The notes under the pieces: generated by a model
Database searches by the model: none
Told to the model about the DNA's origin: nothing
What the model saw: the letters and a program-made list of their open reading frames with translations, nothing else
Shown: one piece after another, positions 1 to 64,000 of the stretch
Layout: each line of letters begins with the position of its first letter
How positions within the stretch are numbered: the stretch's first letter is position 1
Program-made: the position numbers and the translations under genes
Assembly: GCA_938003835.1 (NCBI GenBank)
Contig: CALKXJ010000007.1
Span: 248,001-312,000 of the forward strand
DNA length: 64,000 nt
DNA from: an uncultured Bryobacteraceae bacterium
GTDB taxonomy: Bacteria; Acidobacteriota; Terriglobia; Bryobacterales; Bryobacteraceae
Direction of reading: 5' to 3'

Positions 1-901
1 GCGGATTGTGCGGCGCCACACCGACGTAGTATGCCTCGGCCATCGCGGCAATCTTCTTGGCCTCAAGCAGGCCGCCGCAATGGCAAAGGTCGGGCTGAAT
101 GACGTGCGCCGCGCGCTTCTCCAGCACCTCGCGGAACTGGTGGCGCGTCACCAGCCGTTCGCCGGTGGCGATCGGCACGCGCACGGCGGCGCGCACCTCC
201 GCCAGCGCGTCGATGTTTTCCGGCGGGACCGGCTCTTCGCAGAAGTAAGGCCTGAGGTCCGCGATCGCGTTGATATAGTCGATCGCCGTCGCGGGCCAGG
301 TCCGGCCGTGAAAGTCGATCATGATGTCGACCTCGTCACCCACGGCGCTCCGGAGCCGCTCCATGAGCTGGCGAAGCTTTTTCGCGTAAGGCGGGCCCAT
401 CAGCGGCTCCGAGATCGGAACGAAGACGACCTTCACCGCCGTGTAGCCGCGCTCGATGACCTCGAGCGCCAGCTCCACCACCGGCTCCGGATCGAAGCTC
501 TGGTAGACCGCCTTCATCTCGCCGCCGCCCAGGTGCGTATACATGCGGACCTTGTCCCGGACGGCCCCGCCGAGCAGTTTGTAAACCGGCACGCCCAGGA
601 GCTTCCCCGTGATGTCCCAGCAGGCCTGCTCGATGCCGGAGATCGCCGACATGCCGATGACGCCCGGCCGGAAGAACGGCTGGCGGTAGAGCTTCTGGTA
701 GATGTGTTCGATCCGTGTTGGATCCTCGCCGACAAGGAACGGGCGCAGATCCTCGACCGCGCCCACGACGGCGCGCGTCTTCCATTCGGTGGAAGCCTCG
801 CCCCAGCCGTACAAACCGTCGGTATCCGTTTCGACTTTCACGAACACCCAGTTCCGCATCTGGGCGTTCACCACCACCGTGCGAACGTCCGTGATCTTCA
901 T
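1..901 (-). CDS. Enolase-superfamily sugar-acid dehydratase (galactonate dehydratase-like), 3' end outside window
   Basis: The frame is open from an ATG at 901 to the window edge, giving the first 300 residues. It begins MKITDVRTVVVNAQMRNWVF and shows the metal-ligand series of the mandelate racemase subgroup: Asp in IMIDFHGR, Glu in YFCEEPVPP and Glu in PIATGERL, then VAPHNP near the break. The family abstracts a proton next to the carboxylate and eliminates water from aldonic acids, in the cytoplasm. D-galactonate dehydratase is the closest type I recognise, but several other aldonate dehydratases share these motifs. There is no leader peptide. The C-terminal 60-100 residues lie left of the window. 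Confidence 0.85.
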   Translation of the reverse strand, partial: MKITDVRTVVVNAQMRNWVFVKVETDTDGLYGWGEASTEWKTRAVVGAVEDLRPFLVGEDPTRIEHIYQKLYRQPFFRPGVIGMSAISGIEQACWDITGKLLGVPVYKLLGGAVRDKVRMYTHLGGGEMKAVYQSFDPEPVVELALEVIERGYTAVKVVFVPISEPLMGPPYAKKLRQLMERLRSAVGDEVDIMIDFHGRTWPATAIDYINAIADLRPYFCEEPVPPENIDALAEVRAAVRVPIATGERLVTRHQFREVLEKRAAHVIQPDLCHCGGLLEAKKIAAMAEAYYVGVAPHNP

Positions 902-1008
902 AGCGAGCTTTCGGGAACCTCGCGCCTCGGAACATGGGCCTGTCGCCACAGGCACGAACCGCTTCCTCCGAGTGTGGCACAGATCCACGCAGTCGTGGCC
1001 GAGCCTGG

Positions 1009-1037
1009 TTGCCATCGCCGAGGCAGACTCCTACAAT
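1009..1037 (+). promoter_or_regulatory. Sigma-70-type promoter upstream of a broken gene
   Basis: TTGCCA (1009-1014) and TACAAT (1032-1037) are separated by 17 bp. A strong ribosome-binding site GGAGGAG lies downstream at 1067-1073. The arrangement points to a gene starting near 1080, where the reading frame is now damaged. Confidence 0.5.
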
Positions 1038-1079
1038 AGCGGACGGACTCGCCTGGATTCCTTCGCGGAGGAGTGAACG

Positions 1080-2177
1080 CTGAGGAATCCGCCCGACCGG
1101 CGAACCGCAGCCGTCCTGTGGTGCGCAATCGGCATGACGCTCTGCGTGCCTGCCGAAAGACCCCAAGCGACCGCGCAAAGTGGCATCCCGCCTGCTCGAA
1201 GCAGCCAGACCGCGCGCCGCCCCCAGGGACGCCGGCCAAGGTCACGCCTATCGCATGAAGATGGTCAAGGCGATAGATGAGCGCCTTCAGGCGCCCTATC
1301 TTCGCCAGAAGCATCTTGGTTCCCGTCGATTGGCAATCCCAGGGGGCCGTCGTATGGAACATTCAGCCCCTGGACCGGTGCAACCAGGTCCAGATCGCGC
1401 TCCGCGCCGGCGGATCTGACGGGCGTGGCATCGAAATCTTCCCCGCCTATAACTGGATCTGGGACGACGATTCGGCACTCGTTCTTCAGGCCAACGCCAT
1501 GCAGGCTCACTTCGGCGTGCGCCCGTGCGACGTGCAGCCGCCCATGCCCGCGGCCGAGTCCATCAAGAGCAGGCTCGGCCAGATACGGCCGAATGCCCGC
1601 CTGGTGCCCATCGAGCCCGCTCCCAAGTTGCAGGAGATGCTCGAGCGGCAGGCGCGCCAGACCGAGCAGTCCTTCGCACAGCACGGTCTCCGCCAGAGCG
1701 TTCGCCCCGATGCGGCCCGGGCCCGGCTGAGCTATGACCTCGCGCGCCCCCGCCGGCCAGTTGGACGCCTCCGAGAGATTCTTCGATCTCGTCTGGAGCA
1801 CCTCCCGCAGGAACCCGGAATGGGAAGCCCGGGTGATTCGGCTGATTTTTGAAATCAAGGGGATGGAGCTGGAAGGCATCCGCGACCGCTCCCGGATCGT
1901 CTCCCGGATGGCACAGGAGATCGCCGAGATGCAGGCCGAGGGCTGGGAGAGGCGGCAGCGCGCCGAGGATCGCATGTTCGGCTCGATGGTCGCGAGCATT
2001 CGCGGCGTGGAAACCTACCGCAATCCGGCCACCGGAGAGACGGTCACTCTCAGCAGCGAGTACGGCCGGGCCTGGGTGAACAATCGTGGCGAGTATCTTG
2101 TGAGCGATTCGCCGGGCTTCGACCCGAACGTCGCCCTCAGGGAGGAATGGAAATCCCTCGAACGCGTCGGCCGGTGA
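1080..2177 (+). pseudogene. Frameshifted gene for an exported protein of unknown function
   Basis: The pieces read as one protein only if the frame changes several times. From 1080 (CTG, six bases after GGAGGAG) a signal-peptide-like stretch contains AAVLWCAIGMTLCVPA. Near 1255 another frame gives RMKMVKAIDE. From about 1295 a third frame gives RSILVPVDWQSQGAVVWN and on through DRCNQVQIALRAGG to about 1730. From 1734 to the stop at 2177 the frame shifts again and contains SRRNPEWEARVIRLIFEIKG and YRNPATGETV. The last piece (147 residues) could be translated alone but has no ribosome-binding site, and a stop lies just upstream at 1728. At least three frameshifts and perhaps a lost ATG indicate decay. 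Assembly errors are the alternative. I do not recognise the family. Confidence 0.6.
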
Positions 2178-2261
2178 TGAGCGGGCCGGCACCCGATCCG
2201 GGGTGACGGTCCGCACGGCAGGCTTTGAGCAGGAGAGGTTTTCTCGCGTAATCGCGCCGGC

Positions 2262-3137
2262 TCAGGAAAAGAAGACCCGCTCAGCCGTGCGCCGGAGCAG
2301 CCACTCTTTCTCCTTGTCGGAGGCGCTCAGGCGGTCCCTCACCAGCTCGAGTGAACCTAAGTAGGTGTGGCCGCCCATCACCTGGAACGGGCAGTCGGTG
2401 GCCCACATCAGCCGCTCGGCCCCGTAGGCCCTGAGCAGCCGCTCGATCATCGGCAGCAGATCCGTATACGGGTACTTCTTACGGCCGAGCGCATAGAAAG
2501 CCGACACCTTGACGTGCACGCGCGGAAAACGCGCCAGCCCGCACAACCGCTCGAGGTCCGCCTCCCGGATCTCGCCGTCCATGCCGATGCGCGCGAAGTG
2601 ATCGATCACTACCGGCGTGCGCGGGTGCCTGGCGCACATCCGCTCGAGGGCGGCGAGCTCCGGCGGATTGATCAGCGGGCAGATGGCCAGCTCCTGCTCG
2701 GCGCCGCACTCCCACATGGCCTCCATGGCGGGCGCCTCAAGCTCGGAAGCGACGATCCGGAAGCCGCGCACGCCGCGCCTTTTGAGCTCCACCATCCGCT
2801 GGGGAGCGTCCTGGCGCGCCGCATCGACGATCGCCACCCCGCTGAAAATACCCGGGTAGCGCGCCATCGCATCGAGCAGGTAAGAGTTGTCGTAGCGGTA
2901 GTAACTCATCTGGATCAGCACGACGCGATTGACGCCGCAGGGGCGGGCATGTCCGAGCAGCTCCTCCGGCTCGAAGCGCGCCGGCTTCATTTGCTCCTTC
3001 TGGAATCCCTCCGCCAGGGGATATCGCGCCGTGTCGTCGGTCCAGACGTGCGCGTGCGCGTCGATCCAGCCTTCATCCGCCATGGGTGTCAACGCCATCG
3101 AGCCTCCCAAAAACACCCGGCGGGAGATCGCCACCAT
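2262..3137 (-). CDS. Amidohydrolase family 2 (TIM-barrel metal-dependent hydrolase)
   Basis: This 291-residue protein starts with MVAISRRVFLGG, a twin-arginine-like leader, followed by WIDAHAHVW. That is the first metal-binding motif of the amidohydrolase-2 group, which includes fuconolactonase and the ACMS decarboxylase type. Later hallmarks are PVVIDHFARIG in the middle and LMWATDCPFQ near the end, where Asp is the conserved strand-8 residue. The length is normal for the family. Known relatives hydrolyse sugar lactones or decarboxylate aromatic acids; the substrate here cannot be told. The leader is short, so export is only suggested. It converges on the broken gene to its left and is divergent from the toxin-antitoxin pair. 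Confidence 0.8.
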   Translation of the reverse strand: MVAISRRVFLGGSMALTPMADEGWIDAHAHVWTDDTARYPLAEGFQKEQMKPARFEPEELLGHARPCGVNRVVLIQMSYYRYDNSYLLDAMARYPGIFSGVAIVDAARQDAPQRMVELKRRGVRGFRIVASELEAPAMEAMWECGAEQELAICPLINPPELAALERMCARHPRTPVVIDHFARIGMDGEIREADLERLCGLARFPRVHVKVSAFYALGRKKYPYTDLLPMIERLLRAYGAERLMWATDCPFQVMGGHTYLGSLELVRDRLSASDKEKEWLLRRTAERVFFS

Positions 3138-3233
3138 GAGCAGTCAGTGTAGCATCCTCCCTCGCACCCGGCTATTCTTCCGCCCTCTGCGGGACCATCA
3201 TCCTGAGCAATCGCGGCCCACAAGAGAACGCCG

Positions 3234-3530
3234 GTGTCCTGCGGTCGGGCTTATCCGTTTCACATTTTCGGTAAAGATTCACACCATATTGATATTGGTC
3301 TGAAAGCCGCTGTCTCGGAAAAGCGTCAGGTGACCATTCCGAAGCCCCTTCGCGAGCGCCTAGGCCTCCGTCCGGGCCATGTCCTGGATTTCACTGAGGA
3401 CCGCGGGCGGTTGATCGCTCTCAAACATGCGCCGGAGGATCCGGTGGAACGAGTCTACGGAATTCTCAAAACCCGTCGCGGGACCGACGCTACAATCCGG
3501 CGACTTCGAGGCCGGGCGGACACCACGTGA
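3234..3530 (+). CDS. AbrB/SpoVT-type antitoxin (VapB-like)
   Basis: The core reads LKAAVSEKRQVTIPKPLRER followed by LGLRPGHVLDF, the swapped-hairpin AbrB DNA-binding fold used by VapB antitoxins. The tail carries a basic, probably toxin-binding region. Homologues normally begin directly at the residue equivalent to Leu23. That codon is CTG (3300), and the only standard start in frame is the GTG at 3234, so the true start is doubtful. The stop codon overlaps the GTG start of the toxin gene (GTGA), as expected for a co-translated pair. The antitoxin would bind and neutralise the toxin and repress its own promoter. Confidence 0.75.
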   Translation: MSCGRAYPFHIFGKDSHHIDIGLKAAVSEKRQVTIPKPLRERLGLRPGHVLDFTEDRGRLIALKHAPEDPVERVYGILKTRRGTDATIRRLRGRADTT

Positions 3531-3979
3531 TCACCGCCGGCGATACCAACGTGTTGCTCCATGTCTTCGCAGCAGACCCGATTTTCGGCGCTCGCTCCGC
3601 CCGGGCCCTTCGGTCCTGCCTCGGAGAAGGTCGCCTGATTGCCTGCGAAACAGTCTGGGCAGAGGTGGCAGGCGTGTTTCCGGCGCTCGCCCAGGCGCGG
3701 GAGGCTATGGAAAGCCTTCCGGCAGAATTCAGCGCCCTCGATCTGGAAGCGGCCTTGGCCGCCGTCTCCGCCTGGAAAGCTCATCGTGCGCAGGAAGGCC
3801 GGCGCCAACGGGTGGTGGCAGACTTCTTGATCGGCGCGCGCAAGCGGCTTCAAGCCGACCGGCCCCTGACGCGTGACCGCGGCTTCCACCGCGCCTACTT
3901 CGCGGGCCTCTCCGTCCTGGCCCCCTCAACCTTTGACTGCGGTGCTCACGCCCACAATGGTGGCGCGCATCGCGCATGA
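3527..3979 (+). CDS. PIN-domain ribonuclease toxin (VapC-like)
   Basis: The 150-residue protein opens with MITAGDTNVLLHVF (acidic residue Asp6). It has Glu41/Glu46 in the ACETVWAEV stretch, Asp99 in VVADFLIGA and Asp117 in LTRDRGF, the four acidic positions that hold Mg2+ in PIN nucleases. Such toxins cleave tRNA or rRNA when the antitoxin is degraded. Translation starts at a GTG overlapping the antitoxin stop by 4 bp. The last 15-20 residues (after VLAPST) look non-conserved, so the C terminus may be slightly extended. All catalytic residues are present, so it is probably functional. Confidence 0.85.
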   Translation: MITAGDTNVLLHVFAADPIFGARSARALRSCLGEGRLIACETVWAEVAGVFPALAQAREAMESLPAEFSALDLEAALAAVSAWKAHRAQEGRRQRVVADFLIGARKRLQADRPLTRDRGFHRAYFAGLSVLAPSTFDCGAHAHNGGAHRA

Positions 3980-4059
3980 GGAAGGCGACCTGGCAGGCCT
4001 TAGCCCGGGGAGCCGGCGAATGGCTGCCGTAGCAGCCCCGTCTGTCCGCCACTTCCCCG

Positions 4060-4089
4060 TTGCACCACGTGTGACCGGCCCGCTACACT
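4060..4089 (+). promoter_or_regulatory. Promoter with very short leader
   Basis: TTGCAC (4060-4065) and TACACT (4084-4089) are 18 bp apart. Transcription would begin about 7 bases before the ATG at 4103, so the downstream message would be nearly leaderless. No Shine-Dalgarno sequence is visible in front of that ATG, which agrees. Confidence 0.45.
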
Positions 4090-4102
4090 GTTCGAACCTG
4101 TG

Positions 4103-5668
4103 ATGTTCCGCCGATATGCGCTTCTGACTTTGCTCGCCGCGCCTCTGCTCGCCGACGCGCGCTCGAACGCCTCCGACGCACGCGCTGCCGTACGCCTGTG
4201 CCACCGCCTGGCCTGTGCCTGGCTGGAACAGGCCGATCCGGTCTCCGGGCTGCTGCCGCGCAACCTCCGCGGCGATTGGTATTGGAACGCCCAGGATGCC
4301 GCCGCCGACAACTTTCCCTTCTATCTGCTCACCGCCTTCGTCACGGACCACCATCATCTGAAACGTTCGTTTCTCTCCATGCTCGAAACCGAGCGCCGTC
4401 TTACGCCCCGGCTCGACCGGCTGCCGGACGACTTCCTCTTCGATCGCCAGGGCTTTCGCGACGGGCCCTACAAGCTCGACGCCATCATCTTCGGTGCCTC
4501 GGAATACGCCAAGGACGGCCTGACGCCGATCACCGAGTGGCTTGGGCCCGGCCCGTGGCTGGACCGCCTCCAGGAGCTGGTGCGCGACATCTGGAAGCAT
4601 GCACCCACCGAGAGCCCCTACGGGCGCCTCCCCTCGAGCAACGTCGAGGTCAACGGCAACATGTTGCAGGTCTCGAGCCGCCTCTACTGGATCACCGGCG
4701 AGGAGCAGTACCGCGCCTGGGCGTTCCGCCTCGCCGATCATTACTTCCTCCACGAGAACATCCTCGAGGCGCCCCGGCTCCAGTTGGATGACCACGCCTG
4801 CGAGATCATCGGGGGACTCTCGGAAGCCTATCTCATCGCGGCGAAGACGGATCCGGACCGCCACGTCCGGTACCGCCCGGCCATGCACGCCATCCTGGAG
4901 AGGATCCTCCAGCACGCCCGCAATGAGGACGGCCTGCTCTACCACACCATCGACCCGCGCGACGGCCGCGTGCTGCGCGACGAGCTGACTGACAACTGGG
5001 GCTACAACTATAACGCCCTGCTTACCGTCGCCGAGATCGACAACGTCCCGCGCTTGCGCGATGCCGTCGTCCAGGTCCTCTCGAATCTGCCCAAATATGT
5101 CGACTATCCGTGGGAAGGCGCCGGCGCCGACGGCTACGCCGACTCGATCGAGGGCGCGATCAACCTGCTGAACCGCATCCCCTCTGCCGCAGCAGGCGAG
5201 TGGGTAGACCGCTCCGTGCGCCTTCTGCTCGCCAAACAGCGTGAGGATGGCCTCATGGAGGGCTGGCACGGCGACGGCAACAGCGCCCGCACGGCCCTCA
5301 TGTACGCACTGATGAAGACCCAGGGCGTCACCGCTTCGCCCTGGCGCACCGACCTCGAGCTCGGCGCAACCCGCCTGAACGACAGGAGCCTTCGCCTCTG
5401 GCTACGGGCCGAGCACCCCTGGCGCGGCAAGCTCCGCTTCGACAGGCCGCGCCACCGGGACTTCCTCCGGATGCCGTTCGACTACCCCCGCATCAACCAG
5501 TTTCCGGAATGGTTCACCGTGGAGGAGCGCGGCCGCTACGAGGTCTTTCTCCGCTACGGACAGCCGGCGCCGGTCTCGGGCAAGGACCTGCTGGCCGGTT
5601 ATCCCCTCGCGCTCCAGGGGGGCCAGGAGATCGAGCTCACCGTCACGCGCCGCGATATGATACCGTGA
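4103..5668 (+). CDS. Secreted six-hairpin (alpha/alpha-toroid) glycosidase-like protein
   Basis: The 521-residue product starts with a clear signal peptide ([19 protein letters not shown]). Repeating helical segments rich in aromatic and acidic residues follow, such as [38 protein letters not shown] and [13 protein letters not shown]. This pattern resembles (alpha/alpha)6-barrel carbohydrate-active proteins. A beta-rich C-terminal region with [12 protein letters not shown] probably forms a small accessory domain. I cannot place it in a named glycoside hydrolase family, and a catalytic pair is not identified; the YADS..GA motif near residue 345 is a candidate site. An extra GTG lies one codon upstream, but ATG at 4103 is the natural start. 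The neighbouring sugar-acid genes agree with carbohydrate use. Confidence 0.65.
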
Positions 5669-5733
5669 AAAGTTCATCGGCGGCCGAGCGCCGGGCCAGG
5701 TGGCCCGGATCCTGCCGCCCAGCGAGGAGGATT

Positions 5734-6018
5734 ATGGAAGCCCTCGGAATGGTTGAAACCAGAGGTTTGGTCGGGGCCATCGAGGCCGCCGACGCCATGG
5801 TGAAGACGGCCAATGTGGTTCTCACCGGCAAGGAGTACATCGGGGCCGGCTATGTGACGGTAACCGTCCGCGGCGACGTGGGCGCCGTCAAGGCCGCAAC
5901 CGATGCCGGGGCCGCCGCCGCCCGGCGCGTCGGGGAGCTCGTCGCCGTCCACGTAATTCCCAATCCCCACGCGGAAGTCGAGAAGATCCTTCCCGGCGCA
6001 AAGAACCGGGATAAGTAA
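5734..6018 (+). CDS. Bacterial microcompartment shell protein, BMC-H (hexameric)
   Basis: The 94-residue protein is a complete single BMC domain: [20 protein letters not shown] at the start, then [20 protein letters not shown] forming the pore region, and [13 protein letters not shown] near the end. BMC-H proteins assemble as hexamers tiling the facets of polyhedral protein organelles. The start is fixed by GCGAGGAGG at 5722-5730, three bases before the ATG; the frame is open further upstream but without homology. It lies 66 bp before a microcompartment-type aldehyde dehydrogenase. No second shell paralogue, trimer (BMC-T) or pentamer (BMC-P) gene is within the window, so the rest of the shell must be encoded elsewhere. 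Confidence 0.93.
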
Positions 6019-6084
6019 GACGGCCGCTTCGATGGGGCGCGTCCCGCCACGGCGCGCGCCGCCGCTTGCCCTTTTTGAAAGGCC

Positions 6085-7893
6085 ATGCTTTACGATTCTG
6101 ACCTCGTCGCCATACAGGAGGTACGTTCGAAGGTCGAGACGGCTTACGCCGCTTGGGAGAAATATCGCAACTTCTCTCAGGAGCAAATCGATGCCGTCGT
6201 CGAACGAGCCGCCGCCGCCGGCCGCGCCCATGCCGTCTCCCTCGCCCGGATGGCTGTCGAGGAGACCGGCTACGGCAACGTCCCTGATAAAGTGGCCAAG
6301 AACCTGCTCAATGCCGACTTCCTCTGCCGCACCATGCGGGGCATGAAGTTGGTCGGCCTGCTGAGGGAGATTCCCGAGCAGAAGCTCGTCGAGTACGGCG
6401 TGCCGGTGGGCGTCGTCGCTGCCATCATTCCGATGACCAACCCGACCTCGACGGTCATCTACAAGACGCTCATCTCGCTCAAATCCGGCAACGGCATCGT
6501 CATCAGCCCGCACCCCCGCGCGCAGAAATGCACCGCCCACGCAGCCGACCTGCTCCACAAGGCCGCCGTCGAAGCCGGGGCGCCCGATGGCATCGTTCAG
6601 TGCCTGTCCAACGTCACGCAGGAGGCCACCCAGGCTCTCATGCGGCATCCGAAGACCGGCGTCATTCTCGCCACCGGAGGCCACGGCCTGGTCCGCGCCG
6701 CCTACACGAGCGGCAAGCCCGCCTTCGGCGTCGGGCCGGGGAACGTCCCTGTGCTGCTCGAAAAGACGGCCGACATCGCTCAGGCCGTAGCCAGCGTCGT
6801 CCAGGGCAAAGCCTTTGACTACGGTACGGTCTGCTCGAGCGAGCAGGCCCTGGTGAGCTGCCGGGCGATGCGCGAGGCCGTGCTGGCCGAGCTGAGGAAG
6901 AACAGGGCGTACCTGTGCAGCCCGGCGCAGGCCGAGGCGCTGGGCAAGCTCCTGATCACGCCGCAGGGCACCGTTGACCCGACTTGCGTCGGACAATCGC
7001 CGGTTCGCATCGCGCGGATGGCCGGCTTTGACGTGCCGCCGGACACCTCGATCCTAGCCGCCGAAGTTCAGGGCGTGGGAAAGGATTTCCCGCTGTCGCG
7101 CGAAAAGCTGTCGCCGGTGCTGGCGCTCTATTTCGTCGAGAGCTTCGCCGCGGCGATGGACACCTGCGAGGCGATCCTCCGCTTTGGAGGTTTGGGTCAC
7201 ACCTGTGTCATCTTCTCCCAGGACGAGGCGCGGATCCGGGAATTCGCCGCCCGAATGCCGGCCTATCGCGTACTGGTGAACACCCCGGCGCCGCACGGCT
7301 CGGTCGGGCTAACGACGAACGTCTTTCCGTCCATGACGCTCGGCTGCGGCGCGGTGGCCGGCAACGCCACAAGCGACAACGTCGGACCGCAGCACCTGAT
7401 CAACATTAAGCGGCTGGCCTGGTGGGTGCGCCGGCCGGAAGACGCCATGGAGATCCCGCCGATTCCCGACTCGGCCCTCCTGCCAGCACCCGCTTCGGCT
7501 CCGGCGCCCGCACCGGCGACGGTGCCGCCCGAGCTGATCGAAGCTGCGGTTAGGAAGTACCTAGCCGAACACGGCTACGCTGCGGCAGCGCCGGCACGCC
7601 CGGTGCTGAGCGCCGCTGAGATCGCCGCCCAGGTGGTGGAGCGGTTCCTGGCTTCCCGGCCCGCGCCCCCTCCTCCGCCGCCCGTCTGCCCCGTGCCCGC
7701 GCCTGCTGCCCCCCCGCCCCAGGCCGCGCCCGAACCCGAGGTCCAGATCGCTGACTTCGTCTGCGAAAAGGACGTGCGCGAGGCCATTACCCAAAAGCGT
7801 AAAATTTTCATCGGCCCGAAGACCATCGTGACGCCGGCTGCGCGCGAGCTGGCCGCGGCGGGTGACATTCTGGTGATGGCCCAACGCTCATGA
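6085..7893 (+). CDS. Acylating aldehyde dehydrogenase of PduP/EutE type with long C-terminal targeting tail
   Basis: Residues 1-450 form a CoA-acylating aldehyde dehydrogenase, with [17 protein letters not shown] for cofactor binding and the catalytic Cys250 in [13 protein letters not shown]. The reaction is aldehyde + NAD+ + CoA to acyl-CoA + NADH inside a microcompartment. Typical enzymes stop near 450-490; this one has 602. The extra part holds a Pro/Ala linker, a first amphipathic helix at 481-498 ([18 protein letters not shown]), a second at 508-525 ([17 protein letters not shown]), another Pro-rich linker and a compact tail domain at 555-600 containing [18 protein letters not shown]. 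The helices look like encapsulation peptides. The downstream gene overlaps it by 4 bp. Confidence 0.9.
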
Positions 7894-8387
7894 AAGGGAA
7901 TTTGGACCGCCTTCGAGACGAGATCCAGCAGTATCTGGACTCGAACAACTTCGTCGTCTTCCACAGCCACTCGCGCCTCACCGAAGCGGCGCCTCTGGTG
8001 CACTGGGATTCGAGGCTCTACCCCGACTTCAAGGCATTCCTCGAGGTTTGCCGCCGGCTCGAGGTCCCGCTGGTCTGCTTCCATCACCGGGAGCTCGCCC
8101 CCGACTTCATTGACGATGCTCTGGAGGATCTGGAAAGCGCCGACCTGCCCGCGGACGAATACCAGCGCCTGGGGGAGCGGCTCCGCGAACTGCGCATCTA
8201 TGAAGGCCTCACCAGCGTTATCGAACTGGCCTTCACCTTCGGCAATCAGACCTACATTTACAGTCAGCGCGCCGACTGGTACGAGGAGCTGCTCGAAATC
8301 GCCGACGAGATCGACGACTATCTCGCGGCGGAAGGCAACGGAGAAGGCAACGGCGAGTCGATGAGCGGCTATTTCTCTCGCAATTAG
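7890..8387 (+). CDS. Unknown 165-residue acidic protein, translationally coupled to the microcompartment aldehyde dehydrogenase
   Basis: The start codon overlaps the stop of the dehydrogenase gene (ATGA), so the two are translated together. The protein is soluble, with no signal peptide or membrane span. It carries an internal FVVFHSHSRLTEAAPLVHWD segment, the motif VCFHHRELAPDFIDDALEDL and an acidic C-terminal helix followed by a Gly/Asn/Glu-rich tail. I do not recognise the family. The clustered His residues could bind a metal, but that is speculation. Its position suggests a role tied to the microcompartment, either as cargo or as an assembly factor. It might instead belong with recJ, which starts only 6 bp downstream. 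Confidence 0.75.
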   Translation: MKGNLDRLRDEIQQYLDSNNFVVFHSHSRLTEAAPLVHWDSRLYPDFKAFLEVCRRLEVPLVCFHHRELAPDFIDDALEDLESADLPADEYQRLGERLRELRIYEGLTSVIELAFTFGNQTYIYSQRADWYEELLEIADEIDDYLAAEGNGEGNGESMSGYFSRN

Positions 8388-8393
8388 AGCCGC

Positions 8394-10127
8394 ATGCCGA
8401 TGCCCACCCCGGCGCGCTGGCTCCTGCCTCGAATCAACGAGGCCGAGGTGGAGGAACTGGCCCGCACTGTGCCCGTGAGCCGCCCGGCGGCGCGCGTGCT
8501 CTGGCGCCGGGGCTATCGGGATGCGGCCGCCGCCCGTCGGTTCCTCGAAGCCTCGCTCGATGATCTGCACGACCCGTTCCTGATGAAGGGCATGCCGGCC
8601 GCCGTGGAGCGGCTTCGGCGGGCCGTCACCGGCGGCGAGCGCATCCTGCTGTACGGCGACTACGACGTCGACGGCGCCACCAGCATCGTGATCCTCAAGA
8701 AGGCGATTCAGATGGCCGGCGGCGCCGCCGAGCACTACGTGCCCAACCGGCTGGCCGAAGGCTACGGGATGCGCCCCGAAGTCATGGAGCGCGCCGCCGC
8801 TGAGGGAGTGAGTCTCATCGTCAGCGTCGACACCGGCATCCGCGCCGCCGATGCGCTCGAGCGCGCCCGGGCCCTCGGGCTCGACGTCATCGTCACCGAC
8901 CACCACCTTCCGGAAACCGGCCTGCCGCCGGCCGCGGCCATCCTCAACCCCAAACAGCCCGGCTGTGCCTACCCGGAAAAGGATCTCTGCGGCGCCGGCA
9001 TCACGCTGAAGCTGGCCCAGGCCCTTTTTCAGGCGCTTGAGTGGCCCGAGGATCGCCGCCGCCGCGTCATTGCCTCCATGCTCAAAATGGTGGCTATCGC
9101 CACCGTCGCCGACGTCGTGCCGCTCGTCGGGGAAAACCGCGTCATGGTCAAACACGGCCTGGCCGGCCTGGCCTCGGTGCGCAATCCCGGCTTGCGCGCC
9201 CTGCTCGAGGTGGCGGGCTTCAACCTGGGAGAAGCGCCCTCGGCCGGCCAGGTGGCCTTCCGCCTGGCGCCGCGCCTCAACGCCGCAGGGCGCATGGCCA
9301 GCGCCGAGGATGTCGTGCGCCTGTTCCTCACCGAGGACGAACAAAAGGCCCGCGAGCTCGCCGGGCAGCTCCACGCCCTCAACCAGGAGCGCCAGATCAC
9401 CGAGTCGCGCATCATCGCCCAAATTCTCGAAGAATGCGCGCGCGTGCCGGTCGGCGACGACCAAGCCGCCTTAGTTTTTGCAGGCACGGGCTGGCATCCC
9501 GGCGTCATTGGCATCGTAGCCAACCGCCTAGTCGACCGTTTCCACCGGCCCGCCATCGTTCTGAGCATCGATCCCGAGACCGGCCTGGCGCGCGGCTCCG
9601 GCCGCAGCATCGCGGCGTTCCATCTGCTCGAAGCGCTCGAAGCCGTTCAGGACCTGCTGCTGCGCTTTGGAGGCCACAAGCAGGCGGCGGGCCTGACGCT
9701 GGCGGCGGATCGCATCGACGAACTTCGCCGCCGGCTCAACCGGTATGCCGCTGAGCGGCTTCGGCCCGAGGATCTGCTGCCCACACACGAGTTCGACGCC
9801 CGCCTCGGCCTCGACGAGCTCAGCACGGAGGCGGTGGAAGACATCTTCCGGCTCGCCCCGTTCGGCTTCGGCAATCCCGCGCCGCTGTTCGTCGTCGAGG
9901 AGGCCGAGATCGTCGGCGAACCTTCTCCGTACGGCGAAAACCATCTGCGCATCCGGATGCGCCAGAATGGCCGCCTGGCCTGGGTGAAGGGGTGGAATTT
10001 TCGCGAGCGCGCCGCCGAGCTCGTCGCCGGCACGCGAATCGACGCCGCGATCCAGCTCGAGGCCGACGAGCAATCGGCCGCCCGCGGCTTTCCCGGCTGG
10101 TGCCTCTCGCTCAGGGACGTGCGTTGA
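8394..10127 (+). CDS. recJ: Single-stranded-DNA-specific exonuclease RecJ
   Basis: RecJ degrades single-stranded DNA 5' to 3' in recombination and mismatch repair. The 577-residue length is normal. The DHH phosphoesterase motifs are intact: GDYDVDGATS at 88-97, SVDTG at 144-148 and TDHHLPE at 168-174. The DHHA1 domain motif RFGGHKQAAGLTL lies toward the C terminus, followed by the OB-fold region with EFDARLGLDEL. It starts 6 bp after the preceding gene and probably shares its transcript, although its housekeeping role has no link to the microcompartment. The second ATG two codons in is an alternative start. It converges on the baeRF-type gene. Confidence 0.95.
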   Translation: MPMPTPARWLLPRINEAEVEELARTVPVSRPAARVLWRRGYRDAAAARRFLEASLDDLHDPFLMKGMPAAVERLRRAVTGGERILLYGDYDVDGATSIVILKKAIQMAGGAAEHYVPNRLAEGYGMRPEVMERAAAEGVSLIVSVDTGIRAADALERARALGLDVIVTDHHLPETGLPPAAAILNPKQPGCAYPEKDLCGAGITLKLAQALFQALEWPEDRRRRVIASMLKMVAIATVADVVPLVGENRVMVKHGLAGLASVRNPGLRALLEVAGFNLGEAPSAGQVAFRLAPRLNAAGRMASAEDVVRLFLTEDEQKARELAGQLHALNQERQITESRIIAQILEECARVPVGDDQAALVFAGTGWHPGVIGIVANRLVDRFHRPAIVLSIDPETGLARGSGRSIAAFHLLEALEAVQDLLLRFGGHKQAAGLTLAADRIDELRRRLNRYAAERLRPEDLLPTHEFDARLGLDELSTEAVEDIFRLAPFGFGNPAPLFVVEEAEIVGEPSPYGENHLRIRMRQNGRLAWVKGWNFRERAAELVAGTRIDAAIQLEADEQSAARGFPGWCLSLRDVR

Positions 10128-10154
10128 CCGCGCGGCGGAAACCTGCCGGCGCGG
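10128..10154. terminator. GC hairpin between convergent recJ and the baeRF-type gene
   Basis: Arms CCGCGCGGC (10128-10136) and GCCGGCGCGG (10145-10154) pair over nine base pairs with one bulged G and an eight-base loop. It sits immediately after the recJ stop and 6 bp from the end of the opposing gene, a place where a shared terminator is expected. There is no T-run, so it is not a classical intrinsic terminator. Confidence 0.4.
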
Positions 10155-10160
10155 AAGCGT

Positions 10161-11297
10161 CTAGTAGCGGAAGACCGCCGCCACCAGCCCGCCGCCCGGA
10201 ACCTCCTCCGGCTCGACGGCGTAGACCGCCCCGTTGTTCAGGAACGTGTGCACCGCCGCCAGGTTCAACAGATCCCGGTCGCCGGGACGATGCTCCTGGC
10301 TGACGTGCACCTCGAGCGTCTCCGGATCGAAGCTGCCCCAGAGCTGCCGGCCCGTGGCGACGAACAGATGCTCGACACGGCCCTGCCACGCCGCGGCAAC
10401 GACGGTTTTCACGTCGCTCGAGGCGCGCGGCCCTCCCGCCAGCTCTTCGAAACGCCGGGCCGCCTCCAGGCGCGAGCGCCGCAAATGGGGCTCGGCGATC
10501 TTCCAGGCTTCGGCCTGCAACTCCTCCGGACGCCTGCCCTCCGGGTTGCCGGCCACACCGCGCTCGATCAAATTCGGATGCGTGCTGGCCTCGCGGTACA
10601 GCGGGAACAGATACTCGACCCCGGCCAGCACCAGCGGCGCCCGGTCGTCCCGTAACACCTCGCGCACGCCACGGTCCACGCGACGGAAGAATTCGCGCAA
10701 GTTCTCCTTCTCGTCCTCGTCCTTGGCGCCGTGACCATGAAACTTCACCGTGCTGCCCGCCGTGTGGACCTGGATCTGCCGCTCGACGCCTTCGAGCGCC
10801 AGCACCTCGGTAAAGCTCCTCGGCGTCTCCGCCGGCAGCTCCACCTCCCGGATGCCGAAACGGGTGCACTGAAACAGCCGGATGTCGTTCTTGCTCAGGG
10901 TCAGCAGATAGTAGCGGCCGTCCTCGGTGAACAACCGCATCAGCGGCTTGACGTGAAAACGGTCCGTAACCACTACCAGCTCGTCGAAATGGATCGGCAG
11001 CCGGTAGTAATAGAACTTTTCCGGAGAGCGGAATACCGCCAGGCCGTCCCCCTGGTAGCGCCAGAAGCCATTGTTTTCGCACAACTTCTGCGCCGGCTCA
11101 AGCAGCGCGGCCACCTGGGCCGTCTTCAGCCCCTGGGCCGCGAGCTCCTTTTCGGCTTGCTTGAGCAGGTTCTTCAAGCGGATGGAACCCTGTTTGGCCT
11201 CTACTCCCGCGCGCGCCGTCGGCAGGTAAATCGACACGCACGGTCCCGTCGTCGGTTCGATCAGCCTCTTGAGTTGCTCCTTCCGCAGCAGTTCCAT
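10161..11297 (-). CDS. BaeRF-type protein (bacterial release-factor-1-like fold)
   Basis: The 378-residue protein begins MELLRKEQLKRLIEPTTGPC and continues VSIYLPT, a signature of the bacterial homologues of archaeal/eukaryotic release factor eRF1 (baeRF, class 3-like). The middle contains LTLSKNDIRLFQCTRFGIRE and the later part LRDDRAPLVLAGVEYLFPLY and VVAAAWQGRVEHLFVATG, which correspond to the second and third fold units. There is no signal peptide or membrane span. The family's biochemical function is not known; a ribosome-associated role has been suggested from the fold. It is 57 bp downstream of ktrA on the same strand, with a good ribosome-binding site (AGGAGG) before its ATG. Confidence 0.75.
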   Translation of the reverse strand: MELLRKEQLKRLIEPTTGPCVSIYLPTARAGVEAKQGSIRLKNLLKQAEKELAAQGLKTAQVAALLEPAQKLCENNGFWRYQGDGLAVFRSPEKFYYYRLPIHFDELVVVTDRFHVKPLMRLFTEDGRYYLLTLSKNDIRLFQCTRFGIREVELPAETPRSFTEVLALEGVERQIQVHTAGSTVKFHGHGAKDEDEKENLREFFRRVDRGVREVLRDDRAPLVLAGVEYLFPLYREASTHPNLIERGVAGNPEGRRPEELQAEAWKIAEPHLRRSRLEAARRFEELAGGPRASSDVKTVVAAAWQGRVEHLFVATGRQLWGSFDPETLEVHVSQEHRPGDRDLLNLAAVHTFLNNGAVYAVEPEEVPGGGLVAAVFRY

Positions 11298-11354
11298 GCG
11301 CTTCCTCCTGTTTCTAGATTACAAGGATTAACTTCGCGTTAACGCGGCCGCTTT

Positions 11355-12011
11355 TCACAGGCGCCCTTTGAGGCGTTCGAGATCCTCGTTGCGCCCGAGC
11401 AGCACCAGAATGTGGTGCGCCTCGATGCGGAAGCCCGCCCCGGGATTGACCTCCACCTCGCCGGTCCGGCTGTCCCGCACGGCGAGCACATGAAGGCCGA
11501 AGCGATTGCGCAATCGCAACTGCTCGAGCGAGCGGCCCAGGAACTCCTCAAGCGGCGCCACTTCCCGGATGCTGTAGTCGCGCCCGAGCGGGATGTAGTC
11601 GAGAATCGCCGAGTTTCCCAGGCGGCTGGCCAGCCGCTCCGCCGCCTGCCGCTCCGGCGCAATGATCTCGTCGACACCGATCAGCTCGAGCAGCCGCGCG
11701 TGGTCGTCCGAACCCGCCTTGGCCACGATCCGCTTGACGCCCAAGTCCTTCAGATGCAGCGCCACCAGCGCCGAAGCCTCGATGCTTTCGCCCAGGCTGA
11801 TGACCACGACGTCGTAGTCGCGGATGCCGAGCGCCCGCAAGCGCTGCTTGTCGCGCGCGTCGAGCACGACCGCCTGGGTGCAGTGGTCCTTGATTCGCTG
11901 GACCGCCTCCGGATCCGAATCGATCGCCAGCACCCGATGGCCGGTCTCGTGGAGCGAGCGTACGACCTGCGAGCCGAACCGGCCCAGGCCGATTACCGCA
12001 AAGTGGCGCAT
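11355..12011 (-). CDS. ktrA: Potassium uptake regulatory subunit KtrA/TrkA-type (RCK domain)
   Basis: The 218-residue cytoplasmic protein has an N-terminal Rossmann fold (FAVIGLGRFGSQVV, then Asp in LAIDSD that would bind the nucleotide ribose). A second, RCK_C-type domain starts near IREVAPLEEFLGRSL. It forms a ring under the membrane subunit and gates K+ flow according to bound ATP/ADP or NAD(H). The start chosen is the ATG before MRHFAVIG, 4 bp after the ktrB stop. A longer frame upstream only reads antisense or overlapping ktrB sequence. The single RCK unit matches Ktr rather than the duplicated E. coli TrkA. Confidence 0.92.
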   Translation of the reverse strand: MRHFAVIGLGRFGSQVVRSLHETGHRVLAIDSDPEAVQRIKDHCTQAVVLDARDKQRLRALGIRDYDVVVISLGESIEASALVALHLKDLGVKRIVAKAGSDDHARLLELIGVDEIIAPERQAAERLASRLGNSAILDYIPLGRDYSIREVAPLEEFLGRSLEQLRLRNRFGLHVLAVRDSRTGEVEVNPGAGFRIEAHHILVLLGRNEDLERLKGRL

Positions 12012-12015
12012 AGAA

Positions 12016-13407
12016 TCAACCCACCATGACCTCTTCTTCGGGATAGCGCCAGTCGCCGAGCTCATCCCGGCGTGCCAGGGCGGCGGCTACCGTGAGCGGC
12101 CCCAGCCGCCCCAGAAACATCAGGAAGGTCACCAGCAGCCGGGACACAGGCGCCAGGGCCGGCGTCGCACCCGTGGACAGGCCCACCGTTCCAAGCGCCG
12201 AAATCGTCTCGAACAGGTACTCGAGGAACAGGGCATGCGTCTGCGCGACGCCGGCAACTATCTGCTGGAACATCAACAACAGGAAGACGCCGGCCGTCAC
12301 CACCGCGAGCCCCGCCAGGGTGATGCTCAGCGTGTCCGCCACGGTTTTCGGCCCAAGCGTTCGCCGGAACAGATTGACGTGCGTGCGGTGTCTCAGCCGT
12401 GTCCAGGCCGTCACCACCAGCACGCCGAAGGTGGTCGTCTTCACGCCCCCGGCGCAGGAGCCCGGCGAGCCGCCAATGAACATCAACAGCATGATCACCG
12501 CCAGAGTCGCCGGCGCCAGCCGCCCGATGTCGACCGTATTGAAGCCCGCCGTGCGGCTGGTGACGCTCTGAAACAGGCTCGCCCAGAGCCGCTCGCCCCA
12601 GGAAAAGTTCGCAAAGCTCGAGCCGAGCTCGAGCAGGAAGATCAGAGCCGCCCCTGCCAGAATGAGCACCGCGCTGGTGCTCAGGGCCAGCTGGGAGTGC
12701 AGCGATAGCCGCCGGGCCCGCCGGAGCCATGCAAGCACTTCATAGACGGTGAGATAACCCAAGCCCCCCAGCACGATCAGCGAAACGATGACAAGGTTCA
12801 CCCAGCCGTCGCCGCGCCACGCCGTCAGATTGTCCCGAAAGATCGAAAACCCGGCGTTCGAGAAGGCCGAGACGGCGTGAAAGACCGCGGCGTAGGCTGC
12901 CCGCGCCGGGCCGAGCTCCGGCTCCCACCGCACGAACAGCGCCAGTGTGCCCAGCGCCTCGACGGTGAATGTGAAGCGAACCACTAGCTTCAGCAACGGC
13001 CAGAAATCTTCCCAGAGGCCCGCCCCGGCGAGCGTCTGCGTGAGGATGGTGCGCGAGATCGGCGAAAACCGCCCGCCGAGCGCAGCCAGGATCACCAGCG
13101 AAAGCGTCATGATGCCCAGCCCGCCGAGCTGGATGAGCGCCAGGATGACCAACTGGCCGAAAAGGGTGAATTCCGTGCCCGTGTCGCGGACGACGAGCCC
13201 GGTGACGCAGGTGGCGCTCGTGGCGGTGAACAGCGCGTCCACCACGCCGATGGGCCGCTCGGCCGGTGTGGCGGCCGGGTGCAGGAGCAACAGCGTGCCG
13301 AGGGCGATCAGGGCAGCGAAGCTCGCCACCAGCAGTCGCTGCGGGGCAGGCCCGGAGGCGCGCAGCCGCTCGCCTCGCAGCCACCGTACGACCGCCGCCG
13401 CGCTCAT
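12016..13407 (-). CDS. ktrB: Potassium transporter membrane subunit KtrB/TrkH-type
   Basis: The 463-residue integral membrane protein carries the repeated membrane-pore-membrane units of the SKT superfamily. The selectivity-filter-like segments are TATSATCVTGL in the first unit and FSNAGFS, SRTAGFN and GGSPGSCAGG in the following ones. It passes K+ (with Na+ coupling in Ktr systems) into the cell when KtrA is bound. The ATG at 13407 overlaps the upstream methyltransferase stop (ATGA), and the frame continues upstream without homology. ktrA follows after 4 bp, so both subunits come from one message. Confidence 0.93.
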   Translation of the reverse strand: MSAAAVVRWLRGERLRASGPAPQRLLVASFAALIALGTLLLLHPAATPAERPIGVVDALFTATSATCVTGLVVRDTGTEFTLFGQLVILALIQLGGLGIMTLSLVILAALGGRFSPISRTILTQTLAGAGLWEDFWPLLKLVVRFTFTVEALGTLALFVRWEPELGPARAAYAAVFHAVSAFSNAGFSIFRDNLTAWRGDGWVNLVIVSLIVLGGLGYLTVYEVLAWLRRARRLSLHSQLALSTSAVLILAGAALIFLLELGSSFANFSWGERLWASLFQSVTSRTAGFNTVDIGRLAPATLAVIMLLMFIGGSPGSCAGGVKTTTFGVLVVTAWTRLRHRTHVNLFRRTLGPKTVADTLSITLAGLAVVTAGVFLLLMFQQIVAGVAQTHALFLEYLFETISALGTVGLSTGATPALAPVSRLLVTFLMFLGRLGPLTVAAALARRDELGDWRYPEEEVMVG

Positions 13408-14846
13408 AGGCGCCGGGCGAGCACCGCGTAGTCCAGGCCGCCGAAGAAGGTTTCGCGAAATCCCTCGGGCAGCTCGGCGAGCGCGGCAATGGCGTCCACG
13501 GCCGGCGACAGCGGCCGGACCTCGATGCCGCCGAAGCCGGCCTCCTCGAGATAGAAGACGACGAGCGAGGCGGGCACGGGCCGGACATGCGTCGGATCGG
13601 CGTAAAAATGCGTCGCGAAGATCGCCAGGCAGGCCGGGTTCGGCGTCTCGATCACCAGCCGGCCGCCGCGCTCGAGCTTCCGCGCCGAAAGCCCGACGAG
13701 TGCCGGCAGCCGTTCGACGGGCAGGTGCTCGATCACATGCGCGCAGAAGATCCCGTCCAGCGAGCCGTCGGCGAGCGCCTCGAGGTAATCGAACAGGTCC
13801 GCCTGGTCGGCTTCGAACCCCTTGGCGCGCACCAGCGCCACGCATTCGGCGCTTGCGTCGACGCCACGGGCGGAAATGCCTGCCTCCGCCATGAGTTCCA
13901 GGAACTCGCCGCGCCCGCAGCCCAAGTCGACGACGCGCCGGCAGCCGCGAAACTCCTCCACGTAGCGCCGCTGCGCGGCCTTGACCGACTCCTCGCTGCC
14001 CCGGAACCGCTCGGCAAAGCGCAGCCAGTCGAGCCCAGCCTCCCGCGGTCGATCGGCTCGCTCCACCGTGCTTTGACGCGCCATGAGCGCCAGGCGCTGC
14101 CTCAACGTCCGCAGCTCAGAGTGGATCTCGCGCTCGACCTCCAAGCGGATGCGGCGGAACTCTTCTGTGATCTGCTCCTCAAACCGGCGGCCCGCCTCCG
14201 CCAGAGCGCGCGAAAAGTCGGCATGCTGCCGTCCAGCAAGCTCGCGAAAGGCACTCTCGGCCTGGGCCAAGCGATAGCCGAAACCCGCCTCGCCCTCCCG
14301 AACCCGCTGGTCGAAGGCCGCCTGAAGCTCCGCGACCGCACGCAGATAGCGGATCTCGGTCTCGGCCAGTCTTTTCTCCCAGCCGCTGCGCCATTCGTTC
14401 CAATGGCTGCGGATATCCCGCGCCTGGCGAGCTTCCTCGCTGAGCGCGCTTGCCTTTTGGCGCAGCTCCTCCGCCAGGGCTGCCATCGACCGGTTGAGCT
14501 GGTTCAGCGCCTCGAGCGTCGCGTTCACGCAAGAGACCATGCCGCGGTTGAATTCCACCTGCTCGCGCACGTGCCAGTCCAGCAGGCGTGCGATCAGCCG
14601 CTTGGCCGCCTGGATCAGCGCGTTGAGCGGCCCCGGCGGGCGCGGATTCACCGTTCCAATGGCGGCGACCTTGCCCTGCGCGGCGTCCCGGGCGTGGACG
14701 AGCGGCATCAGGTCGGCCAGCGCAACCGCCGCCGTCCCGGTCGGCACCGTGGCCGGAAACCGCGAGCGAACCCGCTCTTGAATCGTGCGGATGATCTCGG
14801 CGAGCTCGGCCGTGCGGAGCTCGGAGCCGCCTTCAGGCTCGGGCAC
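13404..14846 (-). CDS. Class I SAM-dependent methyltransferase with long N-terminal coiled-coil region
   Basis: The C-terminal 200 residues are a methyltransferase with motif I VVDLGCGRGEFLEL, the acidic GVDAS that binds the SAM ribose, and CAHVIEHLPVERLP. The first roughly 280 residues are helical and rich in Glu/Arg/Ala, suggesting a long coiled coil that may join it to a membrane or polysaccharide-assembly complex. Similar coiled-coil methyltransferases act on glycan chain ends, but no substrate can be read here. The start is a GTG (VPEPEGG) with GGAGGAGGA five bases upstream, overlapping the end of queF by 14 bp. Its stop overlaps ktrB. Confidence 0.8.
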   Translation of the reverse strand: MPEPEGGSELRTAELAEIIRTIQERVRSRFPATVPTGTAAVALADLMPLVHARDAAQGKVAAIGTVNPRPPGPLNALIQAAKRLIARLLDWHVREQVEFNRGMVSCVNATLEALNQLNRSMAALAEELRQKASALSEEARQARDIRSHWNEWRSGWEKRLAETEIRYLRAVAELQAAFDQRVREGEAGFGYRLAQAESAFRELAGRQHADFSRALAEAGRRFEEQITEEFRRIRLEVEREIHSELRTLRQRLALMARQSTVERADRPREAGLDWLRFAERFRGSEESVKAAQRRYVEEFRGCRRVVDLGCGRGEFLELMAEAGISARGVDASAECVALVRAKGFEADQADLFDYLEALADGSLDGIFCAHVIEHLPVERLPALVGLSARKLERGGRLVIETPNPACLAIFATHFYADPTHVRPVPASLVVFYLEEAGFGGIEVRPLSPAVDAIAALAELPEGFRETFFGGLDYAVLARRL

Positions 14847-15231
14847 GCTTCCTCCTCCAGGTGGCCGTAATCCGAGTCGAGATACCTCCACGGGGGGCGA
14901 ACTCGCCGATCACCGTGGCCGAAACCGGCCGCGCTGCGGCGACCACGTCGCGGAGGAAACGGTTGACCGCGTTCTCCTGGAAGATGCCGAGATTGCGGTA
15001 GGCCAGCATGTACATCTTGAGCGACTTGAGCTCGAGGCAGCGCTTGTCCGGCTCGTAGATCAACGTGAGCGTGCCATGATCGGGCAGGCCCGTGCGCGGG
15101 CAGACCGAGGTGAACTCGGGCATCGAGATCTCGATCGTATAACCGGGGAATTGGTTCGGAAACGTCTCGATTTCGGGCAGCTCGGCGTCCAGGCCCGCCC
15201 GGGCGTGTTCGTCGGTGTAGACGCGCTTCAT
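14833..15231 (-). CDS. queF: NADPH-dependent 7-cyano-7-deazaguanine reductase QueF
   Basis: QueF reduces preQ0 to preQ1 in the queuosine tRNA modification pathway, in the cytoplasm. The 132-residue length is that of the unimodular form. Cys44 in FTSVCPRTGLPDHG forms the thioimide with substrate, and Asp51 in the same stretch is the general acid. The QueF signature LELKSLKMYMLAYRN follows, then GIFQENAVNR. No other queuosine genes are adjacent. It lies 20 bp after the cyclodeaminase-like gene and overlaps the methyltransferase gene, so it is part of a minus-strand series extending to ktrA. Confidence 0.95.
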   Translation of the reverse strand: MKRVYTDEHARAGLDAELPEIETFPNQFPGYTIEISMPEFTSVCPRTGLPDHGTLTLIYEPDKRCLELKSLKMYMLAYRNLGIFQENAVNRFLRDVVAAARPVSATVIGEFAPRGGISTRITATWRRKRARA

Positions 15232-15251
15232 CGGAGTCGGTGGAGTCGGTC

Positions 15252-16487
15252 TCAGGCGGGAACCAGCGCCCGCGCAAGCTGTTCCAAAAAAAGGCCCACG
15301 TCGGTCACCACGCCGATGGCCTGGCCGGTGCCGCGGTCACTCACCTTCGTCACCACCGCGGGGTTGATGTCGACGCAGATCAGCTTGACCCAGCTCGGCA
15401 GCATGTTGCCCACCGCGATCGAATGCAGCATCGAGCCCAGGCACAACACCAGCCCCGCGCCGCGGAGCGCGGCGGCGTAGGCGTCCTGGGCTTCGTTCAT
15501 GTCGGTGATCGTCTCCGGCAGCGGCCCGTCGTCGCGCAGGCTGCCACCCAGCACGAACGGCACGCCGGCCCGGACGCATTCGTACAGGATCCCGGAGCGG
15601 AGCCGGCCGGTCTCGACCGCGCGGCGGATGCCCCCCGCGCGGTAGACGGCGTTGATGGCCCGCATGTGGTTGCGGTGTCCGTGCTCCTCCTGCCGGCCGT
15701 CGGACAGCCGGACCCCCAGCGAGGTCCCGTAAAGCGCTGCTTCGACGTCGTGCACGCCCAGCGCGTTGCCCGAAAGCACGGCCTGGATGTAGCCGGCGCG
15801 GATCAGCCGCGCCAGCGCCGGCCCTCCGCCGGTGTGCACCACCACGGGGCCGGCCACCGCGACCACCTTCTCCCCGCGGGCGAGCGTCTGGCGGACGAGC
15901 TGGGCCGTCTCCCGGACCGCCGTCTCCACCTGTCGCTCCGAGGAGATGCCGTTGCTCATGAAGGCGAACGCCAGCCGGTCGCGCTCCTTGAACTCGGGCA
16001 CCACCCGTATGCCCCGCATGCCTACCACCACGCGGTCTCCCGCCTTGAGGTCGCGCAGGCGGCGGCAGATGGCCCGCCCGTCGGCGACGACAATCATGGC
16101 GTCCATGCGCTGGTTTTCCACCAGGATCCACTCGCCGCCCAGCCGGACGTAGGTGCGATGATTCGTCGTCGAGTAGAAATTCTCCGGAGCGCAGCGGTCG
16201 GCCTCGACCAGCTCGGTTTCGGCATCGCCCGCCTCGACCGGCGTGCACCCCAGGCCGAGCAGCGCGCTCAGCATCTTCTCCATCGCCTCGCGCGTCGGCG
16301 CCTCCACCTTCAGGCGCAACCGGGAAGGGTCGGCGTTGGTCCGGCCGATATGGAACTCCTCGACCTCGAAGCGGCCGCCGAATTCGACCACCGTGTCGAA
16401 GATGCGCTCCATGATGTGCGAGTCAATGAGATGTCCCTCCGCCGCGACGAGTTCCTGGAAAGGCAAGGCTTGTGAGGTCGACTCCAT
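15252..16487 (-). CDS. Archaeal-type ornithine cyclodeaminase-like / LOR-SDH family protein
   Basis: The protein has an N-terminal LOR/SDH-like domain (FEVEEFHIGRTNADPSRLRL), a middle part with ENFYSTTNHRTYVRLGGEWI, and a C-terminal nucleotide-binding region with AGPVVVHTGGGPALARLIRA and LVLCLGSMLHSIAVGNMLP. This order matches the TIGR00300 family, some members of which deaminate ornithine to proline with NAD; the cyanobacterial ArgZ/AgrE C-terminal part is related. The expected activity is therefore an amino-acid cyclodeaminase, but the substrate is inferred only. ATG at 16487 (MESTSQALP) is preferred. An in-frame TTG ten codons upstream would add MGYPNNEPSL without a better ribosome-binding site. 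Confidence 0.7.
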   Translation of the reverse strand: MESTSQALPFQELVAAEGHLIDSHIMERIFDTVVEFGGRFEVEEFHIGRTNADPSRLRLKVEAPTREAMEKMLSALLGLGCTPVEAGDAETELVEADRCAPENFYSTTNHRTYVRLGGEWILVENQRMDAMIVVADGRAICRRLRDLKAGDRVVVGMRGIRVVPEFKERDRLAFAFMSNGISSERQVETAVRETAQLVRQTLARGEKVVAVAGPVVVHTGGGPALARLIRAGYIQAVLSGNALGVHDVEAALYGTSLGVRLSDGRQEEHGHRNHMRAINAVYRAGGIRRAVETGRLRSGILYECVRAGVPFVLGGSLRDDGPLPETITDMNEAQDAYAAALRGAGLVLCLGSMLHSIAVGNMLPSWVKLICVDINPAVVTKVSDRGTGQAIGVVTDVGLFLEQLARALVPA

Positions 16488-16552
16488 AAGTGACGGCTCG
16501 TTGTTAGGATAGCCCAAAAGACAGCACCCCCGGCGGCGCGGATCGCCGGCCG

Positions 16553-17257
16553 CTACGGGCCGTTACCCACGGCGCCATAAGCAGCGCAGCTTGCGGGCTC
16601 TGGCATCAGGTCGGCGAAGACGAAACCGTCGCGCTCCACAATCTCGCCCGCCACCGCAGACAGCCGCTCGCGAAACATCGGTCCGGCAAGAACGCAGGTG
16701 TGAAACTCCCCGTTCTCGCCGCAGGGATCGACCCCGGGCGGAAGCCCCTCGAGGAGCTCGTGATCGAATTTGCGACCGACAAACGAGCGCGGAAGCCTCT
16801 TCGGGTCGACACAGGTGATCACCGCTTCCAGGCCGGCCTCGATCATGCGTTGCGCCAGCTGCCCCGTCGGCTCCTGCCAGAGCGGGAAAAGCGGCTCCAG
16901 GCCGGAGCCTTCCAACTGCCGGATGCGATACGCTCGGACCTCCTCGAGATACAGGTCTCCAAAGGCCATGTGCGTCGCCCCGTGGCCGAGCACCTCCTCG
17001 CTCGCCTCGCGCATTGCGCGCTCGTAAACCTCGTTGGGGCAAGGCCAGGGCAATGGGATCACCTTGAGCGGCAGGCCGGCGGAACGGGCCTGCGCCTGAA
17101 CGAGCGCGAGCCGCGTCGCATGCATCGCGACGCGGCCGTGCGCCGCGTTGACGACCGTCAGAAGGCCAATCACCTCGACCTGGGGGGTGTTGCGGAGCAC
17201 GTAGAGGGCCCAGGCGCTGTCCTTGCCCGAGCTCCAGGAGAGCCACACGCGCCGCAT
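16553..17257 (-). CDS. DUF71/COG2102 PP-loop ATPase, probably the B12-salvage subgroup
   Basis: The 234-residue protein opens with LSWSSGKDSAWAL, the PP-loop that binds ATP in N-type ATP pyrophosphatases. The conserved GATHMAFGDLYLEEVRAYR and CGENGEFHTCVLAGPMF typical of DUF71 follow. Eukaryotic members (Dph6) make diphthamide by amidation. Bacteria lack diphthamide, and comparative genomics has linked a bacterial DUF71 subgroup to cobalamin salvage. This copy starts 2 bp after a cobalamin-binding-protein gene, which supports the latter role. The extended upstream frame is not conserved, so ATG at 17257 is used. The likely substrate is a corrinoid or corrinoid precursor, but this is not proven. 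Confidence 0.8.
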   Translation of the reverse strand: MRRVWLSWSSGKDSAWALYVLRNTPQVEVIGLLTVVNAAHGRVAMHATRLALVQAQARSAGLPLKVIPLPWPCPNEVYERAMREASEEVLGHGATHMAFGDLYLEEVRAYRIRQLEGSGLEPLFPLWQEPTGQLAQRMIEAGLEAVITCVDPKRLPRSFVGRKFDHELLEGLPPGVDPCGENGEFHTCVLAGPMFRERLSAVAGEIVERDGFVFADLMPEPASCAAYGAVGNGP

Positions 17258-17259
17258 TC

Positions 17260-18210
17260 TCAGAGCAACGCCCCCGACGCCGTCTGGGTCCGGCCGCAAC
17301 CGGCTGCTGGAGCGGGCGCCGGAACCCCGGCCGGCAACGGATGCGCATCCGGATGCAGGGCGTGCGCCAGCATCTCCAGGCTGTCGACCAGCCGTGGGCC
17401 CGGGCGGCTGAAATATTGACTGCCGTCCGCCACATAGACGCACCCATCACGGACGGCGGGCAAGGCCTCCCAAACGGGCAGCGCGCTCACGATTCGCAGA
17501 TCTTCCATGGTGCGTTCCACCCCGAAGCCGCAGCAGGCGACGAAGACCACCTCCGGCTTCCAGGCCAGCACCTCTTCCCAGCTCAGCGTCCGCGACGGGA
17601 AGCCTTCCCGGCCAAGCCCCTCGACACCCCCTGCCAGCCGGACCAGCTCGGGACTCCAGTGGCCGCAAGAAAAGGGCGGGTCGAGCCATTCCAGCAGGGC
17701 GACGCGCGGCCGGTGACGGATTCCGGCCGTGCGCGCGGCGACTGCGCCAACGCGCGCCGTGAGCTCTGCCGCCACCTCTTCCGCTTTCTGCTCCACCCCC
17801 GCAGCTTTCGCCACTTCTCGCATGGCGTCGAAGACCTCCGTCAGGCGCTTCGGTTCGAGGTGGATCACGCCGGGATGGCCGGGCAGGACACACGCGGCGG
17901 CCCGGACCTCTTCTTCGGCCACCGCACAGACGTCGCAGAGCGCTTGCGTGACGATTAGGTCAGGTCGCAGCTCTTCGAGCACTCCCAGGTCGAGCTGGTA
18001 CAGCGCACGCTTTCTCCGCAACCGCTCGCGCACCAGACGATCGATTTCGCGGCTTGAGGCATCGCCGGGAATGAGGCTGCGCGTCACCTTCGGCAACCGC
18101 CGGACCGAGGGCGGGAAATCGCATTCATGGGTGACGCCCACCAGCTGGTTCTCCAGCCCGAGAGCGCAGATCATCTCGGTCGCGCTGGGCAGCAGGGAAA
18201 CGATTCGCAT
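17260..18210 (-). CDS. Cobalamin-binding, BtuF-like substrate-binding protein
   Basis: The 316-residue protein starts MRIVSLLPSATEMICALGL, the standard opening of the BtuF/periplasmic-binding TroA-like fold. It contains HECDFPPSVRRLPKVTRS, DLIVTQALCDVCAV and GCVYVADGSQYFSRPGPRLV, motifs of the 'cobalamin-binding protein' family. It has no signal peptide, unlike E. coli BtuF. Either it acts in the cytoplasm, as many orphan members apparently do, or its leader is missing. No BtuC or BtuD transporter genes are nearby. It lies 9 bp after the DUF6580 membrane gene and 2 bp before the DUF71 gene, forming a compact operon. Confidence 0.8.
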   Translation of the reverse strand: MRIVSLLPSATEMICALGLENQLVGVTHECDFPPSVRRLPKVTRSLIPGDASSREIDRLVRERLRRKRALYQLDLGVLEELRPDLIVTQALCDVCAVAEEEVRAAACVLPGHPGVIHLEPKRLTEVFDAMREVAKAAGVEQKAEEVAAELTARVGAVAARTAGIRHRPRVALLEWLDPPFSCGHWSPELVRLAGGVEGLGREGFPSRTLSWEEVLAWKPEVVFVACCGFGVERTMEDLRIVSALPVWEALPAVRDGCVYVADGSQYFSRPGPRLVDSLEMLAHALHPDAHPLPAGVPAPAPAAGCGRTQTASGALL

Positions 18211-18219
18211 CGGCCCCTG

Positions 18220-18777
18220 CTACCGAGATGGGACCATTGAGCGCTCGCGGAGCGCCGGCAGGCTCCTATCGGCCAAAGCCAGGCCGCCGAAAAGCGCAGC
18301 CGCATAGACCGCATCCCCGAACAGCGTGAGATGAAAGAACGGGATCGCCGCCACGTAGCAGGCGGCCAGTCCCGCCGCACTCTTGGGATAGGCCGATCCC
18401 AAAGCCCAAACGCCGAAGTTGGTGACCACGAAAAACAGAATCGATCCGGCAAGCGTAGCCCCCGCGATCGACGCGAAAGATCGGCGACCCCGAAGCCACC
18501 GGCCGAGGCACACAACCAGGGCAAAGCTGCCATAGACGACGGGCATCAGTGGGTGCAGGCCCCGAGAGAGGTCGCCCGCGAGCACGCCGATCGCCAGATC
18601 GCTCAACAACATCGCGGCCAGCGGCACCAGGAAGGCCTGGCGCAGATCGGCCAAGCAGGCTCCGCCGAACAGAGCCATCGCCCCGATCGGCGTGAAGTTG
18701 GGTGGATGCGGAAGCAGCCGGGAGGCGGCCGCCGCCAGGATCATCGTCGCGAGGACGAGGAATCGAAGTCGTTGCAT
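18220..18777 (-). CDS. Small integral membrane protein, DUF6580-like (possible vitamin transporter S component)
   Basis: The 185-residue protein has about five to six predicted membrane spans. It contains LPHPPNFTPIGAMALFGGAC and SILFFVVTNFGVWALGS, features I associate with the DUF6580 putative transport family. Its size and topology resemble S components of ECF vitamin transporters, where a small membrane protein binds the vitamin. It is the first gene of an operon with a cobalamin-binding protein and a DUF71 ATPase, so corrinoid uptake is a reasonable guess. No ECF energising genes are seen here. Confidence 0.7.
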   Translation of the reverse strand: MQRLRFLVLATMILAAAASRLLPHPPNFTPIGAMALFGGACLADLRQAFLVPLAAMLLSDLAIGVLAGDLSRGLHPLMPVVYGSFALVVCLGRWLRGRRSFASIAGATLAGSILFFVVTNFGVWALGSAYPKSAAGLAACYVAAIPFFHLTLFGDAVYAAALFGGLALADRSLPALRERSMVPSR

Positions 18778-19096
18778 GTTCGGCTTCTCCCAGAATCCAA
18801 CTCCGGCGGGTGCCGGGCGGCCGGCCCGGCCCGCGCGCTGGCGCAGATTAATGAATCCGCAGCATTCCCTAGCCTAGCAGCAACTCCGCCGAATGAGCAA
18901 AGCCCGGACGTGAGCCTGATCCGCTGCTCCTCGGTCTTCGCCCGGCTCGAATCGGCGGCTGCGGTTTCTCGCCAAAACCGGCCGAACTGGCTGCACCGCG
19001 GCCTCACTCGATCGGACGGCGCCACCGGCAAGAGCATCCGCTGCGCCGGCTCACGGCATAAGTCCGTGTCGCTTTTCGGCCGATCGACTCTTGGCG
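18778..19096. other. Divergent intergenic region without a recognisable gene
   Basis: These 319 bases separate a minus-strand vitamin-type operon from a plus-strand membrane protein gene, so both promoters should be here. I found no convincing -35/-10 pair. I also looked for a B12-box (GCCACTG and surrounding conserved loops) on the minus strand because of the cobalamin context and saw none. No tRNA or repeat is visible. Confidence 0.5.
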
Positions 19097-20656
19097 ATGG
19101 TCAGTTTTCCACTGAGCGCCCCTCCACTCGCCAGGTGCCTGCTGGCTCGCGAGCGCCTGAAGCGATGGCTTGTCCCCTCGCTCGGCGACGTGCTGTTGCT
19201 CGCCTGGATCGCCTGGTTCTTCCTGGCCGGCTGGGATGCGCTTCTGGCCGACGGCGACACCGGCTGGCACATCCGTACGGGCGAGCAGATCCTCGCCACA
19301 CGCTCGGTCCCGCGCACCGATTCGTTTTCCTTCACCAAGCCGGGCGAGCCGTGGTTCGCCTGGGAATGGCTCAGCGAGCTTCTGTACGCCGCGGCATTCC
19401 GCCTGGCGGGCCTCAAGGGGGTGGTGCTGATGGCCGGGATCCTCATCGCAGGCTTCGGACTGCTGCTCGTGCGCTGGATGCTCTGGCGCGGGGCCACTCC
19501 GGTGGCCGCTCTGCCGGTGGCCCTGGCCGCTTTCGGCGCCTCGTCGGTGCACTTCCTGGCACGGCCGCATCTTTTCACCTGGTGGCTGCTGGTGATTGCC
19601 CTGTGGCTGTGGGAGCGCGACACCTTACGCCGCGACGGCTGGGTCTGGCTGCTCGTGCCGCTGACGACGGTCTGGGCCAACTTGCATGGCGGTTTCGTGG
19701 CCTGGCTGGTGACGCTAGCGGCGCTCGCGGTGGCACAGGCGCTCGAGGCGGCCCTCGGCCGACGCCCAGAGCCCGGCGGCAACCCGATCGCCCGTTCGGC
19801 GCTGCTGTGGCTGGCGTGTGCAGCGGCCACCCTGGCCAACCCATATGGCTGGCGACTACACGAGCATCTGGCGCGATATCTCACCGCCGGCTGGATCCGC
19901 GACACGGTCGCCGAATTTCGCTCCCCCGCCTTCCGCAGCGAGAGCGTCTTCTGGTTCGAGTTCTTGTTGTTTGCCGGGTTGATGGCGGCGGCCGCGGCGC
20001 TGGCGCGAAAGCGCCTCGCCCCGGCGGCGCTCCTCATCATGTGGGCGCATGCGGCGCTGGTTTCCGCGCGCCACATTCCGATCTACGTGATCGTCGCCGC
20101 GCCCCTCGTCGCCGATGAGCTGAGCGCTCTCTGGCACCGTCTGGCGGCGCCGGGGTCGGCCGCGGGCGCGCTGGAGCAAGCGGCGGCGGACTCGCGACGG
20201 CACCTGCGGCGCCTTTCCCTCTGGCCGGCGCTCGTCCTGGGGGCGCTCGCCATCGGAGCCATTCCCGCGCGCTGGCCGGAGGATTTTCCTGCCAGGCGGT
20301 TCCCCGTCGCGATGGTGACACGGCAGCAGGAAGCACTCGAGGGCGCCCTCGTCTTCGCTTCCGACGAGTGGGCCGATTACCTGATCTGGCGCCTCCCGGG
20401 GCGGGCGCGCGTCTTCCTGGACGGCCGCAGCGACTTTTTCGGCCCCGAGCTGGTCGGCGAGTATCTGGCCGTCTTTGGCGGCCGCCACGACTGGGAGCAG
20501 ATCCTGGACCGGCGCGCCTGCGACGCGGTTCTTGTGCCGGTTTCGGCCCCCGTCGCCGGCCTTCTGAAGCTGAGCCCGAACTGGCGACTGCTCGAGGATG
20601 ACGGCCAGGCGATCCTCTTCCTCCGGCGCGAAGGGGCTGCCGCGCCGCCCTCCTAA
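19097..20656 (+). CDS. Multi-span membrane protein, GT-C glycosyltransferase-like
   Basis: The 519-residue protein has roughly ten hydrophobic segments. An early luminal loop reads LADGDTGWHIRTGEQILA and then FSFTKPGEPWFAWEWLSE, in which the Asp-Gly-Asp and Trp residues resemble the first external loop of GT-C glycosyltransferases and of the common acidobacterial/planctomycete 'DGDTGWH' membrane proteins. The C-terminal portion (after about residue 410) is soluble and includes VFLDGRSDFFGPELVGEYLA. A lipid-linked sugar donor would be expected for a GT-C enzyme. Membership is inferred from topology and this loop only. ATG at 19097 is chosen over a TTG two codons upstream. Confidence 0.6.
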   Translation: MVSFPLSAPPLARCLLARERLKRWLVPSLGDVLLLAWIAWFFLAGWDALLADGDTGWHIRTGEQILATRSVPRTDSFSFTKPGEPWFAWEWLSELLYAAAFRLAGLKGVVLMAGILIAGFGLLLVRWMLWRGATPVAALPVALAAFGASSVHFLARPHLFTWWLLVIALWLWERDTLRRDGWVWLLVPLTTVWANLHGGFVAWLVTLAALAVAQALEAALGRRPEPGGNPIARSALLWLACAAATLANPYGWRLHEHLARYLTAGWIRDTVAEFRSPAFRSESVFWFEFLLFAGLMAAAAALARKRLAPAALLIMWAHAALVSARHIPIYVIVAAPLVADELSALWHRLAAPGSAAGALEQAAADSRRHLRRLSLWPALVLGALAIGAIPARWPEDFPARRFPVAMVTRQQEALEGALVFASDEWADYLIWRLPGRARVFLDGRSDFFGPELVGEYLAVFGGRHDWEQILDRRACDAVLVPVSAPVAGLLKLSPNWRLLEDDGQAILFLRREGAAAPPS

Positions 20657-20702
20657 AGTCGGCCGTCGTTTCTGCCGAACTTCCCTGCGGAGTTCCAGGC
20701 CC

Positions 20703-20921
20703 GTGAAACGCGGCAAAGCAAAGCGTAGGGTCCCCAGACGAATGCGGGAGGCCGAGGAGAGCTGGCGGCTCCCCTCGGGAGAGTCGCTCGAAGAGTTCGC
20801 CCTTCACGCGGGGTTCGTCGGTTCGCTGCTGACGGTCTCGGAAGTTCTCGAGCGGGAGAAGGGCGAGGTGGAGACAGCGCCGGCCGAGGCGGCCGTCCGG
20901 CGCAATCGGCAGAGGCAATGA
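20703..20921 (+). CDS. Possible small basic protein upstream of the Tad genes
   Basis: A 72-residue frame starts at GTG (20703), or at ATG 20742 for 59 residues, and is very basic at its N terminus. The second part contains SGESLEEFALHAGFVGSLLT, which looks like a plausible folded helix pair. No strong ribosome-binding site or recognised family supports it. It occupies the 365-bp interval between the membrane protein and cpaB, where a pilin gene would normally be expected. It is not a pilin, having no hydrophobic N-terminal helix or GxxxxEY-type processing site. The rest of the interval (20922-21021) shows nothing I can name. Confidence 0.3.
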   Translation: MKRGKAKRRVPRRMREAEESWRLPSGESLEEFALHAGFVGSLLTVSEVLEREKGEVETAPAEAAVRRNRQRQ

Positions 20922-21021
20922 GGGGGGAGGTGCCGCCAAGGGGCGCTGCGCGCGACCGCCGACCTCCGGCGGAGGGTGGCCGGGTGAAAGCGCGCCGCTT
21001 GCGGCGCTGGGAGCGCGACGG

Positions 21022-21933
21022 ATGGATCGGAGATTCTTGATCGTCCTGGTGGTCAGCCTGCTGTTTGCGCTGGTGGTCTCGAGCGTCTTCTATCAGGTGC
21101 TGGTGCGGGCGCGCTCGAGCCCCGCCCCTGCGGCTGAGCCGGCCGAGATGCGGGACCTGGTCGTGGCGGCCAAGCCCCTGCCGGTGGGCGCGACCGTCAA
21201 GCCCGACGACGTCAAGGTGGTCAAGGTGCCGGCAGCGCACTTCCCCAAGGGCGCCGCCTCGCGCGTCGAGGAGGTGATCGACCGGCCGGTGGTCTCCAAC
21301 ATCCTGCTCGACGAGCCGGTGCATCTGGGCCGGCTGGCGGAGCGGGGCAGCGGCCTGGGCCTGGCGCCCATTATCCCCGAGGGGATGCGCGCCGTCTCGA
21401 TCCGGGTCGACCAGGTGGTGGGCGTCTCCGGTTTCGTCATGCCGGGCATGCGCGTCGACGTCCTGCTCACCGGCAACCCGCCCGACGGCGAAGGAAAGAT
21501 GACGGTCACTGTGCTCCAGAACATCCAGGTGCTTTCGGCCGACCAGAAGATCGAACCCGACGCGCGCGGCCAGGCGATCAACGCCACCACGGTGACCTTG
21601 CTGGTGACGCCGCAGCAGGCCGAGGTGATCACCCTGGCGGCCAATGAAGGGAGGGTGCAACTGGTGCTGCGCAACGGCACGGACCAGCAGCTGGCCAAGA
21701 CCGAAGGGATGACCACGGCGGAGCTCTATCGGCGTCCGGGCGCCCGGCCGCCGGAGCCGGCTCCGCGCGCCGCGGCGCCGCCGAGACCGCCGGCGGCCGA
21801 GACCCGGCCGGAGCCCCCGCCGCCGCCCCGGCTGGTTCCTGCCGTGGAGGAGATCGTCGTCTACCGGGGAACGGAGCGCAAGGTGGAGGCGGTGAGCCGG
21901 GCGGCTTCGGCCGAGGCGGGGGGTGGGCAGTGA
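21022..21933 (+). CDS. cpaB: Flp pilus assembly protein CpaB/RcpC
   Basis: CpaB is a periplasmic or inner-membrane component that works with the secretin in Tad/Flp pilus export. The 303-residue protein has an N-terminal membrane anchor (LIVLVVSLLFALVVSSVFYQ), then an SAF domain (DLVVAAKPLPVGATVKPDDV) and the CpaB signature MRAVSIRVDQVVGVSGFVMP with GMRVDVLLT. A Pro-rich stretch around residues 240-275 precedes a final VEEIVVYRGTERKVE. Length and order are typical. It is the first gene of the secretion cluster, and its stop overlaps the next GTG start by 4 bp. Confidence 0.93.
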   Translation: MDRRFLIVLVVSLLFALVVSSVFYQVLVRARSSPAPAAEPAEMRDLVVAAKPLPVGATVKPDDVKVVKVPAAHFPKGAASRVEEVIDRPVVSNILLDEPVHLGRLAERGSGLGLAPIIPEGMRAVSIRVDQVVGVSGFVMPGMRVDVLLTGNPPDGEGKMTVTVLQNIQVLSADQKIEPDARGQAINATTVTLLVTPQQAEVITLAANEGRVQLVLRNGTDQQLAKTEGMTTAELYRRPGARPPEPAPRAAAPPRPPAAETRPEPPPPPRLVPAVEEIVVYRGTERKVEAVSRAASAEAGGGQ

Positions 21934-23261
21934 AGCCGAGACGCGTTGTGGGGAAACGCACGGTCGCGCTCGTGGCGGCGGTCCTCGCGGCGGCCCTGCT
22001 TTCGGGGCAGAACCCGGAGGAGTTGCGCGTGACGGTGGGCAAGAGCCTGGTGCTCGACTATCCGGCCGATATCGCCCGCATCTCGACCTCGAACCCTGAC
22101 GTGGTGGACGCCGTCGCCGTGAGCACGCGCGAAATCCTGTTGCACGCCAAGGGGCACGGAGCGGCGACGGTCGTCGTCTGGGCCCGGAGCGGCGAGCGGA
22201 ATTTCTACACGATCACGGTGGAGCACAACCTGGCGCCCATCCGCCAGCTTCTCGAGGCGACCTTCCCGGGCGAGGAGATTCACCTGGCCTCGGCCCGCGA
22301 TTCGGTGACGCTCACCGGAACCGTCTCCTCGCAGGAGGTCTCCGAGCGGGCGGCGGCACTGGTGGCCTCGCTTGCCAAGACGGTGGTCAATCATCTCCGC
22401 GTGCGCCCGCCGGCAGTGGAGAAACAGATCCTGCTCCGGGTCAAGTTCGCCGAGCTCGACCGCGATGCGACGTCGCAGTTCGGCACCTCGATCGTCTCGA
22501 CCGGGGCCACGAACAGCATCGGACGCGTGACGACGGGCCAGTTCGGCGCGGCCACTCCGGATGCCATCGAAGGCCGCGCTACCAGCTTCCGGATCACCGA
22601 CGCCCTCAACGTGTTCGCCTTCCGGCCCGATCTCGACCTGGCGGCGTTCCTGCGGCTGCTCGAAAGCCAGGCGCTGCTGCAAGTGCTGGCCGAGCCGAAC
22701 CTGGTGACGAGCGACGGCAAGGAGGCCAGCTTCCTGGTGGGCGGCGAGTTCCCGGTTCCGGTGCTGCAAGGCGGGGCGATGGCCGGGGCCGTGACGGTGC
22801 AGTTCCGCGAGTTCGGCATCCGGCTGAACTTCACGCCGCAACTGACGCCGAACGGCACCATCCGGATGTACGTACGGCCGGAGGTCTCGACCATCGACCT
22901 GATGAACGCGATCTCGATCGGCGGCTTCACCATCCCGGCGCTGGCGACGCGGCGCATGGAGACCCACATCGAGCTGGCCGAGCGCCAGAGCTTCGTCATC
23001 GCCGGCCTCATCGACGACCGCGTGCGGGCCACCTTCAACCAGATTCCCGGCTTGGCCAGCATCCCGATCCTGGGCGAGCTGTTCAAGAGCCGGGAGAAGA
23101 AGCGCTCCAAGAGCGAGCTGCTGGTGATGGTGACGCCGGAGATCGTGCGGCCGCTCGAGCCCGACGAGCCCCGGCCGGAGATTGAGATGCCGATCGAGTT
23201 TCTCGAGCGGTTCAGGCGGGGCCAGCGCATGGGCTACGACGGCCGCGTCAAGGGCAACTGA
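21930..23261 (+). CDS. cpaC: Outer-membrane secretin CpaC/RcpA of the Tad system
   Basis: The 443-residue protein starts at GTG within the cpaB stop, with a hydrophobic leader (TVALVAAVLAAALLSGQN). A BON/pilus-secretin N domain follows (LRVTVGKSLVLDYPADIARI, then STSNPDVVDAV and LHAKGHGAATVVVW). The secretin core contains VLAEPNLVTSDGKEASFLVG, GGEFPVPVLQ, VQFREFGIRLNFTP and IPGLASIPILGELFKSRE, ending with ELLVMVTPEIV. It would form the outer-membrane ring for the pilus. A TadD lipoprotein pilotin is not seen nearby. Length and domain order are standard. Confidence 0.95.
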   Translation: MKPRRVVGKRTVALVAAVLAAALLSGQNPEELRVTVGKSLVLDYPADIARISTSNPDVVDAVAVSTREILLHAKGHGAATVVVWARSGERNFYTITVEHNLAPIRQLLEATFPGEEIHLASARDSVTLTGTVSSQEVSERAAALVASLAKTVVNHLRVRPPAVEKQILLRVKFAELDRDATSQFGTSIVSTGATNSIGRVTTGQFGAATPDAIEGRATSFRITDALNVFAFRPDLDLAAFLRLLESQALLQVLAEPNLVTSDGKEASFLVGGEFPVPVLQGGAMAGAVTVQFREFGIRLNFTPQLTPNGTIRMYVRPEVSTIDLMNAISIGGFTIPALATRRMETHIELAERQSFVIAGLIDDRVRATFNQIPGLASIPILGELFKSREKKRSKSELLVMVTPEIVRPLEPDEPRPEIEMPIEFLERFRRGQRMGYDGRVKGN

Positions 23262-23275
23262 ACAGGGAGGGGTGC

Positions 23276-24463
23276 ATGGCGGAGCCCAGGGGACGGACAG
23301 GCGAGGCGGAACTGACGGCGCTGCTCGTAGCGCCGGATAGGGAGCTTGCCTCGCGCCTGCTCGCCACGCTGGCCGGGGCCCGCAGCTTCCAGGTGCTGGC
23401 CGAGCTCAAGAGCTATCCAACGCTTCAGACGCTCGAGATCCGCCTGCGGCAGCTCCGTCCCGACGTCGTGCTTCTCGATGTGGCCACCGACGGCGAGGCC
23501 GCCGCCCAGCTGATCCGCTTTCTCGCCTCCTGGCGGCCCCAGACGCTGGTGGTGGGCCTGGCCCCGGCGCATGAGCCCGAGATGGTGCTGCGCACGTTGC
23601 GGCTGGGCGCCAGCGAGTTCCTGGCGGCGCCCTTCGCCGCAGGCGAACAGCGGGAGGCGGTGGCGCGTCTGCGCCGGCTGAAGGCGCCCGAGGCGGGTGT
23701 GCGGGCGGCGGGACGGGTGGCGGTGTTTGCTGCGGCCAAGCCGGGCGCGGGCGCCTCGACGCTCGCCGCGCAGACGGCGCTGGCGCTGCGCCGCCAGACC
23801 GGCGGCCGGGTGCTGGCGGCAGATCTCGATCCGGAGGGCGCCAGCCTCGCCTTTTATCTCAAGCTCGATCCTCCGGCGACGATCGCCGACGCGCTCGAGC
23901 GGGGAGGGGGCCTCGACCCGGCCTGCTGGGCCGCCCTGGTGGCCAGCTGCCACGGCATCGAGGTGCTCGCCGGACCCTCGGAGCCAGGCGGAGAAGCGGT
24001 GGAACCCTCGCGGCTCTATGACCTGATCGAGTTTGCTCGGCAGCTCTACGACTGGGTGGTGCTCGACGCGCCGGCCGTGCCCCGCCGGACGACGCTGGTG
24101 GCGCTTTCGGCCTCCGATCGGGCCTTCCTGGTCTCGACGCCCGAGCTGGCCAGCCTGCACCTGGCGCACCGGGCCGTGGGACTGCTCGGGCAGCTCGGTT
24201 TCGGCCGTGACCGTTTCGAGGTGATCATCAACCGCTGGTCGAAGCGCCACGGGGTGGGCGCCGAGGAGATCCGGCGGATGCTGGCTCATCCGGTGGCGGC
24301 GCTGCTGCCGGAGGATCCCCTGGCGCTGCACCAGGCGGTCTCGCTCGGCCAGGCGGTGGCGGCCGAGCGGGAGCTGGGCCGGGCCCTGGAGGGGCTGGCG
24401 CGGACGCTGGCGGCGGCCGAGACCGCGCGGGCGCACGCCGGAGCCGGAGCGGGTACGGCTTAG
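23276..24463 (+). CDS. tadZ: TadZ/CpaE-like localisation ATPase with degenerate P-loop
   Basis: Residues 12-120 form a receiver-like domain (LLVAPDRELASRLLATLAG, RPDVVLLDVATDGE), followed by a MinD/ParA-type domain from about 148. TadZ proteins place the Tad machine at its cellular site. The P-loop reads FAAAKPGAGASTLA (KPGAGAST at 155-162). The signature lysine of the deviant Walker A motif is present, but the second, catalytic lysine of KGGxGKT is replaced by Ala, so ATP hydrolysis may be weak or absent. The later VVLDAPAVPRRTT corresponds to the switch region. A strong GGGAGGGG precedes the ATG. Confidence 0.88.
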   Translation: MAEPRGRTGEAELTALLVAPDRELASRLLATLAGARSFQVLAELKSYPTLQTLEIRLRQLRPDVVLLDVATDGEAAAQLIRFLASWRPQTLVVGLAPAHEPEMVLRTLRLGASEFLAAPFAAGEQREAVARLRRLKAPEAGVRAAGRVAVFAAAKPGAGASTLAAQTALALRRQTGGRVLAADLDPEGASLAFYLKLDPPATIADALERGGGLDPACWAALVASCHGIEVLAGPSEPGGEAVEPSRLYDLIEFARQLYDWVVLDAPAVPRRTTLVALSASDRAFLVSTPELASLHLAHRAVGLLGQLGFGRDRFEVIINRWSKRHGVGAEEIRRMLAHPVAALLPEDPLALHQAVSLGQAVAAERELGRALEGLARTLAAAETARAHAGAGAGTA

Positions 24464-24490
24464 TGCAAAAGGAGGACGGAGAAAGAGTCG

Positions 24491-25852
24491 ATGCTGCCTC
24501 TGAACGAGTTCCGAACCGAGACGCCGCTCAGTTGGGAGCAAAGGCTGTTGCGCAATGCGGGCCGGCCGCGCTCAGCCCTGCGGCCGGAATACCAGGAGCT
24601 CAAGTTCACGCTGCACCGCAAGCTGCTGGACAAGATCAACCTGGAGGCGCTGGCGACCATCGACAACCAGCGCGTGCGCGGCGAGGTCCGGCAGGCGCTG
24701 CTCGCCCTTATCAACGAGGAGCAGACGCTGCTGAGCTCGGCCGAAAAGCAGCAGATCGCCGAGGAGGTGCTCGACGAGGTTTTCGGCCTGGGGCCGCTCG
24801 AGCCGCTGCTGCAAGACCCGACGATCTCCGACATCCTGGTGAACACCCACAAGCAGGTCTACGTCGAGCGCCGGGGCGTGCTCGAGCTCACCAACGTCAC
24901 CTTCCGCGACGACGCGCACCTGCTGCGGATCATCGACAAGATCGTCAGCCAGGTGGGCCGGCGCATCGACGAATCCACGCCGATGGTCGATGCGCGGCTG
25001 GCCGACGGTTCGCGCGTGAACGCCATCATTCCGCCGCTGGCGGTGGACGGGCCGCTGCTGTCGATCCGGCGTTTCGGCACCGACAAGCTGATGCCGCCCG
25101 ATCTGGTGGAGAAAAAGACGCTGACGCAGGGGATGATGGACCTGCTCGAGGCGGCGGTCAAGGCGCGGCTGAACATCGTGATCGCCGGCGGCACCGGCGC
25201 CGGCAAGACGACGCTGCTCAACGCGCTCTCGTTCTTCATCTCCCCGCGGGAGCGGATCATCACCATCGAGGATGCCGCCGAGCTCCAGCTCAAGCAGCCG
25301 CACGTGGCGCGGCTCGAGACCCGACCGCCCAATCTCGAGGGTCACGGGGCGGTGCGGCAGCGCGAGCTGCTCATCAACAGCCTGCGCATGCGGCCGGACC
25401 GGATCGTCATGGGCGAGGTGCGCGGCGAGGAGGCGATGGACATGCTCCAGGCGATGAACACCGGCCACGACGGTTCGCTGACGACGATTCACGCCAACAG
25501 CCCGCGCGATGCGGTCTCGCGCCTGGAGGTGATGGTCTCGCTCGCCAACGCGAACATGACGCTCAAATCGATCCGGCAGCAGATCGCCAATGCCGTCGAC
25601 CTGTTCGTGCAAGCGACGCGCCTGAGCGACGGCTCGCGCCGCGTGACCAGCATCACCGAGGTCACCGGCATGGAGGGCGACGTGGTGACGCTGCAGGACA
25701 TCTTCGTCTTCGAAAAGCGGGGTCTTTCGCCCGAGGGCAAGGTGCAGGGCCGCTTTGCGGCCACCGGGATCCGCCCGAAGTTCTACGAGCGGCTGCTCGC
25801 CGCCGGCATCCGGCTGCGGCCGGATCTGTTCGACGAGGTCGTGGAGGTCTAA
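24491..25852 (+). CDS. cpaF: Secretion ATPase CpaF/TadA
   Basis: CpaF is the hexameric motor that drives pilus assembly or retraction at the inner membrane. The 453-residue protein has the family N-terminal domain ([20 protein letters not shown]), the region [17 protein letters not shown], Walker [15 protein letters not shown] at 231-244, the Asp/His-box region [18 protein letters not shown], and Walker B-type [20 protein letters not shown] followed by [19 protein letters not shown]. All catalytic elements are intact. Two purine-rich sites lie upstream; the GGAG nine bases before the ATG fits best. Confidence 0.96.
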
Positions 25853-25861
25853 CCAGGGGCG

Positions 25862-26845
25862 ATGGCGCTGTATTTGGCACTGTTTGCCGTGCTCTGGCTG
25901 GGGACGCTCGGCGCTTGGTGGTTGCTCAGCCGGGCGGCACGTTCCGCCGAAATGACGCGCATGCGCGAGCGGCTGGCCGGGACCGGCAAACAGAAGCGGC
26001 GTCCGAAGCGGGAGAAGAGGAAGGCGCCGGCGCTCATCGACGCCGTGGGCGCCGAGCGTGAGCTCCTGGTGGTGCGCCTTCTCCGGCGGTTCCGCTACGA
26101 GGAGTGGGCGCGGCGGCTGATCGAGCAGGCGGGCCTGAAGTGGAAGCCGGCGCGGCTGGCGCACGGCTGCCTCGCGCTGGCGCTGGTGGGCACCTGGACG
26201 GGGATGAAGCTGGCGCCGGCCGGCTGGGGGTGGCTCGTGCCGGCGCTCGCGGCAGCCTTGGGGGCGCTGCCCGTTCTTTATCTGGTGCGCCGGCGGCGCA
26301 CGCGTCTCATGAAGTTCGAGGCGCTCTTCCCGGAGAGCCTGGAGTTCATGGCGCGCTCGATGCGCGCCGGGCACGCCTTCTCGGTGTCGCTCGAGATGCT
26401 GCACCGGGAGTTTCCCGAGCCGCTGGCGGGCGAGTTCCGGCGGACCTTCGAGGAACACAACCTCGGGCTGCCGCTCGAGACAGCGCTCATCAAGCTGAGC
26501 CAGCGGGTGCCCTCCATGGACGTGCACTTTTTCGTTTCGGCGGTCCTGTTGCAGCGGCGCACGGGCGGCAATCTGGCCGAGATCCTGGACAAGCTGGCGA
26601 GCCTGATCCGGGAGCGGTTCAAGCTGCGAGGCAAGATCCGGGCGATCAGCGCGCACGGGCGGATGACGGGCATGGCGCTCACCTCGATTCCGATCGTCGT
26701 CGCGCTGCTTCTGTTGTATCTGAATCCCGGCTATGCGGGCTTCTTTATCACCGACCCTACCGGGCGGATGATGGCGCTCGCCGCGGCCGGGCTGCAACTG
26801 GTGGGCTACGCGGTGATCAAGAAGATCGTCTCGATCGAGATCTAG
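25862..26845 (+). CDS. tadB: Tad system inner-membrane platform protein TadB
   Basis: This type II secretion F-domain protein has 327 residues: one N-terminal span (LYLALFAVLWLGTLGAWWLL), a basic cytoplasmic region, two spans near 100-140, then the T2SSF domain (FPESLEFMARSMRAGHAFSV, with VSAVLLQRRTGGNLAEILD) and two C-terminal spans. The platform proteins TadB and TadC sit under the growing pilus and couple the CpaF motor to pilin extraction. It follows cpaF after 9 bp and precedes tadC after 4 bp. Confidence 0.93.
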   Translation: MALYLALFAVLWLGTLGAWWLLSRAARSAEMTRMRERLAGTGKQKRRPKREKRKAPALIDAVGAERELLVVRLLRRFRYEEWARRLIEQAGLKWKPARLAHGCLALALVGTWTGMKLAPAGWGWLVPALAAALGALPVLYLVRRRRTRLMKFEALFPESLEFMARSMRAGHAFSVSLEMLHREFPEPLAGEFRRTFEEHNLGLPLETALIKLSQRVPSMDVHFFVSAVLLQRRTGGNLAEILDKLASLIRERFKLRGKIRAISAHGRMTGMALTSIPIVVALLLLYLNPGYAGFFITDPTGRMMALAAAGLQLVGYAVIKKIVSIEI

Positions 26846-26849
26846 GGCG

Positions 26850-27779
26850 ATGGAACTGGTCGCAACCTTCGTGCTGTTCGCCTTGATGACGGCGCTCGCG
26901 GCTCGCGCTGGCATGCGGCTCTGGGTGCGACCCAAGGAGGCGATCGACCGGGTGACCGGCGCCAGCCTGCCGGCGGCGGAGGAGGCGCCGCCGCGCCACC
27001 CGAGCCTGCTGTTCCGCGAGATCGCGCAGAAGCTCGGCACCCTGTTACCCGCCTCGCCCCGGGACGTCGGTCTCATCCAGCGCCGGCTGATCCGGGCGGG
27101 CATCCGGGATCCGAACGCGCTCAAGATCCTCTACGGCACGAAGATCCTGTTCGGGATTCTGGCGCCGGTGGCGGCCGCAGCGGCCGTGGCGGGCTCCGAG
27201 GGCGATCCGGCGAACAAGTTCCTGCTGGTGGCCGCAGCGGCGGCGGCGGGCTTTTTCGGCCCGAATGAGTATGTGCGGCTGCGGGCCCGGCGCCGGCAGC
27301 GGGCGATCCGGCGGGGCCTGCCGAACGCGCTCGACCTGTTGGTGGTGTGCGTGGAGTCGGGCCTAGGTCTAGACCAGGCCATCATGCAGGTGGCCAAGGA
27401 GCTCGAGCACGCCCACCCGGAGATCTGCGAGGAGTTCGGCCTGGTGAACCTCGAGCTCAAGGCGGGCAAGCGCCGGGCCGAGGCGCTCCGGAACCTGGCC
27501 GAGCGCAGCGGGGTGGAGGATCTCAGGAAGCTGGTGGCGGTGCTGGTGCAGGCGGACCGCTTCGGCACCGGGGTGGCGCAGAGCCTGCGCGCCCATTCCG
27601 ACTTCATGCGCGTGCAGGCCCGGCAGGCGGCCGAGGAGAAGGCGGCCAAGTTGGGCGTCAAGCTCGTGTTTCCGATCTTTTTCTGCATCCTGCCGTCGCT
27701 GTTCGTGGTGACGGTGGGCCCGATGGTGGTGCGCATCTACCGGGATCTGCTGCCGATGATGCGGGGGTTTGGGAAGTAG
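26850..27779 (+). CDS. tadC: Tad system inner-membrane platform protein TadC
   Basis: The 309-residue partner of TadB has an N-terminal span, two spans around 105-145, and a T2SSF domain with ALDLLVVCVESGLGLDQAIM, KAGKRRAEALRNLAERSGVE and LVAVLVQADRFGTGVAQSLR, ending with KLGVKLVFPIFFCILPSLFV. These are the conserved positions of TadC proteins. It probably pairs with TadB as the machine's inner-membrane base. The gene closes the recognisable Tad run; the pilin and prepilin peptidase genes are not in this window. Confidence 0.93.
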   Translation: MELVATFVLFALMTALAARAGMRLWVRPKEAIDRVTGASLPAAEEAPPRHPSLLFREIAQKLGTLLPASPRDVGLIQRRLIRAGIRDPNALKILYGTKILFGILAPVAAAAAVAGSEGDPANKFLLVAAAAAAGFFGPNEYVRLRARRRQRAIRRGLPNALDLLVVCVESGLGLDQAIMQVAKELEHAHPEICEEFGLVNLELKAGKRRAEALRNLAERSGVEDLRKLVAVLVQADRFGTGVAQSLRAHSDFMRVQARQAAEEKAAKLGVKLVFPIFFCILPSLFVVTVGPMVVRIYRDLLPMMRGFGK

Positions 27780-27826
27780 TTCAAGACGGCGAGGCCGGAA
27801 TTTGTGAACAGAAAGGAGACAAGGCG

Positions 27827-27922
27827 ATGGACGCTTCGACGATTCGGATCATTTGCGCAGTGCTGGCGGTCCTGTTTCTGGGGCTGATCATCATGCGCCG
27901 CCGCAGCAAAGCGGACGAGTGA
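27827..27922 (+). CDS. 31-residue single-span membrane peptide
   Basis: A strong ribosome-binding site (AAAGGAGAC, 27812-27820) lies six bases before the ATG, and the frame encodes 31 residues: a short polar N terminus (MDASTIR), one hydrophobic helix (ICAVLAVLFLGLIIM) and the basic end RRRSKADE. The positive-inside rule places the C terminus in the cytoplasm. It is too short and lacks the Glu and Tyr of a Flp pilin processing site, although its position after tadC makes some link to the Tad machine possible. I do not recognise a named family. Confidence 0.6.
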   Translation: MDASTIRIICAVLAVLFLGLIIMRRRSKADE

Positions 27923-28015
27923 GGCCGCGGCCGCCCGGGGGAGGCGCCGGGCTGGCGGCGCTCCCCCGGGCCCGGCTCGAGCGGCAGCGGGCGGCCGAGG
28001 AAGGAGATGAGGTGT

Positions 28016-31000
28016 ATGAGGGCGAATAGGCTGTGGCAGCGGATCGCGGCCGGCCTGATGGCGGCGGTGCTCGGGCCGGCGACGGTCTGGGGCGCGACCT
28101 TCGGGCGGGTGGTGCCGCTCGGAGGACAGGCTTGGGATCTGGCGCTCGATGAGCGCCGGGGCGTGCTGTATGTGGCGAACTTTACCGCCAACCGGGTGGA
28201 TGTGGTCTCGCTCGAGCGGCTGGTGGTGGAGACCTCGATGAACGTGGCCTCGCAGCCGGCTTCGCTGGCGCTCTCGCCGGACGCCCGGCACCTCGTGGTG
28301 GCGCACTACGGCAACTTCCAGGCGCCGCAGGGGCGGGCCAACGCCCTGACGGTAATCGATCTGGAGACCCGGGCGCGGGCCAGCTACGCGCTCTCCTCGC
28401 CGCCGCTCGGCGTCGCCTTCGGCAGCGACGGGCAGGCCCTGGTGGTGACGGCGTCGGAGTTTCTGTTGTTCGATCCGGCGAGCGGGGCCCTGCGCGTGCT
28501 GGCGACGGTGCCGGAGCTTGCGGCGCGCTCGCTGCCGGCGACCGGCGCAAACGCCCCGGCTCAAATCGTCGCCGCTTCGGTGGCCGCCTCGGGCGACCTG
28601 AGTCGCATCTACGGGCTGACCGACGTGTTCGAATTCGGCTATGACGTCTCAAGCCGCCGCCTCGCGGTGCTCGGCTATGTCTCGGACCCGCCGCAGGGCC
28701 CGCGGGTGGTGAGCGTCAACCGCGACGGGACGCGCTACATGGCGGGCTGGGTGCTGCACGGCACGGCGATCTGGGATCAGGCCGCCGGGGTCTGGAACCT
28801 GGCGCAACTGCCCGGCGCGAGCGGGGCGCTCGAGCTCGGAAGCCACGCGATCGATTCGGCGCGCGGCGTCGTCTATGCGCAGTACGCGCGCCGGCGCGAA
28901 GGTGGCTCGGGGGCCGAGCCGCCGGTGCTCGAGGTGCTCGACGGGGACAACCTGGCGGTACGGGAGCGGATCCGGCTGCCGGAGAACCTGGCGGGCAAGA
29001 GCCTGCTGCGCGCCGACGGCTCCATGATGTATTCGATCAGCGAAAGCGGCATCCTGGCGCTGCCGGTGGGCGAGCTGGGGCGCCACCCGCAGCTCAAGGC
29101 GAGCGCCGAGCAGGTCTTCGTCCAGGCCAATGCCTGCGACCGGCGCGTGGTGCGGCGCGAGCTCGCGCTCTATGATCCGAGCGGCCGCGGCGCCGACTTC
29201 ACGCTCGAGGTCAAGGGCGCCGGCGTCGAGGTCACGCCGCGGGCCGGAAGGACGCCGGCGACGGTGACGTTGCGCATCGACCCGAGCGCCTTCCTGAACC
29301 GGCAGGGCACGAGCGCCGTCGAGGTCGAGCTGCGCAGCTCGGCGGCGGTGAACCTGCCGCGGCCGATCCGCGTGCTGGTGAACGTGGCCGGTCCGGAGCA
29401 GCGCGGAACGATCGTGCCGGTGCCCGGCAAGCTGGTGGACATTCTGCCGGATCCCAACCGGGACCGGTTCTTCCTGCTGCGCCAGGACACCAACGAGGTG
29501 CTGGTCTTCGACGGGGCAAGCTACCGGCAGGTGGCCTCGCTCAAGACGGGCAACACGCCCACGCAGATGGCCGTGACCTTCGACCGGCGGTATCTGCTCG
29601 TCGGGCATGAGAACTCGCAACTGGTGAGCGTCTTCGATCTCGAGACGCTCGAGCCGACTCTGCCCGTGCGCACGCCGCCGGGCCATTATCCGCGCTCGGT
29701 CGCCGCCTCGAGCAACGCGATCCTGACCGCCAACCGGGTGAGCGGTCCCAGGCACACCATCGACCGCGTGGACCTGGCCACGCGCATGGCGACCGAGCTG
29801 GCGAGCCTGGGGGTGTGGGAAAACTCGATCGACAAGAGCACCGTCCTAGTGGCTTCGCCCAACGGCGCCTCGATTCTGGCGGCGCAGAAGAACGGGCAGG
29901 CGCTGCTGTATAACGCCAACGCCGGGGAGTTCACCATCTGGCGCCGCCTGGCCGAGGAGGGCGGGCTCAAGGGCGCCTATGCCGCCTCGAGTTATGAACA
30001 GTTCGTCATCGGCGACCGGCTGCTCAACGCCTCGCTGGTGGCGACGGCGCGGTTCGATGCGGCGGCAGGCGAAAGCTCGGGCTTCGCATTTGTGGACGAC
30101 TGGGGCTTCCGCACAGTGGCGCCCGCAGCGACCGATGCCGGCGTGATCGAGCGCTACCGGCCGGAGGGAGGCGCCGGCACGCGGGCGACGCGCCTGGCCG
30201 AGGCGCCCGTGGTCGGCGACGCCGAGTTTCCCTTTACGCGGACGGTAGCGCCGCTTTCGAGCCGGCGCGTGCTGGTGTGCCTGACGGTGTCCGGCTTCAC
30301 GGTGCTCGCCTGGGACTATGACGCTTCGGTGGCGCCGCCCCGGATCACCTCGGTGGTGAACGCGGCCGACTTCACGGAGCCGCTCGCGCCGGGCGGTCTG
30401 ATCACGATCTTCGGCGAGAACTTGAGTCCCGTGAATCAGGCGACCAGCCAGATGCCGCTTCCGACCGCGCTCGGCGAAAGCTGCCTGACGGTGAACGGCG
30501 CGCCGGTGCCGGTGCTGTTCGTCTCGCCGCGGCAGGTGAACGCGCAGTTGCCCTACCAGGCGGAGGGCAACGTCACGATGGTGCTCCGAACGCCGGGCGG
30601 GGTGAGCGACAGTTTTTACTTGCGCCTGCGGCCGACGGCGCCGAGTGTCTTCCGCAGCGGGGTGGCCGGACCGTTGACCGGGCTGCCGGCCGTTGTGCGG
30701 GCATCCAACAACCAGCTGGCGACACCGGCCAATCCGGTGCGCGCAGGCGAAGAGATCGTCATCTACCTGACGGGCATGGGAAAGACGAATCCGCCGGTGG
30801 AGGCGGGCATGCCGGCGCCGGTGGATCCGCCGGCTTCGGTGCTGATTCCGCCCGAGGTGAGCCTGGCGGGCGTGGGCCTGCCGGTGCGCTACGCAGGCCT
30901 GACGCCGGGGCAGGCCGGCGTCTACGAGATCCGGGCGCAGGTGCCCTGGTGGACGCCCGAGGGGATGGAGCAGCCGCTGCGGATCGTCCAGGGAGGCAGC

Positions 31001-31033
31001 GCCACCACGGTGACGGTGCGGGTGGTCAAGTAG
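28016..31033 (+). CDS. Secreted beta-propeller protein with Solibacter-type C-terminal domain (TIGR03437-like)
   Basis: The 1005-residue product has a signal peptide (LWQRIAAGLMAAVLGPATVWG) and YVTN/NHL-like propeller repeats such as LALDERRGVLYVANFTANRV and SLALSPDARHLVVAHYGN. An Ig-like stretch lies near residues 365-470, with a second propeller block from about 475 to 770. The C terminus, about 240 residues from RITSVVNAADFTEPLAPGG, is the domain expanded in Solibacter, with ITIFGENLSP, VLFVSPRQVNAQLPYQ and EEIVIYLTGMGKTNPPVE. The ATG at 28016 has AAGGAG at a normal distance; an ATG at 28007 is too close to that site. It follows the Tad genes and may be a surface or pilus-associated protein. 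Confidence 0.85.
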   Translation: MRANRLWQRIAAGLMAAVLGPATVWGATFGRVVPLGGQAWDLALDERRGVLYVANFTANRVDVVSLERLVVETSMNVASQPASLALSPDARHLVVAHYGNFQAPQGRANALTVIDLETRARASYALSSPPLGVAFGSDGQALVVTASEFLLFDPASGALRVLATVPELAARSLPATGANAPAQIVAASVAASGDLSRIYGLTDVFEFGYDVSSRRLAVLGYVSDPPQGPRVVSVNRDGTRYMAGWVLHGTAIWDQAAGVWNLAQLPGASGALELGSHAIDSARGVVYAQYARRREGGSGAEPPVLEVLDGDNLAVRERIRLPENLAGKSLLRADGSMMYSISESGILALPVGELGRHPQLKASAEQVFVQANACDRRVVRRELALYDPSGRGADFTLEVKGAGVEVTPRAGRTPATVTLRIDPSAFLNRQGTSAVEVELRSSAAVNLPRPIRVLVNVAGPEQRGTIVPVPGKLVDILPDPNRDRFFLLRQDTNEVLVFDGASYRQVASLKTGNTPTQMAVTFDRRYLLVGHENSQLVSVFDLETLEPTLPVRTPPGHYPRSVAASSNAILTANRVSGPRHTIDRVDLATRMATELASLGVWENSIDKSTVLVASPNGASILAAQKNGQALLYNANAGEFTIWRRLAEEGGLKGAYAASSYEQFVIGDRLLNASLVATARFDAAAGESSGFAFVDDWGFRTVAPAATDAGVIERYRPEGGAGTRATRLAEAPVVGDAEFPFTRTVAPLSSRRVLVCLTVSGFTVLAWDYDASVAPPRITSVVNAADFTEPLAPGGLITIFGENLSPVNQATSQMPLPTALGESCLTVNGAPVPVLFVSPRQVNAQLPYQAEGNVTMVLRTPGGVSDSFYLRLRPTAPSVFRSGVAGPLTGLPAVVRASNNQLATPANPVRAGEEIVIYLTGMGKTNPPVEAGMPAPVDPPASVLIPPEVSLAGVGLPVRYAGLTPGQAGVYEIRAQVPWWTPEGMEQPLRIVQGGSATTVTVRVVK

Positions 31034-31076
31034 CGAGGACTGCCCGCCTGGAGCCACTAATCCATCGAGGAGCCTC

Positions 31077-31715
31077 ATGGTCTACCGGAGACTGGTGTGG
31101 GTCGTGCTGCTGACCGGGGCTGTTGTCGGCGCCCGGGGTGAAAGCGCCGAGCTGGGCTTTACCGGCGGCGGAAGTTTCTTTCAGAACAAAAGCGTTCAAG
31201 CCCCGTTCGGGCGGGCGGATGCGGGTTTCGCCCGGGGATTTGCGGCGGGCGTTTGGGGCGGGCACAACTACCGCTGGATCAGCGGCGAGATCCGGTACCT
31301 GTTCGAAAACCAGCAACTGCGGGTAGCCTCCGGCGCCACCCGGGCGGACTTCCGCGGGAGAACGCACGCCATTCATTACAACCTACTGCTTCACGCGACC
31401 CCGGCGGAAGCGAAGGCCCGGCCGTTTGTGGCGGTGGGCGGCGGCATCAAAGGCTACCAGGGAAGCGGCTCAGAGCGCCTCTATCAGCCGCTTCAAGAGT
31501 ACGCGCTGTTGACGAAGACCAGCCAATGGAAGGGCCTGGTCGTCATCGGCGGAGGGGTGAAATGGGCCTTGAGCCCGCGCCTGATGATGCGTCTCGAGGT
31601 CTACGACTACCTGACGGAGTTTCCGGAAAAAGTGATCGCGCCGGCGCCGGGCGCAAGCGTGGGCGGCTGGATCCATAACATCGTGCCGGCAGTGGGAATC
31701 GGCTTCGCATTTTGA
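31077..31715 (+). CDS. Outer-membrane beta-barrel protein
   Basis: The 212-residue protein has a signal peptide (LVWVVLLTGAVVGARG) followed by alternating strands with Gly and aromatic residues: AELGFTGGGSFFQNKS, WISGEIRYLFENQQL and AIHYNLLLHA. It ends in VPAVGIGFAF, with the terminal Phe typical of barrel proteins recognised by the BAM machine. The size suggests an eight-stranded barrel similar to OmpA- or OmpW-like porins. GAGGAG precedes the ATG. It lies 73 bp before a decaheme cytochrome gene and may belong to the same surface complex, though a separate function is equally possible. Confidence 0.75.
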   Translation: MVYRRLVWVVLLTGAVVGARGESAELGFTGGGSFFQNKSVQAPFGRADAGFARGFAAGVWGGHNYRWISGEIRYLFENQQLRVASGATRADFRGRTHAIHYNLLLHATPAEAKARPFVAVGGGIKGYQGSGSERLYQPLQEYALLTKTSQWKGLVVIGGGVKWALSPRLMMRLEVYDYLTEFPEKVIAPAPGASVGGWIHNIVPAVGIGFAF

Positions 31716-31788
31716 GCCTATATACTACGTAGGTGGCGCCTAATTGGGAAGAGGATACGCAATCCCCAACTCCGCGCGGGAGCGCTGA

Positions 31789-32676
31789 GTGGTGATCGCG
31801 CTGCTCGCCCCGGCTGTGCTGCTTGCCGGTTACGTCGGCAGCCAGGTATGCCGGAGCTGCCACCCGGACATCTGGCTGAACTTCTTCCGCAACCCCCACT
31901 TCAAAAGCATCGCCTCGGGCAAGGAGCCCCCGGAGCGCACCGGCTGCGAAGGCTGTCATGGACCTGGCGCCGGGCACGTGGAGGCGCGGGGCGGCAAGCA
32001 GAATATCCGGGCCTTTTCTCTTCTCGAGCCCCAGGGAGTGCTCCGAGCGTGTCTGGACTGCCATGCCCGGGAGATCTCGCGGGCGGCGATCCGGCGCTCC
32101 GCTCACACGCTGGCCGAGATCGTCTGTACGAACTGCCATTCGATTCACCGCTCGCCGGTTCCGCAGTTTCTGCTGGCGCGCCGCCAGACCGACCTCTGCT
32201 ACGAATGCCACGCCGAGGTGCGCGCTCAGTTTTCCCTGCCCTCGAAGCACCGGGTGAATGAAGGTACCGTGAAATGCACCGACTGTCACAATCCGCATGG
32301 CGCGCAGGCGGCGACCTGGCGCATGGGATTGCGGCCGCGCATGGTGGAGGTGGCGCAGGCCAACGAGCAGCCCTGCCTGCGCTGTCATGCCGACAAGCGG
32401 GGGCCGTTCGCTTTCGAACATGCGGCGGTGCGGGTGGACGGCTGCGAAGCCTGTCATCTGCCCCACGGCTCGATGAACGCGCGCCTGCTAAGGCGTCCGG
32501 TGGTTTTCACGCTGTGTCTGGAATGCCACAACGGCGCGGATGGATTCGGGCGGCAAGGCGACGGGGTGCGCCTGACGTCGGCCTCGCACAATCTGGCCGA
32601 TTCGCGCTATCAGAACTGCACCGGTTGTCACTTGCGCATCCACGGCTCGAACAGTTCGCCGCTGTTTCTGAGGTGA
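31789..32676 (+). CDS. Periplasmic decaheme c-type cytochrome, MtrA/DmsE-like
   Basis: Ten CxxCH haem-attachment motifs are present in 295 residues: CRSCH, CEGCH, CLDCH, CTNCH, CYECH, CTDCH, CLRCH, CEACH, CLECH and CTGCH. Ten haems in about 300 residues is exactly the MtrA/DmsE architecture, in which the cytochrome sits inside an outer-membrane porin and forms a haem wire across it. The start is GTG at 31789, six bases after GGGAG. An in-frame stop directly upstream excludes a longer leader, so the signal peptide is short (MVIALLAPAVLLAGY) and without a basic N end. The porin gene follows after 8 bp. A TATACT at 31721-31726 could be a -10 element. Confidence 0.92.
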   Translation: MVIALLAPAVLLAGYVGSQVCRSCHPDIWLNFFRNPHFKSIASGKEPPERTGCEGCHGPGAGHVEARGGKQNIRAFSLLEPQGVLRACLDCHAREISRAAIRRSAHTLAEIVCTNCHSIHRSPVPQFLLARRQTDLCYECHAEVRAQFSLPSKHRVNEGTVKCTDCHNPHGAQAATWRMGLRPRMVEVAQANEQPCLRCHADKRGPFAFEHAAVRVDGCEACHLPHGSMNARLLRRPVVFTLCLECHNGADGFGRQGDGVRLTSASHNLADSRYQNCTGCHLRIHGSNSSPLFLR

Positions 32677-32684
32677 GGGCGACC

Positions 32685-34682
32685 ATGGGCCTCAGGCACT
32701 GGCTGTCGTTTCTGGCGCCGGCGGCGTTGTTGGCCCAGCCCACCGTGGCGCCCTCGCCCGAGACGGGGACGCGCCGAGGGGAGGACGCTTTCGGTTACAA
32801 CTTCGTCAACTCCTGGGAGGTCGGCTACCGGGCGCGGCGGCTGGCGGGGCAGGAGAGCAAGTACCGCAGCGATGTCAATTTCGGCAACGGCGTCCGCCTG
32901 CTGGCGGCTCAGGCAGGCATCTACTCGCGCGACGGCCGGGGCAAGTACTTCGACCAGCTCCTATTCACGGCGCAGGGGCTCGGCAACGACCCCTACCAGA
33001 GCGCCGTGCTGCGCCTGGAGAGGAACCGGCTCTATCGCTACGAGCTCGGCTGGCGCGAGAACGCCTATTTCAATCCCGGGCTGGTGATCGGGCGGACCTC
33101 GCAGGCGCTCGACACGCGCCGCCGCTGGCAGGACCACGATCTGGTGCTATTACCCGAGTCGCGCCTGCGCCTTCTGGCCGGCTATAGCCGCAATTCGCAG
33201 TCCGGGCCGGCTCTGGCGACGTTCAACATCGACGGCGCCCTGGGCGACGAATTTCCCGTCTTCGCCGACATCCGGCGCAAGCAGAACGAGTACCGGCTGG
33301 GGGGCGTGGCCGAGCTTCGCGGATGGCGGCTGACGCTGATGCGAAGCTGGGAGAACTTCAAGGAGGACACGCGCCACAGCCGGACGACGCCGAGCGAGGG
33401 GGGCAACCCGGCCGATCGCATCCGCCTGCTGGCTCTCCGCCGCGATGAACCCTATCACGGCATGACGCGAAGCTGGCGGCTGCACCTGGCGAGCGGCGAG
33501 CGGCGCGGCTACGCGGTAAACGGGCGGCTCACCTATGCCGGCGGTGAACGAGCTTTCGTGGCCGACGAGGTCTTCACCGGCACGAACCGACTGGCGGCGG
33601 AACGTAACCGGCAAGTGGTGGCTTTTGGCGCAGGGCGGCGACCGGTGGCGACCGGCAACCTGACCCTCACGCTCATGCCCGCGGCGCGGGTGACGGTGAG
33701 CAACCACACCGCGCTCTACCACGTTCGCATGGAAGGCGATGCGGCGCTCACCGAGTTCAACAATGCGGTGCGCCTGCCCACTTTCGTCTATTTCCAGGCG
33801 CTCGGGATCCGGACGCTGGCCAACATGACGGACGTCAACTACCGCCCATCGGCGCGCGTGGGCCTGTACGGAGGCTACCAGGTCGCGACGCGGCGGATCC
33901 GGTCGCGCGAGCGGCTGGAAGTGGAGGGTTTCGAGGAGATCGTGTCGGCGGAGCAGATGAGCACGATCCAGGCCGGGCTGGCTGGGCTGCGCCTGAAGCC
34001 CGCGGGTCCCTTGACGCTGAGCTTTACCGGCGAGCTGGGGCGAGCCGACCGGCCCCTCTATCCGACGAGCGAACGGCGGTACGAAGGCTTCGGAGGGCGG
34101 GCGGAGTACAGGACCAAAACCATCCGCTTGGCGGCTTCCGCCTCCTCGCGATGGAACGTGAACTCGACGGCGCTGAGCGCCCACAGCTCTCGCGGGCGCA
34201 GCTACACCGCGGAGGGAGCCTGGACACCGTCAGCGCGGCTGGCGATAGAGGCGGGCTATGCGAGAGTCCACCTCGAGACTGTCTCTGGACTGGCTTACTT
34301 CTCCGCGGCGCGGCTCATCACCGGCGAGCAGTCCATCTATCGAAGCAATCTGCACACGGGGCACACCGGATTGCGGCTATCGCTCCGCAACCGCCTGGAT
34401 GTTTATCTTGGCTACCACCGGGTCCAGGATGCGGGCGACGGGCGTGCGGCGGCCACTCAACCGCCGGCGGGTAGGACAACGGGTACGGCTCAGGCAGCAT
34501 TACTCGCAGCGCAAACCTTTCCGGTCACCTACCAGTCCCCCCTTGGCCGCCTCTCCCTGAGGATCCACGACAAGCTACGCTGGAACGCCGGCTATCAATG
34601 GTACGGCTATGCCGAAGCGTTCGCGAGGTGGCAGAACTACCGCGCTCATACGGGATATACCAGCCTGAGCTGGTCGTTTTGA
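32685..34682 (+). CDS. MtrB/PioB-like outer-membrane porin for the decaheme cytochrome
   Basis: The 665-residue protein has a short signal peptide (HWLSFLAPAALLAQP) and then many alternating beta strands up to the C-terminal TSLSWSF, ending in Phe. The length matches the 26-28-stranded MtrB barrels. MtrB proteins often carry an N-terminal CxxC motif; I see no cysteine here, so this is a divergent member. Together with the preceding decaheme gene it makes the minimal pair for trans-outer-membrane electron flow. The frame is open far upstream through the cytochrome gene, but ATG at 32685, 8 bp after the cytochrome stop, is the sensible start. Confidence 0.8.
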   Translation: MGLRHWLSFLAPAALLAQPTVAPSPETGTRRGEDAFGYNFVNSWEVGYRARRLAGQESKYRSDVNFGNGVRLLAAQAGIYSRDGRGKYFDQLLFTAQGLGNDPYQSAVLRLERNRLYRYELGWRENAYFNPGLVIGRTSQALDTRRRWQDHDLVLLPESRLRLLAGYSRNSQSGPALATFNIDGALGDEFPVFADIRRKQNEYRLGGVAELRGWRLTLMRSWENFKEDTRHSRTTPSEGGNPADRIRLLALRRDEPYHGMTRSWRLHLASGERRGYAVNGRLTYAGGERAFVADEVFTGTNRLAAERNRQVVAFGAGRRPVATGNLTLTLMPAARVTVSNHTALYHVRMEGDAALTEFNNAVRLPTFVYFQALGIRTLANMTDVNYRPSARVGLYGGYQVATRRIRSRERLEVEGFEEIVSAEQMSTIQAGLAGLRLKPAGPLTLSFTGELGRADRPLYPTSERRYEGFGGRAEYRTKTIRLAASASSRWNVNSTALSAHSSRGRSYTAEGAWTPSARLAIEAGYARVHLETVSGLAYFSAARLITGEQSIYRSNLHTGHTGLRLSLRNRLDVYLGYHRVQDAGDGRAAATQPPAGRTTGTAQAALLAAQTFPVTYQSPLGRLSLRIHDKLRWNAGYQWYGYAEAFARWQNYRAHTGYTSLSWSF

Positions 34683-34689
34683 GTCTTGT

Positions 34690-35001
34690 ATGGACCCCCG
34701 GTACGCGCCGTTCAACATCACGACGGCCGTGGCGCTTGTGCTGACGCTCTGGGTGATGGTAGCCCGGGTGCGCGGTGCGCGGGAAAGCAATTGGCCGTTA
34801 CTTTACTATCTGGGCGTGGTTCTCTATAGTTACCAATATCCGGGTTATCTGGAGTCGCGGTTCATTTACGCGGGCGTGCTGGCCGGTCTGTTTCTGCGTT
34901 TCGAGTTCATGGGCCGGGGCTTCGCCAGGTTCGTGCAGGCGGTGGAGTTCATTATCCTCGGACTGTTCATCTACGCCTTCGCGCGGATCATAAGGATCTG
35001 A
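34690..35001 (+). CDS. Small membrane protein of unknown function (103 residues)
   Basis: Three or four hydrophobic segments are visible (ITTAVALVLTLWVMVARV, LLYYLGVVLYSYQY, FIYAGVLAGLFLRF, FIILGLFIYAFARII). There is no recognised domain. It lies 7 bp after the porin gene, so it is probably in the same transcript; a quinol or inner-membrane docking role for the electron pathway is possible but unsupported. It converges on murA, with 28 bp between the stops. Confidence 0.7.
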   Translation: MDPRYAPFNITTAVALVLTLWVMVARVRGARESNWPLLYYLGVVLYSYQYPGYLESRFIYAGVLAGLFLRFEFMGRGFARFVQAVEFIILGLFIYAFARIIRI

Positions 35002-35029
35002 GGAGGCGAACAGGGGATGCGGCTGCGCT

Positions 35030-36289
35030 TCAGACGAGGCGGCGGATCTGCGCCCCTACAGCAGCCAACTTCTCTTCAATGCGCTCGTAGCCGCGGTCGA
35101 TGTGATAGACGCGATCGATGACGGTCTCGCCGCTCGCGACCAGACCGGCAAGCACGAGGGAGGCGCTGGCACGCAAGTCCGAAGCGATCACCTGGGCGCC
35201 GCTTAAGGGTCGCGGCCCGGCGACGATGGCCTGCCGGCCGACGACGCGGATGCTGGCGCCCATGCGCACCAGCTCGAGCGCGTGCATGAAGCGGTTTTCG
35301 AAGATCGTCTCGGTGATGAAGCTGATGCCGTCGGCCTGGGTCATCAAGGCCATGAACTGCGCCTGAAGATCGGTGGCGAAGCCGGGATATTCCTCGGTGA
35401 CCACGTCGACCGCGGTGAGGCGCCCGCGGCCGCGGACGCGCAGCCTGCCGTTGCCCGCCCGGCGCACCTCGACGCCGGCCTGGCGGAGCTTGGCGATCAG
35501 CGCGGCAAGGTGATCCGGATTGCATCCGGTGACGAGAAGGTCGCCGGAGGTGATGGCGCCGGCGATCAGAAACGTACCCGCTTCGATGCGGTCCGGGATG
35601 ATGGTGTGATCGGCCCCATGCAGGCGCGAGACGCCGCGGATGCGGATGGTCGAGGTCCCGGCGCCTTGGATTTGGGCGCCCATCTTCACGAGAAGTGCGG
35701 CCAGGTCGGCAACCTCCGGCTCGCGAGCGGCGTTCTCGAGCACGGTCTCGCCCTCAGCCAGCACCGCGGCCATGAGCAGGTCCTCGGTGCCCGTAACGGT
35801 GATCCTGTCGAAATGGATGAGGGCGCCGCGCAGGCCCTGCGGGGCCTCGGCCTCGATATAGCCGTGGACCTGGCGGAGGGTGGCGCCGAGCTGTTCGAGC
35901 CCCGCGATGTGAAGGTTGATCGGGCGCGCGCCGATGGCGCAGCCGCCGGGGAGCGACACACGGGCGCGCCCGGTGCGGGCAAGCAGCGGTCCCAGGACCA
36001 GGCTCGAGGCCCGCATGGTCTTGACAACCTCGTAGGGGGCTTCGGGCCGGCTGATCTCGGCCGCGGTGACGCAAACGGAGCCGTCTTCGCGCCGCTCCGC
36101 CTGCGCGCCGTTGAGTTGGAGAAGGTGGAGCATGGTGCGAACGTCGCGCACGTCGGGGATGCGGCGCAGCGTGACCGCCTCGGGTGTCAGCAGGCAGGCG
36201 GCGAGAGTGGGCAATGCCGAATTCTTGGCCCCGCTCACGGGAATTTCGCCTTCGAGCGGCACTCCGCCCCGGACGAGAAACTTATCCAC
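35030..36289 (-). CDS. murA: UDP-N-acetylglucosamine 1-carboxyvinyltransferase MurA
   Basis: MurA transfers enolpyruvate from PEP to UDP-GlcNAc, the first committed step of peptidoglycan synthesis, in the cytoplasm. The 419-residue protein starts at GTG (VDKFLVRGG), with Lys22 in SGAKNSALP and the reactive Cys117 in [16 protein letters not shown] Cys at this place usually means fosfomycin sensitivity. Later signatures are [39 protein letters not shown] and [13 protein letters not shown]. The start lies inside the murQ end (8-bp overlap), so translation is coupled. Confidence 0.96.
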
Positions 36290-37190
36290 GGCCGGACTCC
36301 TGGAGGGCGGCAGAGACACGGCCGCCTGCTTCCGCCAGACGCCGCTCGGCCTCAGCACGGCTCAGGCCGGTGCGGGCCATGACGATGGCGACCTTGACGT
36401 TGTCGCCGGCGGCAGCGAGCAAGCGGTCTGCCTCCTCCTCGGGGACGCCTGCCGCCTGCCGCAGGATGCGCCGGGCACGGGCGCGGAGCTTCACGTTCGT
36501 GGGCTGCACGTTGACCATCAGGTTGCCGTAGACGTGCCCCAGGCGGATCATGGTGGCCGTGCTAAGCATATTGAGCACGAGTTTGGCAGCCGTGCCGGCT
36601 TTCAGGCGCGTCGAGCCCGCGATGATCTCAGGCCCAGTGAGCGGCACGATGGCGACGTCCACCAGCCCGGCAAGCGGGGAGCCGGGATTCGAGGTGATGC
36701 CGACGGTGGCCGCGCCCAAACGCCGGGCCCATTCCACCGCGCCGAGCACGTACGGCGTGCGGCCGCTGGCGGCGATGCCCACCAGGACGTCGGAAGGGGC
36801 GAAGCCCCGGGCGGTCAGGTCACGGACAGCGCCCTCGGGGTCGTCTTCGCTGGCTTCGGTGGACCGGGTGAGCGCCTTCTCGCCTCCGGCGATGACGGCT
36901 TGGACGAGGTCGGGCGGGACACGGAACGTCGGCGGACACTCGGCGGCATCGAGCGCGCCGAGGCGGCCGCTGGTGCCGGCGCCCACATAGAAAAGGCGGC
37001 CGCCGCGCGAGAGGCGGTCCACGATGATGTCCACGGCGCGCGCGATCCGGGGAATTTCAGCCCCGACCGCCGGAGCGACCTTGTGATCCTCGGCGTTCAT
37101 GATTCGGAGGATCTCCTCGGTGGAACGCGCATCGATGCCGTAGGAGGAAGGGTTCGGCTGTTCTGTTTGCAGGTTATCGAGCGAGCTCAT
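36282..37190 (-). CDS. murQ: N-acetylmuramic acid 6-phosphate etherase MurQ
   Basis: MurQ removes the lactyl ether from MurNAc-6-phosphate, giving GlcNAc-6-phosphate, a step in recycling of cell-wall sugars. The 302-residue protein has [12 protein letters not shown] near the start, then the SIS sugar-isomerase domain ([26 protein letters not shown] with the catalytic Glu, [26 protein letters not shown]). A helical UBA-like C terminus follows ([20 protein letters not shown]). The neighbouring murA uses the GlcNAc branch, so the pair links recycling with synthesis. It begins 9 bp after the isomerase gene. Confidence 0.95.
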
Positions 37191-37199
37191 GAAAAACGG

Positions 37200-38039
37200 T
37201 CAGATTACGCCGGCCCTGCGCATGACGTCCATTGTGTAGCTCAAGCCCAGGCGGGCGCCGTCCTCGGGCCGCATCGTCTTCAGGCCGCGGCCGAAGACCT
37301 CGGGGCTGACGGCGTCCCGATAGCCAATCTTGCGCAGCGCGCCGAAAAAGCCTGGCCAATCGACGGCGCCTTCGCCAGGCATCAGCCGCTCGCTGTCGAG
37401 AATCTTCTCCGGCGGCAGACCGGCGGGAACGTCGGAGACGTGAACGTGAACAATGCCGTCCTTGCCGGCCCGTAAGATGTCGGCGACGGTCGCCCCGGCC
37501 AGGTGCCAGTGCCAGCTATCGAGCAGCAGCCCGAGGTTGGGGCCGCACTCGCGCGCAAAGTCGAGCATCTCATCCATCCGGTAGATGAACTCGTGCGGAA
37601 AGCGCCGGCGCAGGTGCAGCGGGCCGAGGAACTCCAAGCCCAGACGCACGCCATGTTTGTTTAGAATTTCCGCGCAGGCCTGGATGCGTTCCTTGAGGAT
37701 CTGCCGCTGCTCGGCCTTGGGCCGCTCGCTTGAAGACATCACCCAGGTGGCCATGCGCGGGCAGCCGATGGCGCGGGCAAACCGCGCGGCCTCTTCGAGC
37801 TTCGCCAACCCTTGCTGGAAGACAGACTCATCCTGGCGGAAATCGACCGGCAAGCCGACGATGCCGGGTCGAAGTTTGAGCCGCGCCAGCAGGGCGCGCG
37901 TGGCCTCCACGCCGTCGCGCATCGCGGCGCCGAGATTGACGTCGACGGCTGCGTAGCCAACGCGCGCGGCCAGCTCGGCAAACTCGGTCCAGCTGAGCTG
38001 GCCGCCGGCGACGAGCGTGCCGTTCAGCGATACGTACAT
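37200..38039 (-). CDS. Sugar phosphate isomerase/epimerase (xylose isomerase-like TIM barrel)
   Basis: This AP-endonuclease-2 superfamily protein has 279 residues. It contains RLGLEFLGPLHLR (metal-ligand Glu), NLGLLLDSWHWHLAG (Asp and His) and IVHVHVSDVPAG (His and Asp), the usual metal site of these barrels, which isomerise or epimerise sugars such as hydroxypyruvate, tagatose or inosose. The substrate cannot be given. ATG at 38039 is used; a TTG eleven codons upstream would also be in frame. Its position before murQ-murA suggests a role in amino-sugar or cell-wall sugar use, or it may just share the operon. Confidence 0.8.
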   Translation of the reverse strand: MYVSLNGTLVAGGQLSWTEFAELAARVGYAAVDVNLGAAMRDGVEATRALLARLKLRPGIVGLPVDFRQDESVFQQGLAKLEEAARFARAIGCPRMATWVMSSSERPKAEQRQILKERIQACAEILNKHGVRLGLEFLGPLHLRRRFPHEFIYRMDEMLDFARECGPNLGLLLDSWHWHLAGATVADILRAGKDGIVHVHVSDVPAGLPPEKILDSERLMPGEGAVDWPGFFGALRKIGYRDAVSPEVFGRGLKTMRPEDGARLGLSYTMDVMRRAGVI

Positions 38040-38125
38040 GAGCTCTCGGACCCATTCATCATACCGCGGCAAGCCGTCCGTCCCCGTGCGGTGCTAGGAT
38101 AGCGAAGACACGACGCCGGCGCACG

Positions 38126-38479
38126 ATGAGTAAACGGATGGAGATCAGCCACCGGGAAGCAGGTCCCGGGATCGCGGTGATCCAGGTGGGTGGCCGGGTG
38201 ATGCTGGGCGAGGAGAGCGCCCAGATCGAGACCCGGATCGAGGAGCTGCTGGCGAAGGGATTTCGCCAATTCATTTTCGAGCTCTCCGGCGTCACCCATA
38301 TCGACAGCACCGGCATCGGGCGGTTCATCGCCTGCCTCCATCGGGTGACGCGGGCCGGCGGGATCCTGCGCATGGCGGCGGCGAGCCCCGTCGTGCGAGA
38401 CGCGTTTCGCGTCACGCGCCTCGATACGATATTCGAGTTTTTTCCCGATGTCGATTCGGCGATGAGCGGGCTGAGCTGA
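38126..38479 (+). CDS. STAS-domain anti-sigma factor antagonist
   Basis: The 117-residue single-domain protein contains the phosphorylation site HIDSTGIGRF, with Ser61 equivalent to the serine phosphorylated in SpoIIAA/RsbV. Such proteins bind a kinase anti-sigma factor in the unphosphorylated state and release the sigma factor. It starts 87 bp from the divergent isomerase gene and lies 29 bp before glcE. No partner RsbW-like kinase is nearby, so its target is unknown. Confidence 0.9.
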   Translation: MSKRMEISHREAGPGIAVIQVGGRVMLGEESAQIETRIEELLAKGFRQFIFELSGVTHIDSTGIGRFIACLHRVTRAGGILRMAAASPVVRDAFRVTRLDTIFEFFPDVDSAMSGLS

Positions 38480-38508
38480 GGGCTTTTCTCCGCTCAGGAC
38501 GGCAACGT

Positions 38509-39651
38509 ATGGAGACGCTCAGACCCAAAAGCATCGATGAGCTGGCCGAGGCCCTGCGGGAGGCGGCCGGCGGCGGCAAGCGCATACGACTGGGCGGGAA
38601 CTTCACCAAGAACCGCATGGGCGGCCCGTCTCCGGCGCCGGACGTGGTGATTTCCACCTGCGAACTGCGGCGGATCGTCGAATACGACCCGCGGGATCTC
38701 ACCATCAGCGTCGAAGCGGGGCTGCCTTTCGCTGAGCTGGAGCGAATCGCCGGCGAGCACAAGCAGATGGCGCCGCTCGATCCGCCTTTCTACGCCGGGG
38801 CGACAGTCGGGGGTGTCGTCGCCGCCAACACGAACGGCCCTCGCCGCCGGCTCTACGGCGCTTGCCGGGACCTGGTCATCGGCATGAAGTTCGTCACGCT
38901 CGAGGGCAAGCTCGTCAGCTCGGGCGGCATGGTGGTGAAGAATGCTGCGGGTCTGGATATGGCGAAGTTGATGGTCGGCTCGATGGGCACGCTCGCCGCC
39001 ATCGCGGTGGTAAATTTCCGCCTGGCGCCGCGACCACCCGCCAGCCGGACCTACGCCTCGAGCTTCTCCACGCTCGCGGAAGCCTTCGCTGCACGTGACG
39101 CGTTGCTCCGAAGCCCGTTGCAGCCGGTGGCGATCGATCTGCTCAATCCGGCGGCAGCGGCACGCATCGGCCGGCAAGGCTATCTGTTGGTGGTGCAGGT
39201 GGGCGGCAGCGAGGCAGTGATGGAGCGCTACGCTAGGGAGCTTGGGCGCGCCGCCGTGGAGGGCGAGTCCGAGGCCGAGCTCTGGCGGAGGATTCGCGAG
39301 TTCACACCCGAGTTTCTCGCTGCGCACCCTCAGGGAGCCATACTGCGCATCTCATCGACGTTGAGCGGGCTCAAGCAGGTGATGGGCGCCATCAGTGCCC
39401 CCATCGTGGCGCGCGCCGGCACCGGCGTCGGCTATGCTTACCTGGACGATGCGGAACAGGCCGCTCGTACCCTGGCAGACGCCACCGAGCGGGGGTGGAA
39501 GGCGGTGATGGAATTCCTACCGGAAAAGCCCCCGGCGGGCCTGGTGCCCTGGCCGGCGCCCGGGGATGACTTTGCCATCATGGAAAAGATCAAGCGGATG
39601 TTCGATCCCGGGCATCTGCTGAACCCGGGCAGACTGTATGGCCGTCTCTGA
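38509..39651 (+). CDS. glcE: Glycolate oxidase FAD-binding subunit GlcE-like
   Basis: The 380-residue flavoprotein has an FAD_binding_4 domain: IRLGGNFTKNRMGG, TCELRRIVEYDPRDLTISVE and AGATVGGVVAANTNGPRRRLY, then SSGGMVVKNAAGLDMAKLMV, which contacts FAD. The end MFDPGHLLNPGRLYG is typical of the family's cap domain. In glycolate oxidase, GlcE works with GlcD and GlcF to pass electrons from glycolate to the membrane. GlcF overlaps it by 14 bp, but no GlcD gene is in the window. The pair could serve another 2-hydroxy acid. Confidence 0.88.
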   Translation: METLRPKSIDELAEALREAAGGGKRIRLGGNFTKNRMGGPSPAPDVVISTCELRRIVEYDPRDLTISVEAGLPFAELERIAGEHKQMAPLDPPFYAGATVGGVVAANTNGPRRRLYGACRDLVIGMKFVTLEGKLVSSGGMVVKNAAGLDMAKLMVGSMGTLAAIAVVNFRLAPRPPASRTYASSFSTLAEAFAARDALLRSPLQPVAIDLLNPAAAARIGRQGYLLVVQVGGSEAVMERYARELGRAAVEGESEAELWRRIREFTPEFLAAHPQGAILRISSTLSGLKQVMGAISAPIVARAGTGVGYAYLDDAEQAARTLADATERGWKAVMEFLPEKPPAGLVPWPAPGDDFAIMEKIKRMFDPGHLLNPGRLYGRL

Positions 39652-40930
39652 ACTGGTGCGAATCGATCAGCCTTCGCTGGTGGACTTGGACCGGTGCGTG
39701 CACTGCGGCCTGTGCCTCAACGCCTGCCCCACCTACCGCGAGCTCGGCCTCGAGATGGATTCGCCGCGCGGGCGGATTTACCAGATGGTGAAGGTGGCCG
39801 AAGGCGCCATGCCCATCGGCCCGTCCTACATCGAGCACATCGGGCTGTGCCTGGCCTGTCGCGGCTGCGAGAGCGCCTGCCCGTCCGGCGTCCTCTACGG
39901 GCGCCTGGTGGAGGCGGCGCGAGCCGAGATCGAGGCCACCATCGAGCGGCCGGCGCCCGTGCGGCTCTTCCGGTGGTTCGTCTTCGAGCACCTGCTGCCG
40001 TCGCGGTTCTGGCTGCGGTTGGGCGGCCTGGGGCTCTGGCTGTATCAGAAATCGGGTCTGAGGCGTCTGGTTCGCGCCACCGGCCTGCTTCGTTTGTTCG
40101 GCAAGCTGGCCGAGGCCGAGCAACTGGCGCCGGAGGCTGAGCTGCCGACCTTCTTCCGGCACTACGGTAAGACGTTTCCGGCGGAGGGCGAACGCCGTTA
40201 CCGCGTCGCCTTGCTCGGCGGCTGCATCGCCAACGTCTTTTTCGCCCGCCTCAACGAGGCGACCGTGCGTGTGCTCCAGAAGAACGGGTGTGAGGTCGTC
40301 GTGCCGGAGAAGCAGACCTGTTGCGGCGCTCTGCACGTGCACGCAGGCCTGCGTCACGAGGCGCGCAAGCTCGCCCGCCGGAATATCGATGCGCTGCTCG
40401 CAGGCGGCTATGACGCCATCATCACCAACGCCGCCGGGTGCGGCTCGACGCTCAAGGAGTACCACGAGCTGCTCGAGGAGGATCCGGACTACGCCGACCG
40501 GGCGCGGCGCTTCGTCGACCTGGTCAAGGACGTCAACGAATTCCTCGCCTCAATCGAACTCAATCCCAGGCTCGGTCCGATCGCGGCGACGGTGACGTAC
40601 CAGGACAGTTGCCATCTGGCGCACGGCCAGAAGGTGCGCGCCGCGCCGCGCAAGCTGCTCAAGGCGATTCCCGGCTTGCAGTTCAAGGAGATGGCCCTGA
40701 GCGACCTCTGCTGCGGCAGCGCGGGCATTTACAACCTCGTGCACACGGAAATGGCGATGGCGATTCTCGAAAAGAAGATGCAGAACGCCAACCGCACCAA
40801 AGCGGACATCCTCGCCACAGCCAACCCGGGCTGCATGCTGCAACTCAAGGCCGGAGTGGAGCTCTACGGGCGCGGGCAGCGTGTCGCGCACGTCGTCGAG
40901 CTGCTGGACGAAGCCTACCGCGGCTCGTGA
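39638..40930 (+). CDS. glcF: Glycolate oxidase iron-sulfur subunit GlcF-like
   Basis: Two 4Fe-4S motifs near the N terminus, Cys20/23/26/30 (CVHCGLCLNACP) and Cys71/74/77/81 (CLACRGCESACP), are followed by two CCG domains (TCCGALHVHAG and LCCGSAGIYNL), which define GlcF-type electron-transfer subunits. The 430-residue length is normal. It takes electrons from the flavin subunit to the quinone pool at the inner membrane. Its ATG lies inside the end of glcE, so synthesis is coupled. The gene converges on the ATPase gene with only 16 bp between. Confidence 0.93.
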   Translation: MAVSELVRIDQPSLVDLDRCVHCGLCLNACPTYRELGLEMDSPRGRIYQMVKVAEGAMPIGPSYIEHIGLCLACRGCESACPSGVLYGRLVEAARAEIEATIERPAPVRLFRWFVFEHLLPSRFWLRLGGLGLWLYQKSGLRRLVRATGLLRLFGKLAEAEQLAPEAELPTFFRHYGKTFPAEGERRYRVALLGGCIANVFFARLNEATVRVLQKNGCEVVVPEKQTCCGALHVHAGLRHEARKLARRNIDALLAGGYDAIITNAAGCGSTLKEYHELLEEDPDYADRARRFVDLVKDVNEFLASIELNPRLGPIAATVTYQDSCHLAHGQKVRAAPRKLLKAIPGLQFKEMALSDLCCGSAGIYNLVHTEMAMAILEKKMQNANRTKADILATANPGCMLQLKAGVELYGRGQRVAHVVELLDEAYRGS

Positions 40931-40946
40931 GGGGCAGCCCTCCCAT

Positions 40947-43364
40947 TCAGAAAGCGGGCGCGAGCTTGCCCGCGGCATCCCGCCAGTGAGGCGCCCAGCA
41001 GAGGGCCACCAACCGCACGGTGACGTTGCTTTTCTTCGGCTTGATGGTGATGGTCTCGAGCGGCTCGGTCGCGGGATTGATCGCGGCCGCGATTTCCGCC
41101 GCCTCGGCGGCAAGCTGGGCTTCCAGGTCCGCCAGTTGTCTCCGGAGAACCTCCGCCGTCTCGGCGGCGCGCGCCACGTCCTGCGCCTCTTTCCAGGCCC
41201 GCGTGCCGGCGCGTGCGGTGCTGGCGGCCCGGCCGAGCGTCGAGCGGCTGACGGTTTTTCGCCCGAATAGCACACCGACAACCGTGGCGCCGAAGGAGAT
41301 CGCCGTGTCCAATCGTTGCCGGTCGGCCTGTTCTTTCTCCCGGGCCACGGCCTGCTCGGCGCGGCGGAGCCGCTCCTCGATTGCGGCAAGCTTCGGAGCA
41401 TAGCTCTTGCGCAGCCGCTCCACCGCTTGGTCACGCCTCTCACGCGCCGCCTGCTGGAGCCTCGCGCGGAAGTCCCGTTCGGATTCGCCGGGACGCGAGA
41501 TTTCGCCGACCGAAGGGCTCCTGTAGAGGGTGAGCGCCCGCGCCTCGCATAGCCAGTTCACGAAATCGCGCCGCCACGCGGCGTAGGAGGCGGCCTTCAC
41601 GGCTGCCGGAGCAAGCGGCATGAAGAGCGCATCAGCGGGTGGCTCGCGCTCCAACTCGTCGACGTTCAAGCCGATCTCCAGGCTCTCCTGCCAGTCCACG
41701 GCAAGCGCGCCGGCACGGAGCGGAGCGAGCACGAAAACGTCCTGCGCCGAATCGACCTGCATCCTGGCGTCGATGAAGCGCACCTGGGCCGCCGCAGCGA
41801 GCCGCGGCTCGAAAACCAGGCGAGTCCCCGCACGCGCCGGCCCGCGCACAGGCAGGAAATATTGCGGGATCTCGGGAGGCAGCACCGGCCGGGCAATGGT
41901 CTGTTCGACGAGCCGCGTCGCCTCCCGCACAGCCACAGCCTGGCGGCGCGTTTCTGTGAGCGTACGGATCTGCGCCCGGGTCAGCGGACCGCGCAGGTAG
42001 CACATCACCCATCGGGTCTCGAAAACCGAGGGCGCATCCTCATGAACGTTGTGCATCAGGAACAGCCGGTTGCGGAGCTGCGACAGGATCCAGTCGGCGC
42101 GGCCTCGGTCGAGCCCGCGCCCGGCGACTCCTTCCAGCCCCTCGAGCACCCGGGCGCGGTCGCGGTCGGTCTGGAGCCGGCCGATGAACCACGTACCCGC
42201 GTTGGCCAGTCCCTTGTAGTCGAGATCGACCGGGTTCTGCGTGGCAAGCACGACGCCCAGGCCGAACGCCCGCGCCTGCTTGAGCAAGGTGAGTAGCGGC
42301 TGCTTCGACGGCGGGTTGGCCACCGGCGGGAAGAAGCCGAAGATTTCGTCCATGTAGAGGAGAGCGCGGAGGCTGGTGGTGCCCGGCTGCGCCCGCATCC
42401 AGCTCAAGACCTGGTTGAGCAGAAGCGAGACGAAGAACATGCGCTCGCTGTCGGCCAAGTGGGCGATCGAGACGATCGCCACGCGCGGCCGGCCCTCCGG
42501 CGTCCAGAGCAGGCCTGCTGGATCGAGCGGCTCCCCATCGAGCCAGGCCTCGAAGGCGGGCGAAGCCAGCAGATTGTTCAACGCCATCGCCAGGGCGAAT
42601 CGGTCGCGCGCCGGATAGAACGTTTCGAGGTCCATCACGCCGATGCGCTTGACCGGCGGCGACTGCACGGCATGAATCAGCGCGCCGAGATCGAGATCCC
42701 GTCCCTGCCTCCAGGCGTGCGTGAGGACCGTGGCCAGCAGGATGTGCTCGCGGCTTTGGACCGGGTCCGCCTCGATGCCGAGCAGCCCCAGCAGCGCCGC
42801 CGCGGTCGCGTTGACGCGCTCGCGCAACAGTTCGGAATCCTGCAAAACGGCTTCGCCCGGAGCGGCGAACGAACGGAGGATGGAAGCGGGTAGGCCGGCG
42901 GTGCTACCCGGGGTGTAAATGGCGAAGTCGGCAGCGGCACGGAGCCGGCGGATGCGGTCGGAATCCTGGCCCCAGGCAGCTAGGCCGCTCCTCCAAAGCT
43001 CGGCCTGCCGGCGGGCGTACTCATCGGGGGAGAGCCCCTTCGCGCGCGCCTCGTCTTCGTTGATCCACGGCCGGAAGTCCTCGGGGGCGAGATTCGGGAA
43101 GGTGAGCAGCAGGTTGGCGATGTCGCCCTTCGGGTCGATGGCGATGGCCGGAATGCCGTCGAGCGCCGCCTCTTCGAGCAGCGCCAGGCACAGGCCCGTC
43201 TTGCCGCTGCCGGTCATTCCGAAGCAGACGGCATGAGTGACGAGGTCGCGCGAATCGTACAGCAGCGGACGATCCGTCGTCTTTCCGGTTTCCGGATCGT
43301 GGAGGCGGCCGAGATAAAACAGGCCGAGCTTTTCGTAATCGGGCAGGGGAGTCTGGCTTGTCAC
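40947..43364 (-). CDS. HerA/FtsK-superfamily ATP-binding protein (TraG-type) of unknown process
   Basis: The 805-residue protein has Walker A GMTGSGKTG at 49-57, IAIDPKGDIANLLL and a Walker B region LLYMDEIFGFFPPVAN. LLKQARAFGLGVVLATQNPV follows, the pattern of HerA-like pumping ATPases. A long coiled-coil region rich in Arg/Glu/Ala sits at about 640-760. The C-terminal 40 residues contain TITIKPKKSNVTVRLVALCW. There are no membrane spans, and no NurA or other DNA-processing partner lies beside it. Homologous proteins without a partner are scattered in bacteria; DNA or protein translocation is possible, but no function is established. Confidence 0.75.
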   Translation of the reverse strand: MTSQTPLPDYEKLGLFYLGRLHDPETGKTTDRPLLYDSRDLVTHAVCFGMTGSGKTGLCLALLEEAALDGIPAIAIDPKGDIANLLLTFPNLAPEDFRPWINEDEARAKGLSPDEYARRQAELWRSGLAAWGQDSDRIRRLRAAADFAIYTPGSTAGLPASILRSFAAPGEAVLQDSELLRERVNATAAALLGLLGIEADPVQSREHILLATVLTHAWRQGRDLDLGALIHAVQSPPVKRIGVMDLETFYPARDRFALAMALNNLLASPAFEAWLDGEPLDPAGLLWTPEGRPRVAIVSIAHLADSERMFFVSLLLNQVLSWMRAQPGTTSLRALLYMDEIFGFFPPVANPPSKQPLLTLLKQARAFGLGVVLATQNPVDLDYKGLANAGTWFIGRLQTDRDRARVLEGLEGVAGRGLDRGRADWILSQLRNRLFLMHNVHEDAPSVFETRWVMCYLRGPLTRAQIRTLTETRRQAVAVREATRLVEQTIARPVLPPEIPQYFLPVRGPARAGTRLVFEPRLAAAAQVRFIDARMQVDSAQDVFVLAPLRAGALAVDWQESLEIGLNVDELEREPPADALFMPLAPAAVKAASYAAWRRDFVNWLCEARALTLYRSPSVGEISRPGESERDFRARLQQAARERRDQAVERLRKSYAPKLAAIEERLRRAEQAVAREKEQADRQRLDTAISFGATVVGVLFGRKTVSRSTLGRAASTARAGTRAWKEAQDVARAAETAEVLRRQLADLEAQLAAEAAEIAAAINPATEPLETITIKPKKSNVTVRLVALCWAPHWRDAAGKLAPAF

Positions 43365-43414
43365 CTCCCATCAGGATAGATCGGGCCGGCCTGCCGCGCC
43401 GGAGCGAGGCGCCC

Positions 43415-44674
43415 TCAATTCGCGAGCTCTCCCTCGCTGCGCGCGACGAACGCAGCGCAGGTGAGATCGCCGATGACGTTGACGATGGTGCGCGCCATAT
43501 CGAGGATGCGGTCCACGCCCAGAATCAGAGCAATTCCTGATTCGATTCGTCCGCCCAGACCTACCGATTCGAGCACAATGATGAGCGTGATGATGCCCGC
43601 CGCGGGCACGCCGGCGGCGCCGATGGCGGCGAGCGTGGCCGTGACGACAATGGTGAGCTGCGCGGCCAGGTCCATCGGCGCGCCGTAGATCTGGGCGATG
43701 AACATGACGGCGATGGCCTGATAGAGCGCCGTGCCGTTCATGTTGACCGTCGCGCCCAGAGGCAGCACAAAGCTGGCGATGCTTTTCGGAATGCCGAGCT
43801 TGTGCTCCGCCGTTTCGAGCGACAGCGGCAGGGTCGCATTCGAGGAGGAGGTGGAAAAGGCGAACAACTGTACGGCCGCCGTGCGCCGGAAGAATTCGCG
43901 AGGATCCAGGCGCGCCAGCAAACGAATGAGCAGCGCCAGCGTCACGAACTGGTGCAGCGCCAGCCCGACCAGCACGGTCACAGCGTAGACGAGCAGGCTC
44001 CCCAGCAAATCGAAGCCGAAGCGCGCCACAACGGCGCCGATGAGCACGAACACGGCGTAGGGCGCCAGGAGCATGATCCAGCCGATGACGACGGCCGCCG
44101 CGTCAGTGATGCCGGAGAAGAAGCCGATGACAGCGCGCTGGGAATCGCCGCGGAGCTGCCCGATCGCCGCGCCGAAGACGACCGAGAAGAAGATGAGCGG
44201 CAGTAGCTCGAAATCGGCCGCCGCACGCACCGGATTGCGGGGGATGATGTTGAGCAGCGTGTCCTTGAGCGCCGGGGCCTCATGAGCGCGCTGGGACTGC
44301 GCCGCCGCCTCCGATGAGAACTGTTCGGCCAGGGCGTCGCGCGTGGCGGCGTCGATGCGGCTGCCCGGCCTCACCAGGTTCGCCAGCAGCAGGCCCAGCA
44401 CAATGGCGGCCACGGTGGTGAACAGGTAGTAGCCCACCGCCTTGCCGCCGATGCGGCCCAGCCGCTTGAGATCCCCGAGCGAAGAGACGCCCACGATGAT
44501 GCTCGAGACGATGAGCGGGATGACGACCATCGTGATGAGCCGGATGAAAGCCGTGCCCACCGGCTCGAGCGCCACCAGTGCGGCGCGAAGCCATTCGGCT
44601 CCCGTGAGATTCGCCACCACGCCGGCGGCGATGCCCGCCACCAGCCCGATCAGGATCTTCACATGCAGCGGCAT
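43415..44674 (-). CDS. Dicarboxylate/amino acid:cation symporter (DAACS family)
   Basis: The 419-residue membrane protein is of the GltP/DctA type. It has about eight spans with two re-entrant loops, the serine-rich hairpin FSTSSSNATLPLS and the cation/substrate motif LPLGATVNMNGTALYQA. These proteins import glutamate, aspartate or C4-dicarboxylates with Na+ or H+. Its ATG directly follows the ubiD stop codon, so the two may be co-expressed. The substrate cannot be fixed from sequence alone. Confidence 0.93.
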   Translation of the reverse strand: MPLHVKILIGLVAGIAAGVVANLTGAEWLRAALVALEPVGTAFIRLITMVVIPLIVSSIIVGVSSLGDLKRLGRIGGKAVGYYLFTTVAAIVLGLLLANLVRPGSRIDAATRDALAEQFSSEAAAQSQRAHEAPALKDTLLNIIPRNPVRAAADFELLPLIFFSVVFGAAIGQLRGDSQRAVIGFFSGITDAAAVVIGWIMLLAPYAVFVLIGAVVARFGFDLLGSLLVYAVTVLVGLALHQFVTLALLIRLLARLDPREFFRRTAAVQLFAFSTSSSNATLPLSLETAEHKLGIPKSIASFVLPLGATVNMNGTALYQAIAVMFIAQIYGAPMDLAAQLTIVVTATLAAIGAAGVPAAGIITLIIVLESVGLGGRIESGIALILGVDRILDMARTIVNVIGDLTCAAFVARSEGELAN

Positions 44675-46123
44675 TTACAGCCCCGCCTTTTTCCAGAGCT
44701 CATCCACCCGCCGCTTGACCTCCGGCGCCATTTGGATCACGTCGGGCCAAGGACGGCTGAAGCCCTCCTCCGGCCACTTGCGCGTCGCATCGATGCCCAT
44801 CTTCGAGCCGAAGTTCGGCAGGCGGCTGGCATGATCGAGAGAATCGACCGGGCCGTGCACGAATTCGATATCGCGCTCCGGGTCGATGTTGTTCAGCGCC
44901 TTCCAGGCCACCTCGCGCACGTCCTGGACGTCGACGTCCTCATCGACGACGACGATGCACTTGGTGAACATCGCCTGCCCGAGACCCCAGATCGCATGCA
45001 TCACTTTGCGGGCGTGGCCCGGGTAGGATTTGCGGATCGCCACGAGCATCAGGTTGTGGAAGACGCCTTCGGCGGGCATGTGGATGTCGCGGATCTCCGG
45101 CAACTGAAGCCGCATCAGCGGCAAAAAGATTCGCTCGATCGCCTTGCCCAGGAAGAAATCCTCCATGGGCGGCGGGCCGACGATCGTGGTGGCGTAGATG
45201 GGGCGCTTGCGCCGGCTGATGCAGGTGACATGGAAGACGGGATAGTCGTCTTCGAGTGAGTAAAAGCCGGTGTGATCGCCGAACGGCCCCTCGCGGCGCA
45301 GTTCGCCCAGCTCGACGTAGCCCTCGAGCACGATCTCGGCGTTGGCCGGCACCTCCAGATCGCAGGTTTCGCAGCGGACCATCTCCACGGGCTCGCCGCG
45401 CAGGAACCCGGCCAGGATCATTTCATCGAGGTCCGGCGGCGCCGGCAGGATGGCCGCATACATGGTGGCCGGATCCGCGCCGATGGCGACGGCCACGTCC
45501 ATGCGGGCGCTCTTGCCTTCGGCCGCCAGGCGCCGGTAGTGCTCCGCGCCGTGCTTGTGCGTCTGCCAGTGCATGCCCGTGGTGCGCTCGTCGAAGACCT
45601 GCATGCGGTACATGCCGCAGTTGCGCCGCCCCGTTTCCGGGTGGCGCGAGAAGACGAGCGGCAAAGTGATGAAACGCCCGGCATCCTTCGGCCAGCATTG
45701 CAAAATCGGAAAATCGAACAGCGAGAAACCGTCGCGCTCGATCACTTCCTTGCACGGGCCGCTCGAAACCGTTCTGGGAAAGAACTTGCCGATCTCGGCG
45801 AGCTTCGGCAGCATCTTCAGCTTCCCCAATAGCCCCTGGGGCATCTGAAGTTGCAGAAACTCGGCGATGCGCGCCGCCACTTCTTCGACGGAGAAGACCT
45901 CGAGCGCCAGCTCCATCCGCCGCATCGAAGCGAAAGCGTTGATCAGCACCGGGTAGCGGCTGCCCCTGGGCCGCTCGAACAGGAGCGCGGGCCCGCCCTG
46001 CTTCACCGCGCGGTCCGCGAACTCCGTGATCTCGAGCACCGGATCCACCTCGAACGGAATTCGCTTCAACTCGCCGTGCTTCTCGAGCGCACGGATGAAG
46101 TCGCCAAGATCGCGATACGCCAT
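44675..46123 (-). CDS. ubiD: UbiD-family decarboxylase
   Basis: UbiD enzymes use prenylated FMN to decarboxylate aromatic or unsaturated acids; ubiquinone/menaquinone synthesis is the classical role. The 482-residue protein begins MAYRDLGDFIRALEKHGELK and has LPLVFSRHPETGRRNCGMYR, the conserved GPFGDHTGFYSLEDDYPVFH with the acidic catalytic region, and PPMEDFFLGKAIERIFLPL. The prenyl-transferase UbiX that makes the cofactor is not in the window. An upstream-extended frame adds 27 hydrophobic residues into the intergenic palindrome region and is not favoured. It is divergent from fabG. Confidence 0.9.
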   Translation of the reverse strand: MAYRDLGDFIRALEKHGELKRIPFEVDPVLEITEFADRAVKQGGPALLFERPRGSRYPVLINAFASMRRMELALEVFSVEEVAARIAEFLQLQMPQGLLGKLKMLPKLAEIGKFFPRTVSSGPCKEVIERDGFSLFDFPILQCWPKDAGRFITLPLVFSRHPETGRRNCGMYRMQVFDERTTGMHWQTHKHGAEHYRRLAAEGKSARMDVAVAIGADPATMYAAILPAPPDLDEMILAGFLRGEPVEMVRCETCDLEVPANAEIVLEGYVELGELRREGPFGDHTGFYSLEDDYPVFHVTCISRRKRPIYATTIVGPPPMEDFFLGKAIERIFLPLMRLQLPEIRDIHMPAEGVFHNLMLVAIRKSYPGHARKVMHAIWGLGQAMFTKCIVVVDEDVDVQDVREVAWKALNNIDPERDIEFVHGPVDSLDHASRLPNFGSKMGIDATRKWPEEGFSRPWPDVIQMAPEVKRRVDELWKKAGL

Positions 46124-46156
46124 AGGGGAAGAATTTCTCTTTCTACTATGATTGAT

Positions 46157-46172
46157 GGTTTGCAGGCAAACC
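46157..46172. promoter_or_regulatory. Perfect 16-bp palindrome between ubiD and fabG
   Basis: GGTTTGC and GCAAACC are exact inverted repeats separated by AG. The two-base spacer is too short for an RNA hairpin loop, so a dimeric transcription-factor site is more likely. It ends one base before the fabG ribosome-binding site (GAAGGAG, 46174-46180) and lies 33 bp from the divergent ubiD start, a position from which either gene could be controlled. Confidence 0.45.
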
Positions 46173-46185
46173 CGAAGGAGAAAGA

Positions 46186-46920
46186 ATGGCAGAACGTACC
46201 GCATGCGTCACCGGAGCGAGCCGCGGCATCGGCCGCGAGATCGCGCTCGCGCTCAGCCGTGACGGCCTGAAGATCGTCGTGGCCTCCAACGAGCGGGAAA
46301 ACAACGACAAGGTGGTCGAGGAGATCCGCGCCGCCGGAGGCGAGGCAATCGCCGTCTACCTGGATCTGGCGCAGGCCGACTCCATCCGGGAGGCTTTCCA
46401 GGAGGCACTAACCGCCTGCGGGCGCATCGACGTGCTCGTCAACAACGCGGGCATCACCAAGGATGCCCTTTCCATGCGCATGAAGCCCGAGGATTGGAAC
46501 CTCGTTCTCCAGATCAACCTGAGCGGCGCCTTCCTGTGCGCGCAGCAGGTGATTCCCGGCATGATGCGCGAGCGCTGGGGCCGCATCGTCAACATCAGCT
46601 CCGTGGTCGGTCTGATGGGCAACATCGGACAGGCCAACTATGTGGCCTCGAAAGCGGGACTGATCGGGCTGACCAAGACGCTGGCGCTCGAGCTCGCTTC
46701 CCGCAACATCACCGTTAACGCCGTCGCGCCGGGTTTCATCGAGACCGACATGACCCGCGTGTTGCCGGAGGAGATCAAGCAGAAGATGCTGGCGCGCATT
46801 CCGCTGGCGCGTATGGGGCAGCCGGCCGACGTCGCCGCCGCCGTGCGGTTCCTGGTGAGCGACGCGGCCAGTTACATCACCGGCCAGGTCCTGAGCGTCA
46901 ACGGCGGGATGTATATGTGA
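46186..46920 (+). CDS. fabG: 3-oxoacyl-ACP reductase FabG-like short-chain dehydrogenase
   Basis: This NADPH-dependent short-chain dehydrogenase has 244 residues. TGASRGIGREIALAL is the cofactor loop, NNAGI follows, and the catalytic set is Asn in INLSG, Ser in NISSV, Tyr and Lys in YVASKAG. The conserved APGFIETDMT and final ITGQVLSVNGG are typical of FabG, which reduces 3-ketoacyl-ACP in fatty-acid elongation. The absence of other fab genes leaves open a different keto substrate. GAAGGAG is six bases before the ATG. Confidence 0.88.
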   Translation: MAERTACVTGASRGIGREIALALSRDGLKIVVASNERENNDKVVEEIRAAGGEAIAVYLDLAQADSIREAFQEALTACGRIDVLVNNAGITKDALSMRMKPEDWNLVLQINLSGAFLCAQQVIPGMMRERWGRIVNISSVVGLMGNIGQANYVASKAGLIGLTKTLALELASRNITVNAVAPGFIETDMTRVLPEEIKQKMLARIPLARMGQPADVAAAVRFLVSDAASYITGQVLSVNGGMYM

Positions 46921-46927
46921 GGCCGCG

Positions 46928-48193
46928 ATGAGGATCGACCGGCGACAGTTTCTCGCAGCGCCCGCGGCTTTCGCCGCTGCGGAAAGACAACCGGTGCGCG
47001 TCGGCATCGTCGGAACCGGCGGGCGCGGCACGGGCCTTTTGCGGTTGCTGCTGCGCATGGAGCAGGTGGCTGTCCCGGCGCTCAACGACATCCGCAAGGA
47101 AGCCCTCGCGCGGGCGGCGGGATTCGTCACCGCCTCGGGCCGCCCGGCGCCCAAGCTCTACACCGGCGAGGAGGACTACCGGCGCCTGGTGGCGCGCGAC
47201 GACATCGACGCCGTCATCATCGCCACGCCCTGGGAGTGGCACGCCAGCATGGCCGTGGCCGCGATGCGGGCCGGCAAGTACGCGGGCGTCGAGGTGCCGG
47301 CGGCGATCACGCTCGATGAGTGCTGGGAGCTGGTGCGGGTCCATGAGGAGACCGGCGTGCCCTGCATGATGCTCGAGAACTGGAGCTTCCTGCGGCCCAA
47401 TCTCGCGGTGCTCAAGATGATCCGCGCCGGCCTCTTCGGCGAGATCGTCCACTGCCATTGCGCCCACTCCCACAACTGCCTCTATTGGTATTTCGATCCG
47501 GAGGGCAATCCCCGCTGGAGCGGGCTGCACCTGGCGCGCCGCAACGCCGACCAGTATCCGACGCACAGCCTCGGGCCTGTGCTGAGCTGGATGGACATCA
47601 ACTGCGGCGATGTCTTCGCGACGCTCACTTCGACGGCCACCCGCTCGCTCGGCATCAACCATTACTTCCGCAAAAAGTTCGGCCCGGATCACCCCGCGGC
47701 GAAGCGCGAGTGGAAGCAGGCTGACATTGTCACCACCGTCGTGCGGACGGCGCGCGGCAACACGATCGTGATCAACAACGACATGCAACTGCCGCGTCCG
47801 TATGACAATCGCTGGATGATCCAGGGAACCGAAGGGCTCTACGACGAAGCGCGAAGCGCCGTCTATCTGTCCGGCCGGAGTCCGCAATACGAGCAGTGGG
47901 AGCCGCTGGCGCCCTACCAGGAACAATACGATCACATCTGGTGGCGGCGAATGAGGGAGGATGTGCCGGACATCGGCCACGGCGGCACGGACTATCTCGA
48001 GCTGAAGCTGTTCGTGGACGCCGTGGCGAGCCGGTCGCCGACGCCCATCGATGTCTACGATTCGGTGACGATGAGCGTGATCATCCCGTTGTCGGAGCAG
48101 TCGATCGCCGCGGGCAGTGCCCCGGTGGCCTGTCCGGACTTCACGCGCGGCCGCTGGAAGACGCGCAAACCGGTCTTCGCGCTCGAGGGGTGA
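46928..48193 (+). CDS. Gfo/Idh/MocA-family oxidoreductase, GH109-like, with Tat-type leader
   Basis: The 421-residue protein starts MRIDRRQFLAAPAAFAA, a twin-arginine leader, then RVGIVGTGGRGTGLLRLLL, the NAD(P)-binding fold. The middle motif NADQYPTHSLGPVLSWMDIN and the later HIWWRRMREDVPDIGHGGTD resemble glycoside hydrolase family 109, where a tightly bound NAD+ drives alpha-N-acetylgalactosaminidase activity by oxidation and elimination. The start YHxxH-type substrate residues cannot be assigned with certainty. Alternatively it is a generic secreted sugar oxidoreductase. It follows fabG after 7 bp and is followed by the tRNA gene. Confidence 0.75.
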   Translation: MRIDRRQFLAAPAAFAAAERQPVRVGIVGTGGRGTGLLRLLLRMEQVAVPALNDIRKEALARAAGFVTASGRPAPKLYTGEEDYRRLVARDDIDAVIIATPWEWHASMAVAAMRAGKYAGVEVPAAITLDECWELVRVHEETGVPCMMLENWSFLRPNLAVLKMIRAGLFGEIVHCHCAHSHNCLYWYFDPEGNPRWSGLHLARRNADQYPTHSLGPVLSWMDINCGDVFATLTSTATRSLGINHYFRKKFGPDHPAAKREWKQADIVTTVVRTARGNTIVINNDMQLPRPYDNRWMIQGTEGLYDEARSAVYLSGRSPQYEQWEPLAPYQEQYDHIWWRRMREDVPDIGHGGTDYLELKLFVDAVASRSPTPIDVYDSVTMSVIIPLSEQSIAAGSAPVACPDFTRGRWKTRKPVFALEG

Positions 48194-48208
48194 AGGCGCG
48201 GCGGGTGC

Positions 48209-48214
48209 TATAAT
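48209..48214 (+). promoter_or_regulatory. -10 box for the tRNA-Lys gene
   Basis: A perfect TATAAT lies 18 bases before the mature tRNA 5' end, a normal distance for a short trailer-processed precursor. No convincing -35 element is seen at 17 bp. Confidence 0.55.
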
Positions 48215-48232
48215 ACAAGTCGTAACCTCGAA

Positions 48233-48308
48233 GGGCCCGTAGCTCAACTGGCAGAGCAACTGACTCTTAATCAGTGGGTTGGAGGTTCGATTCCTCCCGG
48301 GCTCACCA
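48233..48308 (+). tRNA. tRNA-Lys (anticodon CTT) with encoded CCA
   Basis: The cloverleaf folds completely. Acceptor GGGCCCG pairs with CGGGCTC (one G-U). The anticodon stem ACTGA/TCAGT encloses loop CTCTTAA with anticodon CTT, and the T-arm reads GGAGGTTCGATTCCTCC. The discriminator is A, followed by genomic CCA. It decodes AAG lysine codons. It lies 39 bp after the GH109-like gene and has its own TATAAT. Confidence 0.98.
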
Positions 48309-48349
48309 CGCCGGATCGAGTGTGATTTTTCCTTCTTTGAGCCTTGCGG

Positions 48350-48355
48350 TATAAT
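48350..48355 (+). promoter_or_regulatory. -10 box close to the DUF1175 start codon
   Basis: TATAAT at 48350-48355 ends 8 bases before the GTG at 48364. Transcription starting about seven bases after it would begin at or within two bases of that codon, which suggests a leaderless message. A T-rich stretch lies 18-20 bp upstream, but no good -35 box is seen. Confidence 0.5.
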
Positions 48356-48363
48356 TCCGCCGA

Positions 48364-49050
48364 GTGACTGGGCTCGTCAGGTGCGTTGCGGCGCTCGCCG
48401 CAGCCGCCGCCCTCGGAGCGGAGGAGGAACCCCGGCTCGATGCGCCGGAGGACCGGGCGGCCTTCGTCCGGTGGTTCACCTTTCTCGCGGAAATCCAATA
48501 CTTCCAGCCACCCGAGGATCTCGCGCGCGAGGTGAGCGACTGCGCCGGGCTGATCCGCTTCGCCTACCGCGAGGCGCTCAGGTTGCACGACGGCGGCTGG
48601 GCGGCCGAGTTGCGCCTGCCGCTCGTGCCGGCGATCCCGTCGGTGAAAAAGTACCGATACCCGCTCTGGCCTCCCGGCGTGAACCTGTTCCGCATCTCGC
48701 GCGACCGCTGGGGGCAGTTCGCCGACGCGCGGACGCTGTGCCGCTACAATACCCATTTCATCTCTCGACGGATCGAGGAGGCCCGGCCGGGCGATCTTCT
48801 TTTCTTCGAGCAGTCCGGGCAAAGGCTGCCGTTCCATGCGATGATCTACCTCGGCCGGAGCCAGGTCGAGCCGGGTCCCGGCGAGTGGGTGGTCTATCAC
48901 ACGGGCCCCTCGGGCAGCGGCCGCGGCGAGATCCGCCGCCCCTCGGTGGCCGAGCTGCTCGAACATCCGCTGCCGCAATGGCGGCCGCTCGCCGGCAACA
49001 CGAACTTCCTTGGAGTGCATCGCTGGAACCTATTACGGGAGGTCCCCTGA
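48364..49050 (+). CDS. DUF1175 (YfaT-like) secreted protein with NlpC/P60-like residues
   Basis: The 228-residue protein has a signal peptide (MTGLVRCVAALAAAAALGAE). Cys60 in SDCAGLIRFAYREAL and His158 in PGDLLFF...PFHAMIYLG sit in the same order and spacing type as the catalytic Cys and His of NlpC/P60 peptidoglycan peptidases, so an envelope peptidase role is plausible. In E. coli, yfaT (DUF1175) is next to the alpha-2-macroglobulin gene yfaS; the same pair occurs here, one base apart. No ribosome-binding site precedes the GTG, which fits the leaderless promoter just upstream. Confidence 0.75.
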   Translation: MTGLVRCVAALAAAAALGAEEEPRLDAPEDRAAFVRWFTFLAEIQYFQPPEDLAREVSDCAGLIRFAYREALRLHDGGWAAELRLPLVPAIPSVKKYRYPLWPPGVNLFRISRDRWGQFADARTLCRYNTHFISRRIEEARPGDLLFFEQSGQRLPFHAMIYLGRSQVEPGPGEWVVYHTGPSGSGRGEIRRPSVAELLEHPLPQWRPLAGNTNFLGVHRWNLLREVP

Positions 49051-49051
49051 G

Positions 49052-52000
49052 ATGGCAGATGCCGTTAGATTCCGCTTCGGGCGCGGACCGGGCGTGAGCG
49101 CCCTGGTGCTCGTGGCGCTCCTGTTGGGCGCGCCGGTGGTGGCGCAGGAGGAGGAAAGCCGCGCGTTCTTCTCCCTGAGCAGCAGCCGGAGCTGGGCGCC
49201 GAATGAAACGCCGGCGGTGCAGCTTTGGGCCGACGGAGTCGACACGCTGCAATTTCGCGTCTATCGGATCAATGATCCTGTCGCCTTTTTCTCCCGGCTC
49301 GAGGACCCGCATCGCTTCGGCGGAAGCGCGCGGGCGCGGTCTGGCGAGCTGACGCCCATCGAGCGATTCCATCGCTGGAAACGCCGCTTGCAGGCGCAGA
49401 TGCGCGATTTGGTGCGCCGGCAATACTCCGCCGAGACGCGTGCCGCCATCCGGCTGTGGCTCGCTCTGCGCGAGCAGAAGCCGGTCCCGCCGGGCGCCCC
49501 GGCTGCCGTGCGCTACGCGGAGGTCCCGCTGCTCAATCCTCAACAGGTCGTCGCGGTGTGGGAGCAGCGCACGGGAGCAAGGCGGCAGTGGTCCAGCCAA
49601 ATCGTCCCGGTGAAAGTGGATAAGAAGGGGCTTTATCTTGTAGAGGCGACCGACGGTAAGCTTACCGCTTACACCGTCGTCTCGGTCACCGACCTGGTGA
49701 TGCTCACCAAGAGCGCGCCCGGGCGCATTCTGGCGCGGGTGGTGGACCGCGCGGCCGGCGCTCCGGTGGGCGGCTGCCGCGTCGTGGCGCGAGTCGACGG
49801 CAAGGAGGGAGCCCGGGCGGAGACCGACGCGCAGGGCTTCGTCGAAATCCGCCTCGAGAAGACCCAGCCCGAGCAGGTGACCCTGATGGCGCATCGGGGC
49901 GAGGATTTCGCCGTCAACGCGCTCTACGGCTGGGCGCTCGGCTCTGATCCGGACCGGCGCCTGACCGGCTACGTCTACACGGACCGGCCCGTCTACCGGC
50001 CGGGCCATCAGGTCCGGTTCCGCGCTATCGCCCGGCGCGAGAGCGAACGGGGCTACGAGCTGCCCGGGGCCGATCCGCTTCGCGCGGAAATTCGCGGCCC
50101 GGACGGCTCGGTCGTCCATCGAGCCACGCTTGCGCTCTCCCGTTTCGGCACGGCGCACGGGGAGTTCAACCTTCCGGAAACCGCCGCGCTGGGCTACTAC
50201 GGCATCGAGCTCCTGGCGCAGGAGGCCCGCCTTTATGGAGGCTTCCACGTCGAGGAGTATCGGAAGCCGGAGTACGCCGTCTCGGTGAAGCCGCGCGAGC
50301 GGCGCTACCTGCAAGGGCGACCGATCGAGGCGGAGATCGAGGCTCGCTACTATTACGGCGAGCCGGTAACCCATGCGAAGGTAACTTACGTCGTCCACCG
50401 CTCCCGGTACTGGCCGCCGGGCGACGAGGAAGAGGACTTCGAAAGCGAGGGCGCTGGTTACGGCGAACAGGAGCAGGTGCTCGAGCAGGAGGGCGAGCTC
50501 GACGCTGAGGGGCGGCTGACGATCCAGTTCGAGGCTGCCCCGGCCGACTTCGACATGAACTACCGCATCGAGGCTCGAGTCACCGACGCGGCACGGCGCG
50601 AAGTCTCAGGCTCGGCCTGGGTTCTGGCCACCGTGGCCGACTACCGGCTCGAGATCGCCCCAACGAAGTATCTCTTCGAGCCGCGCGAAACGGCCCGCTT
50701 TGAAGTGACGGCGCTGGACTACCAAGGCGGCGCGGTAGCGGACGTCGCGTTTCGCGTCGAGCTGGCGGAGCACCGCGGGCGTGAGGGAGACGGCCGGGTG
50801 CTGGCAACCGCGGAAGGTCGCACGGACCCCTCGGGAAAAGCGATGGTGGACTTCGTGTTGCCCGACGCCGCGGCCTTGGTGGCGCGGGTCTCCTCGCAAA
50901 CTCCCGAGGGTCGCACCGTGCGCGACACCACTTATATCTGGCTTGGCGGCGGAGGCGGCTATCCCGTCGAACAGCGCCTTCAGATCGTCCCGGACAAGAA
51001 ATCCTACCAGCCCGGGGAAGTGGCGCGCGTGCTCATCATGACCGGCGCGCCCGAGGCCCATTTGTGGATCACCGTCGAAGGACGGACGGTGAGCTCCGGC
51101 CAGTTCGTCACCGCTCGGGGCCCTTCGGCGAGCATAGAGATCCCCGTGCTTGCCGAGTACGCGCCGAACTTCTTCGTCACCGCCGCCTGTGTTCGCCAGG
51201 GCCAGCTTTATCTCGGCACCAGGAGCATCCGCGCGCCCGCGCTCGAGCAGACGCTGGCGGTCGAACTCCGCTCCTCGAAAGACATCTTCAAACCCGGCGA
51301 GCCCGGTGAGTTTACGCTCGAGGCCAAAGATCACCAGGGCAGGCCCGTGGCCGCCGAGTTCAGTCTCGGCGTCGTCGACGAGGCCATCTATGCCGTGCGC
51401 GACGAAACCGTGCCGGAAATCTTTCCGTTCTTCTACGGCCGGATCTACAACCGCGTCCACACCGATTCCTCGCTGTCGTATCACTTCAGCGGCGAGGCGG
51501 GCCGCCGCCGGATGGAGCTTGCCGCCCGGCGGCGAGGACGACCTCTGGCCCAGCTTAAGCCCGAGCGATTCGTGATGCCGAAGGTCCGCAAGGCATTTCC
51601 GGACACCATTTACTGGATCGCCGACCTCAAGACAGACGCGAGCGGCCGGGCCCAGGTTCGCGTCTCTTTCCCGGATGCGCTCACCACCTGGCGCGCGACG
51701 GCGCGCGGCGTCACTGAAGACACGAAGGTCGGCAGCGCGCGGCACAAGGCGCAAGTGCGCAAGAACCTGGTGCTGCGCCTGGCGGCTCCGCGGTTCTTCA
51801 CCGAAGGCGACGAGATGACGGTCTCGGCGATCGTGCACAACTACCTGGCCTCGGAAAAGACCGTGCGGGTGTCGCTCGAGGCGCAGGGTCTGGAGATTCT
51901 CGAAGGAGGCACGCGCGACATCGCCGTCGCCAGCCGCGGCCAGGCAAAGGTTGACTACCGCGTGCGCGCCCAGGCGACGCGCAAGGCGGTCCTGCTGGGA

Positions 52001-53677
52001 AAGGCGCTCACCGACGAGGAGTCGGATGCGCTCGAGCTGGAGATGCCGGTCGTTCCTTTCGGGGTCAAGCTGGCCGAATCTCGCACGGGGCTGATCGAAA
52101 AGGCGGGCGATGCCGCCGAGCTCGACGTCGCTTATCCGGCCGCCTCGGCGCCTCAGTCACGGTCGATCGAGATTCAGCTCACGCCTTCTCTGGCGGGCAC
52201 GATTCTCGGCGCGCTCGAATATCTCACCTCGTATCCGTACGGCTGCACCGAGCAGACCATGTCGAGTTTTCTCCCGAACGTGCTCGTGGCGCAGGCGGCC
52301 AGGGAACTCCGCATCGAAACAAATCTGGACGCGCGTGAGCTGGCGCGGAAGGTCACGGCCGGGCTCGAGCGGCTTTACGATTTCCAGCACGCCGACGGCG
52401 GCTGGGGCTGGTGGGCGGCCGATGACAGTGATGCCTTCATGACGGCCTACGTGCTCGCCGGTCTGAAGCAGGCCCAGGCGGCGGGTTACCCGGTGAGGCC
52501 GGAGGTGCTGGAACGGGGCGTCGCGTGGTTGCACGGCGAATTCGGGAGCCTGCCGGCCCGCGAGCCGAATCTGGCCGCCTACGCTCTCTACGCGCTGGCC
52601 TGGAACGATGCGGTCGAGCCGACAGAGATCGAGAGTGTCTTCCGGCGGCAGGAGGCGCTCAATCCGTACGGGCTGGCGCTACTCGGCCTGGCGCTTGAAG
52701 CTCGCAAGGACGGCCGCGCCGCGGCGATCGCCAGCCGGCTCGAATCTCTCGCGAAGACCGGCCCCGGAACCGCGCATTGGGAGGCGGCAGACGATCCTTT
52801 GCTTGGCCTTCGCATGAGCACTTCCCCGGAAGCGACCGCGCACGCGATGAAGCTGCTAGCGCGCCTGCGGCCGCAAAGCCCGCTACTCGAACCAGCGGCG
52901 CGATGGCTGATCGAGTACCGAGATCAGGGCTATTATTGGTCCTCAACGAAACAGACGGCGCTGGTCATCCATGGGCTCATCGATTACCTGAAGCTCAGCA
53001 GCGAACTCGAACCGGACCTTGCCGTCCAACTCGAGCTGAACGGCACGGTGGTTTTCGGCAAGAAATTCACGCGCGCTGAGATCTTCTCGGCACCCGTTGC
53101 CGTCCGGCTCGATGCCGCGAAGCTTGCCGACACCAACCGCCTGCGTCTCACCACACGCGGCAAAGGGCGCCTATACTGGGCCCTGCGCTCTGAATATTAC
53201 AGTCGCGAAGATTCCCTCTCGCGCGCCCCATCGGGCAAGCTTGGCGTCCGGCGCGAGTACTTCAAACTGGCACCCGAAGCCAAAGGCGGCAAGGTCGTCC
53301 ACCGGTTGGAACCTCTCGTGAGAGAAGCGGTCGCGGGCGACGTGCTCGCTGTTCGTTTGATTCTCGACGGAAGCGACTGGCAATACCTCCTCGTCGAGGA
53401 CCCGATCCCAGCCGGAACTGAAACGATCGAGCGCGACGACCTTTACGCGCTTGGCCAGCCGCCGCCATGGTGGAGCTTTTGGGTGGAGCGGCGCGAGCTC
53501 CGAGACGACCGCGCCGCGTTCTATCTGCGAAGCTTCAGCCGCGGCACGGTCGAGCTCGTCTACCTGCTCAAGGTGACCAATCCCGGCCTGTTTCGCGTCA
53601 GCCCGGCGCGAGTGTCGCCCATGTACGAACCCGAGACACTCGCCACCTCAGCAGCGCTGACCCTGGAGGTAAGATGA
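49052..53677 (+). CDS. Bacterial alpha-2-macroglobulin (YfaS-like) with intact thioester
   Basis: The 1541-residue protein starts with a signal peptide (ALVLVALLLGAPVVAQ) and lacks a lipobox. MG-type domains follow: YVYTDRPVYRPGHQVRFRAI and the later ITVEGRTVSSGQFV. The thioester motif PYGCTEQ has Cys1065 with Glu-Gln intact, then an alpha/alpha toroid (FQHADGGWGWWAADDSDAFM) and a C-terminal receptor-like domain. Such proteins trap proteases in the periplasm, clamping and covalently attaching when a bait is cut. GGAGG precedes ATG 49052; an upstream in-frame start reaches into DUF1175 and is rejected. The downstream membrane gene overlaps by 4 bp. Confidence 0.94.
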   Translation: MADAVRFRFGRGPGVSALVLVALLLGAPVVAQEEESRAFFSLSSSRSWAPNETPAVQLWADGVDTLQFRVYRINDPVAFFSRLEDPHRFGGSARARSGELTPIERFHRWKRRLQAQMRDLVRRQYSAETRAAIRLWLALREQKPVPPGAPAAVRYAEVPLLNPQQVVAVWEQRTGARRQWSSQIVPVKVDKKGLYLVEATDGKLTAYTVVSVTDLVMLTKSAPGRILARVVDRAAGAPVGGCRVVARVDGKEGARAETDAQGFVEIRLEKTQPEQVTLMAHRGEDFAVNALYGWALGSDPDRRLTGYVYTDRPVYRPGHQVRFRAIARRESERGYELPGADPLRAEIRGPDGSVVHRATLALSRFGTAHGEFNLPETAALGYYGIELLAQEARLYGGFHVEEYRKPEYAVSVKPRERRYLQGRPIEAEIEARYYYGEPVTHAKVTYVVHRSRYWPPGDEEEDFESEGAGYGEQEQVLEQEGELDAEGRLTIQFEAAPADFDMNYRIEARVTDAARREVSGSAWVLATVADYRLEIAPTKYLFEPRETARFEVTALDYQGGAVADVAFRVELAEHRGREGDGRVLATAEGRTDPSGKAMVDFVLPDAAALVARVSSQTPEGRTVRDTTYIWLGGGGGYPVEQRLQIVPDKKSYQPGEVARVLIMTGAPEAHLWITVEGRTVSSGQFVTARGPSASIEIPVLAEYAPNFFVTAACVRQGQLYLGTRSIRAPALEQTLAVELRSSKDIFKPGEPGEFTLEAKDHQGRPVAAEFSLGVVDEAIYAVRDETVPEIFPFFYGRIYNRVHTDSSLSYHFSGEAGRRRMELAARRRGRPLAQLKPERFVMPKVRKAFPDTIYWIADLKTDASGRAQVRVSFPDALTTWRATARGVTEDTKVGSARHKAQVRKNLVLRLAAPRFFTEGDEMTVSAIVHNYLASEKTVRVSLEAQGLEILEGGTRDIAVASRGQAKVDYRVRAQATRKAVLLGKALTDEESDALELEMPVVPFGVKLAESRTGLIEKAGDAAELDVAYPAASAPQSRSIEIQLTPSLAGTILGALEYLTSYPYGCTEQTMSSFLPNVLVAQAARELRIETNLDARELARKVTAGLERLYDFQHADGGWGWWAADDSDAFMTAYVLAGLKQAQAAGYPVRPEVLERGVAWLHGEFGSLPAREPNLAAYALYALAWNDAVEPTEIESVFRRQEALNPYGLALLGLALEARKDGRAAAIASRLESLAKTGPGTAHWEAADDPLLGLRMSTSPEATAHAMKLLARLRPQSPLLEPAARWLIEYRDQGYYWSSTKQTALVIHGLIDYLKLSSELEPDLAVQLELNGTVVFGKKFTRAEIFSAPVAVRLDAAKLADTNRLRLTTRGKGRLYWALRSEYYSREDSLSRAPSGKLGVRREYFKLAPEAKGGKVVHRLEPLVREAVAGDVLAVRLILDGSDWQYLLVEDPIPAGTETIERDDLYALGQPPPWWSFWVERRELRDDRAAFYLRSFSRGTVELVYLLKVTNPGLFRVSPARVSPMYEPETLATSAALTLEVR

Positions 53678-54333
53678 CGGATAAACTGTTCGCTCCTCTG
53701 CGGACCGCCTGGCGCGCCGTGCTGGCCCGTCCGCGGCTGATCCTGACCGCCTGGGGCGGGGGCGCCGTACTGGTGGTGCTCGTCTATCTCTGGCTGGGTT
53801 TGCCCGAGCGGACCCCCTGGGATCTGCTTCTCTCCGCCGTCCTGTTCGTGCTACTCGTCGCTGGGGCGATCGGACTGGCGGGGTGGACGCTTGTCGCTTT
53901 CGAGGAGCCCGCGCCCGTTTGGGCATCCTGGCCGCGGCGCCTCGGACGCCTCGCCCCGGTTGTGCTGCTGATGGCCGCCGCCGTTGTGCTCGTCGTCTGG
54001 CGGCTGAGTCGCTTTTCCGGGTGGCTCGCGGGGGCCGCGGCGATTCTCCTTCTGCTGCCCCTGGCAAGCCAGGCGGCGCGCGGCACGGTTTGCCTGCGCC
54101 GCGCGGCGAGTCTGCTTCGGCGTCCCGAATACTGGCTGGCCGGGGTGATCGCCATCCTCATTGGTGTGGCACTTCCCTGGGCGGTCGTCCTCTGGACTCC
54201 GGTGCACGGCGGGCTGCTGGTGGAAACGCTGAGCCTCGCCCTGCGTTTCGGCGTGGCGTGGCTGGCGGCGGTGGCCTCGTGGCTATTCCTGGCGGCCTCG
54301 ATCCTTGAGCTCAGCCGGAAGTCCCCGGCGTAG
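53674..54333 (+). CDS. Multi-span membrane protein linked to the alpha-2-macroglobulin
   Basis: The 219-residue protein begins at ATG 53674, overlapping the stop of the macroglobulin gene (ATGA). It has about five or six hydrophobic segments (LILTAWGGGAVLVVLVYLW, LLLSAVLFVLLVAGAIGLAG, LAPVVLLMAAAVVLVVW, YWLAGVIAILIGVALPWAVV, VAWLAAVASWLFLAASILEL). There is no recognised domain. A frame starting earlier is antisense to nothing but reads within the macroglobulin gene, so it is not used. The last 51 bp overlap the end of the opposing SpoIID-type gene. Confidence 0.75.
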   Translation: MTDKLFAPLRTAWRAVLARPRLILTAWGGGAVLVVLVYLWLGLPERTPWDLLLSAVLFVLLVAGAIGLAGWTLVAFEEPAPVWASWPRRLGRLAPVVLLMAAAVVLVVWRLSRFSGWLAGAAAILLLLPLASQAARGTVCLRRAASLLRRPEYWLAGVIAILIGVALPWAVVLWTPVHGGLLVETLSLALRFGVAWLAAVASWLFLAASILELSRKSPA

Positions 54334-55710
54334 CCAGTCCGAGAGCACGGCCATGCCGTGGCGATCGAGCAGGCCCCGGACGCGCACGCGCGAATCGTCG
54401 TGAAATTTGCGATGCGCGGACGGCAACGAGCCTGACGGGGCAGGTGGCGCCAGCACCAGCGCCAATCCCTCGCTGAACCAGCGCGGCGTCGAGGGGTGAG
54501 CGTGGGAGTCGAGCACGGCGTGCACGAGTTCGTGAAGCAGCGTTGCCTCGAGCGCGCCAGCCGAGCGAAGCACCTCCGGCGGTTGAAGCCGGATCGTCGC
54601 GCCGGTCATCGAGCCGGCTACCCAACCCGGCTCCCCCGTGGCGTCGCGAAAGGCGGCCACGGTGGGATAGACACGCAGGCGGACGCGGCGGCTCAATGGA
54701 AGTCCCGTGCGCCGCTCCGCCTCACTCAACAGCCGCTCAGCCAGCGGCAGCAACGTCCGCTCCTCCCCGGCCCGCGTGGTGAACAGATCGAGGCGTTGCC
54801 CGCCGAAGTATTGCCAGGTGAAGCCACGTGCCGTGATGCCCAGCACAGTCCCGGGATAGTAGAAAGCGAGGATCTGTCTGTAGCTGTGCCCTTCCCTGCC
54901 CCGCAGGTCCGCGCCGGCCTGGCACAGGCCCACGCCGTGACCGTGCCCGTAGCCACGAAAGAGGAGCTCGCCGCCGCTGCCAGAAACCTCATAGCGCAAG
55001 CTCCGCAGCAAGTGCCAGCCGAGTCGGCGGCCCACGGCATGATGAAGCAACTCCCCGCTGATCCTTCGCCCGCCGATCTCGAGCTCCATCACGCGGCCTG
55101 ACGGCGAGCGCCGCACAATGCGGATCCCGCCTGGTCCGGAGCTCAGGCGGACGCCTTCCTCCTCGAGCGCGGCGCGAAGATCGGCCGCCGAGATGGCGGC
55201 GGTCCACCCACTCCGCCCTTTCGAGATGCAGTAGGTGTCCTCCAGCCGCCTCAAGTACGGGGCGGAATGATCAGGCCATAACTCAGCCGCCGCGGCCGTC
55301 GCGCCGCCGCAGTCGGCGTGGTGAAAGGCGGCGATGGGCGCGCCTTCGTACCAGAGCAGCTCCCCTTCCGTGGCGGCTGCGGCCTGGCGGAGACGCTCAG
55401 TAACAGCAGACAGGCGCAGGTCCTGGCAGTGGGTGGTGTCGCAGAAGTCAAACCCTTCCGCGCGGTGGCGGCCCTGGAAGCGGTGGGCGAAGGTCCGCGC
55501 GACGACAGCCATCGCCTTCAGCCCCTCCTCCGAGCGAAATGCGCCCGCTTCGCCGGCCAGCACCGCCGCGACGTAATCCTCGCGCGCCAGCTCGATCGTA
55601 CGAGCCTTGGGGTGAGAGGGCTGCTGCCAGAACAGGCGGACCTTGTAGCTCACCTGCGCGACGCACGGCGAGGCCGCGGCCAGGGCCACGGCGAGCCACA
55701 TCCGCTTCAT
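54283..55710 (-). CDS. SpoIID/LytB-domain protein fused to a gluzincin-type metallopeptidase domain
   Basis: The 475-residue protein starts with a signal peptide (MKRMWLAVALAAASPCVAQ). Residues 40-300 form a SpoIID lytic transglycosylase-like domain: Glu54 in LAGEAGAFRSEEGLKAMAVV at the expected catalytic place, RTFAHRF, and GYGHGHGVGLCQAGADLRG. The C-terminal part has His393-Glu-Leu-Val-His397 (HELVH), then Glu414 in PRWFSEGLA, the zinc site of MA-type peptidases. The product would cut peptidoglycan strands and perhaps peptides. Its ATG overlaps the stop of the upstream transpeptidase gene by 4 bp. Confidence 0.8.
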   Translation of the reverse strand: MKRMWLAVALAAASPCVAQVSYKVRLFWQQPSHPKARTIELAREDYVAAVLAGEAGAFRSEEGLKAMAVVARTFAHRFQGRHRAEGFDFCDTTHCQDLRLSAVTERLRQAAAATEGELLWYEGAPIAAFHHADCGGATAAAAELWPDHSAPYLRRLEDTYCISKGRSGWTAAISAADLRAALEEEGVRLSSGPGGIRIVRRSPSGRVMELEIGGRRISGELLHHAVGRRLGWHLLRSLRYEVSGSGGELLFRGYGHGHGVGLCQAGADLRGREGHSYRQILAFYYPGTVLGITARGFTWQYFGGQRLDLFTTRAGEERTLLPLAERLLSEAERRTGLPLSRRVRLRVYPTVAAFRDATGEPGWVAGSMTGATIRLQPPEVLRSAGALEATLLHELVHAVLDSHAHPSTPRWFSEGLALVLAPPAPSGSLPSAHRKFHDDSRVRVRGLLDRHGMAVLSDWLRRGLPAELKDRGRQE

Positions 55711-56543
55711 CGCAGCCTCCCCACGCGGACAAGTCCCTCCAGTATGCTCGCCGCGACCGGAGCAGCGTCAAACGCGCCTTGCCCCTGTTCGAGAAACACC
55801 ACCAAAACGATGTCGGGCGCCGTGGCGGGCGCAAAGCCGGCGAACCAGGCGTGCGTGTACGCGCCCCCGGGGCCGGAGGCCGTCCCCGTCTTCCCGGCCA
55901 CCGGGATGGGAACACGCGCTGCCGCCTGACCGGTCCCGTAACGAACACAGCCGACCATCCCCTCGAGCACGTAGGAGAGCTCCGGGCGGCGTGTGACGGC
56001 GGCAGCGAGACGCCGATAGGCGGACGCCAGAGCGAGCGGCGTCACCTCGATCGCGCTTTCACCCACGGCTTGGAGCGCGAGTTGCTCCTGACTTTCCGTC
56101 CGGCGCAGATTGCCCGTGGCCTCCCGCTCAATGAGACCGGTTCGAGCAACCAGGCCCGCGCGCTCGAAAGCGGCAACGAGCCCGTCCGGCGACAGGCGGC
56201 GGGCCGCCTGCGTGAAATACCAGTTGCACGACCAGGCCAGGGCTGCTACGGCGTCGAACGGCGGCAAGTTCTCCAAATGGGTGCAGTCCAGGCGGCGGCC
56301 CGCCAGCCGGACCTCCCTGCGGCACGGGATACGCGGGGCCGCCTTCCCGGAGCCGGTCTCGAGCAGCGCGGCCAGCGTGAACGGTTTGACGGCAGAGCCA
56401 GGTCGTGCTTGCCGGAGCGCGGCGCGCCGCGGATCGTGGCAGGCAACCAGCTTGCCTGTTCCGGCCTCCAGCACCACCGCAGTCCCTTGGCGGCCGCTCA
56501 TCGCCCGGCTAAGGACCTCGGAGAGAGGCTCGGCGGCTGGCAC
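55707..56543 (-). CDS. Stand-alone penicillin-binding-protein transpeptidase domain without export signal
   Basis: All three catalytic motifs are intact: SAVK (Ser50-Lys53), SCN (105-107) and KTGT (218-221). The 278 residues correspond to a class B PBP transpeptidase domain alone; normal class B PBPs have about 550-650 residues with a membrane anchor. A stop codon (TGA) two codons upstream excludes a longer N terminus, so the GTG start gives a protein without signal peptide or span. Export by a partner, or loss of function, are both possible. The SpoIID-type gene overlaps it, indicating a joint cell-wall role. Confidence 0.82.
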   Translation of the reverse strand: MPAAEPLSEVLSRAMSGRQGTAVVLEAGTGKLVACHDPRRAALRQARPGSAVKPFTLAALLETGSGKAAPRIPCRREVRLAGRRLDCTHLENLPPFDAVAALAWSCNWYFTQAARRLSPDGLVAAFERAGLVARTGLIEREATGNLRRTESQEQLALQAVGESAIEVTPLALASAYRRLAAAVTRRPELSYVLEGMVGCVRYGTGQAAARVPIPVAGKTGTASGPGGAYTHAWFAGFAPATAPDIVLVVFLEQGQGAFDAAPVAASILEGLVRVGRLR

Positions 56544-56546
56544 GCC

Positions 56547-57302
56547 TCAGACCGTGACGCGGAACTTCCCCTTCAGGAGGAAGGCCGAGGCCATCGAGAT
56601 GATCAGGAACCAAACCAGCCAGTGCGCCTCGAAGCCGAACATCTGAACGCGCGCCGCCGGGTAGTCCACCTCGATCCACTTCACGCCGGAGGCCGGCAGG
56701 GGCGGCTCGCCCGGATAGAGCAACAGCGAAGGATGTAGCCCGACGCGCCGCGTGGAGACGAACCGGCGCTCGTTTCCGGCCACCACCGACTTGGTGACGG
56801 TGACCGGTCCAGCCAACAGGCGAAGCTCACCGGCGGCTGGCTGAGCGGCCCGGATCCGCCAGCTCACCTGGTGCGCCCCCAGAAGCCGCACGCCGGGCGT
56901 CTCCACCGCGATTCCCTCCGGGGCTTCGAGCCGAAAGACTTCACCGCCGTTCATTGCCGCCTCGAACTGCGCGGTAACAATCGCCGCGCGCCCGGGCTCG
57001 AGCGGGCGTTTCCCGTAGTAGCCGTCCAGAGCCACCAGCAGCAGGACCATCGGAACCGTCACAATCGCGGCCGGCCGGAGCATCAGGCCGAAGTAACGCG
57101 CATTCGCCGCGAGCAGCTTCTTCTGCGCCTGCCAGATGATCGCCGGATCGTCAGCATACAGGCGAATCTCGAGCAGGTGCGCCTGGAGCCTCTTCTTGGT
57201 CCGGCGGATGGCGGCCTGATCCGAAGTTTTGCGAAAGACCCAAAGCAGGATAACACCGGCCGCCGCGCTGATCAACAAGAGGCTGACTGACTCGAGCGGC
57301 AT
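56547..57302 (-). CDS. Three-span membrane protein with basic cytoplasmic hairpin and external domain (Oxa1/EMC3-like topology)
   Basis: The 251-residue protein has span 1 (VSLLLISAAAGVILLWVF), then a basic helical region (IRRTKKRLQAHLLEIRLYAD and AQKKLLAANARYFGL), span 2 (AAIVTVPMVLLLVALDGYY), an external beta-rich region of about 110 residues, and span 3 (WLVWFLIISMASAFLL). Span, coiled coil, span is the layout of the Oxa1/EMC3/DUF106 membrane-insertase superfamily, but the large insert is not, and I cannot claim homology. It is the first gene of the transpeptidase-SpoIID series and lies 3 bp after the small ribbon-helix-helix gene. Confidence 0.7.
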   Translation of the reverse strand: MPLESVSLLLISAAAGVILLWVFRKTSDQAAIRRTKKRLQAHLLEIRLYADDPAIIWQAQKKLLAANARYFGLMLRPAAIVTVPMVLLLVALDGYYGKRPLEPGRAAIVTAQFEAAMNGGEVFRLEAPEGIAVETPGVRLLGAHQVSWRIRAAQPAAGELRLLAGPVTVTKSVVAGNERRFVSTRRVGLHPSLLLYPGEPPLPASGVKWIEVDYPAARVQMFGFEAHWLVWFLIISMASAFLLKGKFRVTV

Positions 57303-57305
57303 GGA

Positions 57306-57500
57306 TTACTGGAGATAGCCCAGACCTTTCAGCTTGTTTATGATCTGCTCATCGGTCTCGGCATCCTCGAGCTTGGCCAGTTCCCTCTCGATGATATGTT
57401 CGACAAACTCCTCCGGGGATGAATAGCCGGCAAGGCCGGCACAGCGCTTGACGCGCTCCCAAAGTTCCTTCCGTAACTTAACGCTTGGTTGTTTCAACAA
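57306..57500 (-). CDS. Small ribbon-helix-helix-like protein
   Basis: The 64-residue protein reads PSVKLRKELWERVKRCAGLA near the N terminus, then YSSPEEFVEHIIERELAKL. The pattern of a beta strand followed by two helices matches the ribbon-helix-helix DNA-binding fold of CopG/Arc proteins. It starts at TTG (57500 or 57497), overlapping the phosphodiesterase gene by 23 bp. No toxin gene accompanies it, so it may instead regulate this envelope gene series or be a structural adaptor. Confidence 0.65.
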   Translation of the reverse strand: MLKQPSVKLRKELWERVKRCAGLAGYSSPEEFVEHIIERELAKLEDAETDEQIINKLKGLGYLQ

Positions 57501-59580
57501 TGACTTGACCCTCCATATGTGCGGGCTTCGGCAGGCCGAACAAGGCGAGCGCCGTGGGCGCCATATCCTCGATGCCGGGATCGTCCGAGGCCAGCTTCAG
57601 GTTGGAGAAGAGTACGCCTGGCACGAGCACCGGGTCCAGGCTGTGATCGCCGCTCCAGGCTTTCGGGTTGTCCTCGAAAACCTTCGAGGTGACTTTGCCT
57701 TGCGCGGCGTCCCACGATGTCCGGTAACCGTTGCTGTAACCTACGATGAGATCGGGAGCCTCCTCTAGATACGGCCCCCGGTAGAGCCTGTTGGTGGCAT
57801 AAACCTGCTGAATGGCGACCTCACCGGTGTCTGGATCCCTGAGGCCGCTCAGGCGGGCGATCAGCTCGGCTTTCAGCGCTTCGGCCTCCGCGCCCGGCGC
57901 GACGATGCCGCCGCTCTCCCGGCCCCTGAGATTCAGGTACAGTCCGGCGAGCCCGAGCGTGTAGGCGCGCGTCCGGCTCCAGTCCACACCCTTGAAGTAA
58001 GGACCGGCCGTCGTGGCGCCGTCCCGGAGAGCCAGATAGCCGTTGTCGAGCAGCCAGGTATTCAGGTTTACCCCCCGGCGGAACGAGGCGAAACCGTGAT
58101 CGGACAGCACGAACAGCGCTGTCTCCCGGTCCACGTACCGCAGCGTCCGTCCCACCAGCTCGTCCATGCGCGCATACATCGCCTCGATGGTCCGAGCGTG
58201 CTTGCCCGAAGCCCGGTTCTCGAGGTACCGGTAGAACATGTGCTGGATGCGGTCACTCGCGTCAAAGACGCAGGCAGTAACTCCATGCCGCATCTTGGCC
58301 AGCGAGTTGAAAAACATCGCCTCCCGCTCCTCGTGAATCGCCCAAGCCTGCTCGAGAAAGGCGTCCTCGTCAATGGCGCCCTCGTTCAACGCCCAGGTGT
58401 CCTCGGCCATACCTACCGTCGCAAACGAGCCGAGCAGCTTCGCCAAATATGCGGAATAGTAAGCAGGATGTGAGATCGGCAGCGCCGGCCGCTCCGGGTC
58501 GATGTTGATCGGCGTCACATACAGGTTCACTTCGGGCTCGAGCTGAGTAAGCAGGAAGCGGCAGATGCCGTAGGCGGTGATGCCCGGACCCGCGCGGAAC
58601 GCTACGGGAATCCAGCTTGTGTATTTCCCGAGCCGAAGCGGATACCGTTCCCCTTGAATCTCGAGGATCGCTTCGCCGGGCTTCCCGTTGGGTACCAGGG
58701 CAAACGGGACAGCCAGGGGTGGGGCCTCTTCAAGAAGCGGGTGCTCGGGACCTTCGAGCTGGCCGGTGATGCGCCTTCCGTTCCGATGGAGAGGATAGCG
58801 GCTGCCGTTCTCGTAACTTACCTGTTCCTGTCGCGTGGAAAAGAACGAGAAGCTGCCCTGTGTGCCGCGGAGGTCCGGCGTGCACATCGCCGAGAGAAGC
58901 TTGCCGTCGAACTTCTCCGGCGGAAAGGTGATCGGTACGCGCAGGATTGTGCAGTCGACCCCGTGCTCGGCCAGAATCTTCCAGAAGGGAAGACTCTTGC
59001 GCCGGAGGTCTACCGTGGGCCGGCTCAGCGGAATCCGGTAGCGCCCGAGCTGGAGCACGCGCCGCGGCTTGTTGACGCGCGAGGAAGACAACTCCGGCAG
59101 ATAGGACTTTAGGTTGCGGTTGAGAAAGTCGAAGATGTTGTGTCGCGCCGGGCTGACGCCGGTCGCGAAGGTCGACCAGGCCACCGGCGAAAGCGAAGGA
59201 AAGGTGGTGCGCAACCTTCGATAGGAGCCCTCCTGGCGCAGCCGTGCCAGATTCGGCAGCTTCCCCTCGGCCATCAGGCGTTCGGCGATGCCGGGATCGA
59301 AGCCGTCCAGACCGAGGAAAATGACCTTCTTGACGCAGGCGTTCCGGAGCGCTTTTCGACGCCGCCGGCCGCGCCAGAGCATCCGGGCCGGCCACGTGAG
59401 CAACGTCCCGACACTCAGCACGAACGCCCAGATCAGGGCAAGAAATGAGCCAAGGAAGGCGAACCCGGCGCCCGGGCCAATGTAGGCCAGCTCAAGCTCC
59501 GGGCAAAGGCTGGGCCGGACGAGAGCACACGCCGCGGCCGCCAGCAGCAGCCAGCCGGGAATGAGCTTCACACGCTTCAT
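57478..59580 (-). CDS. Membrane-anchored alkaline-phosphatase-superfamily phosphodiesterase/phosphotransferase
   Basis: The 700-residue protein has two N-terminal spans (WLLLAAAACALV and FAFLGSFLALIWAFVLSVGT) and then a type I phosphodiesterase/nucleotide-pyrophosphatase domain. The metal-binding Asp lies in KVIFLGLDGFDPGIAERL, the likely Ser/Thr nucleophile is near LSPVAWSTFATGVSPARHNI, and VFDASDRIQHMFYRY and FVLSDHGFASF supply the later metal ligands. Related proteins in bacteria hydrolyse or transfer phosphate-linked groups, often on glycans. The upstream sulfatase-like gene shares one base (TGATG), so the two are translated together. Confidence 0.82.
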   Translation of the reverse strand: MKRVKLIPGWLLLAAAACALVRPSLCPELELAYIGPGAGFAFLGSFLALIWAFVLSVGTLLTWPARMLWRGRRRRKALRNACVKKVIFLGLDGFDPGIAERLMAEGKLPNLARLRQEGSYRRLRTTFPSLSPVAWSTFATGVSPARHNIFDFLNRNLKSYLPELSSSRVNKPRRVLQLGRYRIPLSRPTVDLRRKSLPFWKILAEHGVDCTILRVPITFPPEKFDGKLLSAMCTPDLRGTQGSFSFFSTRQEQVSYENGSRYPLHRNGRRITGQLEGPEHPLLEEAPPLAVPFALVPNGKPGEAILEIQGERYPLRLGKYTSWIPVAFRAGPGITAYGICRFLLTQLEPEVNLYVTPINIDPERPALPISHPAYYSAYLAKLLGSFATVGMAEDTWALNEGAIDEDAFLEQAWAIHEEREAMFFNSLAKMRHGVTACVFDASDRIQHMFYRYLENRASGKHARTIEAMYARMDELVGRTLRYVDRETALFVLSDHGFASFRRGVNLNTWLLDNGYLALRDGATTAGPYFKGVDWSRTRAYTLGLAGLYLNLRGRESGGIVAPGAEAEALKAELIARLSGLRDPDTGEVAIQQVYATNRLYRGPYLEEAPDLIVGYSNGYRTSWDAAQGKVTSKVFEDNPKAWSGDHSLDPVLVPGVLFSNLKLASDDPGIEDMAPTALALFGLPKPAHMEGQVIVETTKR

Positions 59581-60419
59581 CAGCGGAGCTTGCCCTCGAC
59601 GAAAAAAACCTCCAGGACCTTGTCGTGCTGGATGGGGCCGTGACCGAAATAGCCGTCCTCACCGAACAATTCGCCGTGGTCCGACGTGATGGTGAGGTAT
59701 GTGTTCTTGGGCACCAGATCGAACAGCTCTTCGACGACCCCGTCCAGGTAGCGGACCGCCTCGATCTGGCGGTGGCGCAACTCCTTGAGCTTCTTCTCGT
59801 CGAAAAACTTCTCCTTTTTGCGAACAAGCTTGCCGCCGACGACGTGATCATCCAGGTGCTTGAAGACGCCGTGCACGCCGCTGATGCGCGGCCACTGGTC
59901 CGGCGGTTCGTCCGGCAACGCATAGGGATAATGCGTTTCGCCGACGTTCAGCAGGTAGAAGCTGGGCTGCTCGGCAGAAAACGTCATTTCACGCAGCATG
60001 GCTCGCATGTCATTGTGCTTCTCCATGAGCTTGTAAGTGTCGAAGCCCTGATTGAGGATCGTCTTGGGATTGAGCACAGGCAGCGACACCATGGCATGAG
60101 TCCGGTATCCCATCTTCTCCTTCAGAAAGATCGGAAGATACAGCCGCGGCACCAGCGATTTGAACTCGATGCCATCAACGCCAAGGCGCTCGTTGTACTT
60201 AAAGAACTCTTTCGTGTAGTACTCGGAGGCGTAGACATGCTTTGGACTCCTGTGGGGCATCAACCCCATCAGGAAGTTGTAGTGGGAGGGAGCCGTCCAG
60301 GAGGCGTATGCCCATCGCTTCTCCACCCGGCCGAGCTTGGCGATCGTCTTCGGCTTGGCTCGGATGAAAGAGTCGTAGCGGCAACTGTCAAAAATCACCA
60401 GAACGTAGTTGTTGGCCAA
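59580..60419 (-). CDS. Sulfatase-like alkaline-phosphatase-superfamily protein
   Basis: The 279-residue protein begins at TTG with GGAGG upstream. YVLVIFDSCRYDSFIRAKPK at the start carries the metal-binding Asp and a Cys at the place of the sulfatase nucleophile, but not the CxPSR formylglycine motif, so it is more like the sulfatase-fold phosphotransferases. WASWTAPSHYNFLMGLMPH and TITSDHGELFGEDGYFGHGP complete the fold. There is no signal peptide. Its stop is shared with the start of the larger phosphodiesterase gene, suggesting a joint function on a phosphate ester or glycan. Confidence 0.78.
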   Translation of the reverse strand: MANNYVLVIFDSCRYDSFIRAKPKTIAKLGRVEKRWAYASWTAPSHYNFLMGLMPHRSPKHVYASEYYTKEFFKYNERLGVDGIEFKSLVPRLYLPIFLKEKMGYRTHAMVSLPVLNPKTILNQGFDTYKLMEKHNDMRAMLREMTFSAEQPSFYLLNVGETHYPYALPDEPPDQWPRISGVHGVFKHLDDHVVGGKLVRKKEKFFDEKKLKELRHRQIEAVRYLDGVVEELFDLVPKNTYLTITSDHGELFGEDGYFGHGPIQHDKVLEVFFVEGKLR

Positions 60420-60437
60420 ATTCTTCCTCCGCCAATT

Positions 60438-61610
60438 CTACGCCGTGTGCCGCCGGATTGTCGAATCGTTGAGAGTCAGACCCAGCCCAGGACGCCCTGT
60501 GAGCGCCAGGGTTCCATGGTCGAAGGCTTCCGGAGGATCGACCAGCTCCGCCCGCCAGGGGACTTCGCCGAAAGCATGCTCCAGAATGAGGAAGTTCGGT
60601 AGCGTGGCGGAAACCTGCGCCGCCGCCGCGTCGCCGACCGGGCTGGCCGGCCCGTGAGGCGACACCCACAGGCCCGCGCCTTCGGCCATGGCGGCGATCT
60701 TCTTCAGCTCCAACATCCCACCACAGTACTTGACATCCGGCATGACAATGTCGGCGGCGCCGGCGGCGATGTAACGATGAAACGCTTTCACCGAAAACAG
60801 GGCTTCGCCTCCCGCCGTGGGCATCGGGGCCTCGCCTTTGATTGCAGCCAAGTCCTCCCACCGCCGGCAAACCTCTTCGAGCCAGAACAGGCGCAAGGGC
60901 TCCAGGCGCCGCGCCAGCTTGAGTCCGCGCGCCAGATCGAGGCGACTATGAACGTCCACCAGCAGATCCCGCTTGGGGCCGATCGCCTCCCGCACGGCGC
61001 GCACGCACTCCACCGCCAGATCCATTGCTTTTTCAATGGCTGCCGGCTCGGCGTCTAGCGGCGGCATCCCGTCGAAAGGCGCCAGCTTGACGGCATGGAA
61101 GCCGGCTGCCGCGGCGCGCGAGGCCATCTCGGCAAAACCGGCCGGTGAGCGCGGCTCCGTCGAACGGTTGATGTTGGCATAGACGCGAACCGTCGGCCGG
61201 AGCAGGCCACCGAAAAGCTGGTAAGCGGGCAAGCCGAGCAACTTCCCCTGCAGGTCCCATAGACACTGTTCCAGGCCACTGAGCGCTACCGCCGCAGGCC
61301 GGCCGCTCCGCTCGATCTCGCCCCAAGCCGAACGGCGCAGCCATTCAACATCGAAGATCGAGCGGTCGGCAAGCCCTCTCAGGAACTGGCGGGCCAGCGT
61401 GACGGTCAGAGCATCGTTGCCGCCGTGCGAGGCATCGCCGATGCCGGTGAGGCCAGCGCTCGAGCTCAGGCGGAACAGCACCCAGTTGCCGCGACGATTG
61501 ACCCGCACGACGAAGGCTTCGAGCTCGCCCACCCTGACCCGCGCGGCCTCCGGTGGCGCGGCCACGGCCGGCAAAGCGGCTGCCGCCAGGCACTCGCGTC
61601 GCGTGAGCAT
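60438..61610 (-). CDS. Enolase-superfamily enzyme (mandelate racemase/muconate lactonizing subgroup), exported
   Basis: The 390-residue protein starts with a leader (MLTRRECLAAAALPAVAAPP) that includes twin arginines. Barrel motifs include the KLA segment around HAVKLAPFDGM, Asp in LLVDVHSRLD, Glu in FWLEEVCRRWED, Glu in TAGGEALFS, and His in WVSPHGPASP. This His/Asp pattern fits acid-sugar dehydratases or epimerases. The substrate is unknown. It follows a second member of the superfamily after 4 bp. Confidence 0.85.
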   Translation of the reverse strand: MLTRRECLAAAALPAVAAPPEAARVRVGELEAFVVRVNRRGNWVLFRLSSSAGLTGIGDASHGGNDALTVTLARQFLRGLADRSIFDVEWLRRSAWGEIERSGRPAAVALSGLEQCLWDLQGKLLGLPAYQLFGGLLRPTVRVYANINRSTEPRSPAGFAEMASRAAAAGFHAVKLAPFDGMPPLDAEPAAIEKAMDLAVECVRAVREAIGPKRDLLVDVHSRLDLARGLKLARRLEPLRLFWLEEVCRRWEDLAAIKGEAPMPTAGGEALFSVKAFHRYIAAGAADIVMPDVKYCGGMLELKKIAAMAEGAGLWVSPHGPASPVGDAAAAQVSATLPNFLILEHAFGEVPWRAELVDPPEAFDHGTLALTGRPGLGLTLNDSTIRRHTA

Positions 61611-61614
61611 TCTG

Positions 61615-62823
61615 CTACCAGTTGGTGATCGAGCCGTCCGGCCGCCGAAACAGAGGGATCGGCGCGCTCTTTTCCGTCACCTCGACGAGCAGGCGCAGGC
61701 GCGATGCCTCGAGCGTCACGCCCAGACCCGGTCGCTGGTTCGGCCAGAGCTTTCCGTTCTTGAAATCGAGGCACTCGGGCAGATACGGGATCGCCTGAGG
61801 TCTTTCGCCCACCATCTCCATGATCGCCGGTCCGGGGAAACAGCCGCAGACATGCACCAGGGCCGCGGTTGCGATCGGCCCGGTGAAGTGTGGCACCAGG
61901 CCGATGTAGTGAGTCTCGCACAAAGCGGCCAACTTCAACATCTCCGTGATGCCGCCGCAGTTCGGGATGGTCACGCGCGAGTAGTCGATCAGGCGGTTCT
62001 CGATCAGCTCATTGATCTCCCAGCGATCTCCGAACTGCTCGCCCACGGCGATGGGAACCTTCACCTGGGGACGGAGCTGCCGGTAGACGCCGGGGTTCTC
62101 CGAACGGATGAGATCTTCGACGAAAAGCGGTTCCAGGGGCTCTAGCAGCGTGCTCAAGCGGATGGCGTCGGGCATATCGAGTCGGGTGTGGTAGTCGATC
62201 GCCCAGTCGCCGTCGGGCCCGACCCCCTCGCGGATCTCCTGACAGCGCCGAACCGTCTCGCGCACCATGCGCATGGCATCGAACGGCTGGCCGGGACCAG
62301 GGTCGGCCACCGAGGTGCGATAGGCGCGGAAACCTAGTTCGATGCAGGCGCGCGCCGTCTCTTTCAGTGAGCCCTTGCGTGGGAACGCGGTCGAGTAACA
62401 CTCCACATATTGGCGCGTGAGTCCGCCGATGAGCTCATGCACCGGAACGCCAAGCGCCTTGCCCTTGATGTCCCACAACGCCAGGTCCAGTGCCCCCAGG
62501 GCGTGAATCCGTTCTCGACCCGGCGGATAGAAGTAGTGGCGGTACATGAGCTGCCAGAGATGCTCGATGCGGTTCGGTTCCTCGCCGATCAGCAGCGCGC
62601 CAAGCTGCGCGATGTTGTCCGCCGTACCGCCTTCGCCGATGCCGGTGAGGCCCTGATCGGTCTCCACCGTCACGATGTGATAGCTCTGGTTGAAAATCGG
62701 GCGCGTAATCGGGGATTCGTAAAAGCGGATTCGCGTGATCTTCATCTTCGCCAGAGCCGCGCGCGCCCGCGCCAGAGGCCCGGCGCCCAACAGCGCCGAT
62801 TGAAGCCAGCTTCGCCGTGTCAT
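61615..62823 (-). CDS. Enolase-superfamily sugar-acid dehydratase, exported
   Basis: The 402-residue protein has an N-terminal leader (MTRRSWLQSALLGAGPLARA), then MKITRIRFYESPITRP, the standard opening of the fold. Metal ligands appear as Asp in WAIDYHTRLD, Glu in LFVEDLIRSEN and Glu in PIAVGEQFG, with His in GLVPHFTGP. It is related to galactonate or mandelate-type dehydratases; the product would be a 2-keto-3-deoxy acid. Export of such an enzyme is unusual in general but common among acidobacterial members. A core start at MKITRIRF 26 codons in would give a cytoplasmic form. Confidence 0.87.
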   Translation of the reverse strand: MTRRSWLQSALLGAGPLARARAALAKMKITRIRFYESPITRPIFNQSYHIVTVETDQGLTGIGEGGTADNIAQLGALLIGEEPNRIEHLWQLMYRHYFYPPGRERIHALGALDLALWDIKGKALGVPVHELIGGLTRQYVECYSTAFPRKGSLKETARACIELGFRAYRTSVADPGPGQPFDAMRMVRETVRRCQEIREGVGPDGDWAIDYHTRLDMPDAIRLSTLLEPLEPLFVEDLIRSENPGVYRQLRPQVKVPIAVGEQFGDRWEINELIENRLIDYSRVTIPNCGGITEMLKLAALCETHYIGLVPHFTGPIATAALVHVCGCFPGPAIMEMVGERPQAIPYLPECLDFKNGKLWPNQRPGLGVTLEASRLRLLVEVTEKSAPIPLFRRPDGSITNW

Positions 62824-62857
62824 CCTGTTCGGATATCGTAGCCTACCACGGGCCTGC

Positions 62858-63622
62858 TCAGGGCTTCTCCTGGACCGTCAGGGTGATCACCGTGCCCTCG
62901 TCTTCCCGGCCGACGATCACCGAGGCCCGGCGGTCGTGTTCGCGGCTCGTCGCGCTGATCACGTCGGCCCGGCCTCCCTCGGTGTGGGAGGCGACGTCGA
63001 CCTTCATGCCTGCCCGCTCCAGTGCCCGGCGGTAGAAGGCGCTGACCCGTTCGACCGGATCCTGGGTCAGCAGAATCGTGGAGGCGAACTCGCCTTCACC
63101 GGTCCGGCTGGTCGTCGAACCCTTCACCTCCGCGCCTGGGTAGGCTGGCAGCCAGGCGGGAAGCCGGACTTCGCCGCCGGCCTGCCACTCGACGGTCCCG
63201 CCCCGGCCGGTAATCCGTCCGCCCCTTTCCTGCGCTGCAATCGTGCCGGCCTCGCCTTCGTCGGTTTCGAATGAAATCTTTCCCTGGCGGATTTGCTCGA
63301 AGTCCAGCGTCACCATCCTGCCCGAGCTTTTCTGGCGCAGGGTAACTTTACCGGCCGGTTCGTCAACATCGACCAGTTCGATATCCGGATTCGTGGCGGC
63401 CAACATCTTTGCCGCTGCCAAGCCGGGATTGGTTCGCATCAGATCGGCGTCGACGCCGGCCTGCTTGGCTTTATGCACCAGGAACAGCCCTCCTGTCAGA
63501 ACGGCCAGCCCTGCTACGAGGAGGAGGCCGGCCAGCACGAGCAGGACAATGACGACCGGGCTGCGCGCTTTCTTCGGGGGCAGAGCGGCCGGCGGCGGGG
63601 GCGTCGGGAAGGCGGAGGGCAT
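62858..63622 (-). CDS. Single-span protein of unknown function with external beta domain
   Basis: The 254-residue protein has a Pro-rich cytoplasmic N terminus (PTPPPPAALPPKKARSP), one span (VVIVLLVLAGLLLVAGLAVL) and an external domain. That domain contains LRQKSSGRMVTLDFEQIRQG and EVRLPAWLPAYPGAEVKGST, then SRTGEGEFASTILLTQDPVE and VSAFYRRALERAGMKV. These latter parts resemble small periplasmic domains in acidobacterial hypothetical proteins. No function is known. It precedes the racemase-type genes, but nothing links them besides strand. Confidence 0.7.
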   Translation of the reverse strand: MPSAFPTPPPPAALPPKKARSPVVIVLLVLAGLLLVAGLAVLTGGLFLVHKAKQAGVDADLMRTNPGLAAAKMLAATNPDIELVDVDEPAGKVTLRQKSSGRMVTLDFEQIRQGKISFETDEGEAGTIAAQERGGRITGRGGTVEWQAGGEVRLPAWLPAYPGAEVKGSTTSRTGEGEFASTILLTQDPVERVSAFYRRALERAGMKVDVASHTEGGRADVISATSREHDRRASVIVGREDEGTVITLTVQEKP

Positions 63623-63685
63623 CGGAATCTCCCTTCTGGCTCCGAGCTTAACGCAATTCCCAGACAGGTGAGCGAGAAATCTCGA

Positions 63686-64000
63686 TTAATTCCGGCGCGG
63701 AGTGAACCCTTCGCCGGCGGCCCTGGCCAGCGCTCGCAGCGACTCGGTGTATGGGGGCCAGGCAATGCCCCGTTCGGTGATGATGGCGGTGACGTAGCGG
63801 TGCGGGGTGATGTCGAAAGCCGGATTGGCAACTTCGACCTCTTCCGGCGTCAGCGGAACACCGGCAATCTGCGTCACCTCCGACCCAGGCCGTTGCTCGA
63901 TGGGGATCTCGTCGCCCGAGGCGATCGTGAGATCGAGCGTCGACAGCGGCGCGGCGACATAGAACGGCACATTGTTCTCCTTGGCGAGCACGGCCAGCGT
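63686..64000 (-). CDS. mtnA: S-methyl-5-thioribose-1-phosphate isomerase MtnA, C-terminal part
   Basis: The frame runs open from the right edge and gives the last 104 residues of an MtnA/eIF2B-like protein. [20 protein letters not shown] is followed by [17 protein letters not shown] and [20 protein letters not shown], with the conserved Asp in FDITP. The enzyme converts 5-methylthioribose 1-phosphate to the ribulose form in methionine salvage. The N-terminal two thirds lies outside the window. Confidence 0.92.

Follow-up and report, generated by a model that had tools for sequence, protein, structure and literature searches.

When a gene for a ten-haem c-type cytochrome is followed directly by a gene for an outer-membrane barrel, with no surface cytochrome beside them, do the two encode an electron conduit through the outer membrane? 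This question is raised by a locus in a 64,000-nucleotide stretch of DNA, here called the window, from an uncultured Bryobacteraceae bacterium (assembly GCA_938003835.1, contig CALKXJ010000007.1, positions 248,001 to 312,000). The original prediction had read the locus as a divergent porin-cytochrome conduit of the MtrA/MtrB type in an acidobacterium, with a small barrel upstream and a small membrane protein downstream (Table 1). An acidobacterial host agrees with the Bryobacteraceae-type relatives of the locus, and the coordinates of the open reading frames match the predicted layout of ten CXXCH motifs in 295 residues, a gap of 8 bp between the cytochrome stop and the porin, and a 665-residue barrel ending in Phe.

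Table 1. Predicted genes of the putative conduit locus and their positions in the window
Feature	Positions	Strand	Remarks
Predicted small outer-membrane barrel	31077-31715	+	212 residues, 73 bp upstream of the cytochrome
Decahaem c-type cytochrome, MtrA/DmsE family (TIGR03508)	31789-32676	+	295 residues; exact start uncertain
Predicted outer-membrane beta-barrel with MtrB fold, putative conduit porin	32685-34682	+	665 residues, ATG at 32685
Predicted four-helix membrane protein with R-F-E-F motif	34690-35001	+	103 residues, 7 bp after the porin

The decahaem cytochrome and its porin

The ten CXXCH motifs of the cytochrome compare with an average of 0.09 and a maximum of 3 in composition shuffles. 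Every one of its 20 cysteines lies inside a haem motif, and it has exactly 20 histidines, 10 of them proximal (CXXCH) and 10 elsewhere. The protein passed the curated threshold of TIGR03508, the model of the DmsE/MtrA family, with 261.4 bits against a cut-off of 192.2, and scored 217 bits with the model of GSU2203 from Geobacter, below that model's cut-off of 325 bits. Its best solved sequence relative was MtrA (chain 6r2q_A, E = 8e-34); the record of this chain carries the molecule name 'cystathionine beta-synthase', which is evidently wrong, because 6r2q is the Mtr complex in the structure search. All 20 histidines were conserved among relatives, and those outside CXXCH were kept at 99–100% in an alignment of family orthologues, so that a second histidine ligand is possible for each haem. 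Judged by these residues, all ten haems could be bis-His coordinated, as expected for MtrA. The cytochrome tree placed the window protein inside one well-supported Bryobacteraceae-type clade, apart from other acidobacterial cytochromes and from the cytochrome of the genome's own MtrCAB locus (described below); branches in this tree are long and the deep order is unsure.

The N terminus of this copy is atypical. The GTG at 31789 is directly 3' of an in-frame TGA, the predicted N terminus has a hydrophobic stretch with no positive charge, and the signal peptides of relatives are longer and of ordinary type; for these reasons either the start or one base of the sequence is uncertain. The region from 31744 to 31800 reads in frame as TTG...CGC-TGA-GTG-GTG, and translating the codons 5' of the TGA would give the charged beginning of a signal peptide (LGRGYAIPNSARER). 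The TGA may come from a wrong base, or this copy may really have a short signal peptide; at 6 bases 5' of the GTG there is an SD-like GGGAG. The unusually short signal peptide that had been pointed out probably reflects a peculiarity in the start codon or sequence of this copy and not a trait of the family.

The porin escaped all sequence-based family assignment. Pfam, NCBIfam and PDB sequence searches with the window porin returned no match, and neither TIGR03509 nor the Pfam MtrB model matched it or any of 21 relatives at E = 1. The miss by TIGR03509 is real, since the canonical MtrB of Photobacterium, used as a positive control, scored 551 bits. This control protein has a C-S-D-C motif near its N terminus, whereas the window porin, which ends in WSF, contains no cysteine among its 665 residues, as predicted. 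The model of GSU2204 from Geobacter was matched weakly by 5 of 22 porin orthologues and by 3 porins elsewhere in the phylum (best E = 5e-6), but not by the window porin itself, which has neither a CXXCH motif nor any cysteine.

Structure comparison gave a clearer result. We used an AlphaFold model of the window porin built from 64 sequences (pLDDT 81, pTM 0.74), for which MtrB (6r2q_B) came out on top, with a Z score of 20.9 over 565 residues at 3.8 Å. The best runner-up reached Z = 15.4 at 24.6 Å, and the others scored about 15 over at most about half the length and with far larger r.m.s.d. Foldseek also ranked 6r2q chain B first (E = 2e-16, with the next match at 6e-11). At the profile level, the porin is clearly homologous to its counterpart in the MtrCAB locus of this genome (574 columns aligned by hhalign, E = 5e-29) but had no detectable homology to the canonical Photobacterium MtrB profile, and its sequence link to MtrB therefore runs only via the genome's own MtrCAB porin. 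According to its model, the window porin is an MtrB-fold barrel of divergent sequence. Membership of another barrel family is argued against by the position of MtrB well clear of all other barrels, and the failure of TIGR03509 and Pfam to recognize the porin agrees with the divergence that had been proposed. With the TIGR03508 score and the MtrA match of the cytochrome, these results uphold the original prediction of an MtrA/MtrB-type pair.

Pairing across the family and independence from MtrC

We examined the flanks of the pair in 80 named relatives, over 6 kb at most and less at contig ends. The cytochrome was next to the porin in 77 of them, and in the remaining 3 the contig end comes first; ten haems were found beside the porin at all 76 loci with an uncut cytochrome. 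Only one of the 80 loci (L104) had another multihaem gene (at least 3 haems) within these flanks, namely MtrC. There, an MtrC-family cytochrome (8272-10305) lies directly 3' of the window-type pair, the sole case in the sample, and the locus may record the gain or loss of MtrC.

The same arrangement extends beyond the family. Across the wider phylum, we found the porin family in 91 of 396 genomes, and a 10- or 11-haem ORF lay directly upstream of the porin at all 30 loci that were read. At L148, L163, L158 and similar loci from other acidobacterial families, an extra multihaem gene adjoins the porin-cytochrome pair; 0 of the 6 such genes tested matched the MtrC family, most of them being cut by the locus end.

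The 64-kb window contains no other multihaem ORF and no MtrC/OmcA-family surface cytochrome, and no genes for a quinol oxidase or a periplasmic carrier adjoin the pair. No DMSO reductase genes, which a DmsEF-type reading with DMSO respiration would call for, were noticed beside the pair in an unsystematic look.

To relate the pair to MtrC at the level of whole genomes, we tabulated both in 200 genomes of the family. A strong porin match (E < 1e-90, read off the result table) was present in ~148 and an MtrC above the cut-off in 146. Both were present in 111 genomes, the pair only in 37, MtrC only in 36 and neither in 16, where the sorting into strong and weak matches was made by hand from the tables and may be wrong for fragmentary genomes; the presence of the pair and the presence of MtrC are statistically independent (p = 0.47). 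Among the 37 pair-only genomes, 27 had no MtrC match at E = 1e-3, including near-complete genomes such as G103, in 4 contigs. This presence in genomes without MtrC argues that the window-type pair does not depend on MtrC.

We also sampled the cytochrome complement of the window's own genome by family. On another contig, it encodes a complete MtrC-MtrA-MtrB-type locus (L038; G000:C23:52000-71000, positions 7388-12305), in which an OmcA/MtrC-family decahaem protein (498 bits) is joined by a decahaem protein of the MtrA family (235 bits) and by a barrel. The MtrA of this locus shares 42% identity with the window cytochrome. The claim that no MtrC is adjacent thus holds for the window locus but not for the genome. 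The L038 locus is, like Group 5 described for Bryobacterales by Baker et al. (2022, PMC8805035), an MtrCAB locus from the same bacterial lineage, but unlike Group 5 it is not followed by a tetrahaem gene. The window pair differs from Group 5 in having neither mtrC nor a tetrahaem gene.

In addition to MtrC/OmcA-like proteins, CymA-like quinol oxidases had been suggested as a search target in the nearby genome. The only short protein of the NapC/NrfH type that we found was an NrfH next to an NrfA-like nitrite reductase, and this sole candidate for a CymA-type partner is probably not dedicated to the pair because of that neighbour. Two larger NapC/NrfH-like multihaem proteins could possibly feed electrons to the periplasm. 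The NrfH gene adjoins that of the NrfA-like pentahaem nitrite reductase at L138 (6822-8684; G000:C7, ~45 kb), and with this gene pair the organism may be able to reduce nitrite to ammonia.

Small proteins flanking the pair

The small membrane protein that had been noted downstream is confirmed as a 103-residue product with four predicted helices (pLDDT 89). The Arg and Glu of its R-F-E-F motif are invariant. It was present in 50 of the 80 loci, mostly close 3' of the porin, was absent from one group of relatives and occurs as a single copy in the genome. Searches yielded no family, no convincing fold match and no defence-protein match, and we consider it a new candidate accessory of the conduit. 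The available portions of the papers on Group 5 and on the Bryobacter/Solibacter homologues make no mention of a four-helix protein after the porin (PMC8805035, PMC5900883).

For the small barrel upstream, the ORF is present as predicted, but its identity as a barrel received weaker backing, with small-barrel models matching weakly (OMP_b-brl, E = 4e-4, below the cut-off). The gene was kept upstream of the cytochrome in 30 of the 80 relatives, and its product would be an optional partner of the pair. It sits in a wider conserved neighbourhood, with a 1008-residue protein upstream and putative murA and murQ genes downstream, and may therefore be linked to the pair by position only; the gene names murA, murQ and Tad were read from sequence, outside the set of tested proteins. 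The 1008-residue protein (28007-31033) is a beta-propeller with a Solibacter C-terminal domain (TIGR03437), found upstream of the pair in ~30 of the 80 relatives.

A candidate conduit without a surface cytochrome

We estimate a probability of roughly 85% that the pair is an MtrAB-type outer-membrane electron conduit that operates with no MtrC surface cytochrome dedicated to it. The computed basis for this reading comprises the cytochrome family, the haem-ligand pattern, the MtrB-like porin fold, the strict pairing, the absence of an adjacent MtrC and the occurrence of the pair in genomes with no detected MtrC. Counted against it were the failure of the porin with the MtrB/PioB family model, the empty profile comparison with a canonical MtrB, the poor-looking signal peptide of this cytochrome copy, the lack of a quinol oxidase or periplasmic carrier gene beside the pair, and the reports of aerobic carriers of mtrA/mtrB homologues (PMC5900883). 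Complex formation, haem insertion, conduction, the location of the small proteins, the direction of flow and the substrate are what we infer. The ten-haem cytochrome would sit inside the MtrB-fold barrel or at its periplasmic mouth, with the barrel as a sheath, and its chain of bis-His haems would carry electrons across the outer membrane. Exchange with an extracellular donor or acceptor would then be direct and could involve soluble or chelated iron, a shuttle or humic matter, comparable to proposals for MtoAB and PioAB.

There are precedents for such a two-component system. Placed in liposomes, MtrAB by itself is able to transfer electrons across a membrane (reviewed in PMC4245776). There are also mtr-type clusters that lack mtrC, above all ones for Fe(II) oxidation (PMC4245776), and PioAB has no extracellular cytochrome (PMC6831781). 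The window pair resembles the MtrAB part of Shewanella MtrCAB (6r2q) in its ten-haem MtrA-family cytochrome, MtrB-fold barrel and bis-His pattern, but differs in having no adjacent MtrC and a porin that MtrB sequence models do not recognize. It is also similar to MtoAB of Sideroxydans and PioAB of Rhodopseudomonas, which are two-component porin-cytochrome conduits without an extracellular cytochrome, although the window cytochrome does not have the long N-terminal extension of PioA and the window porin is too divergent for the MtrB/PioB family model.

This similarity bears on the direction of flow. The conduit may serve mainly for electron uptake, for example in Fe(II) oxidation as with MtoAB and PioAB, instead of electron disposal, and a layout without MtrC has been described for those two systems (PMC4245776, PMC6831781). 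According to Baker et al., however, MtoA and PioA do not make up a function-specific clade (PMC8805035), and gene layout consequently gives no direction; nor were MtoC, MtoD or PioC homologues, or other known partner genes for Fe(II) oxidation, noticed beside the pair in an unsystematic look. We give uptake a real but minor share of the probability, with outward flow through the pair slightly favoured.

A role as a spare or alternative core, acting in trans with the MtrC from another contig and so functionally MtrCAB, is rather improbable for the pair. The genome does encode an OmcA/MtrC-family decahaem protein (the 498-bit match at L038), and MtrC directly adjoins a window-type pair in the relative L104, but the genome's MtrC already has its own MtrA and porin, 27 family genomes, near-complete G103 included, carry the pair with no MtrC match, and the presence of one is independent of the other. 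We regard as very unlikely a periplasmic decahaem electron buffer with a transport porin that is merely its neighbour: the MtrB family model does not pick up the porin and the conduit complex is itself a deduction, but cytochrome-porin adjacency is strict across family and phylum, and MtrB is the top structural match of the porin by a wide margin.

Conduits of the type proposed for the window pair are already known, and so are related genes in this lineage. A 2013 paper pointed out MtrA/DmsE homologues in Solibacter (PMC3669403). Candidates for mtrA and mtrB in Ca. Solibacter usitatus and Bryobacter aggregatus, which share their bacterial lineage with the window pair, followed in 2018, with complete mtr/omc operons lacking (Eichorst et al. 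2018, PMC5900883), and MtrCAB in Bryobacterales was published in 2022 (PMC8805035). Several carriers of mtrA/mtrB homologues are reported to be aerobes, and Eichorst et al. doubt a Shewanella-like iron reduction by them (PMC5900883). The window pair is unusual in standing alone with no surface cytochrome, in its divergent sequence and in its occurrence across most of the bacterial family. A literature survey of incomplete coverage turned up nothing on the small downstream protein, on independence from MtrC or on a structural identification of this porin branch.

More tentatively, and with the odds against it, the locus might represent a distinct, near-core conduit of Bryobacteraceae, formed by an MtrA-type cytochrome, a divergent MtrB-fold barrel and the new four-helix membrane protein with no surface cytochrome; its hosts would be bacteria commonly taken for aerobes, and its function something other than classical iron respiration. 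Because it occurs in genomes without a detected MtrC, the pair is a natural test of MtrAB acting alone. Standard MtrB searches overlook the porin side of the pair. If the pair does conduct, a large family of soil acidobacteria would have a built-in electron wire through the outer membrane.
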